Shown: positions 1 to 44,957 of the stretch, one piece after another
Layout: each line of letters begins with the position of its first letter
Position numbering within the stretch: position 1 is the stretch's first letter
DNA from: an uncultured Lentisphaerota bacterium
GTDB lineage: Bacteria > Verrucomicrobiota > Kiritimatiellia > RFP12 > UBA1067
Direction of reading: 5' to 3'
DNA length: 44,957 bases
Assembly (NCBI GenBank): GCA_900320225.1
Contig: ONRL01000010.1
Span: 1 to 44,957, forward strand
Program-made: the position numbers and the translations under genes
Notes under the pieces: model-generated
Databases searched by the model: none
What the model was told of the DNA's origin: nothing
What the model saw: the letters and a program-made list of their open reading frames with translations, nothing else

Positions 1-3286
<3,286 letters not shown>

Positions 3287-3293
3287 TGAGTGA

Positions 3294-4052
3294 ATGAACA
3301 AATGCTTTTACCTCTTGCCGCTGGCATGTCTGGTGGGATTCGTCGTCGGGTCCTGGGGGCCCCGCGCGGATCTCCGTGCGCTGAAGGAACTTGGCAAAAA
3401 CGAGAAGCGGGCCGCCGCGGAGCAGAAGCCGGACGGCCTCGACACGTTCGCGCGCATGGCGAAAATCCCCGAAACGGCGCGGCATCCCCGGCGGCGCCGC
3501 CCGACGCGTGCCGAGGCGAGGCGTTCTGTCATCGCTATCACCAACGCGCCGAAGGCCGAGGTGTCGGCAGCCGTTCCGGGGAATACGAACGCCGTCGCCG
3601 CCGCCGAGGCGCCGAAGAGGCGCCGCATGCCGGACGACCTGGCCGCGCGGATCGACGAGGCGCAGGAAATGTGGGCGACGCGCGTGGACGTGGCCCGCGC
3701 CCAGTGGAAGGCGAAGCTGAAGCTGTCTGGCGAGGCGGAGAAGGCGTTCGACGATGCCTTGCAGGACATGAACGAGAAGCTCTACGCGAGCGTGTCGGCC
3801 CTCGCCGAACGCTTGGCTTCCGATGAAAAGATGACACCGGAACTCGGTTTCCGGCTCATGGGCGACACCTCCGCGATTCTTGCCGAGACGTACGACAAGA
3901 TCGGCGCGCAGTTGCCGCAGGATCAGCGGGCGGAGGTTTCGGAGATGCAGATGATCGACTTCATCGACCCTGCCGTCGCCGAGCCGTTGGTCAAAGTGCA
4001 GGACAAGCTGGAGGGCTTCTCCATGCGCGCGCCCGGCGAGGAGGGGAGATAG
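3294..4052 (+). CDS. Hypothetical membrane-anchored or exported protein
   Basis: This 252-residue protein is not recognised. It starts MNKCFYLLPLACLVGFVVGSW, a hydrophobic N-terminal segment that could be a signal peptide or anchor. Next come a low-complexity Ala/Lys/Arg-rich linker (to about residue 110) and a charged, mostly helical C-terminal half with EMWATRVDVARAQWKAKLKL and DDALQDMNEKLYASV. The start is preceded by GGGAGATGAG. The ABC permease gene follows after 3 bases, so the protein probably serves the same envelope system, perhaps as an accessory subunit. That role is inferred from position only. Confidence 0.7.
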   Translation: MNKCFYLLPLACLVGFVVGSWGPRADLRALKELGKNEKRAAAEQKPDGLDTFARMAKIPETARHPRRRRPTRAEARRSVIAITNAPKAEVSAAVPGNTNAVAAAEAPKRRRMPDDLAARIDEAQEMWATRVDVARAQWKAKLKLSGEAEKAFDDALQDMNEKLYASVSALAERLASDEKMTPELGFRLMGDTSAILAETYDKIGAQLPQDQRAEVSEMQMIDFIDPAVAEPLVKVQDKLEGFSMRAPGEEGR

Positions 4053-4055
4053 CCC

Positions 4056-4922
4056 GTGCGCAGCCTGTGGCGAATCGCGCAGACCGCGCTCTGCGAATGG
4101 GAGAACGCGCTCCGCAGCCGTCGCGCGCTCGTGCTGCTGCTGCTCTACCTTGCGGCGGCGGTGCTGTGCATGAACGGGACGATCTCCGTGCTCGGGAAGA
4201 TGGAAACCGAACTTGTGCGCGTGCTGCGTCTGCCGGATTCGGGCCAGGCGGGCGTCGTGTCCGAGACGCTGTGGAAGTCGAAGTCGTTCCGCAACATGAT
4301 CGCGGCGGGCGTGGACGACCGCCTCGTGTTCGAGGACATCTCGAAGCGCCATCCCGTGGAGCTTCTCTACGCCTGGTTCGCTTTCTTCTGCGCGCCGCTT
4401 CTGGTGGTGCTCGTGAGCGGCACGCGCGTGGCGGAGGATCTCCGCACGGGCGTGGCGCGCTACATGCTCGTGCGCACGTCGCGTCTTGAATGGTCGCTCG
4501 GCAAGTACGCCGGGCAGGCGCTCATGATCGCGTGCGCCCTTGCGGTGAGCGCCGTGGGGGCGTGGTGCGTGGCGCTTTACCGCCTGCCGGCGGCGACGGC
4601 CGGCCGCCTGTTCCTGCCGATGCTGGGCTGGGGCGCGAGCGCGTGGTTCTACTCGCTGGCGTGGCTCGGCCTCGCGCTCGGCCTCTCGCACCTCACGCGC
4701 TCCGCAATGCGCGCCACGGCGTTCGGCATCCTGGGAATCGGTGTGTTCGAGGTGCTGCCGCATTTCTTCCCCGAAGTCGAGGCGATCCTGCCCTCCGGCG
4801 CGCGGTTGGGTCTGTGGCGGACCTCCTTCACGCCGCAGGCCGTCGCGGTGTTTCACCTTGCGACGCTCGGGCTCGTGTATTTCATGGCCGGGGCCGCCGT
4901 TTTTGCCAGGAGGGACGCATGA
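4056..4922 (+). CDS. ABC-2 type transporter permease
   Basis: This is a 288-residue integral membrane protein. It has about six hydrophobic segments: ALVLLLLYLAAAVLC, WFAFFCAPLLVVLVSG, ALMIACALAVSAVGAW, a Leu/Trp-rich stretch, FGILGIGVFEVLPHFF, and a C-terminal LATLGLVYFMAGAAVF. The first loop is long and extracytoplasmic, as in ABC-2 permeases. The GTG start at 4056 sits behind a strong GAGGGGAG site. The stop overlaps the start of the ATPase gene by ATGA, which implies translational coupling and a permease-ATPase partnership. The substrate cannot be read from the sequence. Confidence 0.8.
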   Translation: MRSLWRIAQTALCEWENALRSRRALVLLLLYLAAAVLCMNGTISVLGKMETELVRVLRLPDSGQAGVVSETLWKSKSFRNMIAAGVDDRLVFEDISKRHPVELLYAWFAFFCAPLLVVLVSGTRVAEDLRTGVARYMLVRTSRLEWSLGKYAGQALMIACALAVSAVGAWCVALYRLPAATAGRLFLPMLGWGASAWFYSLAWLGLALGLSHLTRSAMRATAFGILGIGVFEVLPHFFPEVEAILPSGARLGLWRTSFTPQAVAVFHLATLGLVYFMAGAAVFARRDA

Positions 4923-6112
4923 CGGGATTTGCTTTGGAGACACGCAACCTGGTGAAGCGCTATGGCCGCCGCCGGGTGCTGGACGGTTTCACGCTCGCTG
5001 TGCCGCGTGGCGCGGTGCTGGGTCTGGTCGGCGCGAACGGCGCGGGCAAGACGACGTGGATGATGACGGTGGCGGGGTTGCTGCGCCCGGCGTCCGGCAC
5101 CATCGACATCCTGGGCGGCGGTCCATTCGACGCGGCCATCCACGCGGGACGCCTTGCGCTTCTGCCGCAGGATTCCGAACTGCCGCTGGAGGCGACGCCG
5201 ACGGGGCTCTTCTACCGTTTTGGACGGTTGCAGGGACTTTCGGCGGAGACCGCCCGGCGCAGCGCGGCCGAGGTGCTCAAGGCCGTGAACCTCGCCGACC
5301 GCGCGAAGTCCTCCATCCGCTCCCTCTCGCATGGCATGCGCACGCGCGTGCGCGTGGCGCAGTGCTTCCTGGGAAACCCGGAGCTGGTGCTGCTGGACGA
5401 GCCGCTGAACGGACTCGACCCGCTGGAGGCCGATCGCCTTCGACGGTTCCTGCGTGCACGCGCCGGAAAGCAGACGATTGTCATTTCATCCCACAATCTG
5501 CACGACGTGGAACAGCTCTGCACGCACGTGGCGTTCGTCGAGAACGGGAAGGTCGTGCGCATGGACACGATGTCGGCGCTCACGCGCGGACGATCGCTTG
5601 AGTCGGTGTTCCTGGAACAGGCGGGTGAGAGACCGGAAGCCGACGAGCTGTCTCCGGCGGAACGTCTTGTGGCGAAGTTGAAGGAACGGGGCCTGACGTG
5701 CGTGACGGCGGAGAGCTGCACGGGCGGCGGCGTGGGGAGTGCGATCACGGCCGTACCAGGTTCGAGCGCGGTGTTCCTGGGGGGCGTGATCAGCTACGCG
5801 AACGAAGTGAAGCGCGACGTGCTCGGTGTGCCGCAGGAAGTCCTCGACGTCCACGGTGCGGTGTCGCCTGAATGCGCCGAGCGGATGGCGTCCGGCGCGC
5901 GCAACCTGCTGAAGGCCGATCTCGCGGTGTCGCTCACGGGCATCGCGGGACCCGACGGCGGCAGCGCCGAGAAGCCCGTCGGCCTCGTCTGGTTCGGCCT
6001 CGCGACGAAGGACGGCGTGCGTACCGAGAAGATGGTTTTCAGCGGCGACCGCGCGTCAGTCCGCGCGCAGGCGGTCGACCACGCCCTTGGATTGCTTCTT
6101 TCGGCCGTATGA
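4919..6112 (+). CDS. ABC transporter ATPase fused to CinA-C/PncC-type nicotinamide-nucleotide amidase domain
   Basis: This single 397-residue open frame carries two families. Residues 1-235 are an ABC ATPase: Walker A GANGAGKTT, Q-loop LPQDSE, signature LSHGM in place of LSGGQ, Walker B LVLLDEPLNGLD, and switch His in ISSHNL. Residues of about 240-397 are a CinA C-terminal domain with TAESCTGG, GSSAVFLGGVISYANE, HGAVSPE and LTGIAGPDGG; stand-alone PncC deamidates nicotinamide mononucleotide for NAD salvage. The linker GERPEADELSPAERL joins them without a stop. A one-base indel near 5625 (gcgggtgaga contains an out-of-frame TGA) could have merged two genes, so the fusion may be a sequence error. 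The ATG overlaps the permease stop. Both domain calls are firm; the fusion is less so. Confidence 0.85.
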   Translation: MTGFALETRNLVKRYGRRRVLDGFTLAVPRGAVLGLVGANGAGKTTWMMTVAGLLRPASGTIDILGGGPFDAAIHAGRLALLPQDSELPLEATPTGLFYRFGRLQGLSAETARRSAAEVLKAVNLADRAKSSIRSLSHGMRTRVRVAQCFLGNPELVLLDEPLNGLDPLEADRLRRFLRARAGKQTIVISSHNLHDVEQLCTHVAFVENGKVVRMDTMSALTRGRSLESVFLEQAGERPEADELSPAERLVAKLKERGLTCVTAESCTGGGVGSAITAVPGSSAVFLGGVISYANEVKRDVLGVPQEVLDVHGAVSPECAERMASGARNLLKADLAVSLTGIAGPDGGSAEKPVGLVWFGLATKDGVRTEKMVFSGDRASVRAQAVDHALGLLLSAV

Positions 6113-6189
6113 CCGACTGGACGCCATGGGTGCTGGCGAGCTCGGTGTTGCGCGCGCTCTACGACATCGCGAAGAAGGCGGAGAAATGA
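6109..6189 (+). CDS. 26-residue microORF, possible remnant of an EamA/DMT-type transporter
   Basis: The ORF starts in an ATGA overlap with the preceding fusion gene and ends in an ATGA overlap with rarA, so it is coupled on both sides. The peptide starts MTDWTPWVLASSV and ends LYDIAKKAEK. The pattern of aromatic and hydrophobic residues followed by LYD-x-xKK resembles the first transmembrane segment of EamA/DMT transporters, which often begin W-LAL-SAL-GLYDxxKK. It could be the stub left by deletion of such a gene, or a small coupling peptide. No strong ribosome site precedes it. Both the coding status and the homology are tentative. Confidence 0.4.
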   Translation: MTDWTPWVLASSVLRALYDIAKKAEK

Positions 6190-7535
6190 AAAAGGTCAAT
6201 CAACCAAGTCTGTTCGAATCGCAGGACGACGACGACGCGACGCCGCTTGCGGAGCGGCTCAGGCCGCGCACCCTTGACGAAGTGGCCGGCCAGGGGCATT
6301 TGATCGGCGAGGGGAAGGTCCTCCGCGGGATGATCGCGAACGACAAGGTCCCGTCGATGATCTTCTGGGGGCCGCCCGGCGTGGGAAAGACCACGCTCGC
6401 GAACGTCATCGCCCTGACGACCAACGCCCGCTTCGTGACGTTCTCGGCCGTGACGAGCGGGATCAAGGACATCAAGGACGTGATGCGGGAGGCGGAGGAG
6501 GGCCGCGTCTTCGGACGGAAGACGATCGTCTTCGTCGACGAGATCCACCGCTTCAACAAGGCTCAGCAGGACGCGTTCCTCCCGTTCGTCGAGAAGGGCA
6601 GCATCATCCTCATCGGCGCGACCACGGAGAACCCGTCGTTCGAGGTGAACGGCGCGCTTCTCTCGCGCTGCAAGGTGTTCGTGCTGAAGGGGCTGACGGA
6701 GGACGAGATCGTCGGGCTGCTCCGCCGCGCGCTGGCCGACCCGCGCGGGTTCGGCCGCAGGCGCGTGGTGATTTCCGACGACATGCTGAAGGCCATCGCG
6801 GTCTTCGCCAACGGCGACGCGCGCGCGGCGCTCTCGACGCTGGAGATGGTGGTGCTGAACAGCGAGGAGGCCGGCGGCACGATCACCGTGACGGCGGACT
6901 GCGTCGAGCAATGCACGTCCCGGAAGTCGCTCCTGTACGACAAGGGCGGCGAGGAGCACTACAACATCATCTCCGCGCTCCACAAGTCCATGCGCAATTC
7001 CGACCCGGACGCGGCGGTGTACTGGCTCGCGCGCATGCTCGAGGGCGGAGAGGACCCGCTGTACGTGGCGCGCCGCGTGACGCGCTTCGCGAGCGAGGAC
7101 GTGGGGCTGGCCGATCCGCATGCGCTGGAGATCGCGGTCGCCGCCTACCACGCCTGCCATTTCATCGGCATGCCGGAATGTTCCGTCCATCTCGCGGAGG
7201 CCGTCATCTACCTGTCGCTCGCGCCCAAGTCCAACTCCTCCTACATCGCCTACGAAAGGGCCAAGAAGGACGCGCTGGAGCGCATCGCGGAGCCCGTCCC
7301 CCTCGTGATTCGCAACGCGCCGACGAAGCTCATGAAGGAGCTCGAGTACGGCAAGGGCTACAGGCTCGCGCACTACGCCGAGAACAAGATCGCCGACGTG
7401 CAGTGCCTCCCGGATTCGCTGCAGGGGACGGAATACTACTCGCCCACGAACGAAGGCGTCGAGGCGCGGATCGCCAAGCGGCTCGGTGAGATCAAGGCAT
7501 GGAAGGCTGAACTCGTCAGGCGGCGACACCCTTGA
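6186..7535 (+). CDS. rarA: Replication-associated recombination protein A (AAA+ ATPase)
   Basis: RarA (MgsA) is a clamp-loader-like AAA+ ATPase that acts at stalled replication forks together with SSB. The protein has 449 residues, close to E. coli RarA (447). Visible motifs are LAERLRPRTLDEVAGQGHL near residue 20, Walker A GPPGVGKTT, Walker B VFVDEIHRF, sensor 1 GATTENPSFEVN followed by LLSRC, and the C-terminal SNSSYIAYERAKKD tetramerisation region. It starts with MKKVNQPSLF, a QxxLF-type terminus. AAGGCGGAG precedes the ATG. The stop codon lies inside the first unit of the 34-bp repeat array, so the last residues (RRHP) may be repeat-encoded. Confidence 0.95.
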   Translation: MKKVNQPSLFESQDDDDATPLAERLRPRTLDEVAGQGHLIGEGKVLRGMIANDKVPSMIFWGPPGVGKTTLANVIALTTNARFVTFSAVTSGIKDIKDVMREAEEGRVFGRKTIVFVDEIHRFNKAQQDAFLPFVEKGSIILIGATTENPSFEVNGALLSRCKVFVLKGLTEDEIVGLLRRALADPRGFGRRRVVISDDMLKAIAVFANGDARAALSTLEMVVLNSEEAGGTITVTADCVEQCTSRKSLLYDKGGEEHYNIISALHKSMRNSDPDAAVYWLARMLEGGEDPLYVARRVTRFASEDVGLADPHALEIAVAAYHACHFIGMPECSVHLAEAVIYLSLAPKSNSSYIAYERAKKDALERIAEPVPLVIRNAPTKLMKELEYGKGYRLAHYAENKIADVQCLPDSLQGTEYYSPTNEGVEARIAKRLGEIKAWKAELVRRRHP

Positions 7536-7632
7536 AAATGTGCGATTGACACTGATTCGATACTCTTGAAAATGTGCGATTGAGACGAATTAGATACCCT
7601 TGAAAATGTGTGTCTTGATGTTGACCGATAAA
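7531..7632. repeat. Three tandem 34-bp repeats at the rarA 3' end
   Basis: Units begin with CTTGAAAATGTG at 7531, 7565 and 7599, exactly 34 bp apart. Units 1 and 2 differ at about four positions, and unit 3 has drifted after its first 12 bases. The first unit contains the rarA TGA (7533-7535). Unit 3 contains the -35 box of the next promoter. There are no spacers, so it is not a CRISPR array. Confidence 0.8.
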
Positions 7633-7649
7633 CGCAGATGTGGTAGAAT
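7621..7649 (+). promoter_or_regulatory. Sigma70-type promoter, TTGACC-17-TAGAAT
   Basis: TTGACC at 7621-7626 and TAGAAT at 7644-7649 are separated by 17 bp, with an extended -10 TGG. Transcription would start near 7656 and give a leader of about 100 nt before the ORF at 7760. The -35 box lies in the third 34-bp repeat unit. The leader contains the inverted repeat GTTTTC-AACGCA-GAAAAC. Confidence 0.65.
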
Positions 7650-7759
7650 TGCCGTGTTTTCAACGCAGAAAACAGGTGAAACGAAAGATATACGTATCTT
7701 CCGCTCTACAAGGCACCGTTGCTTGTGGCGTGCCGATAGGTTAGACTGGTGGTATTACC

Positions 7760-7835
7760 ATGAACTTCAGATACGGAAAGAAAGAGGTCGAATATCTCAA
7801 GGCGAAGGATCGGAAACTCGGCGCGGTCATCAACC
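7760..7835 (+). repeat. 5' fragment of an AlkA-like glycosylase gene, duplicate of 10646-10721
   Basis: About 76 bp match the start of the intact glycosylase gene at 10646, with about six mismatches. All but the last are synonymous (for example aac/aat, gtc/gtt, gat/gac). Similarity stops abruptly after GAVI. The pattern suggests the fragment came from a second copy that evolved under selection rather than a freshly decayed one. Confidence 0.85.
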
Positions 7836-8290
7836 ATTCTCGCGGCGTCCGTTACATGGCGAAGAAAGTGATCCATCTGTTGTTTTGTTTCTTGGTCTTT
7901 GCGGCTGCCGCAAAGGACGATAAGGAATTTCCGGCGATATACGGTTTCCCGGTCGTGTCGGTGCGCGAAACCGTATATGGTCCACAAATCTCATGCTGGA
8001 CGTTCAATGAGAATCTGTACGGCATCCAGATTTCGCCCGTTCTGGGATTGTCGGTCGAATGCGTGGGACTTCAAGCGGGATTGGGTAACCTCGCCAAAAA
8101 TCTTAGAGGTGTTCAAGTGGGATTGTTTATGAACGAAGTGCAGGAATCGGCGTGTGGGATGCAGATTGGATTGTTTAATTTAAGAAGCGCAGACACAAAG
8201 GGCATTTTCGCTCAAATCGGATTGCTCAACCTTGGAGGCCCATGGCACAATATCGAGAGCGTTTGGCCAATTCTCTATTTTCACTGGTAA
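7760..8290 (+). CDS. Hybrid ORF: glycosylase N-terminal stub joined to an exported LA_2272-type surface-repeat protein
   Basis: Residues 1-25 (MNFRYGKKEVEYLKAKDRK onward) duplicate the N-terminus of the AlkA-like glycosylase encoded at 10646. From Met33 (ATG at 7856) a new protein begins: MAKKVIHLLFCFLVFAAAA, a signal peptide. About 120 residues with repeated G(I/L/V)Q(I/V)G-type units follow: YGIQISPVLGLS, VGLQAGLGNLA, RGVQVGLF, CGMQIGLFN and FAQIGLLNLG. These match the surface-repeat family known from Leptospira LA_2272 and many Bacteroidota; the function is unknown. No clear ribosome site precedes 7856, so translation may start at 7760. The secreted part is probably the functional product, and the stub would spoil export if it is translated. 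Confidence 0.7.
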   Translation: MNFRYGKKEVEYLKAKDRKLGAVINHSRGVRYMAKKVIHLLFCFLVFAAAAKDDKEFPAIYGFPVVSVRETVYGPQISCWTFNENLYGIQISPVLGLSVECVGLQAGLGNLAKNLRGVQVGLFMNEVQESACGMQIGLFNLRSADTKGIFAQIGLLNLGGPWHNIESVWPILYFHW

Positions 8291-8306
8291 CGAAAGGAAA
8301 CAAAAA

Positions 8307-8903
8307 ATGAACAAACTACTCAAAGGAGGCATGATTATGCTTGGATTGATGGCGGGATGCTCGCCGCAGGAGACGACGGCGGCGCCCGCCGCGCCCGTGG
8401 AGGTCGCGAAGGGCAAGGTCGCGGTCGTCTACTTCTCATGGGGCGGCAACACGCGTTTCGCGGCGGAGACGATCGCGAAGAAGGCGGGTGCGGAGACGTT
8501 CGAGATCAAGGCGGAGAAGCCGTACAACAGCGACTTCCACAAATGTTGCGACGAGGCGAAGCCTGAATGCCGCGCCAAGACGCTCCGGCCGATCAAGCCG
8601 ATCGAGGGCCTTGACCTGGCCAAGTACGACGTCGTGTTCGTCGGTTCGCCGAACTGGTGGGGCACGATCGCGCCGCCCGTGCGCACGTGGTTGACGCAGA
8701 ACAGCGCCGCGCTTAAGGATAAGACCGTGTGCCTCTTCCAGACGCATGGCGGCGGCGGGATGCAGAGCCTTGGACGCGACTTCGCGGCAGTGGTGGGCAA
8801 TGAGGCGAAAATCCTTCCGCCTAAGGCGTTCGCCGGTTCGTCCGTCAAGTCGAGCGTCAAAGCCCTTGAAACCTTCGTCACCGACCGCATCACCGTCAAG
8901 TGA
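8307..8903 (+). CDS. Flavodoxin-like lipoprotein
   Basis: This protein has 198 residues. The N-terminus MNKLLKGGMIMLGLMAGC is a lipoprotein signal with lipobox LMAGC, so it is membrane-anchored outside the cytoplasm. The rest is a flavodoxin fold: KVAVVYFSWGGNTRFAAETIA is the FMN-phosphate loop, followed by YDVVFVGSPNWWGTIAPPVRTWL and CLFQTHGGGGMQSLG. It belongs to the long-chain Flavodoxin_4 group, often annotated as an NADPH-dependent FMN reductase or flavodoxin. A GAAAGGA ribosome site supports the start at 8307. The stop overlaps the next GTG start. The redox partner is unknown. Confidence 0.85.
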   Translation: MNKLLKGGMIMLGLMAGCSPQETTAAPAAPVEVAKGKVAVVYFSWGGNTRFAAETIAKKAGAETFEIKAEKPYNSDFHKCCDEAKPECRAKTLRPIKPIEGLDLAKYDVVFVGSPNWWGTIAPPVRTWLTQNSAALKDKTVCLFQTHGGGGMQSLGRDFAAVVGNEAKILPPKAFAGSSVKSSVKALETFVTDRITVK

Positions 8904-9775
8904 AGATTCTCGCAAACATTCTGCTTGCTGCCGTCGCGCCATGTTTGTGCGGGTGCGTCGATTGCGGGGCATTCCGTGATCTGGACTACGCCGACCGCGG
9001 CGAGTTGCCGCGTCTCGACGCGCTGGCACTGGACAGCGACGGAAGCGCGATCTACGGGCAGGTGCTTGTGCCGTCGTCGAAGTTCGAAAGGCCGCGTCCG
9101 TGCGCGATCATCTGCCACGGTTTCGCGGGGTTCACGCGCTGGGACGACGTGGCGCATGACTTGTGCAGGGCGGGGATCGTCGTGGTGACTCCGCACCATC
9201 GTGGCGCGTGGGGGAGCGAGGGCGACTACACCGTCTCGGGCTGCATACGCGACGCCGAGAATCTGGCGGCGTGGGCGATGTCACAGGAAACGTCGTCGAA
9301 ATACGGGATCGACCCTCAGGCCGTCTACCTCGTCGGGCATTCGATGGGCGGCAATAGCGTGATAAACGCAGCCGCGCGGGATGTCCGTATCCGCGGCGTC
9401 GCGCTGATCGCGCCATGCGACATCGGCTACATGGCTGAGCGGATGACGAAAAAGAATCTGACGGCATTCCTTGTCGGCGAAGGGCTGCATGTGCTTCATC
9501 GGAAGTCCGACGAAGCGGTGGTTGACGACATCCTGGCGAACGCCCGTGCGATGCGCTTTGTGAATGCCGCGAAGTCGGTTGGCGGCCGAAAGGTGTTCCT
9601 CGCGACGGGCGACTACGACGCAGTGGTTCCGTCCGAACCGCTTGACGCCTTGTGGCGACAGCTCCCCAACGATCCGAAACGGCATGTCCGCATGCGCTAT
9701 CGAGCCGACCATTCGCTGATGGGCGTCCGCCGCGCCCTCGCGCACGCGCTCGCCGGCTTCATCTTGGAGAAGTGA
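8900..9775 (+). CDS. Alpha/beta hydrolase, probable lipoprotein
   Basis: This 291-residue protein starts at a GTG that overlaps the previous stop (GTGA). The N-terminus MKILANILLAAVAPCLCGC is a probable lipoprotein signal. The alpha/beta hydrolase core follows: oxyanion strand AIICHGFAGFTRWDD, nucleophile elbow GHSMGG (Ser), acid TGDYDAVVP (Asp) and base ADHSLMG (His). HHRGAWGSEGDY resembles dipeptidyl-peptidase- and acyl-hydrolase-like members. The substrate is unknown. It is coupled to the flavodoxin-like gene and is followed after 2 bases by the cysteine-cluster gene. Confidence 0.85.
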   Translation: MKILANILLAAVAPCLCGCVDCGAFRDLDYADRGELPRLDALALDSDGSAIYGQVLVPSSKFERPRPCAIICHGFAGFTRWDDVAHDLCRAGIVVVTPHHRGAWGSEGDYTVSGCIRDAENLAAWAMSQETSSKYGIDPQAVYLVGHSMGGNSVINAAARDVRIRGVALIAPCDIGYMAERMTKKNLTAFLVGEGLHVLHRKSDEAVVDDILANARAMRFVNAAKSVGGRKVFLATGDYDAVVPSEPLDALWRQLPNDPKRHVRMRYRADHSLMGVRRALAHALAGFILEK

Positions 9776-9777
9776 TA

Positions 9778-10119
9778 ATGCCTCCGGCATCAAAAGTCTC
9801 GGTTTCGGGGTTCGCTTGCAGGCAATGCGGCGCGTGCTGCCGCATCAAGGACGGAATCGTGCGCGTATCAGACGCGGAGATCGCACGGATTGCCGCGTTC
9901 CTTGGTATGGCGGAGCAGGCATTCATCGACCGCGAGACGGAAGTTGCGCCGGATCGCCGCGGCCTGATACTCAAGAGCCGCTTGGACGGCGCGTGCGTCT
10001 GGCTCACGGACGACAACCGCTGCCGGATCCATTCCGTGAAGCCCGACAAATGCCGTACGTTTCCATACGAATGGACAAATGCCGACTCCCAGAAAGTTTG
10101 CCCAGGGCTTGCGGAATGA
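9778..10119 (+). CDS. YkgJ-family cysteine-cluster protein
   Basis: This 113-residue protein carries the signature of the YkgJ/UPF0153 family: FACRQCGACCRIKDG near the N-terminus, then ACVWLTDDNRCRIHSVKPDKC and FPYEWT. The conserved cysteines probably bind zinc or an Fe-S cluster; the biological role of the family is unknown. The gene begins 2 bases after the hydrolase stop and overlaps the mpg start by ATGA, so it is co-translated with the repair genes. Confidence 0.9.
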   Translation: MPPASKVSVSGFACRQCGACCRIKDGIVRVSDAEIARIAAFLGMAEQAFIDRETEVAPDRRGLILKSRLDGACVWLTDDNRCRIHSVKPDKCRTFPYEWTNADSQKVCPGLAE

Positions 10120-10649
10120 GACTGACGGAACAGGACTATCGGCCGGACGCCGTGACGATGGCAAAGGCGTTGCTGGGCATGACGCTGTGCCGCCGGCTGG
10201 ACGATGGCTCGGTCTTGCGGGCGCGGATTGTCGAAACGGAGGCGTATTTCGGCGAGGAGGACACCGCCTGCCATGCGCACAAGGGGCGGACGCCGCGCAC
10301 GGACGTGATGTATTCGCCCGGCGGCTACGCCTACGTCTATCTCTGCTACGGGATGCACGACATGCTCAACGTGGTGACAGGTCCTGCCGACCATCCGGAA
10401 GCCGTCCTCATTCGCGGCGTGGAGGGCGCGTCGGGTCCTGGGCGCGTCACGAAGGCGATGCACATTACGCGAGCTCTTAACCGCGAGAATCTCGTGGATT
10501 CGGAGCGGCTTTGGATCGAGAGGACGGACGGCCCCGCGCCACGTTTCAAGGCGACCACGCGCGTCGGCATCGGGTATGCGTCGAAGCGCGACCAGTCCCG
10601 CAAGTGGCGCTTTCTCATCAACGGGTCCAGGAGGCAAAAAACGTCATGA
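10116..10649 (+). CDS. mpg: 3-methyladenine DNA glycosylase, AAG/Mpg family
   Basis: This enzyme removes alkylated purines such as 3-methyladenine and hypoxanthine from DNA, the first step of base-excision repair. The 177-residue protein has the AAG hallmarks: ARIVETEAYFGEEDTACHA with the catalytic Glu and active-site His, KGRTPRTDVMYSPGGYAYVYLCYGMHDMLNVV with the intercalating Tyr region, AVLIRGVEG and GPGRVTKAM. Length fits the compact bacterial form (about 180-200). The ATG overlaps the upstream stop, and its own stop overlaps the next glycosylase start (ATGA). Confidence 0.95.
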   Translation: MRLTEQDYRPDAVTMAKALLGMTLCRRLDDGSVLRARIVETEAYFGEEDTACHAHKGRTPRTDVMYSPGGYAYVYLCYGMHDMLNVVTGPADHPEAVLIRGVEGASGPGRVTKAMHITRALNRENLVDSERLWIERTDGPAPRFKATTRVGIGYASKRDQSRKWRFLINGSRRQKTS

Positions 10650-10721
10650 ATTTCAGATACGGAAAGAAAGAGGTTGAATATCTCAAAGCGAAGGACCGGA
10701 AGCTCGGCGCGGTCATCGACC
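10646..10721 (+). repeat. Intact partner of the glycosylase 5' duplication
   Basis: Direct-repeat partner of 7760-7835. Together the two copies bracket a 2.9-kb block holding the surface-repeat protein, flavodoxin, hydrolase, YkgJ and mpg genes. Confidence 0.85.
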
Positions 10722-11278
10722 GGATCGGGCATGTCAGGTTCGAGGTGGACGGCGATCTTTTCTCCGGCGTCGTCGGCAACATCGTCGCCCAGCAGATATC
10801 CGGAAAGGCGTTTGCCACGATCATGCAACGCATGGCAGAGTCGATCGGCGACATCACCGCCGAATCGCTCAGCAAGGTTGAGACGCGTACGATCCAGCGG
10901 TGCGGCATGTCGATGAAGAAAGCGGAGTACATCAAGGACTTCGCCGTCAAGGTCGCGTCCGGCGCATTCGACCTCGCCCGCGTCGCGACGCTGCCGGACG
11001 ACGAGGTCATCGCCGCGCTGTCCTCTCTTCGCGGTATCGGCGTGTGGACGGCGGAGATGTTGCTCCTATTCTGCCTGCAGCGTCCCGACGTGCTCAGTTT
11101 CGGCGACTTCGGCATCCAGAAGGGGATGCGGATGGTCTATCGTCATCGTAAGATCACCAAGGCGCTTTTCCAAAAGTACCGTCGCCGCCTTTCACCCTAC
11201 GGAAGCGTGGCGAGCCTCTACTTCTGGTCTGTGGCGAACGGCGAACTTCCCGACTTGACGGATCCCGCGTCGCGGTGA
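10646..11278 (+). CDS. HhH-GPD DNA-3-methyladenine glycosylase II (AlkA-like)
   Basis: This 210-residue helix-hairpin-helix glycosylase removes alkylated bases. Visible are GNIVAQQISGKAF near residue 50, the HhH element LRGIGVWTAEMLLLFCL, and the GPD-loop catalytic Asp in LSFGDFGIQKG. It lacks the N-terminal domain of E. coli AlkA, as is common in short forms. GGAGG precedes the ATG, which overlaps the mpg stop. Its first 25 codons are duplicated at 7760. The 3' end overlaps the convergent kinase frame by 61 bp. Confidence 0.92.
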   Translation: MNFRYGKKEVEYLKAKDRKLGAVIDRIGHVRFEVDGDLFSGVVGNIVAQQISGKAFATIMQRMAESIGDITAESLSKVETRTIQRCGMSMKKAEYIKDFAVKVASGAFDLARVATLPDDEVIAALSSLRGIGVWTAEMLLLFCLQRPDVLSFGDFGIQKGMRMVYRHRKITKALFQKYRRRLSPYGSVASLYFWSVANGELPDLTDPASR

Positions 11279-12582
11279 ACCGTATCTTCTTGGTCATTTT
11301 CCGGACGTCTGGGCGGGAGACGGCGGGGGCGGCGCCCCATGCCGTCACGTCGTCTTAGGAAACGGGCATGAAAGCGAGCATGATTCTCGCGAGCCTTCTT
11401 GAGCTGTTCGACAGCGGCTGCGATGTCGGCGTTTGCGGGGAAGCGCGCGGCCAGCTCTTCGGCGGCCGCCAGCGCGCGCAGCAATTCGCCGTCACGCTTG
11501 TCGGGTTCATTGATGTCGGTGATCGTGAGCGCCTCCGCCAGCGCCTGCGCCGCATGCGCGGCCTCCGCTTCGGTTTGCGCGAGCGCGGCTTGGGTCTGTG
11601 CGAGCGCGGCTTGGGTCTGCACGAACGCGCGCCGTGACTGGACGAATCCGAATGCCAGCGCCAGGATGAATCCAACAAGGCACACGGCCGCGACCGCCGC
11701 ACCGACCGCCGCCGCCGGATTGCGTCGCGTCCAGAGGGAGAACCGCCGAAAGGGGGATGGCGGCTGCGCCCGAATGGGCTCATGGCGGAGGAAACGCCGC
11801 AGGTCGTCTGCGACGGCCTCCATGTCGGGATAGCGGGCGTCTGGCTCGGATGCCGTCATCTTGTTGAAGATCGCCGCGAGGTCTGACGGGATGCGGTTGT
11901 CCTTCGCGCCTTGCGCGAGTTCGGTCAAGGTCACGCCGAGGGCGTACTGGTCGCTTGCCGGCGAGGCGATGCCGCGTCCGTTCTGCATCTCGGGCGCCAT
12001 GTAGCGGTGCGTGCCGCCGCAGGAGGCCACGTAATCCGCGCCTTGCAGCAGCGCGGCGATGCCGAAATCCGCGAGATGCAGGTGGCCGTCCTTGTCCACG
12101 AGCAGATTGGCCGGCTTCACGTCCTGGTGGATCACGCCGCAGCGGTGGGCGTAGGCGAGAGCCTGCGCGGCGGAGAGCCCCAGGGTGGCCACGTCGTCCG
12201 CGTCCGCCGGCTTGAAGCTTCGGAGATCGGTTCCCTGCACCAGGTCCATCGCGTAGAACAGCCGTTCGCCCGCCGTCCCCGCCGCGTAGACCTTGACGAT
12301 GTTCGGGTGGTGGAGCATCGCGAGCGTCTGGGCCTCGCGGAGGAAGCGGGCGCGGCGCGAGGGCCTCGACGAGACCGCCATCGGCAGAACCTTGATCGCG
12401 ACCTTTCGCGCGAGGGAAATCTGTTCTGCCTCGTAGACCGTGCCCATCGTCCCCTTGCCGATCGGACGCACAAGACGCCAGTCCGTGCCGCCGAAGTCGG
12501 GCGGCACGTCCAGCTCGCGCCGGGCCGGCGTCTTGCCAAGTTCGTCCAGCTCGCGCGCCAGTGCTTCAAGGTCTGGGCTCAT
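11218..12582 (-). CDS. Membrane-anchored Ser/Thr protein kinase (Hanks type, non-RD)
   Basis: This 454-residue protein has a PknB-like kinase domain at residues 30-270, a transmembrane helix at 289-312 and an extracytoplasmic tail. Seen are the Gly loop IGKGTMGTVY (41-50), VAIK Lys64, the catalytic loop HQDVKPANL with Asp154 but Gln153 where most such kinases have Arg, DFG at 172, and GTHRYMAPE. After the helix, FVQTQAALAQTQAALAQTEA is a heptad-like repeat likely to form a coiled coil, then helical AAAEELAARFPANADIA. The last 40 residues are Arg/Pro-rich, read through the hairpin at 11320 and overlap the convergent gene, so the original stop may have been lost. No partner phosphatase is nearby. 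Confidence 0.9.
   Translation of the reverse strand: MSPDLEALARELDELGKTPARRELDVPPDFGGTDWRLVRPIGKGTMGTVYEAEQISLARKVAIKVLPMAVSSRPSRRARFLREAQTLAMLHHPNIVKVYAAGTAGERLFYAMDLVQGTDLRSFKPADADDVATLGLSAAQALAYAHRCGVIHQDVKPANLLVDKDGHLHLADFGIAALLQGADYVASCGGTHRYMAPEMQNGRGIASPASDQYALGVTLTELAQGAKDNRIPSDLAAIFNKMTASEPDARYPDMEAVADDLRRFLRHEPIRAQPPSPFRRFSLWTRRNPAAAVGAAVAAVCLVGFILALAFGFVQSRRAFVQTQAALAQTQAALAQTEAEAAHAAQALAEALTITDINEPDKRDGELLRALAAAEELAARFPANADIAAAVEQLKKARENHARFHARFLRRRDGMGRRPRRLPPRRPENDQEDTVHRDAGSVKSGSSPFATDQK
11320..11345. terminator. Hairpin between the convergent glycosylase and kinase genes
   Basis: ACGGC (11320-11324) pairs with GCCGT (11341-11345), and GGGGC (11326-11330) pairs with GCCCC (11334-11338) around loop GGC. 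There is no T run. The position after the glycosylase stop suits a terminator, but the hairpin lies inside the open frame of the kinase C-terminal tail. Confidence 0.35.
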
Positions 12583-12593
12583 TCAACGCCGGA

Positions 12594-12599
12594 ATTATA
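12594..12599 (-). promoter_or_regulatory. -10 box TATAAT of the kinase gene
   Basis: A perfect TATAAT lies 11 bp before the ATG at 12582. The expected start of transcription is near 12587, which leaves about five leader bases and no room for a ribosome site. No good -35 box is seen at standard spacing. Confidence 0.5.
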
Positions 12600-12666
12600 C
12601 CCTTTTCCCCCGTTCAGCGGAATCAACGTCTTCAGGAATAACAGCGGCGGCCAATTCAAGTGACTT

Positions 12667-13251
12667 TCAGTTGCACTGCCGGTCTCGCGGCGAACGATGA
12701 CCACGCTCACCGTGATGGCCTCCACCGTGCCGGCCTCCACCGTGATGGCCTCTGCCGCGCCGTCCGTGCGGACGGTGGCCTTCGCGCGCCTCGGATTCGT
12801 CTGGACGGGAGTGGTTTTCCGTGAAGCGCGTCATCATCTTGTCGATGCGGCTGTCGCGGTTCTGGATCAGTTCGTCCACTTCGCCTTCCAACTCCTTCAC
12901 CCGCGACTCGCTGCCGGCGGTGCGCTTCAACTCCGCAAGCTCTGCCTTCTTGCGCTCGATTCTTTTTTCGTAGTCGGCCTCTACCTGTTTCCTGAGCGCG
13001 GCTTTGTGCGCTTCAGTAGGGTCGCGCCGGTAGGCGGCAATTAGCTTTCTGGTCTCCTCGTTGATCTGCGGACGCCTCCGCTCGCCGCTTTCCGAGGATC
13101 CGTGCATCTTCCGGTCGCCGTTTTCGCCTTCCCTGGCGTGGCGGCGCGGCCTTTCGCCTCCGTTCGGCTGGTGTCGACCATGCTTTTCCTGCGCGAACGC
13201 CATGAGGCAAAACGCGGCAAGCGCGCATGTGACTATCGTTTTCTTGCACAT
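12667..13251 (-). CDS. Exported His-rich, helical protein of unknown function
   Basis: This 194-residue protein starts MCKKTIVTCALAAFCLMAFA, a signal peptide; the start is chosen for the AAAGGA site upstream. Next come a charged linker rich in His, Arg and Gly (about 20-60) and a long charged helix (about 65-145; INEETRKLIAAYRRDP, YEKRIERKKAELAELKR, VKELEGEVDELIQNRDSRIDKMM). The C-terminal tail carries the clusters GRGHHGGGRHGGGHH, which could bind Ni, Zn or Cu. The architecture recalls periplasmic metal or stress sensors such as ZraP/CpxP, but no family motif is certain. It lies downstream of the ECF sigma gene on the same strand. Confidence 0.7.
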   Translation of the reverse strand: MCKKTIVTCALAAFCLMAFAQEKHGRHQPNGGERPRRHAREGENGDRKMHGSSESGERRRPQINEETRKLIAAYRRDPTEAHKAALRKQVEADYEKRIERKKAELAELKRTAGSESRVKELEGEVDELIQNRDSRIDKMMTRFTENHSRPDESEAREGHRPHGRRGRGHHGGGRHGGGHHGERGHRSPRDRQCN

Positions 13252-13324
13252 TTTTTGAGTTCCTTTAAGTTTTGAGAATGGGCGTTGTCGCTCACACATC
13301 CCTCAGAACGAAATTCCGTTACAA

Positions 13325-13353
13325 ATTCTACAAACTATTTTGATATTCTGAAA
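13325..13353 (-). promoter_or_regulatory. Putative promoter for the His-rich protein gene
   Basis: On the minus strand TTTCAG (13353-13348) and TAGAAT (13330-13325) are separated by 17 bp in an AT-rich gap between the sigma factor stop and the His-rich gene. GGAATTTCG just downstream could instead belong to an ECF-type promoter; the sequence alone does not decide. Confidence 0.35.
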
Positions 13354-13363
13354 GGCGCGGTTG

Positions 13364-13867
13364 CTAGTTCTGGAACTCCGTGTACTGCACGAGCTTCTTC
13401 TGCAGGCGCTCCAGCGCGCGGACGTAGCGGATGGAGGCGGCCTTCGGCTCGATGCCGAGGACGCGCGCGCACTCGGCGTTGTCCATGTCGTCGAAGTGGC
13501 GCAGGATGATGATCTGGCGGTCGTTCTCGGAAAGCTCGCCGATCGCCTGGCGGAGGAGCGCGTGGCGGTCCTCGCGGGCGAGGACGGAGTTTGGCGCGGT
13601 CACCGTGCCCGCGAACATGTCCCAGTCGAGGTCGCCGGCGGACGTGTCGTCGGAATCGCACCTCGGCACGTCCACTTCCTTGTAGGCATCGCGTTTCTGC
13701 GCGGCGAGGTGCCGCCGTTCGAGGTCCACCATCGTCTGGAAGAGGATCGTGCGGAGCTTGAAGTAGAGAGGCACCTCTGGCTCGTTCGTGAAGAAGTCCT
13801 CGCGCATCAGCGCCGACGCGAACGTCTCCTGCACCACGTCCTCCGGCGAGAGCCGCCGCGACAGCAC
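13364..13867 (-). CDS. ECF-type RNA polymerase sigma factor, N-terminus uncertain
   Basis: Sigma-2 sequence LSPEDVVQETFASALMREDFF and sigma-4 sequence IGELSENDRQIIILRHFDDMDNAE with a helix-turn-helix (CARVLGIEPKAASIRYVRALERL) identify an extracytoplasmic-function sigma factor. The coordinates begin at a GTG inside region 2. Homologous sequence (RIVRLTALAAKHLNP) continues upstream in frame to about 13912, but between the in-frame TGA at 13999 and this GTG there is no ATG, GTG or TTG. The real start is therefore lost, is a rare codon (ATT at 13924), or lies beyond an indel. The upstream HAD gene ends inside this region. The His-rich exported protein downstream may be a regulatory target or partner. 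Confidence 0.8.
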   Translation of the reverse strand: MLSRRLSPEDVVQETFASALMREDFFTNEPEVPLYFKLRTILFQTMVDLERRHLAAQKRDAYKEVDVPRCDSDDTSAGDLDWDMFAGTVTAPNSVLAREDRHALLRQAIGELSENDRQIIILRHFDDMDNAECARVLGIEPKAASIRYVRALERLQKKLVQYTEFQN

Positions 13868-13896
13868 CGGGTTCAGGTGCTTGGCGGCAAGGGCCG

Positions 13897-14530
13897 TCAG
13901 TCGAACGATTCTGCCTGCGGAAATGATCGCTGCTGGATGTACTGGACGGCGGCGAGCGGGCTGGGCAGGACGGGGTGCCCGGTCGCGCGGAGGCGTTCAG
14001 CGGTTTGGTGGCCGCAGTCCACGAGGATCACTTCCGCCCCGAGGGCGGCGCCCACTTCCGCGTCGTGGAGGGTGTCGCCGATGAAGTAGAGCTTCGTCTG
14101 CGGGGGCAATGTGGCGACGAGGTCGCGGCCGCGCGAGAGCTTCGTGGCGCCGTCGAGGTTGTCCACGCCGAAGATGAGTTTGAAGAAGGGGGCCACGCCG
14201 AAGCGGGCGGTGTCGCGGCGGAGAAGGTCCTCGCGTAGCGCACTGAGGATGCATTGGTTCAAGCCGCCGGCGCGGGCGGCTTCGAGGGCGTCGCGCGTGG
14301 AGGGGTGGAGGTCCTGCGGCTCGGCGGCGATGAAGGCGTGGAAGTCGGTGCAGATTTCGTCCCAGTCCACGCGGTCGAGGTCGATGCCGACCTCCTGGTA
14401 GAACGCGGTAGAATTCGCGCGTAACGGGGGGCAGGGCGTGCTTGGCGAGCATGCGGTTGAGTGCGCCCACGGCGGCGTTGACGTCGTCGAGCAGCGTGCC
14501 GTTCCAGTCCCAGATGATGGTTGCGTTCAT
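13897..14530 (-). CDS. HAD-family phosphatase (phosphoglycolate phosphatase-like), frame broken
   Basis: The N-terminal part (MNATIIWDWNGTLLDD, from 14530) has HAD motif I with nucleophile Asp8, then a cap region NRMLAKHALPPVTREFYR. The frame then breaks near 14405-14415, and the rest continues in another frame: FYQEVGIDLDRVDWDEI, CILSALRE (motif II), KLSRGRDLV (motif III Lys region) and LYFIGDTLHDAEVGAALGA (motif IV). At the break two copies of TTCTACC sit 10 bp apart, and about six or seven residues usual in the family are missing, which fits a short deletion between direct repeats or an assembly collapse. The ATG follows the comF stop by 2 bases. Members dephosphorylate small phosphometabolites; the substrate here is unknown. 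Confidence 0.8.
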
Positions 14531-14532
14531 GT

Positions 14533-15279
14533 TTAATCTTTCAGGCGGCGGGCGACGGAGACGCACCACACGCGGTAGGCGCCGCCTTCCACGAGCGCCT
14601 TGGCGCAGTGCGCGAAGGTGTTGCCGGAGGTCATCACGTCGTCGACGAGGAGCACGGTGCGTCCGCGGATGCCGCGCGCGTCCGTGACGGCGAAGGCGCC
14701 GACGAGGTTCGTGCGGCGTTTGTCGCCGGAGAGGCGCGACTGGTGTTCCGTGTCCTTGATGCGCTGGAAGGACCGTTCGTCGACGCGGCGGTTGATGCGG
14801 CGGCCGAGCGCGCGGGCGAGGAGGGCGCTCTGGTTGTAGCCGCGGGTGCGGAGCCGGTCGGGGTAGAGGGGCACGGGTACGACCACGTCCACGTCGACGG
14901 GCTGCAGCTTGGCGCGGACTGCTCCCTCGAGCAGGTCGGCGAGGTCCTCCGCGAGCCACACGGCGGCGCCGAACTTGAAGTCGTTCAGGAGCTGGTCGAC
15001 GGGTTCCTCGTAGACGACGGCGCCGCGTGCGCGTTCGTAGGCGGGTTTGTCCTTCGCGCAGGCCTCGCAGACGAAATCGTGCTGGACCTTCGAGACGATC
15101 GTGGTGCCGCAGATGCGGCAGCAGCCGTCGGCTTCGTGGAAGGGGAGCCCGGCGAAACAAGCGGAGCAGAGGTGGCGGCGGTCGCGGTCTACCGGGCGCG
15201 CGCACGTCTTCACCGCGCAGACGCGCGGCCAGACGCGGTCGAGAACGGCGTCGAGGAATCTACCCGTCCGGCCTGCCAT
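14533..15279 (-). CDS. comF: ComF-family phosphoribosyltransferase-like protein
   Basis: This 248-residue protein has N-terminal zinc-finger cysteines (CAVKTCARP, HLCSACFAG, CCRICG, FVCEACAKD), then the conserved AVVYEEPVDQLLNDFKF, VVPVPLYPDRLRTRGYNQSALLA and the PRPP-loop VLLVDDVMTSGNT. ComF proteins are linked to DNA uptake and processing in competent bacteria, and the family is present in many non-competent ones. The start at 15279 is 2 bases after the nucleotidyltransferase stop. The PRTase fold is clear; a role in competence is not shown here. Confidence 0.92.
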   Translation of the reverse strand: MAGRTGRFLDAVLDRVWPRVCAVKTCARPVDRDRRHLCSACFAGLPFHEADGCCRICGTTIVSKVQHDFVCEACAKDKPAYERARGAVVYEEPVDQLLNDFKFGAAVWLAEDLADLLEGAVRAKLQPVDVDVVVPVPLYPDRLRTRGYNQSALLARALGRRINRRVDERSFQRIKDTEHQSRLSGDKRRTNLVGAFAVTDARGIRGRTVLLVDDVMTSGNTFAHCAKALVEGGAYRVWCVSVARRLKD

Positions 15280-15281
15280 GT

Positions 15282-16199
15282 TCACTTCCCGAACAGCGAC
15301 GCAGGGTACTCTCCGGCGTCCACGAGCGCGCGGATGGCGTCCGTCACGAACGGCTTGTCCTCGCGGTACGTGACGCCGAACCAGGCGGAGTCTGTGGGCA
15401 AGACCTCCACGGAGGCGGCGCCCTCGTGGATCATCTCGTCGACGACGAAGGGGATGTACCACTCGCTCTTCTCCTCGGCGCCGTGCTGGGCGAGCCAGGC
15501 GGGGAATCGCGCCTCGAGCGCGTCGAAGAGGGCGGGCGTGAAGCCCCAGAGGTTCATGGAGACGCGCTCGGCGCCGGTGAGCTTCACGGGGGCGGCGGGA
15601 TTCTCGCGGTTCTCCGCGCCCTCGGGCGTGCGTACGAGCTTCGTCATCTCCGTGACGCCGGCGAGGTGGCCTTCGGGAGTCACGTGGCAGATGCCGCGTG
15701 CGACGGAGCCGTAGTCGGAGAGGGTGAGGTGGAGTTTGTAGCCGACCATCGCGAAGCGGGGAGGGACGCGCTGTTGCGCGTCCGCGTTTCCCAGGAATTC
15801 GGCGAGGCGCGCGAAGGCGTCGCGGCCGTAGAAGTCGTCCGCGTTGATCGCGGCGAAGGGTTCGTGCACCGCGTGACGGGCCGCGCGGATCGCGTGGGCC
15901 GTGCCCCAGGGCTTCGTGCGCCCGGCGGGGACGGCGTAGGGGGCGGGGAGGTCGTGGATGTCCTGGAAGGCGTAGTCGACCGGCAGGAGCCCCTCGTACT
16001 TCGCGCCCACCTGGCGGCGGAAGACCTCCTCGATGTCCTTGCGGATGATGAACACGACCTTGCCGAAACCGGCGCGGTGCGCATCGAAGACGGAATAGTC
16101 GAGAATGGCCTCGCCCGAAGGCCCCACGGGATCGACCTGCTTGAGGCCGCCGTAGCGGGAGCCCATGCCGGCTGCAAGAACGACAAGCGTTGGTTTCAT
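15282..16199 (-). CDS. Sugar-phosphate nucleotidyltransferase-like protein with a REP-encoded insertion
   Basis: This 305-residue protein has a GT-A nucleotidyltransferase fold. VVLAAGMGSRYGGLKQ is the nucleotide-binding start, GPSGEAILDYSVFDA and FAAINADDFYG (metal Asp) follow, and later SMNLWGFTPALFDALE. It resembles GlmU/GalU-type enzymes that charge sugars with NTP; the sugar is unknown. Residues 139-147 (ADAQQRVPP) are encoded by a REP-like element (15759-15785) lying between EFLGN and FAMVGYKL, in a surface-loop position. AAAGGA precedes the ATG at 16199. It leads a likely operon with comF, HAD and perhaps the sigma factor. Confidence 0.88.
   Translation of the reverse strand: MKPTLVVLAAGMGSRYGGLKQVDPVGPSGEAILDYSVFDAHRAGFGKVVFIIRKDIEEVFRRQVGAKYEGLLPVDYAFQDIHDLPAPYAVPAGRTKPWGTAHAIRAARHAVHEPFAAINADDFYGRDAFARLAEFLGNADAQQRVPPRFAMVGYKLHLTLSDYGSVARGICHVTPEGHLAGVTEMTKLVRTPEGAENRENPAAPVKLTGAERVSMNLWGFTPALFDALEARFPAWLAQHGAEEKSEWYIPFVVDEMIHEGAASVEVLPTDSAWFGVTYREDKPFVTDAIRALVDAGEYPASLFGK
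15759..15785 (-). repeat. REP-like element inside the nucleotidyltransferase gene
   Basis: On the plus strand: GGGAGGG, ACGCGC, loop TGTT, GCGCGT, CCGC. It is the A-type arm with a changed loop. The gene reads it in frame from the minus strand as ADAQQRVPP, almost the same peptide (ADAQERVPP) that the GH106 gene makes from the same arm at two sites. Confidence 0.8.
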
Positions 16200-16233
16200 G
16201 TTCTCACTGGTCCTTTCGCGCATCCTGTATAGC

Positions 16234-16256
16234 AAAAAGCCCCCGCGCGGCGGAGG
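16234..16256 (-). terminator. Rho-independent terminator of tRNA-Gln
   Basis: On the minus strand CCTCCGC, loop CGC, GCGGGGG (one T-G wobble) is followed by CTTTTT. It lies 9 bases after the tRNA 3' end and ends its transcript before the nucleotidyltransferase gene. Confidence 0.75.
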
Positions 16257-16264
16257 TCTTGCAA

Positions 16265-16338
16265 TGGTTGCCTCATATGGACTCGAACCATAACAAGCAG
16301 ATTCAGAATCTGCGGTGCTACCATTACACCATGAGGCA
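16265..16338 (-). tRNA. tRNA-Gln (anticodon CUG), CCA encoded
   Basis: The 7-bp acceptor stem TGCCTCA/TGAGGCA, D-arm with GGTGTAATGGTAGCACC, anticodon stem GCAGA/TCTGC around loop TTCTGAA (anticodon CTG) and T-loop GGTTCGAGTCC make a full cloverleaf. The discriminator A is followed by an encoded CCA. Confidence 0.95.
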
Positions 16339-16359
16339 ACGGGGTGAAAAACGTCGCAT

Positions 16360-16388
16360 AGTATAGCAGATTCCCCCCGCGCGCGCAA
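16360..16388 (-). promoter_or_regulatory. Promoter of tRNA-Gln, TTGCGC-17-TATACT
   Basis: On the minus strand TTGCGC (16388-16383) and TATACT (16365-16360) have a 17-bp spacer. Transcription would start near 16353, about 15 bases before the mature tRNA. Confidence 0.75.
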
Positions 16389-16435
16389 GGGGGAAATTCC
16401 CAGAGCGCAGGTCGCGGCGCATCAGGACGTTCGCA

Positions 16436-16464
16436 TTGCCATCGCTGCGCGGTTTTGCTAAACT
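16436..16464 (+). promoter_or_regulatory. Promoter TTGCCA-17-TAAACT directly before the 5'-nucleotidase start
   Basis: TTGCCA (16436-16441) and TAAACT (16459-16464) have a 17-bp spacer, and the ATG is at 16472, only 7 bases after the -10 box. The mRNA would therefore begin at or within a base or two of the start codon (leaderless). Confidence 0.65.
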
Positions 16465-16471
16465 ACACGCC

Positions 16472-18199
16472 ATGGAAAAGGTAATGAAAAAGACCATGAT
16501 TGCCATGGGCATTGCGGCGGCCTTGACCGGTTTCGCGGCGAAGTCGCGGGTGGTCGTGCTGCACACCAACGACACCCACACCCACATCGACGACGGGCGC
16601 GTGGCGTTCTCGGAGATCGCCGCCGAGAAGGCGCGCCTCGAGGCGGCCGGCGAGAACGTGATCCTCGTGGACGCGGGCGACTACGTGCAGGGCACGGCCC
16701 TCGGCGGCTACGACTCGGGCCGCAGCGCGATCGACATCATGAACGCGGCCGGCTACAAGGTGGCCACGCTCGGCAACCACGAGTTCGACTACGGCATCGA
16801 GGCGATGTTCGCCAACGCTGCGCGCGCCAAATTCAGCACGGTCAGCTGCAACTTCGTCAAGCGCGATTCCGCCGCGGCCCCGGGGCGCCGCGTGTTCCCC
16901 GCGTACACGGTGGTGACGAGCGGCGCGGTGCGCGTCGCCTTCGTGGGCGTAACCACGCCCACCACGCTCGTCTCGGCGAAGCCCTCCACGTTCCTCGATC
17001 CCACGGGTACGTTCCGCGCCTACGACTTCATGTCGGGCGAACGCGGCGCGGCGCTGTACAGGGCGGTGCAGGACGCGGTGAACGAGGCGGCCCGGCACGC
17101 GGACTACACGATCGTGCTGGGACACCTCGGCATCTCGCCCGACTGCGCGGACTACATGTCCACCGACGTGATCGCCCACACCACGAACTTCGTGGCGCTC
17201 GTGGACGGTCACTCCCACTCGGAATACACCGGCTCGCGCGTGCGGAACGCCGCCGGGAAGGACGTGATCCTCACCCAGAGCGGCAGCTACCTCGGCCTCC
17301 TGGGCTGCCTCGTGTTCGAGGACGGCCAGTGCGTCATGGCCGGCACGATCTACACGCGCGGCGAGAAGGACGCGAAGGTCGCGCGTCTGGAAAAGGACCT
17401 GGCCGACGCCGTCGAGCGCCAGCTCGGCGCGAAGATCGCCCGCGCGCCCGTCGGGCTTTGCTCCTACCGCCCCGGCACGAACGAGCGCCTCGCCCGCAAG
17501 GAGGACTGCTCGGCCGGCGACTTCGCGGCGGACGCGGCGTGGTGGTACGCGAACGAAAAGGCGGGGCTCGCCTGCGACGTCGCGATGATGAACGGCGGAA
17601 ACGTGCGCGCCGACGTGCCGGAAGGGGACGTCACGCTCAAGGTGCTGCGCACGGTCCAGCCGTTCGGCGGCGCCCTCGGCGTGGTGGAGGCGAACGGACA
17701 GCTGATCCTCGACGCGCTCGAATTCGGTGCGCAGGCGGTCGGCGACGGCGAGTTCGGCGGGTTCCTCCAAGTGGCGGGGCTCACGTACACGGTGGACGCC
17801 TCGGTCAAGTCCAGCGTGCGCGCGGATTCCTCGGGTTCCTGGCTCTCGGGACCGTCGAACGGCGTGTACCGCGTGAAGGACGTGAAGGTGTACGACCGCA
17901 AGGCGGGCACGTTCGTGCCGCTTGACCCGAACGCCGTCTACCGCGTGGTCGGCAACGCCTTCACGCTCGTCGAAGGCGGCGACGGCTTCGCCATGTTCCG
18001 CAGCGCGAAGAAGATCGAGAACGGGCTCGCGACGGACTACCTCGTGCTCGCCGACTACGCGAAGGCGTTTCGCCCCAGCGCGGACGGCATGCCCGCGCTC
18101 ACCTCCGCCAACTCCCCGCTTGCGTCGCTCGCCGGCTATTCGATCAACTACGAGCGGACTGGCGGCGCCGGGCGCATCACGCTCAAGGGCCTGCGTTAA
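16472..18199 (+). CDS. 5'-nucleotidase / UDP-sugar hydrolase family protein, exported
   Basis: This protein has 575 residues. Its signal peptide is MEKVMKKTMIAMGIAAALT, and MKK at 16484 is an alternative start. A metallophosphoesterase domain follows: VLHTNDTHTHIDDG, VDAGDYVQGT, TLGNHEFDYG, IVLGHLGIS and VDGHSHSE supply the two-metal ligands. The C-terminal 5'-nucleotidase domain includes MMNGGNVRADVPEGDVTLKVL and GNAFTLVEGGDGFAMF. Homologues (UshA/NT5E) hydrolyse extracellular nucleotides to nucleosides in the periplasm. The -10 box lies just upstream and there is no standard ribosome site before 16472, consistent with a leaderless message. Confidence 0.93.
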   Translation: MEKVMKKTMIAMGIAAALTGFAAKSRVVVLHTNDTHTHIDDGRVAFSEIAAEKARLEAAGENVILVDAGDYVQGTALGGYDSGRSAIDIMNAAGYKVATLGNHEFDYGIEAMFANAARAKFSTVSCNFVKRDSAAAPGRRVFPAYTVVTSGAVRVAFVGVTTPTTLVSAKPSTFLDPTGTFRAYDFMSGERGAALYRAVQDAVNEAARHADYTIVLGHLGISPDCADYMSTDVIAHTTNFVALVDGHSHSEYTGSRVRNAAGKDVILTQSGSYLGLLGCLVFEDGQCVMAGTIYTRGEKDAKVARLEKDLADAVERQLGAKIARAPVGLCSYRPGTNERLARKEDCSAGDFAADAAWWYANEKAGLACDVAMMNGGNVRADVPEGDVTLKVLRTVQPFGGALGVVEANGQLILDALEFGAQAVGDGEFGGFLQVAGLTYTVDASVKSSVRADSSGSWLSGPSNGVYRVKDVKVYDRKAGTFVPLDPNAVYRVVGNAFTLVEGGDGFAMFRSAKKIENGLATDYLVLADYAKAFRPSADGMPALTSANSPLASLAGYSINYERTGGAGRITLKGLR

Positions 18200-18213
18200 T
18201 CCCGTGTGAGGGC

Positions 18214-18242
18214 TTGCACGGCAAGGGAAGTCATGGTAAACT
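18214..18242 (+). promoter_or_regulatory. Promoter TTGCAC-17-TAAACT directly before the VIT/VWA gene
   Basis: TTGCAC (18214-18219) and TAAACT (18237-18242) have a 17-bp spacer; the ATG is at 18249, 6 bases after the -10 box. The geometry is nearly the same as at 16436, again predicting a leaderless mRNA. Confidence 0.7.
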
Positions 18243-18248
18243 AATGCC

Positions 18249-20843
18249 ATGAAAACGATTCTCTTGACAATGACAACAACGGCACTCACCATGACGATGA
18301 ACGCAAAGAACATCATGCCGCGCCCGATTCCCGGGCCGGTTCCGCCGCCGATTATCCGCCCCGTCGACCTCCGCGCCGACGAGAAGCCCGTCTCCGTGGA
18401 GACGGACGGCGGCACGACCGTGGAGGACAACGGCCTCTACCGGCGCGTGAAGACGACCTTCACCTTCACCAACCCCAACTCGCGCCAGATGAGCGCGGAC
18501 TTCGAATTCCCGATTCCCGCCGAGGCGACCGTGTGCGGGTATGCGCTCGAGATCAACGGCACGATGGTGCCCGGCGTGGTGTGCGGAAAGGAGAAGGCCC
18601 GCGTGGCGTTCGAGAGCGAAAAGGCGAAGCGCGTCGACCCCGGCATCGTGGAGCACGTGAAGGGCAACGTGTGGAAGACGCGCATCTTCCCGCTCAACCC
18701 CAAGACCCCGCGCAAGGCGGAGGTGGAGTACGTCGTGCCGGCGGAGGAAGCGGCAGGAGTGCCGCTTCCCCGCGTGGTGTACGAGCGCGACGGCGACGAC
18801 GTGTTCGTGGGCGTGCGCGAGGAGAAGGCGGAGGCTCCGGCATCCATGAAGGACAAAATCGCCGCCTTCACGAAGGGCACCATCGTGTGGGACGCGAGCG
18901 GCAGCGCGGCGTCCCAGGCCGCCGCGTGGCGCACGAAGCTCGAATCGCTGCCTGACGCGGGCGAGTGGAGCCTCGTCATCTTCCGCAACGACAGCCAGAC
19001 CTTTCCGCGTGCCAGCGGCCTCACGAAGCAACGGCTTCTCAAGGAGATCGACGCGATCGCCTACGACGGCGGTACGGACATCGCCGCGGCCCTTCGTCTG
19101 CTCGGCTCGGCGGACTTCCCGCTCCCGGCGCTGCTCTTCACGGACGAGGTCGACACGCTCGGGCTGAACGCCCCGCAGTACGACGACCGCCTCGACATCA
19201 TCGTGGCGAGCCGGGACGACGTGCCCGCGCGCGCCGTCACGGTGCGCCGCCTCGCGAAGGGCGAGAAGCAGCCCGACGGCGCGGTGGTGAAGGAAGGCAA
19301 GCTGCTCGCGACTGCATGGGCCGCGAACCGCGTGAAGGACCTTGCCGCGCAGGCGGAGAACCGCGCGGAGGAGTTCCTCGCTCTCGGCCGCCGCTACGGC
19401 GTGGCGAGCGCCGTGACGAGCCTCATCGTGCTGGAGTCGCTTGAGCAGTATCTGGAGCACAAGATCGAACCGCCGAAGAGCATGAGCTTCCACGACGAGT
19501 GGGTGAAGCGCCGTGCGGCCGAGGACGACCAGATTGCCGCGAAGGAGGCGCAGGCCGAGCATGAACGCGACCTGTTGCGCCTCTGGAAGGAGCGCGTGGA
19601 GTGGTGGAACAACCCGGTCCCGCCGAGGCGCACGCCGAAGAGCGGCCTGTTTGACGGCATGGCCCCCATGGCCGCGCCCAACGTCAGAGCCCGCCGGCAG
19701 GCGAATTTCAGCGTAGCCCGGTCGATGGCCGTTGAGGATGGCGCGCCCGCGCCGGCCATGGCGATGGCGGCTGGTGCTGCACCGGACGAAGAGGCGAGCG
19801 AGATGGCCGTAGGAAGCATGTCCCGTTCTGCCGCCGCCAAGTCCGTTCCCCGGCGCGGTTCTGCCGGTTCCGGCGGCGCCACGATCACGCTGGCCGCGTG
19901 GAACCCGCAAACGCCGTACCTCAAGGCGTTGGACGCCTGCGGCGACGCCGATGCGGCGTACGCCGAGTACCTGCGCCAGAAGAAGTCGCACGGATCGGCG
20001 CCGGCGTTCTACATGGATTGCGCGAGCCTCTTCTTCAAGAAGGGGTGGCGTCTGCGTGGCTGGCGCATCCTCTCCAACATGGCCGAATTCAAGCTCGAGG
20101 ACGCTGCCGTGTGGCGCGCGATGGGGTGGCGTCTGCGCGAGGCGGGCCAGTACAACGAGGCCGAAATCTGTTTCCGCAAGGCCCTGAAGCTGCGCAACGA
20201 GGAGGGGCAGAGCCGCCGCGACCTCGCGCTCGTACTCTCCGAGTCCGGCAAGGCCGCGCGGAATGCGTCCGCCCTCACCGAGGCAATGGCGCTCCTGAAG
20301 GAGGCCGCGTTCACCAACTTCTCCCGCCGCAGCGGCCGTCGTTCAAACGACCGTCAGGTGAGCATCGTCGCGCTGGAGGAACTGAACGCGCTCATCGCGT
20401 GGTGCGCGGCCGTGACGTGGTCGGACGGGAACCGGCCCGCCGTGCCGGAGCTGGACGCCGCCTACCGGCGTGACCTGCCGGTCAAGATCCGGATCGTCCT
20501 CTCCTGGGACGCCGACGAGACGGACATCGACCTGCACGTCCTCGAGCCCGATGGCGAGGAGGCGTATTACGGACACCGCCGCACGTCATCCGGCGGATTC
20601 GTCTCGGAGGATGTCACGACGGGTTACGGTCCGGAGGAGTATCTGCGCAAAGAGGGACTCGGCACGTTCAAGATCCTCTCCAACTACTTCGCCTCGCACC
20701 AGACCGCGCTCACCGGCGCCACAACCGTCACGGCGACGGTCTACACCGACTGGGGTACGGCCGCGGAGAAGCTCAAGATCCTGACGCTCCGTCTTGACAA
20801 GCCGAAGGACAAGCACCTCATCGGCGAAATCAAGGTGGAGTGA
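18249..20843 (+). CDS. VIT-VWA-TPR-DUF2135 exported protein
   Basis: This is an 864-residue protein with a short hydrophobic N-terminus. A VIT domain comes first (TTVEDNGLYRRVKTTFTFTNP, FPIPAEATVCGYALEING and VWKTRIFPLNP, about residues 45-170). A von Willebrand A-like domain with MIDAS-type residues DASGS, YDGGTD and FTDEVDT follows at about 215-330. A Lys/Arg-rich middle with a disordered Ala/Met segment (about 470-550) leads to TPR-like helices (ALKLRNEEGQSRRDLALVL). The C-terminus is a DUF2135-type beta domain (IRIVLSWDADETDIDLHVLEPDGEE and YGPEEYLRKEGLGTFKI). Such proteins are thought to bind metals and partners at the envelope; no enzyme activity is known. Confidence 0.88.
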   Translation: MKTILLTMTTTALTMTMNAKNIMPRPIPGPVPPPIIRPVDLRADEKPVSVETDGGTTVEDNGLYRRVKTTFTFTNPNSRQMSADFEFPIPAEATVCGYALEINGTMVPGVVCGKEKARVAFESEKAKRVDPGIVEHVKGNVWKTRIFPLNPKTPRKAEVEYVVPAEEAAGVPLPRVVYERDGDDVFVGVREEKAEAPASMKDKIAAFTKGTIVWDASGSAASQAAAWRTKLESLPDAGEWSLVIFRNDSQTFPRASGLTKQRLLKEIDAIAYDGGTDIAAALRLLGSADFPLPALLFTDEVDTLGLNAPQYDDRLDIIVASRDDVPARAVTVRRLAKGEKQPDGAVVKEGKLLATAWAANRVKDLAAQAENRAEEFLALGRRYGVASAVTSLIVLESLEQYLEHKIEPPKSMSFHDEWVKRRAAEDDQIAAKEAQAEHERDLLRLWKERVEWWNNPVPPRRTPKSGLFDGMAPMAAPNVRARRQANFSVARSMAVEDGAPAPAMAMAAGAAPDEEASEMAVGSMSRSAAAKSVPRRGSAGSGGATITLAAWNPQTPYLKALDACGDADAAYAEYLRQKKSHGSAPAFYMDCASLFFKKGWRLRGWRILSNMAEFKLEDAAVWRAMGWRLREAGQYNEAEICFRKALKLRNEEGQSRRDLALVLSESGKAARNASALTEAMALLKEAAFTNFSRRSGRRSNDRQVSIVALEELNALIAWCAAVTWSDGNRPAVPELDAAYRRDLPVKIRIVLSWDADETDIDLHVLEPDGEEAYYGHRRTSSGGFVSEDVTTGYGPEEYLRKEGLGTFKILSNYFASHQTALTGATTVTATVYTDWGTAAEKLKILTLRLDKPKDKHLIGEIKVE

Positions 20844-20848
20844 GTCAG

Positions 20849-20900
20849 TGTTCACAAATGACAATTGCCACAATTGTTCACAAATCGCAAATACAAATTT
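20849..20900 (+). promoter_or_regulatory. Imperfect 26-bp direct repeat just upstream of the GH106 start
   Basis: Two 26-bp copies start TGTTCACAAAT at 20849 and 20875 and end exactly at the ATG. The first 11 bases are identical and about 18 of 26 match overall. ACAATTG also occurs twice, 9 bp apart. The strip is AT-rich in a GC-rich region and has no ribosome site, so it may be a two-site operator for the rhamnosidase gene. Confidence 0.45.
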
Positions 20901-23900
20901 ATGAAGCAGACAACCCTGATTCTCGCCGTCTGCGTTGGCGGCGCGGCGTGTGCCGTTGACATGGCGGCGTTTCGCGTGCCGGCGCGCGAACACCGTCCCG
21001 AGACGTGGTTCCACCTGATCGGCGGCAACGTGGCGAAAGGCGGTCTTGCGGCCGACCTCGACGCAGTGGCGTCGGCGGGGATTTCCGGCATCCAGCTCTT
21101 CCACGGACAGTTCGGCGGTCCGTGGCCGGGCGTCTCGCCGCAGATTCCCTGCCTGAGCGCGGACTGGGACGATCTCATCCGCTTCGCCGCCGACGGCTGC
21201 GCGGCGCGCGGACTCTCGTTCAAGATGCAGAACTGCCCCGGCTGGTCGATGAGCGGAGGCCCGTGGATCGCACCGTCCAACGCAATGCGCAATCTCACCT
21301 ACTCGCGCATGGACGTTGAGGCTGCGACAAGCGCGGCCCTCCCGGGTGCGGTGGTGGCGGGGAAAAAGGCTCAGCTGAAGCTTCCGGTTCCGGATTGGCA
21401 GATGGAGTCGCGCCTGAAAGGTGAAGATCTTGACTACCACGACCTCTTCGTGCTCGCGTTCCCCACGCCAATCGGTGACACGCCGGGATTCATGGAGACG
21501 AAGCCGGCGGAGCGTACGGACAAAGACGGCGTGCTGCGGCTTGTGTATCGCTTTGACACGCCGAGGGTGTTCCGTTCAGCGGAGTTGCCGTCGCCGCGTC
21601 AGATGAACCACGACTGGGCGTATGATCCCGGTGTGACGGTGACGATCCGTGGCGTTTCAGCTGAAGTGCCGCAGGGATGCTGGCAGGATAGCGTGCCGTT
21701 CACGATGGCGCTCGGCGAACTGCCGCCGTCTGCGGAATGGACAGTCGAGATCCAGCATAAACATCCGGTGAACATCCCGTTCGTGCGGTTCCGTACGGGC
21801 ACGCGCCTCCATAACTGGGAGGGCAAGGCCGGTTGGGTGCTGCGCGGAATGGGAGGGTCGCGCTCCTGCGCGACCGCCGCCGAGACGGCGGCTCTCCATG
21901 CGGACGCGCAGGAGCGCGTCCCTCCCGCGTGTTGCATCTCCGGCGATGCGGTGTTGGATCTGACGGACAATTTCAAGGACGGTACGCTCGAATGGGCTCC
22001 CCCGGCGGGGAAGTGGACGATCCTCCGCATCGGCCACGTGAACAACGGCACGCGCAACGGCCCCGCGCCGAAGGAGGCGACGGGCTGGGAGTGCAACAAG
22101 ATGGACCGCGCCGGCATCGACGCGCACTTCGCTGCCTACATCGGACGCCTCGCGAAGGGACCGCTCACCGGCGGCAAGCTGAAGGGATTCGTGGTGGACA
22201 GCTGGGAGTGCCGTCGCCAGACCTGGACGCGCTCGCTGGAATCCGATTTCCGCACGGCGCGCGGCTACGACTTCCGCAAGAAACTGCCGGCGGTGTTCGG
22301 CTGGGTGATCGACTCGCCGGAGAAAACGGAGGACTTCCTGCGCGACTGGCGCCAGACGCTCGGCGAGCTGGTGGAGAAGAACTACTACGCGCGCATGGAC
22401 GAGCTGGCGCGCACGTACGGCATGACGGCGCAGTACGAGACGGCCTTTGGCGACGTGTTGCCGGGAGACTTGATGGCGTTCTGGAAGTACTGCGACACGC
22501 CCATGTGCGAATTCTGGTTTCCACGCGCCGAGTCGAGCGTGGGGCAGGACGACTTCAAGCCGATCATCCCCTGTGCGTCGGCGGCACACGTGTACGGAAA
22601 GGGGCGCGTGGCGGCCGAAGCCTGCACGTCGATGCGCCTCAAGTGGGACGAGGACTTCAAGAACCTGAAGGGAACGATCAACCACGCGTTCGCGCGCGGC
22701 GTGACGCACCTCGTGTTCCACACGTACACGCACAATCCACGCACGGACTGGTTGCCTCCGGGGTCGAGCTTCGGCCACTGCATCGGCACGCCGTTCATTC
22801 GCGGGCAGGCCTGGTGGAAGTACATGCCGGAGTTCACGAAGTGGGTGGCGCGCTGCGAGACGCTGCTTGAGGCGGGCAAGCCCGTGAACGACATCCTGTG
22901 GTATCTCGGCGAGGAGGTCGGCCACAAGCCGAGCGAGCGTAGCCCGTTCCCGCCCGGCTACAAGTACGATTACGTGAACCGCGATGCGCTGCTGAGCCGC
23001 ATCTCCGTGAAGGACGGACTCTTCACGACGCCGGAGGGCGTGACGTGGAAGGTGCTGTGGGTGCCGTCGCGGAAGTGGATGTCCGATGCCGTGAAGGCGA
23101 AGCTGTCCGATTTCGCGAAATGCGGCGGCAGGGTTGTTTACGGCGGTGTCAACGAGGTGGTGGAGGGAATTGCGCCCGACGTGACGTGTACGGGCGAAGG
23201 ACTGTCCGACTGGCGGAAGGGGGAGCGTCCGGTCGAGTGGCTGCACCGGCGCGATGCGACGGCGGACTGGTACTTCGTGTCGCCGAACGGCATGGATGCG
23301 TATTCGGGCGAGGTGACGTTCCGCATGGAAGGCGACGTCACCGTGTGGGATCCCGTGACGGGCACGTGTTCCGTGCCGGAGATCCCGCATGTGGAAGAGG
23401 GCAGCACCACGGTGAAGCTCGACCTCGCGTCCGCGGAGAGCGTGTTCGTGGTGTTCAGCCGGGGAGGGTCGCAGCTTGCTGCGACCGCAACGGGAGGGTC
23501 GCGCTCCTGCGCGACCGCGGACGCGCAGGAGCGCGTCCCTCCCATTCCATTGCGCGACTGGACTCTTTCCTTCCCGGTAGGGTGGGGCGCGCCGGCTTCG
23601 ATCGAGCTGGAGAAGCTCGCCTCGTGGACCGACCTGCCGCTGGGCGAGGAGGGACGCCACTTCTCGGGCACGGCCACGTACACGACCACTTTCACCTGTG
23701 CGGACGCGCAGGAGCGCGTCCCTCCCGCCGGAAAGGCCGGCGTACCGCTGACGCTCGACCTTGGCGAAGTGGAGACCGTCGCCGAGGTGTTCGTGAACGG
23801 CAGGAAGGCGCGCACGCTCTGGGCGCCGCCGTACCGATGCGAGATCGGCGATCTCGTGAAAGACGGGGAGAATGAACTGCGCGTGGACGTGACTACCACA

Positions 23901-24032
23901 TGGTTCAACCGCCTTGCGTACGACGCGGGACTGCCCGAGAAGGACCGCAAGACGTGGACGATCGCGGGTCCGAAGAAGGGTACGCCGCCGAAGCCCGCGG
24001 GTCTGCTTGGGCCCGTGAAATTGACGCGCTGA
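20901..24032 (+). CDS. GH106-type alpha-L-rhamnosidase-like glycoside hydrolase carrying REP-encoded insertions
   Basis: This is a 1043-residue exported protein (signal MKQTTLILAVCVGGAACA). It matches family GH106: an N-terminal ETWFHLIGGNVAKGGLAADL barrel strand, GISGIQLFHGQFG, GLSFKMQNCPGWSMSGGPWI and AMRNLTYSRM. A catalytic region has FVVDSWECRRQTWT, ARTYGMTAQYETAFGD and VAAEACTSM. The C-terminal beta-sandwich has LTLDLGEVETVAEVFVNGRKART and GENELRVDVTTTWFNRL. The family cleaves alpha-L-rhamnose from pectin and other polymers in the periplasm. Three sites carry in-frame REP-like insertions (residues 317-342, 854-881 and 934-942), encoding GGSRSCAT, GGSQLAAT and ADAQERVPP, probably in loops. 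Whether activity survives is unknown. Confidence 0.85.
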   Translation: MKQTTLILAVCVGGAACAVDMAAFRVPAREHRPETWFHLIGGNVAKGGLAADLDAVASAGISGIQLFHGQFGGPWPGVSPQIPCLSADWDDLIRFAADGCAARGLSFKMQNCPGWSMSGGPWIAPSNAMRNLTYSRMDVEAATSAALPGAVVAGKKAQLKLPVPDWQMESRLKGEDLDYHDLFVLAFPTPIGDTPGFMETKPAERTDKDGVLRLVYRFDTPRVFRSAELPSPRQMNHDWAYDPGVTVTIRGVSAEVPQGCWQDSVPFTMALGELPPSAEWTVEIQHKHPVNIPFVRFRTGTRLHNWEGKAGWVLRGMGGSRSCATAAETAALHADAQERVPPACCISGDAVLDLTDNFKDGTLEWAPPAGKWTILRIGHVNNGTRNGPAPKEATGWECNKMDRAGIDAHFAAYIGRLAKGPLTGGKLKGFVVDSWECRRQTWTRSLESDFRTARGYDFRKKLPAVFGWVIDSPEKTEDFLRDWRQTLGELVEKNYYARMDELARTYGMTAQYETAFGDVLPGDLMAFWKYCDTPMCEFWFPRAESSVGQDDFKPIIPCASAAHVYGKGRVAAEACTSMRLKWDEDFKNLKGTINHAFARGVTHLVFHTYTHNPRTDWLPPGSSFGHCIGTPFIRGQAWWKYMPEFTKWVARCETLLEAGKPVNDILWYLGEEVGHKPSERSPFPPGYKYDYVNRDALLSRISVKDGLFTTPEGVTWKVLWVPSRKWMSDAVKAKLSDFAKCGGRVVYGGVNEVVEGIAPDVTCTGEGLSDWRKGERPVEWLHRRDATADWYFVSPNGMDAYSGEVTFRMEGDVTVWDPVTGTCSVPEIPHVEEGSTTVKLDLASAESVFVVFSRGGSQLAATATGGSRSCATADAQERVPPIPLRDWTLSFPVGWGAPASIELEKLASWTDLPLGEEGRHFSGTATYTTTFTCADAQERVPPAGKAGVPLTLDLGEVETVAEVFVNGRKARTLWAPPYRCEIGDLVKDGENELRVDVTTTWFNRLAYDAGLPEKDRKTWTIAGPKKGTPPKPAGLLGPVKLTR
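21851..21926. repeat. REP doublet (REPIN-like, 76 bp) inside the GH106 gene
   Basis: Left arm: GGGAGGG, TCGCGC, loop TCCT, GCGCGA, CCGC. Middle: CCGCCG-AGA-CGGCGG hairpin. Right arm is an inverted A-type unit: GCGG, ACGCGC, loop AGGA, GCGCGT, CCCTCCC. The gene reads it without a stop as GGSRSCATAAETAALHAD followed by AQERVPP. Confidence 0.85.
23462..23488. repeat. REP-like single unit, AG-CTTG-CT variant, inside the GH106 gene
   Basis: GGGAGGG, TCGCAG, loop CTTG, CTGCGA, CCGC. Compared with the common unit both sides of the stem top are changed together. It lies three bases before the doublet at 23492 and encodes GGSQLAAT. Confidence 0.8.
23492..23543. repeat. REP doublet without middle segment inside the GH106 gene
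   Basis: A T-type left arm (GGGAGGG, TCGCGC, TCCT, GCGCGA, CC) joins directly to an inverted A-type right arm (GCGG, ACGCGC, AGGA, GCGCGT, CCCTCCC), 52 bp in all. It is read as GGSRSCATADAQERVPP. Confidence 0.85.
23700..23726. repeat. REP-like single unit (inverted A-type) inside the GH106 gene
   Basis: GCGG, ACGCGC, loop AGGA, GCGCGT, CCCTCCC, identical to the right arms at 21900 and 23517. It is read as ADAQERVPP between TTTFTC and AGKAGVPLTLDL of the C-terminal beta domain. Confidence 0.85.
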
Positions 24033-24045
24033 CGGGCATGTAGAT

Positions 24046-26145
24046 GTGACGTTTAGAAAGAACATAATCCTCTTTTGCGCGCTTCTGGTTGGCCTCGTGC
24101 TGCTGGTGGCGTTGATCCTCCATGCGCGACGCGGCATCCGGCAGATCGACGAACAGTTGGAAAAGGTCGGCGAACAGCTGGGGAAGGTAAACGAGCGGCT
24201 GTCGCGTCCGATCGCCGTGCGTCTGGCGAACCGAACGGTTGAGCTTGATGTGTCCTCGCCTTTTCCGAAGGTGTTCGCACGACACCAGACGTTGAGTGCG
24301 CGTGGCACGCTGCCGTATCTCGTCATCTGCGCCGGTCCCGTGTCGAAAGCCGCGCGCGACCAGGTGGCGGCGTGCGGCGCGTGCGTGGTGGGCATCGTGC
24401 CACCTCGCGCTCTGCTCGTGGAGACGGACGAACCGTCGCTTGCGAAGATTGCGTCCGCAGGGGCGTTTGCGGGAGCATGCGAGTTGATGCCGGCGGACAA
24501 GGTATCGGCTGATCTTGCATCGATAGACGGGGAAGTGGACGTGACGCTCGTGCCGTTGGCGGAGGTGGATGTGTCCGTCGTGTCGAACGCCGTTATCGCG
24601 ATTGGCGGAAAGGTCCTCACAACTCCCGCCGGGCGGGTTCGCGCGCATCTTCCTGCCGGACAAGTGGGCTCGCTTGCCGCGCGCGGGGACGTGCGCTGGA
24701 TCGAGCGGTTCACACCGGCGCGGCTGCTCAACAACGTCGCTGTGAACCCCGGCCTGCTGAACGTGCGCAAGGCGTGGGCGGCCCCGCACGGGCTCACCGG
24801 CGCAGGGCAGATCATCACGGTGGCGGACTCCGGCCTCGACACGGGCAACACGAACACGGTCATGGCTGATTTCCGGGGACGGGTCAATCTCATCCGGACG
24901 GTGCCGGGACACAATTGCTACATGTGCGACATCCATGGACACGGCACGCATGTGGCGGGCTCACTCGCGGGGGACGGTGCGCTTTCCGGCGGAACCATCC
25001 GCGGCGTCGCCTACGCGGCGACGCTCAACGTGTGGCAGGGATTGGGTCATGATGGGAGACTGTATACGCCGGATAGCCTTGACGATCTGTTCCGCCCTGA
25101 CCATGAGCATTATCCTTCTTATATTTTCTCCGGCAGCTGGGGATATGAGGGCCTGGACGGTGCGTACACGGACCTCTCAAGTCAGTATGACAGCTGGATA
25201 TGGCATCACCCCGACACGCTTGTAGTTTTGGCAGCAGGAAACGATAGCTACCAAAAGGTTGTGGATCCGGGCAGTGCGAAGAACACGCTGTGCGTGGGGG
25301 CGTCGGAGAATGTGCGAACGACGGGCGGAAAAGAATCCGATAACCCGGCGGAAGTGGCTTGTTTTAGTTGGTGGGGGAGTTCGATGGGGCCAACGACGGA
25401 CGGGCGCATCAAGCCCGACATCTGCGCACCAGGGTCGTATATCCTCTCGACGCGGACGGCGCGTGCGCCTGTCGGCAATTTCAACGCGGTTTCCACTAAT
25501 GCGAACTACGCGTACATGAGCGGCACCTCGATGGCGACGCCGCTCGTGGCGGGGTGCGCGGCGCTCGTGCGCCAGTGGCTGGTGGAGCGGCGCGGGTTCG
25601 CGGGAACGCCTCCGACGGCGGCGCTCATGAAGGCGATCCTGACGGGCGGCGCACATGATCTCTTCGGGGATGCGGGGACGAATGTCGGGAGCGCGGCGCC
25701 GAATGTCAAGCAGGGATGGGGGCGCGTTGATCTGGGCGAGACGCTGTATCCCTCGAACCGGTCGGTGCGGCTCGTTGACCGCATTCCGTTCGACGAAGGG
25801 TCTGAACAGGTCTGGTGCGTGGAGACGACGCGGGCGGCGCCGCTTGACGTGCAGCTCGTGTGGATTGACTATCCGTCCGATCCGGTGGCTGGCGGCAGGC
25901 TGGTGAACGACCTCGACCTCGTGGTATCGAACCGCGTGACGGGGGCTGTGCGGTGGGGGAACGGCGTGATGGGCGGGGACCACACGAACAACGTGGAGGG
26001 CGTGCGGATCGCCTCCGCCCCTGCGGGAACGTACGACGTGCGCGTGCGCGGGGTGACGGTTCTGCACGACTCGACGGAGGGCGGCGCGGCCGCGCTCTAC
26101 ATGCGCGGGGCGTTCCGGATGGGGTTGGCGGCCATTTTCCGCTGA
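24046..26145 (+). CDS. Membrane-anchored subtilisin-like serine protease (S8)
   Basis: This 699-residue protein starts at a GTG 14 bases after the GH106 gene. An N-terminal signal anchor (IILFCALLVGLVLLVALILH) is followed by a heptad stretch (QIDEQLEKVGEQLGKVNERL) and a prodomain-like region to about residue 230. The catalytic triad is complete: Asp261 in VADSGLDTG, His299 in HGHGTHVAGS and Ser495 in MSGTSMATP; the oxyanion Asn is in LAAGND. A C-terminal beta-jellyroll (VQLVWIDYPSDP, NDLDLVVSN and NNVEGVRIASAPAGTYDVRV) resembles that of KP-43-type subtilases. The start has no good ribosome site. The domain call is firm; the substrate is unknown. Confidence 0.92.
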   Translation: MTFRKNIILFCALLVGLVLLVALILHARRGIRQIDEQLEKVGEQLGKVNERLSRPIAVRLANRTVELDVSSPFPKVFARHQTLSARGTLPYLVICAGPVSKAARDQVAACGACVVGIVPPRALLVETDEPSLAKIASAGAFAGACELMPADKVSADLASIDGEVDVTLVPLAEVDVSVVSNAVIAIGGKVLTTPAGRVRAHLPAGQVGSLAARGDVRWIERFTPARLLNNVAVNPGLLNVRKAWAAPHGLTGAGQIITVADSGLDTGNTNTVMADFRGRVNLIRTVPGHNCYMCDIHGHGTHVAGSLAGDGALSGGTIRGVAYAATLNVWQGLGHDGRLYTPDSLDDLFRPDHEHYPSYIFSGSWGYEGLDGAYTDLSSQYDSWIWHHPDTLVVLAAGNDSYQKVVDPGSAKNTLCVGASENVRTTGGKESDNPAEVACFSWWGSSMGPTTDGRIKPDICAPGSYILSTRTARAPVGNFNAVSTNANYAYMSGTSMATPLVAGCAALVRQWLVERRGFAGTPPTAALMKAILTGGAHDLFGDAGTNVGSAAPNVKQGWGRVDLGETLYPSNRSVRLVDRIPFDEGSEQVWCVETTRAAPLDVQLVWIDYPSDPVAGGRLVNDLDLVVSNRVTGAVRWGNGVMGGDHTNNVEGVRIASAPAGTYDVRVRGVTVLHDSTEGGAAALYMRGAFRMGLAAIFR

Positions 26146-26190
26146 GGATATTTTCTGCGAATAACACTACCGCAAACGCGATTTTTACTG

Positions 26191-26196
26191 TATAAT
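26191..26196 (+). promoter_or_regulatory. -10 box TATAAT upstream of the TPR membrane protein gene
   Basis: A perfect TATAAT in an AT-rich gap lies 41 bp before the ATG at 26238. An AATAGGGA ribosome site (26223-26230) follows. The -35 region is poor. Confidence 0.55.
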
Positions 26197-26237
26197 AAGA
26201 AGCAAGTTTCTGAAATGACCAGAATAGGGAAGTCGTT

Positions 26238-29200
26238 ATGGCAGACAGCGAACAGAAAAAAACGGTAACAGCGGATACTTCGGGCCAGAAGCCCGCTGCG
26301 GAACAGAAACCGTTCGGCGCCTCGCCGGGCGTGTGGTTGTGGCTGGGGGCGCTCGGCGTGTCGCTTCTCGCGCTTGTCGTATACGGGTGCACGCTCGCGC
26401 GGTATCTGTACCCGGGCGAATCGGCGACGCTTTTCACGCAGTGGCTGGGCTTGGAGTCCCTGCCCTTGCCCCTGCATCCGATCTGGGGATGGGCGGTGAA
26501 GGCGATCGGTGGCGAATCGGCCGTCTCCCTGAACCTGTTTGGCCTCGCGTGCGGCGTGTTGTCCGCAGGGTTCCTCTGCTATCTGGTCGGTTTCTTCGTG
26601 TTTCAGACGATCGGCCACGAGGACGCGGTCAAGCATGCGCGCACGGCGTCTCTTCTCGCGGGCGTCGGCGCGGGGATTGTGTTCATCTTCTCGACGACGA
26701 CGTGGTTGACGTCCACGCATTTGAACGTACGCCAGTTCGACGTGTTCCTTGCTTTGGCGGTTTTCATGCTGTACGTCCCGCTCGTGCGGTTCCCGCGCCT
26801 GACCTACATCCTGTCGCCCGTACTGGGGTTCGTCGTGGCGGCCGGCGTGGTCGAGGGCGTCGTGTTCGTGCCGCTCGTGCCGGTGTTCCTGCTGGCGCTT
26901 GTCGCGGCGGTCGTGAAGAACGGCTTCAAGTTCTACGTGCCCACGGCGTTGTTCCTCGTGGCGCTCGTGGCGGGGTACTTGGTTCTGGCGAACAACGTCG
27001 CGGACGCGTTCCTGCTGCTGCCGGGCGCGGCGGACGGCGAGTACAAGGATTCCGGGGACGTGCTGTGGGCGTGCGCGAATGCCTACAAGCATGAAATCCA
27101 CCAGTGGATCTTCCGGCCGGGCGGCCTCGTGGTGATCCTCCTGGCCGTGCTGCCGTTCATCGCCTGCGCCTTCGCCGCCTCGCGCGGGCTGAACAACGAA
27201 CGCACGTGGAGCCAGTACCTCTTCCACGCGGCGATGACGGTGTGCTGCGTGCTGGCCACGGCCACGCCGCTCTCCCCGGATGGCCTGATGCGTCCGTTCG
27301 GCATGCCCCCCGTGGCGACGACGACGCTCGTGGCGGCGACTTGCGGCTACCTGCTTGCCTACTGGTACCTGCTGGCGCGTCTTCCGCTGCCGGTGACGGA
27401 ATACGACACCGCGACGTTGCCGGTGCTGAAGATCGGGCGCAAGGCCGCCTCGTTCGTGGGATGCGCCCTGGCGGCGCTTCTCCTGCTGGCGGGCGTCGTG
27501 AACGCGTTCAGCCGCGAGGGCGACCGCGGCGCGTTCGCGGACATCTGCGCGAACGAGGTGCTCGACCGCATGGGCACGCGGACCTGGCTGATCACGGACG
27601 GTCTGCTGGACGCGCATCTGCGCGTGGCCGCCTCCGTGCGCGGGCAGGAAATCAACATCATCTGCATCAAGGCCCTCAAGGAGGCCGAATACAAGGCGTA
27701 CTGCCGCCAGATCGCCGACTTGATCGAGGCGAAGGGGCTTTCGGCCGGCGCGAAGAAGAGCGCCGACCTCGCCTTCACCCTCCGGGAACTGGGCATGGTG
27801 GAGTTCCTGAAGATGTGGTTTGGCTCCGATCCGAATATCGTGAAGGAAGTCGCGGTTTTCCGAATGTCGGACTTCTGGTTCTGGGCCAAGTGCCGCCCGG
27901 TTCCGGAATGCCTGTTCTTCGGCGGCGTCGCGGACGTGAAGTCAATCGACGGCCTGAAGGCGAAGGCCGAATTCGAGGCTTTTTGGAAGAAAATGGAACC
28001 CGTTCTCGTCGCCGACCGGCGGAAGGGGTCGCGCGCCATCCGCGACATGGAGGATCCGACCGACCGCTGCAGGCTGGAACTGCGTCGGCACCTGGGTTTC
28101 GTCGGGAACAACCTGGGCGTGCTGCTGCAGGACCTCGGGCATGACGCCGAGGCCTTCGAGATGTACGAACTCGTCCTCGGGGCGATCGACTGCGACAACA
28201 TCTGCGCGCTCTTCAACGAGTACGAGATGGCGCGCGCCGGCAAGAAAGTGGTCCAGCAGCGCAGACGGGAGATCGAACAGCAGCTGAAGGACATCGTCGA
28301 AGACACGTCCCGCCGCTACCAGCTCAGGCCGCTGTCGAGCTACTACGGTTACATCCGTTCGCCCGAGTTCTTCGTGAGGAGCGGCCTCAACTGGGCGCGT
28401 TCCGGAGAGACGGGCTACGCCCTCGAGCAAATCAGGTACGCGATCGACCTCGCGTCGGGCGATTCGCCCCCGAAGGAGTTGCTGAACATGATGGCCAGCT
28501 ACTATGCGCAGGGAAGGCAGGTGGAGAAGTCCCGCGAGATGTACCAGGAGGTTCTGGCGAAGGACGCCTCCAACCACGAGGCGCTCATCGGCCTCTGGCG
28601 CCTCTCGCTCCAGGAAGGCGCGCTCGCCGAGGCGAAGTCGTACCTGGAGCGTGCCGTGAAGGCCCCCGTGAAGGAAGAGGCGGCGCGCTTCGACCTCGCG
28701 TTGCTCCACATGATGAACAACAAACTCGAGGACGCGCGCTTGTCGCTCCAGAAAATCACGGACCTCCAGCCGCATTCCATCCAGGCGTGGGCGTTGCTCG
28801 CGGGCGTGGTGCTGCAGCAGGCCGACAAGGCCAAGGACGAGAAGCAGCGGAGGAAGATCCTCGCCGAGGTCGACAACGTCATCCTGCCGAAGATGGAGGC
28901 GATTTCCGATTCCCCGCGCGATTTCTTCGTGCAGATGACGCGCGCGCTCGTGCTGATGCGGAAAGGAACGGACAACGAGACCATGAAGCAGACGCGCACC
29001 GCGCTTGAGCTCGCCTGGTTGAGCCGTCCGGTGGTCAGCGTGGGCGGCATGGTCCTCGACCTTGACTACCGCCTGCTCGACCGGGAGTCCGCCGAACGCC
29101 ATGCGCTCCAGATCCTCCGCATGGACGCCAGCCATACGTTTGCCAACTGGGTGATGGGCTCGATTCGCATGGAAGAGGGAAAATCCGCCGAGGCCGAGAA

Positions 29201-29606
29201 GTTTCTGCGCGTCTCCGCCGAAGCCGCCCATCCGCTTCCCGCCGCACAGAACGACCTCGCCGAACTGCTTCGCCGCGGGGGGAAGTTGCCGGAAGCGGAG
29301 AAATTCGCACGTGCCGCCACGCGTACCGACCCCAAACTCTACGTCTCGTGGGAGACGCTCTGCGCCACGCTCCTCGATCAGGGCAAAGATCTCGACGAGG
29401 CTGAACGCTGCATCGAGAAGGCCATTGAACTTTCGGAAGGGAAGGACCTTCGCATGCAGTTGACCCTCGCGCGCGTGCAGATGGCGAAGAAGGATTTTGC
29501 CAAGGCGCGCGGCACCCTCCGTTCGCTCGGCAAGCGCCGTGACGAACTCTCCGAGCGCGACCGCGTCGCGTTTGACGAACTCCAGCAGAAGGCGCAGGGC
29601 AAGTAA
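26238..29606 (+). CDS. Large multi-pass membrane protein with C-terminal TPR repeats
   Basis: This is a 1122-residue protein. Residues of about 30-420 hold roughly ten hydrophobic segments (VWLWLGALGVSLLALVVYG, FVFLALAVFMLYVPL-type stretches, LSPVLGFVVAAGVVEGVVF, FLVALVAGYLVLA). The segment ARYLYPGESATLFTQWLGLES after the first helix resembles the GDSGE loop of DUF2723/GT-C-like membrane proteins. The soluble remainder contains TPR-like helix pairs (LLNMMASYYAQGRQVEKSREMYQEVL, HEALIGLWRLSLQEGALAEAKSYLERA and SWETLCATLLDQGKDLDEAERCIEKAIEL). The topology suggests envelope assembly or glycan transfer, but the function is unknown. It is followed by the WPxW-repeat protein after 15 bases. Confidence 0.75.
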   Translation: MADSEQKKTVTADTSGQKPAAEQKPFGASPGVWLWLGALGVSLLALVVYGCTLARYLYPGESATLFTQWLGLESLPLPLHPIWGWAVKAIGGESAVSLNLFGLACGVLSAGFLCYLVGFFVFQTIGHEDAVKHARTASLLAGVGAGIVFIFSTTTWLTSTHLNVRQFDVFLALAVFMLYVPLVRFPRLTYILSPVLGFVVAAGVVEGVVFVPLVPVFLLALVAAVVKNGFKFYVPTALFLVALVAGYLVLANNVADAFLLLPGAADGEYKDSGDVLWACANAYKHEIHQWIFRPGGLVVILLAVLPFIACAFAASRGLNNERTWSQYLFHAAMTVCCVLATATPLSPDGLMRPFGMPPVATTTLVAATCGYLLAYWYLLARLPLPVTEYDTATLPVLKIGRKAASFVGCALAALLLLAGVVNAFSREGDRGAFADICANEVLDRMGTRTWLITDGLLDAHLRVAASVRGQEINIICIKALKEAEYKAYCRQIADLIEAKGLSAGAKKSADLAFTLRELGMVEFLKMWFGSDPNIVKEVAVFRMSDFWFWAKCRPVPECLFFGGVADVKSIDGLKAKAEFEAFWKKMEPVLVADRRKGSRAIRDMEDPTDRCRLELRRHLGFVGNNLGVLLQDLGHDAEAFEMYELVLGAIDCDNICALFNEYEMARAGKKVVQQRRREIEQQLKDIVEDTSRRYQLRPLSSYYGYIRSPEFFVRSGLNWARSGETGYALEQIRYAIDLASGDSPPKELLNMMASYYAQGRQVEKSREMYQEVLAKDASNHEALIGLWRLSLQEGALAEAKSYLERAVKAPVKEEAARFDLALLHMMNNKLEDARLSLQKITDLQPHSIQAWALLAGVVLQQADKAKDEKQRRKILAEVDNVILPKMEAISDSPRDFFVQMTRALVLMRKGTDNETMKQTRTALELAWLSRPVVSVGGMVLDLDYRLLDRESAERHALQILRMDASHTFANWVMGSIRMEEGKSAEAEKFLRVSAEAAHPLPAAQNDLAELLRRGGKLPEAEKFARAATRTDPKLYVSWETLCATLLDQGKDLDEAERCIEKAIELSEGKDLRMQLTLARVQMAKKDFAKARGTLRSLGKRRDELSERDRVAFDELQQKAQGK

Positions 29607-29621
29607 ACGGAGGCCGCGGCC

Positions 29622-30938
29622 GTGCGTGCTGACGTCATCGTCCAGTGCGCGGCGGTTGCCGCGCTGGCGTGTTTCTCCCTTGCCGCGGCAGACGTGGAGG
29701 CGGAGGAGGCCCGCACGGGCGGCAAGGGACGTTCGCACTGGCATGTCGGGCCTTTCTTCGAGTACCGTCGCGCCGATCCCGGCCCCGCCACGTATTGGGC
29801 GGTGCGCCCGTTCTACTCGCAGGTGCGTGACCCCGCCACGCGCACGGTGACGCGCGACGTGCTCTGGCCTCTCGGCGCCTACCACTACCACAACGACGCA
29901 TCCTGGTACCGCGCACTCATCGCCTACGGTGACGCGCGCGACTCCGATCCGTCGTGGAGCTTCAACGTCTTTCCGCTCTGGTTCTGCGGCAAGGACCGCA
30001 CGGGCGACGGCTACTGGGGTGCCTTCCCGCTCTACGGGGAGCATCCCCATTTCCTCTTCATGGACGACTGGCAGTTCTTCCTGTGGCCGATCTGGCAGAC
30101 CTACACCGTCAAAGACGTCCGCAGCCATGGCGTCCTCTGGCCGTTCGTGACCTGGCGCGATGCGCCGCGACCGGGCGTGGGCGTGTGGCCGATCTGGGGG
30201 ACCGCGCGCCAGCGCGAGAGCGAGCACGGCTACTGCCTCTGGCCGCTCGCCACCTGGGCGTCATACGACGAGGACCGTGACACGTCCGGCGCCGGCTGGT
30301 CGTGGATGGGCTGGCCGCTCTACGGGCAGATCCGCCGCGCGCGCGAGTCGCAGGATCTCCTGCTGCCACCGTTCTTCTCCTATGCCCGCACCGACTCGGC
30401 CACGCGCTGGCGTCTGCCATGGCCTCTCGTGGAGGTGCTGTGCTCCACCACCCGAGACCGCATCAGTATCTGGCCGTTCTGGGAGTCGGTTCACGGCTAT
30501 CCCTACGTGTCCGGCAAGGAACGCAAGCCCGAGGAGCGGACTTGGCGCGTGGGCTGGCAGCTCATGGAGAGCACGACGCTCACGACCGACCGCACGCAGG
30601 AGGACCGCTTCAACTTCTTTCCGTTCTGGACGCATGAAACCCGTTCGTCGCAGACGAAGGACGGCGTACGCAAGGAAGTGGCGTCGTACACGCGCCTGTG
30701 GCCGTTCTGGAGCTGCGAGACGAAGAAGGGCCTCTCCTACCACCGTGTGCTGGAGCTCATCCCGATCCGCCACGTGGAGGGCATTGACCGCAACTGGTCG
30801 CCGTTCTGGACGTTCTGGGAATGCCGCGACCGACCCGACGGCCGCACGCGCCATTCGATTTTCTGGAACTTCATCACCTGGCATACCGGCGAGTCGAAGC
30901 CGCAAGGCGCACCCGCCCAAGAAAGGAACAGCAAATGA
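29622..30938 (+). CDS. WPxW-repeat exported protein of unknown function
   Basis: This 438-residue protein starts at a GTG behind GGAGG, with a signal-like N-terminus (VIVQCAAVAALACFSLAAA). The mature part is built from about 13 units of roughly 25-35 residues, each centred on [WF]P[FLI][WYV]: WPLGAYHYH, FPLWFCG, FPLYGEH, WPIWQTY, WPFVTW, WPIWGT, WPLATW, WPLYGQ, WPLVEV, WPFWES, FPFWTH, WPFWSC and SPFWTFW. Regular aromatic beta-strand pairs suggest an outer-membrane barrel or a beta-propeller-like surface protein. It is coupled upstream to the TPR membrane protein and overlaps the M14 gene (ATGA). I do not recognise a named family. Confidence 0.75.
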   Translation: MRADVIVQCAAVAALACFSLAAADVEAEEARTGGKGRSHWHVGPFFEYRRADPGPATYWAVRPFYSQVRDPATRTVTRDVLWPLGAYHYHNDASWYRALIAYGDARDSDPSWSFNVFPLWFCGKDRTGDGYWGAFPLYGEHPHFLFMDDWQFFLWPIWQTYTVKDVRSHGVLWPFVTWRDAPRPGVGVWPIWGTARQRESEHGYCLWPLATWASYDEDRDTSGAGWSWMGWPLYGQIRRARESQDLLLPPFFSYARTDSATRWRLPWPLVEVLCSTTRDRISIWPFWESVHGYPYVSGKERKPEERTWRVGWQLMESTTLTTDRTQEDRFNFFPFWTHETRSSQTKDGVRKEVASYTRLWPFWSCETKKGLSYHRVLELIPIRHVEGIDRNWSPFWTFWECRDRPDGRTRHSIFWNFITWHTGESKPQGAPAQERNSK

Positions 30939-32161
30939 ACAGACGTGAATTCATGGCCGGCATCACCGCGCTGGCCGCAGCCAGCACTCACGGGAGGGGC
31001 GCAACTTGTTGCGACCGCAAGGCTGCCGCGACCGGCATGCCCGCCATCCAGCCCACCCGCTTCAAGCCGATCGAGATCCCCGGCCTTGCGCCGCGCCCCG
31101 ACTTCTGGAAGGTGCGCCCGCAGGAGATCATGGACCTCTGCGCCCGCGCCACGAAGTGCTCGCGCAAGGAGGTGATCGCGCACACTCCGCTCGGTTATCC
31201 CGTCTACGCGCTCTTCTACGGCGACTTCAACGACGCGCCGCCGCAGACGAACTGGTCAGCCGGCTCGTCGTCCACCACCTGGAAGAACTACATGGGCAAC
31301 CCGCCCCCCGCGAAACAGACATTCCTCTTCATGGCCGGCATCCACGGCGCAGAGCCCGAGTGCGTGGCCGGCGCGATGAATTTGATCCAGCTGCTCGAGA
31401 CAGGCGCGGACTTCCGCGGCCATGCCAACCCCGCACTCGTGGACCTGATCTCCAAGTACCGCTTCATCGTGGTGCCGTGCGCGAACATGGACGGGCGCGC
31501 CATCTCGCCCGATCACTTGCACGGTCTTGCGTGGCAGGACTTCCGCGCCGCCTCGCAGGGCACGTGGAAGGACGGTTCGCTCGTCGGCTGGCGCGGCAGC
31601 AAGTCGTGGTTCCCGCTTCCGCTCGACAAGGTGTCGTACCCCGGCGGCTATCCGAACGCCGACGGCTTCAACATCATGCACGACGCCGCGCCGGGCCACA
31701 TCCGCACGGCGGAGGCGCGCGGCCTCCTGCAGCTCGCGGAACGCTGGCGCGTGGACGCCATCCTGAACGGCCACTCCTACGAGTACGCTCCCACGATCCT
31801 CACGCCGGGGGCAATCGACGCGCCGGACAAGGTGGTGCGCGCGAACGCGATTTCGGACCGCATCAACGCCGCCATCCATGCGGCCGGCCTCAACCCGAAC
31901 AAACCCAAGGCGAACCGCACGCCGCGCGGCACGATCAACCTCAACACCGTGCTGGCCCTCGCCTCGGGCGCGATCACGCTCACGCTCGAGTGTTCCGTGT
32001 CGTTCGACCGGCCCATCAAGCCGCCGAAGGTCCAACCCACGCGCTCCTACACGTTCGACGAACTGATGGAACCGGTGTTCGTGGCGCTGCGCGAATATCT
32101 TTCGGACGGCCTTGAGCAGCCGTTCCTTGTCCGCGGCGACGACCGCGTCTACACCGACTGA
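30935..32161 (+). CDS. Tat-exported M14-type zinc carboxypeptidase with REP-encoded insertion
   Basis: This is a 408-residue protein. MNRREFMAGITALAAAS is a twin-arginine signal. The M14 fold has MAGIHGAEPE with zinc ligands His137 and Glu140, VPCANMDGRAI (MDGR substrate-binding region), and ILNGHSYEYAPTILTPG with the third ligand His. Family members remove C-terminal residues from peptides or act on peptidoglycan peptides. Residues 20-28 (GRGATCCDR) come from a REP-like element inserted just after the signal peptide, where extra residues would be tolerated. AAAGGA precedes the ATG, which overlaps the previous stop. Confidence 0.88.
   Translation: MNRREFMAGITALAAASTHGRGATCCDRKAAATGMPAIQPTRFKPIEIPGLAPRPDFWKVRPQEIMDLCARATKCSRKEVIAHTPLGYPVYALFYGDFNDAPPQTNWSAGSSSTTWKNYMGNPPPAKQTFLFMAGIHGAEPECVAGAMNLIQLLETGADFRGHANPALVDLISKYRFIVVPCANMDGRAISPDHLHGLAWQDFRAASQGTWKDGSLVGWRGSKSWFPLPLDKVSYPGGYPNADGFNIMHDAAPGHIRTAEARGLLQLAERWRVDAILNGHSYEYAPTILTPGAIDAPDKVVRANAISDRINAAIHAAGLNPNKPKANRTPRGTINLNTVLALASGAITLTLECSVSFDRPIKPPKVQPTRSYTFDELMEPVFVALREYLSDGLEQPFLVRGDDRVYTD
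30992..31018. repeat. REP-like unit, AA-CTTG-TT variant, inside the M14 gene
   Basis: GGGAGGG, GCGCAA, loop CTTG, TTGCGA, CCGC. The stem top AA/TT is a paired change relative to AG/CT at 23462. The outer base shows a G where T is expected. It is read in frame right after the Tat signal. Confidence 0.75.
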
Positions 32162-32168
32162 CCACAGC

Positions 32169-32194
32169 GGGAGGGTCGCGCTCCTGCGCGACCG
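32169..32194. repeat. REP-like unit between convergent stop codons
   Basis: GGGAGGG, TCGCGC, loop TCCT, GCGCGA, CCG. It starts 7 bases after the M14 stop and ends one base before the stop of the convergent hydrolase gene (32195), so it fills the whole intergenic gap and could act as a bidirectional terminator or mRNA-end stabiliser. Confidence 0.85.
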
Positions 32195-34417
32195 TCATTC
32201 CTTGCTTGGCCGCCGTGCCTTTGAGACGTGGTCGGTGACGAACGCGTCGGCGTGGGCGTCGCGGTATTCCCAGGCCTTCTGCTCGTTCTGGACGAACCAC
32301 AGCGAGACCCAGAGGCCGTTTTGCTGGAGGTAGACGACGTCCTCAGGCCGCGTCTGGCCGTTGATGACCGGCATGTTGACGCCGAAGAGTCCCATCTCGT
32401 CGCGGTAGCGCAGCACGGCGTCCATCACGGCGCGGCGGTCGGCGAAGGTCATCTGTTTGGGGGCGGCGGTGGTCTTCCACGTGCCGTTGGTGAGCGACGT
32501 CACGCTGATGTGGCCTACGCGCCGGATCTCGGGATGGCGGTCTCGGAAGTATGCGAGCGCGGGCTTGGTGAACGTGGCGACCATGAGGCGGCTTTCGTCG
32601 ATGCCGGCCTTCTTGATCTCGGCGAGAACCTGTTCCGCCATCTCAGGCTTGAAATGCTTGAAGTCAAGCCAGAACTCGGGCGCGGTCTTGACAATCGCGA
32701 GCGCTTCGTCCAGCCGCACGATCCGCTCGTTGCCGGGCTTGCGGTGCTCGAGGAACCGTCCCTTGTCGTAGATCTCCGCGTAGGTGAGGGCGGAGATGTT
32801 GGTGGGCCAGCCCATGACGCGCTTGAGGTCGGGGTCGTGCCCCATGACGATCTGCTTGTCCTTCGTGTACTGCAGGTCGAGCTTCACGATGTCGCAGGCC
32901 GTGGCGACGGCGTTCGAGTAGGCGGGTTTGGAGGCGGGGGGCATGGTGAGGTCGCCCGCGCCGGCGTGCGCCACCATCTTCGTGGGACGGCGCGCGGCCA
33001 CCGTGAAGGATCCGTGCTGCGGCGCGCCGAGCAGATACCAGCGCACGGTCAGGACGCCGGGCGCGGTCCAGGCGCCGGACGCCGCCACGTCGCGCGTGCC
33101 GATGAGGGCGAAGAGCGATTCCACGTTGCTCTGCGAGAAGGTGTGGGACGCGACGGCCCAAGCGCCGTCGCCAATGGCGAGGCGGACGCCGTCGGGGCGC
33201 ACGAGCTCCCAGCCCTGTTTCGTCTGCTCCAACGCGGCGTTCGTGAATTTGAACGGGTTCTTCGAGACGCGCGCGTCCTTCAGCGGCAGGGGAGACGGCG
33301 CGGCCGCGCCTTTCTGTGCCGGCAGCATGAGCGCCGCGCAGCGCGCCGAGAGCGCCTTCTGGGCGGCGGGGTCTTCGGGAAGGGGTTGTGCGCCAAACGC
33401 CGGGAGGAGGTGTTCCCACACGAGGTTGATCTCCTGCTGCATGTCGCGGAGGCCTGCGTGGATGGAGACGACGGCGTCCTGCTCGGGCATGACGATCGTG
33501 TACTGTCCCGCCGCGCCGTCGGCGCGGAAGGCGTTGTGGCGGCAGCGCCAGAACTGGAAGCCGTAGCCCTGGTGCCAATCGCTGCCGTCCTCGCCCGTGA
33601 CGGCGATCGCGCCGGACCAGGTCTGGCGCGCGGTGGCGAGCGCGATCCACTCGCGTGAGAGGATGCGCTTGCCGTTCCACGTTCCCTTGTCGAGATAGAG
33701 CTGTCCGAACCGGGCGAGGTCGCGGGTCGTCATGTTCATGCCCCAGCCGCCGCAGGCGACGCCGGTGGGGGAGACCGTGGACCAGGGGCTCTTCATCCCG
33801 AGCGGGTCGAAGAGGCGCGCCTTCAGGAAATCCATGAGCTTCATCCCGCTTACGCGCTCGGCGATGGCGGCGAGCATGTGGGTGGCGCAGGAGTCGTACT
33901 TGAACACGGTGCCCGGCTCCCGGTCGATGTCGTTGGCGAGGAAGATGCGCACCCAGTCGCCGTCCGGTTTCTTCTTCTGGGGGTCGGACACGCTCGCCCC
34001 CACGTTCATCGTGAGGAGGTCGCGCACGCGCAGGGCGCGGAGGTTGTCGGACGGGTTGGACGGCGCCTTGTCGGGAAAGAACGAGAGCACGCGCGCGTCG
34101 AGGTCGAGCTTGCCGTCGTCGACGAGGAGCCCGATCGCGGTGGAGGTGAAGCTCTTGGAGTGGGAGTAGAGCATGTGCGGGCGGTTCAGCGTGTCATAAG
34201 GCGCCCATGTGCCCTCCGCAATCGTGCGGCCGTGGCGGAGGATCACGAAGCCGTGCAGTCCGTTCGGTGATTTGATCTCCCGTTCGCAGGCGTCGATCCA
34301 GCGGAGGATGGCGGCGGACGACACGCCCTGCGACTCGGGCGTGGCCCTGTCGAGCGGGGCTGCGATGGCGGCGCACGCGCCTGCGAGCGCCAGGAGTGTG
34401 AAAATGCGGTTCTTCAT
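32195..34417 (-). CDS. Exported serine hydrolase (beta-lactamase class C fold) fused to a GDPD-like domain
   Basis: This is a 740-residue protein with signal peptide MKNRIFTLLALAGACAAIAA. Residues of about 30-370 are a class-C beta-lactamase/transpeptidase-like hydrolase: nucleophile Ser85 and Lys88 in SHSK, Tyr in FKYDSC, and a GGWGMNMTTRDLARFGQLYL segment. Residues of about 470-735 resemble a glycerophosphodiester phosphodiesterase: MVAHAGAGD at the HRG position, TKDKQIVMGHDPDLKRVMG, FWLDFKHFKPE and DGLWVSLWFV-like ends. The usual ExD metal pair is replaced by KLD, and the ENT motif is absent, so catalysis by this half is doubtful. The gene follows the decarboxylase gene on the same strand. 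Confidence 0.87.
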   Translation of the reverse strand: MKNRIFTLLALAGACAAIAAPLDRATPESQGVSSAAILRWIDACEREIKSPNGLHGFVILRHGRTIAEGTWAPYDTLNRPHMLYSHSKSFTSTAIGLLVDDGKLDLDARVLSFFPDKAPSNPSDNLRALRVRDLLTMNVGASVSDPQKKKPDGDWVRIFLANDIDREPGTVFKYDSCATHMLAAIAERVSGMKLMDFLKARLFDPLGMKSPWSTVSPTGVACGGWGMNMTTRDLARFGQLYLDKGTWNGKRILSREWIALATARQTWSGAIAVTGEDGSDWHQGYGFQFWRCRHNAFRADGAAGQYTIVMPEQDAVVSIHAGLRDMQQEINLVWEHLLPAFGAQPLPEDPAAQKALSARCAALMLPAQKGAAAPSPLPLKDARVSKNPFKFTNAALEQTKQGWELVRPDGVRLAIGDGAWAVASHTFSQSNVESLFALIGTRDVAASGAWTAPGVLTVRWYLLGAPQHGSFTVAARRPTKMVAHAGAGDLTMPPASKPAYSNAVATACDIVKLDLQYTKDKQIVMGHDPDLKRVMGWPTNISALTYAEIYDKGRFLEHRKPGNERIVRLDEALAIVKTAPEFWLDFKHFKPEMAEQVLAEIKKAGIDESRLMVATFTKPALAYFRDRHPEIRRVGHISVTSLTNGTWKTTAAPKQMTFADRRAVMDAVLRYRDEMGLFGVNMPVINGQTRPEDVVYLQQNGLWVSLWFVQNEQKAWEYRDAHADAFVTDHVSKARRPSKE

Positions 34418-34467
34418 GGTTGCGTTACCTTCTTGCGATCTTTCTGGCTACGGACAAATTGCGTGCT

Positions 34468-34473
34468 AGTATA
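34468..34473 (-). promoter_or_regulatory. Extended -10 TGATATACT of the hydrolase/GDPD gene
   Basis: On the minus strand TG-A-TATACT lies about 50 bp before the ATG at 34417. There is no good -35 box; the TG extension can compensate. The 126-bp gap to the decarboxylase gene shows nothing else clear. Confidence 0.5.
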
Positions 34474-34542
34474 TCACAGTTTGAGGCCGGGGGCTTCTGT
34501 GTTCAGAACTTTTCGCGAGGTGCGGTTTGAGGGATGGAATCG

Positions 34543-36687
34543 TCAGAGGTGGAGACGCGTGACGCGGGTCTCTTCGTCCCGGTTAAGAACCTCCACGAAG
34601 TATGGCGCGTGCGCACCACGGCAGAAAAGGCCGTGCACGGCGTCGGCGCCGTCCGTGGCGATAACGTCGCGGACGAGCTGGATCATTGCCTTCGTGATGC
34701 GAAGCCCGGGGATGAACACGGGGATGCCGGGCGGGTACGGCACGAGGAACTGCGAGGCGATGCGGCCCTCGGACTCCTCGATCGGCACGAGCTCGCCGTC
34801 GCAGAGCGCCGCGTCGCGCGGCAACACCACGGGCTGGACGCACACCGCCTCGGCGATGTGCCGCGCGCCCGCCTGCGCGCCGGATGCGGCTCCGATCAGG
34901 TCCTTGTGCTGGCGGCAGACCCGGAAGAGGTACTCGAAGTGCTCCTCCACCGTGCCGGCCGTCACGAGGAAGAGGACCGTGGTGGCGCTGGCCTTCTCCC
35001 ATTGGATGTGCGCCTTGAGGAGCGCCTTCTTGAAGGTGGCGCATGCCGCCGCCGACTTCAGCATCAGCACGATCTTGAGCGGGTCCTTCATGTAGCCGGC
35101 CGCTCGCCATTCCGGCGAACGTCCGGCGATTTCCTCCAGACCGGCGAAACAGGCGTTCTCCGGCTTGCCGCACGTGTCGGCCACGCGCTTGCGGAAAGCT
35201 GCCGTCCAGCGCAGGCGCTCGTCGATCAGCTTCAATCCCTCCAGGCGCATCTGCACGCCCGCGACGTCGAGCGCGGCGAGGAACGGGTAGTGCGGCGAGG
35301 TGGAGTGCCAGTAGCGGAGGATCTCGTGCAGGTCGTGCGAGAACTTCTCGTAGCTGCCGCGCCCGTGGAGCTTGAAGCGCTTGCGCAGCCAGCGGTAGGC
35401 GGGCGACGCGTCCTCCTCCAGCAGCTGCTTGAAGCGCGTGGAGACGTGGATCATCGACGCCTGCGAGAACGCCGCGAGCGTCTTGTGCGTGGACTGCACG
35501 GAGACGTGCGCGCCGCACGTCTCGTTGACGGCGCTGTAGCGCACCGTGTCGTCCTTGCCGCGCCCGAACGTGTAGAAGGGGTGGAAGTTGAGGTGGGCGG
35601 CCCACGCCTCGTCCGCGTAGAACAGCACGCCCGCCCGCTCGCAGAGGCGCGCGATCTCCCACACCGGGTAGAGCACGCCCTCGTAGGTGCAGGTGGTGAG
35701 GACGAGGAGGCGGGGCGTGTCGGCCGCCGCGAGGCCTCGCTGGATGTCCTCCAGCGCCACGGGCCCCCACACGCCCAGGCGGGCGTTCCAGCGGGCGGGC
35801 AGGTAGTGCGGCACCGCGCCCGAGGTCACCACGGCGTGGTGCACGCTCTTGTGGCAGTTGCGGTCGATCAGCACCGTCTCGCCCGGACGCAGCAGGGTCA
35901 TGAGCATGGCCTTGTTCGAGGTGGAGGTGCCGTTCGTGATGTAGCGGCTCTGGGCCGTGCCGAAGATCTCGCTCGTGAGCTTCTGCGCCTCGGAGAGGGG
36001 CGTGCGCGCCTCGGGGCTGGAGAGGTCGCCCAGCGACTCGACGGACACGGAGAGGTCGGTGCGGAAGATCGTCTGTCCGAAGGAGTCGTAGAACCCGCGC
36101 AGGAACGGCGAGTTCGAGAAGGCGCGCCCGCCGTTGTGCCCGGGCGTGTGCCAGTTCGTGCCGGCCTTCGTGGTCACGTACTGGCGCAGCGCCGTGGAGA
36201 AGCGCGGCATCCAGAAGCTCTTGAAGAGATGCACGATGCGTTCGTGGCACTTGGCCGGGCGCGTGAAGACGGAGAAGTCCTTCTTCGTCCAGCGGCGCGC
36301 CGGCAGCGGCACGTCGGGATGGCTGGGACGCGTGACGAGCACCTTCGGGATGGCGGGGAAGAAGAGCTTCAGCCAGGCGCGGAGCGGGCGGCCCTCGACG
36401 GAGTCGGACATGAAGTCGTCGTCGATGAGGAACAGGCAGCACGCGCGTCCGGCGTCCGTCAGCACGCCGCGCGGCCCGCCGCTCGTGAAGAGGGCGCGCG
36501 CGAGGTTCCCGGCCTCGTTCACGGTGACGAGCTTCAGCGGGGGGTAGTCGAGCGGCCCGCGCGCGTCAAACGTCTCGCGGCAGAACTCGCGGAACGCGTC
36601 CGCAAGGCCGTACTCCACCACGGGCAGGTTTTTCACGTCCAGCCGGTGCGGCCGGTGCAGGTAGAATACCGTCAGCGTTCTGATCAT
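34543..36687 (-). CDS. PLP-dependent Orn/Lys/Arg decarboxylase, long form
   Basis: This is a 714-residue protein. It has an N-terminal wing domain (about 1-130, with CCLFLIDDDFMSDSVEGRPL) and a type-I PLP domain: NWHTPGHNGGRAFSNSPFL, FRTDLSVSVESLGDLSSP, ITNGTSTSNKAMLMTLL, RNCHKSVHHAVV, FYADEAWAAHLNFHPF (PLP-ring Asp) and VQSTHKTLAAFSQASMIH (Schiff-base Lys). A C-terminal domain follows. Length and order match inducible CadA/SpeC/AdiA-type enzymes, which convert lysine, ornithine or arginine to polyamines or consume protons in acid; the substrate cannot be told. The ATG at 36687 follows AAAGGCGG. Confidence 0.93.
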   Translation of the reverse strand: MIRTLTVFYLHRPHRLDVKNLPVVEYGLADAFREFCRETFDARGPLDYPPLKLVTVNEAGNLARALFTSGGPRGVLTDAGRACCLFLIDDDFMSDSVEGRPLRAWLKLFFPAIPKVLVTRPSHPDVPLPARRWTKKDFSVFTRPAKCHERIVHLFKSFWMPRFSTALRQYVTTKAGTNWHTPGHNGGRAFSNSPFLRGFYDSFGQTIFRTDLSVSVESLGDLSSPEARTPLSEAQKLTSEIFGTAQSRYITNGTSTSNKAMLMTLLRPGETVLIDRNCHKSVHHAVVTSGAVPHYLPARWNARLGVWGPVALEDIQRGLAAADTPRLLVLTTCTYEGVLYPVWEIARLCERAGVLFYADEAWAAHLNFHPFYTFGRGKDDTVRYSAVNETCGAHVSVQSTHKTLAAFSQASMIHVSTRFKQLLEEDASPAYRWLRKRFKLHGRGSYEKFSHDLHEILRYWHSTSPHYPFLAALDVAGVQMRLEGLKLIDERLRWTAAFRKRVADTCGKPENACFAGLEEIAGRSPEWRAAGYMKDPLKIVLMLKSAAACATFKKALLKAHIQWEKASATTVLFLVTAGTVEEHFEYLFRVCRQHKDLIGAASGAQAGARHIAEAVCVQPVVLPRDAALCDGELVPIEESEGRIASQFLVPYPPGIPVFIPGLRITKAMIQLVRDVIATDGADAVHGLFCRGAHAPYFVEVLNRDEETRVTRLHL

Positions 36688-36795
36688 GCGCAACCGCCTT
36701 TCATGCGCTCGGCCGCGCTGTATTTTCCAGTCATGTCAACGTTCCTCGGAATGCATGCGGCGCATGTCGGACCTTCCGGTTCGCCGCACGCGCAC

Positions 36796-36824
36796 AGTAT
36801 GGCATATTCTCCTCATAAACGCAA
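36796..36824 (-). promoter_or_regulatory. Promoter of the decarboxylase gene, TTGCGT-17-CATACT
   Basis: On the minus strand TTGCGT (36824-36819) and CATACT (36801-36796) have a 17-bp spacer. The predicted leader is about 100 nt. The divergent promoter of the beta-helix gene lies about 95 bp away. Confidence 0.5.
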
Positions 36825-36915
36825 GTGCGACTTTCACCGTCCTGGAAAGGCTTTTGAGAATTCTGCCGATGAAGTATTTGCGGCGCGAGAGGTGCCGGTC
36901 CGTACACCGGAAATA

Positions 36916-36924
36916 TGGTATACT
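36916..36924 (+). promoter_or_regulatory. Extended -10 TGGTATACT of the beta-helix gene
   Basis: TG-G-TATACT at 36916-36924 lies 31 bp before the ATG. A GAGGAA ribosome site is at 36945-36950. No -35 match at standard spacing. The same nine bases occur before kduI. Confidence 0.6.
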
Positions 36925-36955
36925 ATCGTCATCGGAAAGCCAACGAGGAATCAAG

Positions 36956-38899
36956 ATGAAGAAACTTTTTGGAATTGTGGCGATGGTGGTGCTGTCGGCG
37001 GGTGCGGTTGAATACTACGTGGACAGCGCGGCCGGCGACGACGCGGCGGCGGGGACGAGTCCGCAGGCGGCGTGGCGTTCGCTCGCGAAGGTGAACGCGG
37101 CGGAGCTGCGCCCCGGCGACGTCGTGCGCTTCAAGCGCGGCGGGCTCTGGCGCGGGTCGCTCGTGCCGCGTTCGGGCGAACCGGGAGCCCCCGTCACGTA
37201 CACGAGTTACGGCACGGGGACGAAGCCCATTCTCCAGCAGTCGGTTGACCGGTCGCGTCCCGAGGACTGGTTCGAGCTGAAGCCGGGGTTCTGGTCCACG
37301 CGCGTCGCCACGCCGAAGCTGTACGAGGCGGTGTGGGCGCCGCGCGCGGACGATGAATGCGGTCCCTCGTTCCAGGAGGGCATGAAGGGGACGCTGCGGA
37401 AGATGTCCGAGGAGGGAGGCGCGCCGTTCTGGCGCGTGACGTGCACGGGCGAGGGCGCGCGCCGGGGACCGCACCTCATTCAGGTCTGGGGCCCGAAGAT
37501 GGCGAACTTCCCGGGGGGCGTCGTCCTCAAGATGCAGGTGCGCGCGTCGAAGCCGTTCCCGTTCAGGGGCGTGCGGCTCATGCAGGGGAGCTACCCGTGG
37601 ACGGGCTCGCATGCGGGCGACCTCTTGCGGCGTGACCAGCTGGTCGGCGCGGAGTGGCGCGAGGTGTCGGTGCTGCTCACGGAGATCAAGGGCGCGAAGC
37701 TCACGGCCGACCCGTGCTTCCACCTCGCGATCGGCGACGTGTTGCCCGTGGGCGGCACGTTCGACTTCCGCATCCTCGGCGCCTGGCGCGCGGAGGTGGA
37801 CCCGACGGTCTCCATCCCCGCGGACGTGGGCATCTTCATCTGCGACCATGGCGCGCGGTGGGGCGTGAAGAAGTGGCGGAATCCCGACTGGGATGTGCCG
37901 AAGACCCCGAAGTGGGAGAAGTCGGTCCGCATGGAGAATGACCTGGACTTCTGCTACGATCCCGACGACATGCGCGTGGTGGTGAAGTTCCCGCGCAACC
38001 CGGGCGAGGCGTTCAAGTCGATCGAGCTCGCGATGACGCGGCACGTCGTGAACGAGAACGGCCGGCATGACGTGGTGTACGACGGCCTCTGGGTGCGCTA
38101 CGGCGCGGCGCACGGGTTCGGCGGCGGCTCGACGCGCAACATCACGATCCGCAACTGCGACATCTGCTGGATCGGGGGCGGACTCCAGTTCTGGCGGCGC
38201 GACGAGAAGACGGGCAAGGTGCTCTATCCCGTCCGCTTCGGCAACGGCATCGAGTTCTGGGGCAACTGCGCGGGCAACCTCGTGGAGCGCAACCGCCTGT
38301 GGGAAGTCTACGACGCGGCGCTCACGAACCAGGGGCGCAACGACGACGAGACGGACGTCACGTGGCGCGACAACGTGATCTGGAACAGCGAGTACTCGTT
38401 CGAGTACTGGAACGCGAAGCTCACGCGCAACATCCGCTTCGAGCACAACACGTGCGTGGACGCCGGGTCGGGCTGGGCGCACGAGCAGCGTCCCGACCCC
38501 AACGGCGCGCACCTGATGTACTACTCGAACCGGGCGGCCACCACGAACTTCGTGGTGCGCGACAACATCTTCTGCCGTGCGACGGAGTGGACGTGCCGCA
38601 GCGCGCTCGACTGGCGGTATGGACTTCTGCATTCCCGGAACCTCGTGTGGAACGAGGGGGACGTGCCGACGATGCGCTGGAAGGAGGGCAAGGACCGGCG
38701 CCTCTATCCGTGGACGGACTACGTGAAGGAGCTGCAGATGGACCTCGATTCCGTCTTTGCCGAGCCGCAGTTCGTGGATCCCGCGAAGCGCGACTACCGT
38801 CTGAAGCCCGGCTCGCCCGGCTACACGCTTGCCTCCGACGGCGGACCCGTGGGCGCGCGAAACATGCCCGGTCTCGACGGCGACCAGAGCGCGCCGTGA
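36956..38899 (+). CDS. Exported right-handed parallel beta-helix protein, possible polysaccharide lyase
   Basis: This is a 647-residue protein with signal MKKLFGIVAMVVLSAGA. It begins EYYVDSAAGDDAAAGTSPQAAWRSL, a start shared by pectate-lyase-like and chondroitinase-B-like beta-helix proteins, then AELRPGDVVRFKRGGLWRGSL. An inserted jelly-roll-like domain (about 120-310) precedes repeated coil strands (DVVYDGLWVRYGAAHGF, RNITIRNCDICWIGG, NLVERNRLWEVYDAAL, RNIRFEHNTCVDAG and NFVVRDNIFCRA). It ends with FVDPAKRDYRLKPGSPG, typical of these proteins. Its place next to kduI/kduD suggests it cuts a uronate polymer. Catalytic residues are not identified. Confidence 0.83.
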   Translation: MKKLFGIVAMVVLSAGAVEYYVDSAAGDDAAAGTSPQAAWRSLAKVNAAELRPGDVVRFKRGGLWRGSLVPRSGEPGAPVTYTSYGTGTKPILQQSVDRSRPEDWFELKPGFWSTRVATPKLYEAVWAPRADDECGPSFQEGMKGTLRKMSEEGGAPFWRVTCTGEGARRGPHLIQVWGPKMANFPGGVVLKMQVRASKPFPFRGVRLMQGSYPWTGSHAGDLLRRDQLVGAEWREVSVLLTEIKGAKLTADPCFHLAIGDVLPVGGTFDFRILGAWRAEVDPTVSIPADVGIFICDHGARWGVKKWRNPDWDVPKTPKWEKSVRMENDLDFCYDPDDMRVVVKFPRNPGEAFKSIELAMTRHVVNENGRHDVVYDGLWVRYGAAHGFGGGSTRNITIRNCDICWIGGGLQFWRRDEKTGKVLYPVRFGNGIEFWGNCAGNLVERNRLWEVYDAALTNQGRNDDETDVTWRDNVIWNSEYSFEYWNAKLTRNIRFEHNTCVDAGSGWAHEQRPDPNGAHLMYYSNRAATTNFVVRDNIFCRATEWTCRSALDWRYGLLHSRNLVWNEGDVPTMRWKEGKDRRLYPWTDYVKELQMDLDSVFAEPQFVDPAKRDYRLKPGSPGYTLASDGGPVGARNMPGLDGDQSAP

Positions 38900-38900
38900 C

Positions 38901-38937
38901 GGGGGAAGAGCCGCGCCCCCGCGCGGCCGCCCATTTT
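38901..38937 (+). terminator. GC-rich hairpin terminator after the beta-helix gene, REP-like relative
   Basis: GCCGCGC (38910-38916), loop CCCC, GCGCGGC (38921-38927), then CGCCCATTTT. The lead GGGGGAAGA and the closing GGCCGC resemble the REP-like units, so it may be a diverged copy serving as terminator. Confidence 0.6.
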
Positions 38938-38938
38938 A

Positions 38939-38947
38939 TGGTATACT
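38939..38947 (+). promoter_or_regulatory. Extended -10 TGGTATACT of kduI
   Basis: TG-G-TATACT lies 31 bp before the kduI ATG, the same spacing as at the beta-helix gene. The -35 region falls in the preceding hairpin. AGAAGGA at 38965-38971 is the ribosome site. Confidence 0.6.
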
Positions 38948-38978
38948 ATTCAAGTTTTCCAAACAGAAGGAGTTTCAC

Positions 38979-39809
38979 ATGGAAGTACGCTACACGACCG
39001 GCAAAAACGAGTACCGGCGCATGACAACCGAGGAACTGCGCGCGGCGTTCCTCAATACCAAGCTCTACGAGAAGGGCAAGGTGAACCTGATGTACTGCGA
39101 GGTCGAGCGCGGCATCGCGGGCTTCGCGGTGCCCACCACGAAGCCGCTCGGGCTGCCGGCGGGCAAGGAGCTCGCGAGCGACTACTTCTGCGAGCGCCGC
39201 GAGCTCGGCATCCTCAACATCGGCGGCGCGGGCACGGTGACCGTGGACGGCAAGAAGTTCGAGCTGCGTCCGCTCGACGTCCTCTACGTGGGCAAGGGCG
39301 CGAAAAAGGTGCTGCTCGCCTCGAAGTCGGCGAAGAAGCCGGCGGAGTTCTACCTCGCGAGCTACCCCGCGCACAAGGAGTATCCCACGAAGCTCATCAA
39401 GTTCGAGGACGCGAACCACCGCCATCTCGGGACGGTGGAGGACTGCAACGTCCGCACGATCCACCAGTTCATCCTCCCCGGCAAGTGCGACAGCTGCCAG
39501 CTCGTGATGGGATTCACGCGCCTCGAGCCGGGAAGCAACTGGAACACGATGCCGGCGCACACGCACGAGCGGCGCACGGAGATGTACATGTACTTCGACA
39601 TCGCGCCGGACGCCACGGTGTTCCACTTCATGGGCGCGGGCGACGAGACGCGCCACCTCGCGATGCACAACCACGACGTGGTGGTGAGCCCGATGTGGTC
39701 GATCCACGCGGGCGTGGGCACGCGCGCGTACACCTTCTGCTGGGCCATGGGCGGCGAGAACCAGGTGTTCGACGACATGGACGGCATCGCGATCAGCGCG
39801 TTGCGGTGA
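38979..39809 (+). CDS. kduI: 5-keto-4-deoxyuronate isomerase
   Basis: KduI converts 4-deoxy-L-threo-5-hexosulose uronate, released from unsaturated pectin or glycosaminoglycan fragments, to 2,5-diketo-3-deoxygluconate. The protein has 276 residues (E. coli 278). The zinc ligands are all present: His194 and His196 in PAHTHERRTEMY, Glu201, and His243 in SIHAGVGT. Other family sequence includes DYFCERRELGILNIGG and TIHQFILPGKCDSCQLVMGFT. The ATG is set by AGAAGGA. kduD follows after a 77-bp gap filled by an octamer repeat. Confidence 0.97.
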   Translation: MEVRYTTGKNEYRRMTTEELRAAFLNTKLYEKGKVNLMYCEVERGIAGFAVPTTKPLGLPAGKELASDYFCERRELGILNIGGAGTVTVDGKKFELRPLDVLYVGKGAKKVLLASKSAKKPAEFYLASYPAHKEYPTKLIKFEDANHRHLGTVEDCNVRTIHQFILPGKCDSCQLVMGFTRLEPGSNWNTMPAHTHERRTEMYMYFDIAPDATVFHFMGAGDETRHLAMHNHDVVVSPMWSIHAGVGTRAYTFCWAMGGENQVFDDMDGIAISALR

Positions 39810-39815
39810 GCGCGA

Positions 39816-39871
39816 GTTTGATAGTTTGATGGTTTGATGGTTTGATAGTTTGATAGTTTGATAGTTTGAGA
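39816..39871. repeat. Seven tandem GTTTGAT(A/G) octamers between kduI and kduD
   Basis: Seven exact-length 8-bp units: ATA, ATG, ATG, ATA, ATA, ATA and AGA endings on GTTTG. The array ends 15 bp before the kduD ATG, next to its AAGGAAAAGAG ribosome site. Copy number in such an array can change by slippage. Confidence 0.9.
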
Positions 39872-39886
39872 AAGAAAGGAAAAGAG

Positions 39887-40651
39887 ATGATTCTGGATCA
39901 ATTCAAGCTGGACGGCAAGGTGGCCGTCGTGACGGGCGCGGGGCGCGGCATCGGCCAGGCGTACGCGCTGGGTCTCGCCGAGGCGGGCGCGGACATCGCG
40001 ATCGTCGACGTGATCGACATGACCGAGACGGCGGAGAAGGTCAAGGCGCTCGGACGGAAGGTCCTCTGCGTCAAGGCGGACCTCTCGAAGGGCGAGAAGG
40101 AGAGCCCGAAGATCGTCGCGAAGGTGGTGAAGGCGCTCGGCCGCCTCGACATCCTCGTGAACAACGCGGGCATCATCCGCCGCGAGCCGTTCGTGGAGCA
40201 CTCGGCCAAGAACTGGAACGACGTGATCTCGATCAACCTCTCCACGCCGTTCTTCCTCTCGCAGGCGGCGGCGCGCCAGATGATTGCGCAGGGCCAGGGC
40301 GGCAAGATCATCAACATCGGCTCGATGCTCTCGTTCCAGGGCGGCATCCTCATCCCCGGCTACGCGGCGGCGAAGGGCGGCATCAAGTCGCTCACGATGC
40401 TCATGGCGAACGAGCTCTCGAAGCACGGCATCTGCGTGAACGCGATCGCGCCGGGGTACATCGCCACGGAGAACACGCGCCCGATCCGCGAGGACAAGAA
40501 GCGCAACAAGGCGATCCTCGACCGCATCCCGGCGGGCCGCTGGGGCACGCCGGACGACCTGAAGGGCCTCTGCGTGTTCCTCGCCTCCCCGGCGAGCGAC
40601 TACGTGACCGGGTTCATGTACGCGTGCGACGGAGGCTGGCTCGCCCGCTGA
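39887..40651 (+). CDS. kduD: 2-dehydro-3-deoxy-D-gluconate 5-dehydrogenase (SDR)
   Basis: KduD reduces 2,5-diketo-3-deoxygluconate, the product of KduI, to 2-keto-3-deoxygluconate, which enters the KDG kinase/aldolase path. The 254-residue protein (E. coli 253) has the SDR motifs: VVTGAGRGIGQA cofactor loop, LVNNAGI, catalytic Ser146 in NIGSMLSFQGG, and Tyr159/Lys163 in GYAAAKGG. APGYIATENTRPIRED and a C-terminal SDYVTGFMYACDGGWLAR fit KduD closely. The start at 39887 is behind AAGGAAAAGAG. Confidence 0.95.
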   Translation: MILDQFKLDGKVAVVTGAGRGIGQAYALGLAEAGADIAIVDVIDMTETAEKVKALGRKVLCVKADLSKGEKESPKIVAKVVKALGRLDILVNNAGIIRREPFVEHSAKNWNDVISINLSTPFFLSQAAARQMIAQGQGGKIINIGSMLSFQGGILIPGYAAAKGGIKSLTMLMANELSKHGICVNAIAPGYIATENTRPIREDKKRNKAILDRIPAGRWGTPDDLKGLCVFLASPASDYVTGFMYACDGGWLAR

Positions 40652-40661
40652 CGGCTGGACG

Positions 40662-41771
40662 ATGAAGATCCTCACGCGATACATCCTCCGGGAGTTCTGC
40701 GTCCCGCTGTTCTACTGCCTGACGGGATTCGTCTCCATCTACCTGCTGTTCGAGCTTTTCGGCTCGTTCAGCCGGCTCATGGCGGCGAAGCCCGGCATCC
40801 CGGCGGCGGCGGCGTACCTCGCGGGGTATTTCGCGCCGTATTTCCAGTGGATGGCGCCCGCGTGCCTGATGCTGGCCACGCTCTACACGATGTGGCGCTT
40901 CTGCCGGCACTCGGAGATCGTCGCGATGCGCGCGAGCGGCATCGGGTTCTTCACGATCGTGAAGCCGGTGCTCGCGACGGCGGCGTTCATGGCGTGCGCC
41001 GTCGCGTGGGTGAACGAATCGTACGTGCCGCGCCACAGTTCGTGGGCGAAGCGGTTCAAGGACATGCATTTCAGCGTCGCCGATACGGACGAGGCGAAAG
41101 GCGTCCTCTTCGTCAACGAAAGGGCCGGGCGCCGTTGGCAGGCGGACATGCCCCGGTCCCGGAGCGCGCGGGCCCTGGAGAACGTGCGGGTGACGGTGCG
41201 CGATCCCGGTTCGCTGCTGGACCTCTCCGCGCACCGCGAGCGCCGGATTTCGTCGGCCCGCGCCGTCTTCAAGGGCGGGCAGTGGTATTTCTTCGCGCCG
41301 CGCGTGGTCTGGTACGAGAAAGGCGTGGAGACGCAGGACGAGAGCGTGCCGCAGGGTGCCGGCCTGTGGTGTTTCCCCGAGTTCGACGAGCGTCCGGAAG
41401 AGCTGCTGCGGGAGAATTGCGAATGGGCGTACATGTCCACGCGCGACCGGATCGGCTACCTGGAGACGCACGCCAACCTCGAGGGACGGACGCGCCGGCG
41501 GTACCGCTACGACGTGTGGGCGCAGGCCGTTGCGCCGTTCGCCTGCCTCGTCATCACGCTTTTCGCCATCCCGATGGGCATTGCGACGGGACGGCAGAGC
41601 GTTTCCAAGGGCATTATCGGCGCGCTGTCGATGTTCTTCGCGTTCTACGGCCTCTCGATTCTCTGCATGGTGCTGGCCGCGCGCGGGTGGCTGGCGCCGT
41701 TCCCGGCGGCGATCCTGCCAGATCTCGTGTTCCTCGCCCTGGGAATGCGCCTTTTCTGGCGGAACCGATGA
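40662..41771 (+). CDS. LptF/LptG-family lipopolysaccharide export permease
   Basis: This is a 369-residue protein. It starts MKILTRYILREFCVPLFYCL, a classic LptF/G start, followed by FVSIYLLFELFGSF. MLATLYTMWRFCRHSEIVAMRASGIGF is the conserved cytoplasmic coupling segment. A periplasmic beta-jellyroll (about 125-280) contains ERAGRRWQADM and GQWYFFAPRVVWYEKG. Three C-terminal helices include VITLFAIPMGIATGRQSVSKGI. LptF and LptG pair with the LptB ATPase to extract LPS from the inner membrane. It starts 10 bases after kduD but belongs to another pathway. Confidence 0.9.
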   Translation: MKILTRYILREFCVPLFYCLTGFVSIYLLFELFGSFSRLMAAKPGIPAAAAYLAGYFAPYFQWMAPACLMLATLYTMWRFCRHSEIVAMRASGIGFFTIVKPVLATAAFMACAVAWVNESYVPRHSSWAKRFKDMHFSVADTDEAKGVLFVNERAGRRWQADMPRSRSARALENVRVTVRDPGSLLDLSAHRERRISSARAVFKGGQWYFFAPRVVWYEKGVETQDESVPQGAGLWCFPEFDERPEELLRENCEWAYMSTRDRIGYLETHANLEGRTRRRYRYDVWAQAVAPFACLVITLFAIPMGIATGRQSVSKGIIGALSMFFAFYGLSILCMVLAARGWLAPFPAAILPDLVFLALGMRLFWRNR

Positions 41772-41774
41772 ACG

Positions 41775-41804
41775 CTGGACGCGGTGCGTCTTTTTTGATA
41801 TACT
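41775..41804 (+). promoter_or_regulatory. Putative promoter of ispD, CTGGAC-18-TATACT
   Basis: TATACT at 41799-41804 follows a T6 run; CTGGAC at 41775-41780 is a weak -35 with 18-bp spacing. The leader would be about 45 nt. Confidence 0.45.
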
Positions 41805-41855
41805 TCTCTCCAATGATTTCGGTCCATTGTGGACACAAGAGAAAGGTTAGATTTA

Positions 41856-42536
41856 ATGGTGACGGCAATCATCGTGGCGGCGGGGAAGAGCGAGCGGATG
41901 GGCGCGGGAACGGACAAGGCGTTCCTGAACCTCGGCCCGAAACCCGTTCTGGCCTGGAGCCTTCTGGCGTTCGAGCGCTGCGCGGACGTCGACCAGGTCG
42001 TCGTGGTCGTGCGGAAGGACCAGATCGTGGCCACGAAGGCGCTCGTGCGCATGTTCGGCATTTCCAAGGTGCGCGCGGTCGTGGCGGGCGGGCCGAAGCG
42101 CCAGGATTCCGTGATGAACGGACTCAAGGAAGTCGATTCGGACACGCGCGTCGTCGTGGTCCACGACGGGGCGCGTCCGTGCGTGAAGCCCGAGACGATC
42201 GCCGAGACGGTGAAGGTCGCGAAGCGGACGGGCGCGGCGGTGGTGGGCTGCCACATCTGGGACACCGTGAAGTACGTCGAGAAGGGGACCACCGTGACGC
42301 GCACGGAAGATCGATCGAAGCTCTGGGCCGTGCAGACGCCGCAGGCGTTCAGCGCCTCCCTCATCCGGCGCGCCTACGCCGAGGTGGCGAAGCGGAAGGC
42401 GGAGGTCACGGACGACGCCGCCGCCGTGGAGCTGCTCGGCGAGCCGGTGAAGATCGTCGAGACGGACGTCCCGAACCTGAAGATCACCACGGTCGAGGAC
42501 CTGCGCATCGCCGCGGCCGTCGTCTTGAAGAGCTGA
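41856..42536 (+). CDS. ispD: 2-C-methyl-D-erythritol 4-phosphate cytidylyltransferase
   Basis: IspD joins CTP and methylerythritol phosphate in the non-mevalonate isoprenoid pathway. The 226-residue protein has TAIIVAAGKSERMG with the CTP-binding Gly-rich loop and Lys, KAFLNLGPKPVLAWSL, GGPKRQDSVMNGL, VVVHDGARPCV, LWAVQTPQAFSASLI, and the C-terminal TDDAAAVELLG and IVETDVPNLKITTVEDL. Length matches the family (about 230). The start is set by GAGAAAGG. Confidence 0.95.
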   Translation: MVTAIIVAAGKSERMGAGTDKAFLNLGPKPVLAWSLLAFERCADVDQVVVVVRKDQIVATKALVRMFGISKVRAVVAGGPKRQDSVMNGLKEVDSDTRVVVVHDGARPCVKPETIAETVKVAKRTGAAVVGCHIWDTVKYVEKGTTVTRTEDRSKLWAVQTPQAFSASLIRRAYAEVAKRKAEVTDDAAAVELLGEPVKIVETDVPNLKITTVEDLRIAAAVVLKS

Positions 42537-42553
42537 GAAAGGACGCGGATACC

Positions 42554-43291
42554 GTGGGAAGAGTCTACGCCATTCTCGGTGACATCCACTCGAACATCGA
42601 GGCGCTTCAGACTGTGTTGGACGATGCGCGCGCGCAGGGCGCCACGCATTACGTCTGCGTGGGGGACGTGGTGGGCTACAACGCCGCGCCGGCCGAGTGC
42701 ATCCGCGTGGTGCGCGACGAGCTCCAGTGCCCCGTCGTGCGCGGCAACCACGACCACTACGTGTCGTACTTCGACACGAACCTCGCCGACTTCCACCCCG
42801 CCGCCGCCCAGGTGGTGGAGTGGACGCGCAGCCAGCTGACGAACGACGACATGAGCTGGCTGCACAACCTGCCGCTCCAGAAGCCGATCATGGGCTTCAT
42901 GCTCGTGCACGCCACGCTGGACATGCCGGACCACTGGGGCTACGTGTTCGACAACCAGCAGGCGGAGTCGAACTTCAACTACCAGTACACGCAGATCTGC
43001 TTCCACGGCCACACGCACGTGCCGATCATCTACGCGAACACGCCCGGCGGCGTGGTGCACTACGAGGCGCGCGACTTCTCCTACGAGTTCGGCCAGAAGC
43101 TCTTCATCAACGTCGGCAGCGTGGGACAGCCCCGCGACGGGGATCCGCGCGCGTCCTACGTGCTTTTCGACATGGCCGCGCGCCAGATCCGCTTCCGCCG
43201 CCTGGAGTACGACGTGGCGGCCGCGCAGGCGCGCATCCGCGACGCCGGCCTTCCGGACCGGTGCGCCGAACGACTGGAGCAGGGCAGATGA
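42554..43291 (+). CDS. Calcineurin-like metallophosphoesterase (YfcE/MJ0936-type)
   Basis: This is a 245-residue cytoplasmic protein. Metal ligands: GDIHSN (Asp, His), VGDVVGYNAAP (Asp), VRGNHDHYV (Asn, His), LVHATLD (His) and CFHGHTHVP (His, His). NVGSVGQPRDGDPRASYVLFD is the conserved end of this phosphodiesterase group, which includes Ap4A-hydrolase- and cyclic-nucleotide-phosphodiesterase-like members. The GTG at 42554 is preceded by GAAAGGA. It overlaps the next gene by ATGA. Confidence 0.9.
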   Translation: MGRVYAILGDIHSNIEALQTVLDDARAQGATHYVCVGDVVGYNAAPAECIRVVRDELQCPVVRGNHDHYVSYFDTNLADFHPAAAQVVEWTRSQLTNDDMSWLHNLPLQKPIMGFMLVHATLDMPDHWGYVFDNQQAESNFNYQYTQICFHGHTHVPIIYANTPGGVVHYEARDFSYEFGQKLFINVGSVGQPRDGDPRASYVLFDMAARQIRFRRLEYDVAAAQARIRDAGLPDRCAERLEQGR

Positions 43292-43923
43292 CCGGACGCG
43301 CCGTCACCGCGGCCGCGCTTCTCCTCTGCGCCGGCTGCCTCTCGTCCTCGACGCCCGCGCCGAAGACGTGGATCGTCGCCCCGGCCAACGTCACGCCTCC
43401 CACCAATCCAACCCCCGGTGCCTTTTCCGTCACCCGCCAGGGCGCGCTCACCGTGACGGCGCCGTTCGACAGCACGGCTTTCGTCGTGCGCCGCGCGGAC
43501 GGCAGCGTCGCGCGCGACCCCTACAACGTCTTCGCTTCGCCTCCGTCCACCTTGCTGCGCGCGGCCGTGCGGGCGCGCCTGGAGGCGGACGGCCGCTTCG
43601 GGCGCGTCGTGCCGCAGTCCAGCTCCGCCTCCGCCGACGTGCAGGTGGAGGTGCTCGTGCGCGACTTGTCGCTCGACTGCTCCAACGCCGACCGCCGCGC
43701 GGCCCGCGCGGCCGTGAGCATCGACGTGTTGCGCGCCGGTCGCGGCGCCCGCGTCGTGATCCTTTCCGGCGACGGCGACGGCACGGGCGACGCCGAGAAG
43801 GGCGACTATTCGGCGGCCTTCTCCCAGGCGTTCGACGCCGCGCTCGTGAACGCGCTCCGCGCCTTGAAGGAGCAGCCGCCGCCCCAACCCCTTGAACCCA
43901 CACCTAAAGGAGAACAAAAATGA
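43288..43923 (+). CDS. Lipoprotein, possible transport-auxiliary type
   Basis: This is a 211-residue protein. MTGRAVTAAALLLCAGC ends in a lipobox (LCAGC), so Cys17 is lipidated. The body has SPPSTLLRAAVRARLEADGRFGRVVPQSS followed by DVQVEVLVRDLSLDC, the pattern of LptE/PqiC-like auxiliary lipoproteins (short alpha-beta fold binding an ABC or outer-membrane partner). The end is Pro/Gln-rich. It overlaps both neighbours by ATGA. The family assignment is moderate. Confidence 0.7.
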   Translation: MTGRAVTAAALLLCAGCLSSSTPAPKTWIVAPANVTPPTNPTPGAFSVTRQGALTVTAPFDSTAFVVRRADGSVARDPYNVFASPPSTLLRAAVRARLEADGRFGRVVPQSSSASADVQVEVLVRDLSLDCSNADRRAARAAVSIDVLRAGRGARVVILSGDGDGTGDAEKGDYSAAFSQAFDAALVNALRALKEQPPPQPLEPTPKGEQK

Positions 43924-44957
43924 CCCCAGACGTATCCCGCCGTGATTTCGTGAAAATCGGCGCCGCCGCGGCGGCCCTCCCCGGCATTCTCCGGGCCCAG
44001 ACGGCGCCCGGCATCGCGGCCGGGCCCTACTACCGCGCGAACGAGACGGTCCGCGTGGCGTGCGTGGGCTATTCGGACCGCTTCCGCGGCTCGTTGCTCC
44101 CGTGCTTCCTGCACCACAACAAGGAGCTGAACTTCGACATGGTGGCCGTGGCCGACCTGTGGAAGAAGCGCCTCTTCGAGAAGGCCAAGCCCGAGATCGA
44201 GAAGAAGCTCGGTCACTCAATCGCCACCTATTCGAGCGACATGGCGCTCTACGAGCAGGCCAAGGACGTCGACGCCGTGATCATCTCCACGGCCGACTTC
44301 CAGCACGCGCAGCACGCCTGCCACGCCGTCGTCGCGGGCAAGGACGCCTACTGCGAGAAGCCGCTCGCCGAGGACATGTACTCCGCCAACATGCTGAAGG
44401 ACGCCGTGGACGCCAAGCGCAAGGCCGGCTTCGTGCCCGGCTCCGTGCTCCAGATCGGCTCCCAGCGCCGCTCCGGCAAGAAGTACCAGGCCGCCAAGGA
44501 GTTCCTCAACTCCGGCAAGTTCGGCGACATCTCCTACGTGGACCTCCGCTGGAACGTCAACCAGCCCAAGCGCTGGCGCCGCCCCGAGGCGCTCATCGCC
44601 TCGCTCAAGGAGGAGGACATCGACTGGAAGATGTGGCTCCTCGACCGCGATCCCTCCAAGTATCCGTTTGATCCACGCAAGTACCTCGAGTTCCGCCTCT
44701 TCTGGCCGTTCAGCTCGGGTACGCCCGGCCAGTGGATGTGCCACCAGATCGACACGGTCGCGTGGTTCATGGACATTCCCTACCCGAAGAGCGCGATGTC
44801 CTCGGGCGGGCTCTACCAGTGGGTCGACGGCCGCATGAGCTACGACACGTTCACGACCGTGCTCGAGTACGGCGAGAGCGGCGTGAAGGGCAAGGGCTTC
44901 CAGTGCGTGTTCCAGAGCCACCAGACGAACTGCGGCGGCGGCTCGAACCCGAACCGC
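43920..44957 (+). CDS. Gfo/Idh/MocA-family oxidoreductase, Tat-exported, 3'-partial
   Basis: 346 residues are visible before the window ends. MTPDVSRRDFVKIGAAAAALPG is a twin-arginine signal (SRRDFVK), so the protein folds with cofactor and is exported. The Rossmann start VRVACVGYSDRFRG departs from the usual GxGxxG. EKPLAED is the conserved EKP motif with the substrate Lys, and PFSSGTPGQWMCHQIDTVAWFMD carries the His/Asp active-site pair of this group. NADP(H)-dependent sugar or inositol dehydrogenation is the family activity; the exported members act on surface or periplasmic glycans, and the substrate is unknown. The ATG overlaps the previous stop and is set by AAAGGAG. Confidence 0.93.
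   Translation, partial: MTPDVSRRDFVKIGAAAAALPGILRAQTAPGIAAGPYYRANETVRVACVGYSDRFRGSLLPCFLHHNKELNFDMVAVADLWKKRLFEKAKPEIEKKLGHSIATYSSDMALYEQAKDVDAVIISTADFQHAQHACHAVVAGKDAYCEKPLAEDMYSANMLKDAVDAKRKAGFVPGSVLQIGSQRRSGKKYQAAKEFLNSGKFGDISYVDLRWNVNQPKRWRRPEALIASLKEEDIDWKMWLLDRDPSKYPFDPRKYLEFRLFWPFSSGTPGQWMCHQIDTVAWFMDIPYPKSAMSSGGLYQWVDGRMSYDTFTTVLEYGESGVKGKGFQCVFQSHQTNCGGGSNPNR

Follow-up and report, generated by a model that had tools for sequence, protein, structure and literature searches.

In-frame REP-type palindromes in a GH106-type gene and other genes of rumen and gut Kiritimatiellae, and a candidate RAYT transposase

The DNA analysed here comes from a rumen/gut Kiritimatiellae bacterium, whose genome (G000) comprises 5.2 Mb in 351 contigs. 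Its named relatives, as judged by the GH106 gene, include ruminant-gut Kiritimatiellae MAGs. The window, which is the whole stretch of 44,957 nucleotides under study, contains a gene for a GH106-type alpha-L-rhamnosidase-like protein and, inside it, six palindromes in three clusters, all in frame and with zero stops across the six copies. Three more copies of the same unit lie elsewhere in the window. The features are as follows.

20901..24032, plus strand: GH106-type alpha-L-rhamnosidase-like host gene, 1043 aa (PF17132, 4.4e-135), open throughout
21851..21875, plus strand: REP unit of site 1, read GGSRSCAT
21876..21892, no strand assigned: nested palindrome GCCGCCGAGACGGCGGC, spacer of the site-1 doublet
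21902..21926, minus strand: REP unit of site 1, inverted, read (A)DAQERVPP
21851-21926: site-1 inverted doublet, REPIN-like, 76 bp
23462..23486, plus strand: REP unit of site 2, singlet with stem variant AGCTTGCT, read GGSQLAAT
23492..23516, plus strand: REP unit of site 2, read GGSRSCAT
23519..23543, minus strand: REP unit of site 2, inverted, read (A)DAQERVPP
23492-23543: site-2 inverted doublet, 52 bp, 3′ of the singlet at 23462-23486
23702..23726, minus strand: REP unit of site 3, single and inverted, a net gain of 33 bp relative to empty orthologues
15759..15783, plus strand: unit copy, read DAQQRVPP in the minus-strand open frame 15285-16421
30992..31016, plus strand: unit copy, with no frame continuing on both flanks
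32169..32193, plus strand: unit copy; the minus-strand frame on both flanks is interrupted by a stop codon

The original prediction had described three in-frame insertion clusters in this gene that were read through without a stop, and its coordinates proved exact. The peptides were also as named: GGSRSCAT twice, GGSQLAAT once and ADAQERVPP three times. A search with a 27-mer of the unit, allowing up to 3 mismatches, gave 7 matches in the window and 0 in 100 shuffles. The minus-strand open frame around the copy at 15759..15783 had no Pfam match, and the copy at 32169..32193, judged by its flanking frames, is probably at a gene end. The genome as a whole is rich in rhamnosidase-like genes, with 27 stretches matching PF17132 (GH106).

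The repeated unit has the form (C)GGGAG-GGNCGCGCTCCTGCGCGNCC-(G), with the core (C)GGGAG GG N CGC GCTCCTGC GCG N CC(G). It consists of the tag GGGAG, an 8-bp covarying stem and a 4-nt loop, about 27 nt in all (25-27 nt). The flanking C at −1 and G at +26 were conserved, which suggests a 27-nt unit. Strict matches numbered 524 in G000 as compared with 0 for a reversed-pattern control; the GGGAG head was built into the search pattern behind these copies, and all copy counts given here are whole-genome pattern counts. Elsewhere in the genus the strict copies ranged from 2 to 413, and G023, which belongs to another genus, had 397. The four most copy-rich genomes held 524, 413, 397 and 357 copies, and many members of the family and order had zero strict copies by the same counts. 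Stem positions 8/23 were occupied by TA in 55 copies, AT in 42 and CG in 23. Stem pairing was 0.90 versus 0.44 in shuffles, and positions 8/23 and 13/18 were paired above each of 500 shuffles. The inner stem was GC-rich in some copies and AT-rich in others, both arms changing together. The original prediction also stated that the unit has no stop codon in any of the six frames; this held for 127 of 134 sampled 27-nt units, and does not extend to every stem variant.

Copies occurred as singlets, which were frequent, as inverted doublets and as larger clusters. Palindromic doublet spacers of the site-1 type were found at nine places, five in G000, one in G003 and three in G004. We conclude that the unit is a REP-type element of the REP/REPIN family. 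Its 25–27 nt and the 524 strict copies in G000 agree with the 20–40 nt and more than 100 copies per genome that are expected of REPs, its stem is kept by compensatory change, and a RAYT gene accompanied by inverted flanking copies was found, with copies on both sides in G000 (contig C293), G003, G004 and G009. The terminal tetranucleotide GTAG (or CGTC) of REPs is absent and GGAG stands in the place of GTAG. Because the tag differs in this way, the unit was placed in neither the GTAG nor the CGTC superfamily of PMC3733652. The mostly extragenic location that marks REPs was not found in G000; it was found only in G023.

Comparison with orthologues indicates that the GH106 palindromes are true insertions. 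In the alignment, each of the three sites was filled with a palindrome in the orthologues of two sister species, G003 (88% identity) and G004 (89%). No GGGAGGG unit was found in the aligned GH106 homologues of G001, RGIG6330, RGIG9083 or RUG12478. The aligned distant Bacteroidota homologues lacked it as well. Site 3 was a clean 33-bp indel, missing from G005, G014, G001 and others. Sites 1 and 2 of G005 were filled by other palindromes, GAACGGGCGTCTCGCCCGTTC and ACAACGGGCGAGACGCCCGTTGT, and site 2 of G014 held a remnant-like palindrome; thus two of the three GH106 sites have been used by different palindromes. It is extremely improbable that the inserts are artefacts of assembly or binning, a doubt that arises since the compared genomes are largely MAGs. 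The identical positions are filled in G003 and G004, which come from other assemblies and have in part their own stem variants, and the copies are in frame.

The AlphaFold model of the GH106 protein had a mean pLDDT of 88 and a pTM of 0.90, and its best fold matches were 6q2f and 5mqm (BT_0986). The pLDDT fell below 50 only at residues 1-16, 319-328, 860-878 and 935-946, which correspond to the N-terminus and the three insert sites. All three inserts were placed in loops or linkers of the predicted model, as had been expected from the sequence. The low pLDDT agrees with this placement, though it is expected for segments missing from most alignment rows and so is no proof of disorder.

We then considered copies in genes at large. 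The intragenic figures for G000 refer to a 643-kb sample with 91 clusters. The sampled stretches were chosen by match-listing order, length, or GH106/RAYT content, and coding flanks were called with a codon model for which long open frames served as training set. In G000, 34 of the 91 clusters lay in an unbroken frame between two confidently coding flanks (32 or 34 with slightly different training sets of the codon model). Only 3 of the 91 had coding sequence on both sides but in different frames; random positions give about the same rate, and there it comes from gene junctions. With G023 left aside, the remaining five genomes together had 73 clusters in frame and 5 clusters with two coding flanks out of frame, so that frame keeping was near-complete. 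The genic share of clusters in G000 was 37% as compared with 43–46% for random positions (p = 0.13, with a wide error on the depletion estimate), and genes are therefore not significantly avoided by its copies. The corresponding shares were 33% versus 36% in G005, 44% versus 43% in G009 and 33% versus 36% in G016; the G003 sample had just 9 clusters. In contrast to G000, G005, G009 and G016, G023 strongly avoids genes: its genic share was 2% versus 39–40% for random positions (p = 9e-8), the element being almost wholly extragenic (L325-L342).

The intragenic copies were also biased in codon register. In G000, 67 of 83 shared one register (chi-square p = 5e-17, copies of the same cluster being non-independent), which yields GGxxxxxx on one strand and xAxxxxPP on the other. 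The explanation given earlier for the threefold ADAQERVPP, that each copy is read in the same frame, thus extends to the genome sample. One register held 18 of 22 copies in G009 and 10 of 15 in G016, and no register bias was seen in G005 (5 of 18). The spacing of neighbouring intragenic copies was a multiple of three in 30 of 33 cases.

Twenty-eight host frames were listed in the G000 sample. They include proS (L208), ksgA (L168), a POR beta-gamma protein (L199), an FHA-T2SSE ATPase (L207) and several glycoside hydrolases. By our own reading of the Pfam coordinates, the mapped inserts were mostly outside or between domains, and in a LacZ-type host (L223) the insert was at the border of two domains. 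About seven inserts fell within a domain envelope, e.g. those of KsgA, a PFL-like protein (L211) and GH20b (L219). The original prediction that a copy of suitable length is tolerated anywhere in a gene was too strong, as the position of most inserts relative to Pfam domains, the dominance of one register and the filling of identical sites with different palindromes in different species all run counter to it.

The linker of ProS, which joins the catalytic core to the editing domain, was wholly divergent among species whose ProS proteins are 91–97% identical. G000 has a doublet there and G003 a doublet whose stems are different; G009 and G011 have a singlet of yet another variant, the unit in G006 is of the G006 type, and G013 and G004 carry other repeats. 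In G005 the linker contained a different palindrome, which is related to the site-1 spacer of the GH106 gene. The GGGAG units in this linker started at an identical nucleotide offset in G000, G003, G009, G011 and G006. This may represent either one old insertion followed by stem switching or the reuse of one site. The proS loci L433-L445 and L450 give a view of a hypervariable linker with different repeat families.

A candidate transposase was identified elsewhere in the genome.

L317:3266-4174 (G000:C293): RAYT, 303 aa

Its NF047646 score was 67.8 bits (E 9e-19), below the NCBIfam cut-off of 80; a member of the same clade in G006 scored 80.4 bits, and no Pfam match was found for the G000 protein. 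The HUH motif PDHIHFF and a downstream tyrosine region, KWEYVRNNP, could be read in its sequence, from which catalysis is predicted only. Nine unit copies flank the gene, six before the HUH domain and three just downstream, and four more are in frame inside it, between PDHIHFF and KWEYVRNNP. The six leading units are in frame with the HUH domain and, should translation begin at the first ATG, would form an N-terminal extension. The RAYT genes of G002, G003, G004, G006 and G023 also contained units, while that of G009 had none inside; in G002, G006 and G023 copies were found beside or inside the gene. Carriers of the clade were located by the NF047646 profile plus protein search. All of the four most copy-rich genomes carry it (E <= 1e-48), whereas in G005 and G016, which have intragenic copies, no RAYT of this clade was found at E <= 1e-8. 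The stem variant at the RAYT was the commonest among sampled copies in G000 and G009 and matched in the small G003 sample; in G023 the commonest variant differed from that at its RAYT. The C293 RAYT is likely to be the cognate transposase of the unit.

Three RAYT-like Y1_Tnp (PF01797) genes of G000 (L023, L024, L025) were set aside as cognate candidates, as the unit was not nearby, except for one copy about 1.35 kb from L024. G000 has 16 RAYT-like NF047646 match stretches (L275, L024 and others), some of them apparently amid other repeat families. The clade was flanked by different stem variants in G009 (L322), G006 (L324) and G002 (L323), and co-evolution of transposase and hairpin is a possible reading of such differences. 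The gene 3′ of the RAYT (L317:about 4195-4340), which has a start like that of an FAD-dependent oxidoreductase, apparently contains three units in its predicted N-terminal signal region.

The inserts are very probably REP/REPIN copies that were spread by the RAYT, a putative Y1/HUH single-strand transposase, and kept in frame as linkers. By analogy with TnpA-REP (PMC8266576), the RAYT would act on the single-stranded hairpin and would paste units or doublets at many places. Copies with a frame-keeping length and the Gly/Ser/Pro-rich register would persist where the protein accepts a linker. Later, re-insertion or conversion between copies could put a different stem variant in place of a palindrome, and such swapping is the proposed reason why orthologous linkers differ between species. 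Expansion through RAYT and hairpin is supported by the copy number, the covarying stem, the inverted doublets, the RAYT locus flanked by and containing the units, the presence/absence of inserts between species, the near-complete frame keeping and the strong register bias. Counting against it are the tag GGGAG in place of canonical GTAG, the NF047646 score of the G000 RAYT below the cut-off, the variant mismatch in G023, the copies of G005 and G016 without a RAYT of the clade, and the missing register bias of G005.

If selection acted alone, genic copies would be expected at no more than about a third of the density at random positions, but they were hardly thinned in four genomes. Either insertion favours one phase and a 3n length, or most of the intergenic copies are also removed, or copies spread by conversion at sites proven tolerable. 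The first of these leads to the reading that insertion is frame-aware in effect, a 3n unit entering a short target motif mostly in one codon phase, with no selective removal needed. The insignificant depletion in G000, the sharing of one register by copies in both orientations and the conserved bases that point to a 27-nt unit agree with it. However, no target motif was found beyond single bases, G005 shows no register bias, distances in steps of three are also explained by selection, and the depletion estimate has a wide error; we regard this reading as unlikely. That palindromes have long resided in permissive linkers, and that the present units arose for the most part through conversion or recombination among dispersed copies and not by new insertion, is somewhat doubtful. 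GH106 site 2 and the ProS linker, where close orthologues have different stem variants with both arms changed, and the same starting nucleotide in several species would fit conversion, but the clean presence/absence at site 3, the range of 2 to 524 strict copies within the genus and the unrelated repeats in the ProS linker of other species do not.

It is very unlikely that the peptides have a selected function, such as a binding, anchoring or solubility tag common to many enzymes. The same peptides do occur in glycoside hydrolases, oxidoreductases, ProS, KsgA and others, but these hosts, cytosolic enzymes and glycoside hydrolases, have nothing evident in common, and sister species freely replace the peptide. 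Most likely the inserted peptides are neutral linkers with no selected function. Beyond the preferred reading of RAYT-spread copies kept in frame, we tentatively suggest, while holding it rather improbable, that a RAYT/REPIN lineage has shifted its niche into coding sequence. With 3n insertions, a preferred codon register and ready-made flexible linkers, it would no longer avoid genes and would keep supplying linker variation to essential and secreted enzymes and also to its own transposase.

With filled and empty sites in close species and hundreds of copies, the system is a natural experiment on the origin of new protein segments. Given a candidate transposase and a gene-avoiding relative, frame keeping by selection as opposed to insertion mechanism is now directly testable. 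In the limited literature searched, nothing was found that joins 'repetitive extragenic palindromic' with Kiritimatiell-, and we did not find described this GGGAG family, its RAYT whose own frame contains units, the absence of gene avoidance beside a gene-avoiding relative, or the register bias.

REP elements and BIMEs with their RAYT (TnpA-REP) transposases have been reported previously (PMC2817692, PMC8266576). The Kiritimatiellae unit resembles them in being a short palindrome with a fixed 5′ tag, in its hundreds of copies with alternating orientations and in its RAYT flanked by inverted copies. It differs from them in its tag, GGGAG rather than GTAG, and in that the genes of G000 show no significant depletion of copies and the RAYT's own frame contains some of them. 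REPINs are inverted REP doublets that act as the mobile unit and have been described for extragenic space (PMC3116915). The Kiritimatiellae doublets are likewise inverted and some have a recurring spacer, but many of them lie in coding sequence, single units are frequent too, and the spacer is sometimes palindromic.

Rickettsia palindromic elements (RPEs), the classic example of intragenic palindromes, are in-frame palindromes in unrelated genes that were reported to be compatible with the protein fold (reviewed in PMC10969869). In-frame insertion in unrelated genes is shared by the Kiritimatiellae unit, but RPEs are described as about 150 bp long, as compared with 25–27 nt. The Kiritimatiellae unit has a candidate RAYT. 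For RPEs we know of no RAYT.

Intragenic REPs of the GTAG and CGTC types were reported to be most numerous in Opitutus terrae (Verrucomicrobia), which has most of the GTAG-type cases, and in Rickettsia conorii (PMC3733652). Most REPs in that study were intergenic; the intragenic REPs and dimers, sometimes two per gene, encode 20–30 aa. Those cases are similar to ours in that REPs or dimers lie inside ORFs, and one host, Opitutus terrae, is of the same phylum. The Kiritimatiellae unit differs in its tag and family, and here a presence/absence comparison, a register bias and a gene-avoiding relative are added. Intragenic REPs, doublets included, were thus already known, and the Kiritimatiellae case is an unusually pervasive one.
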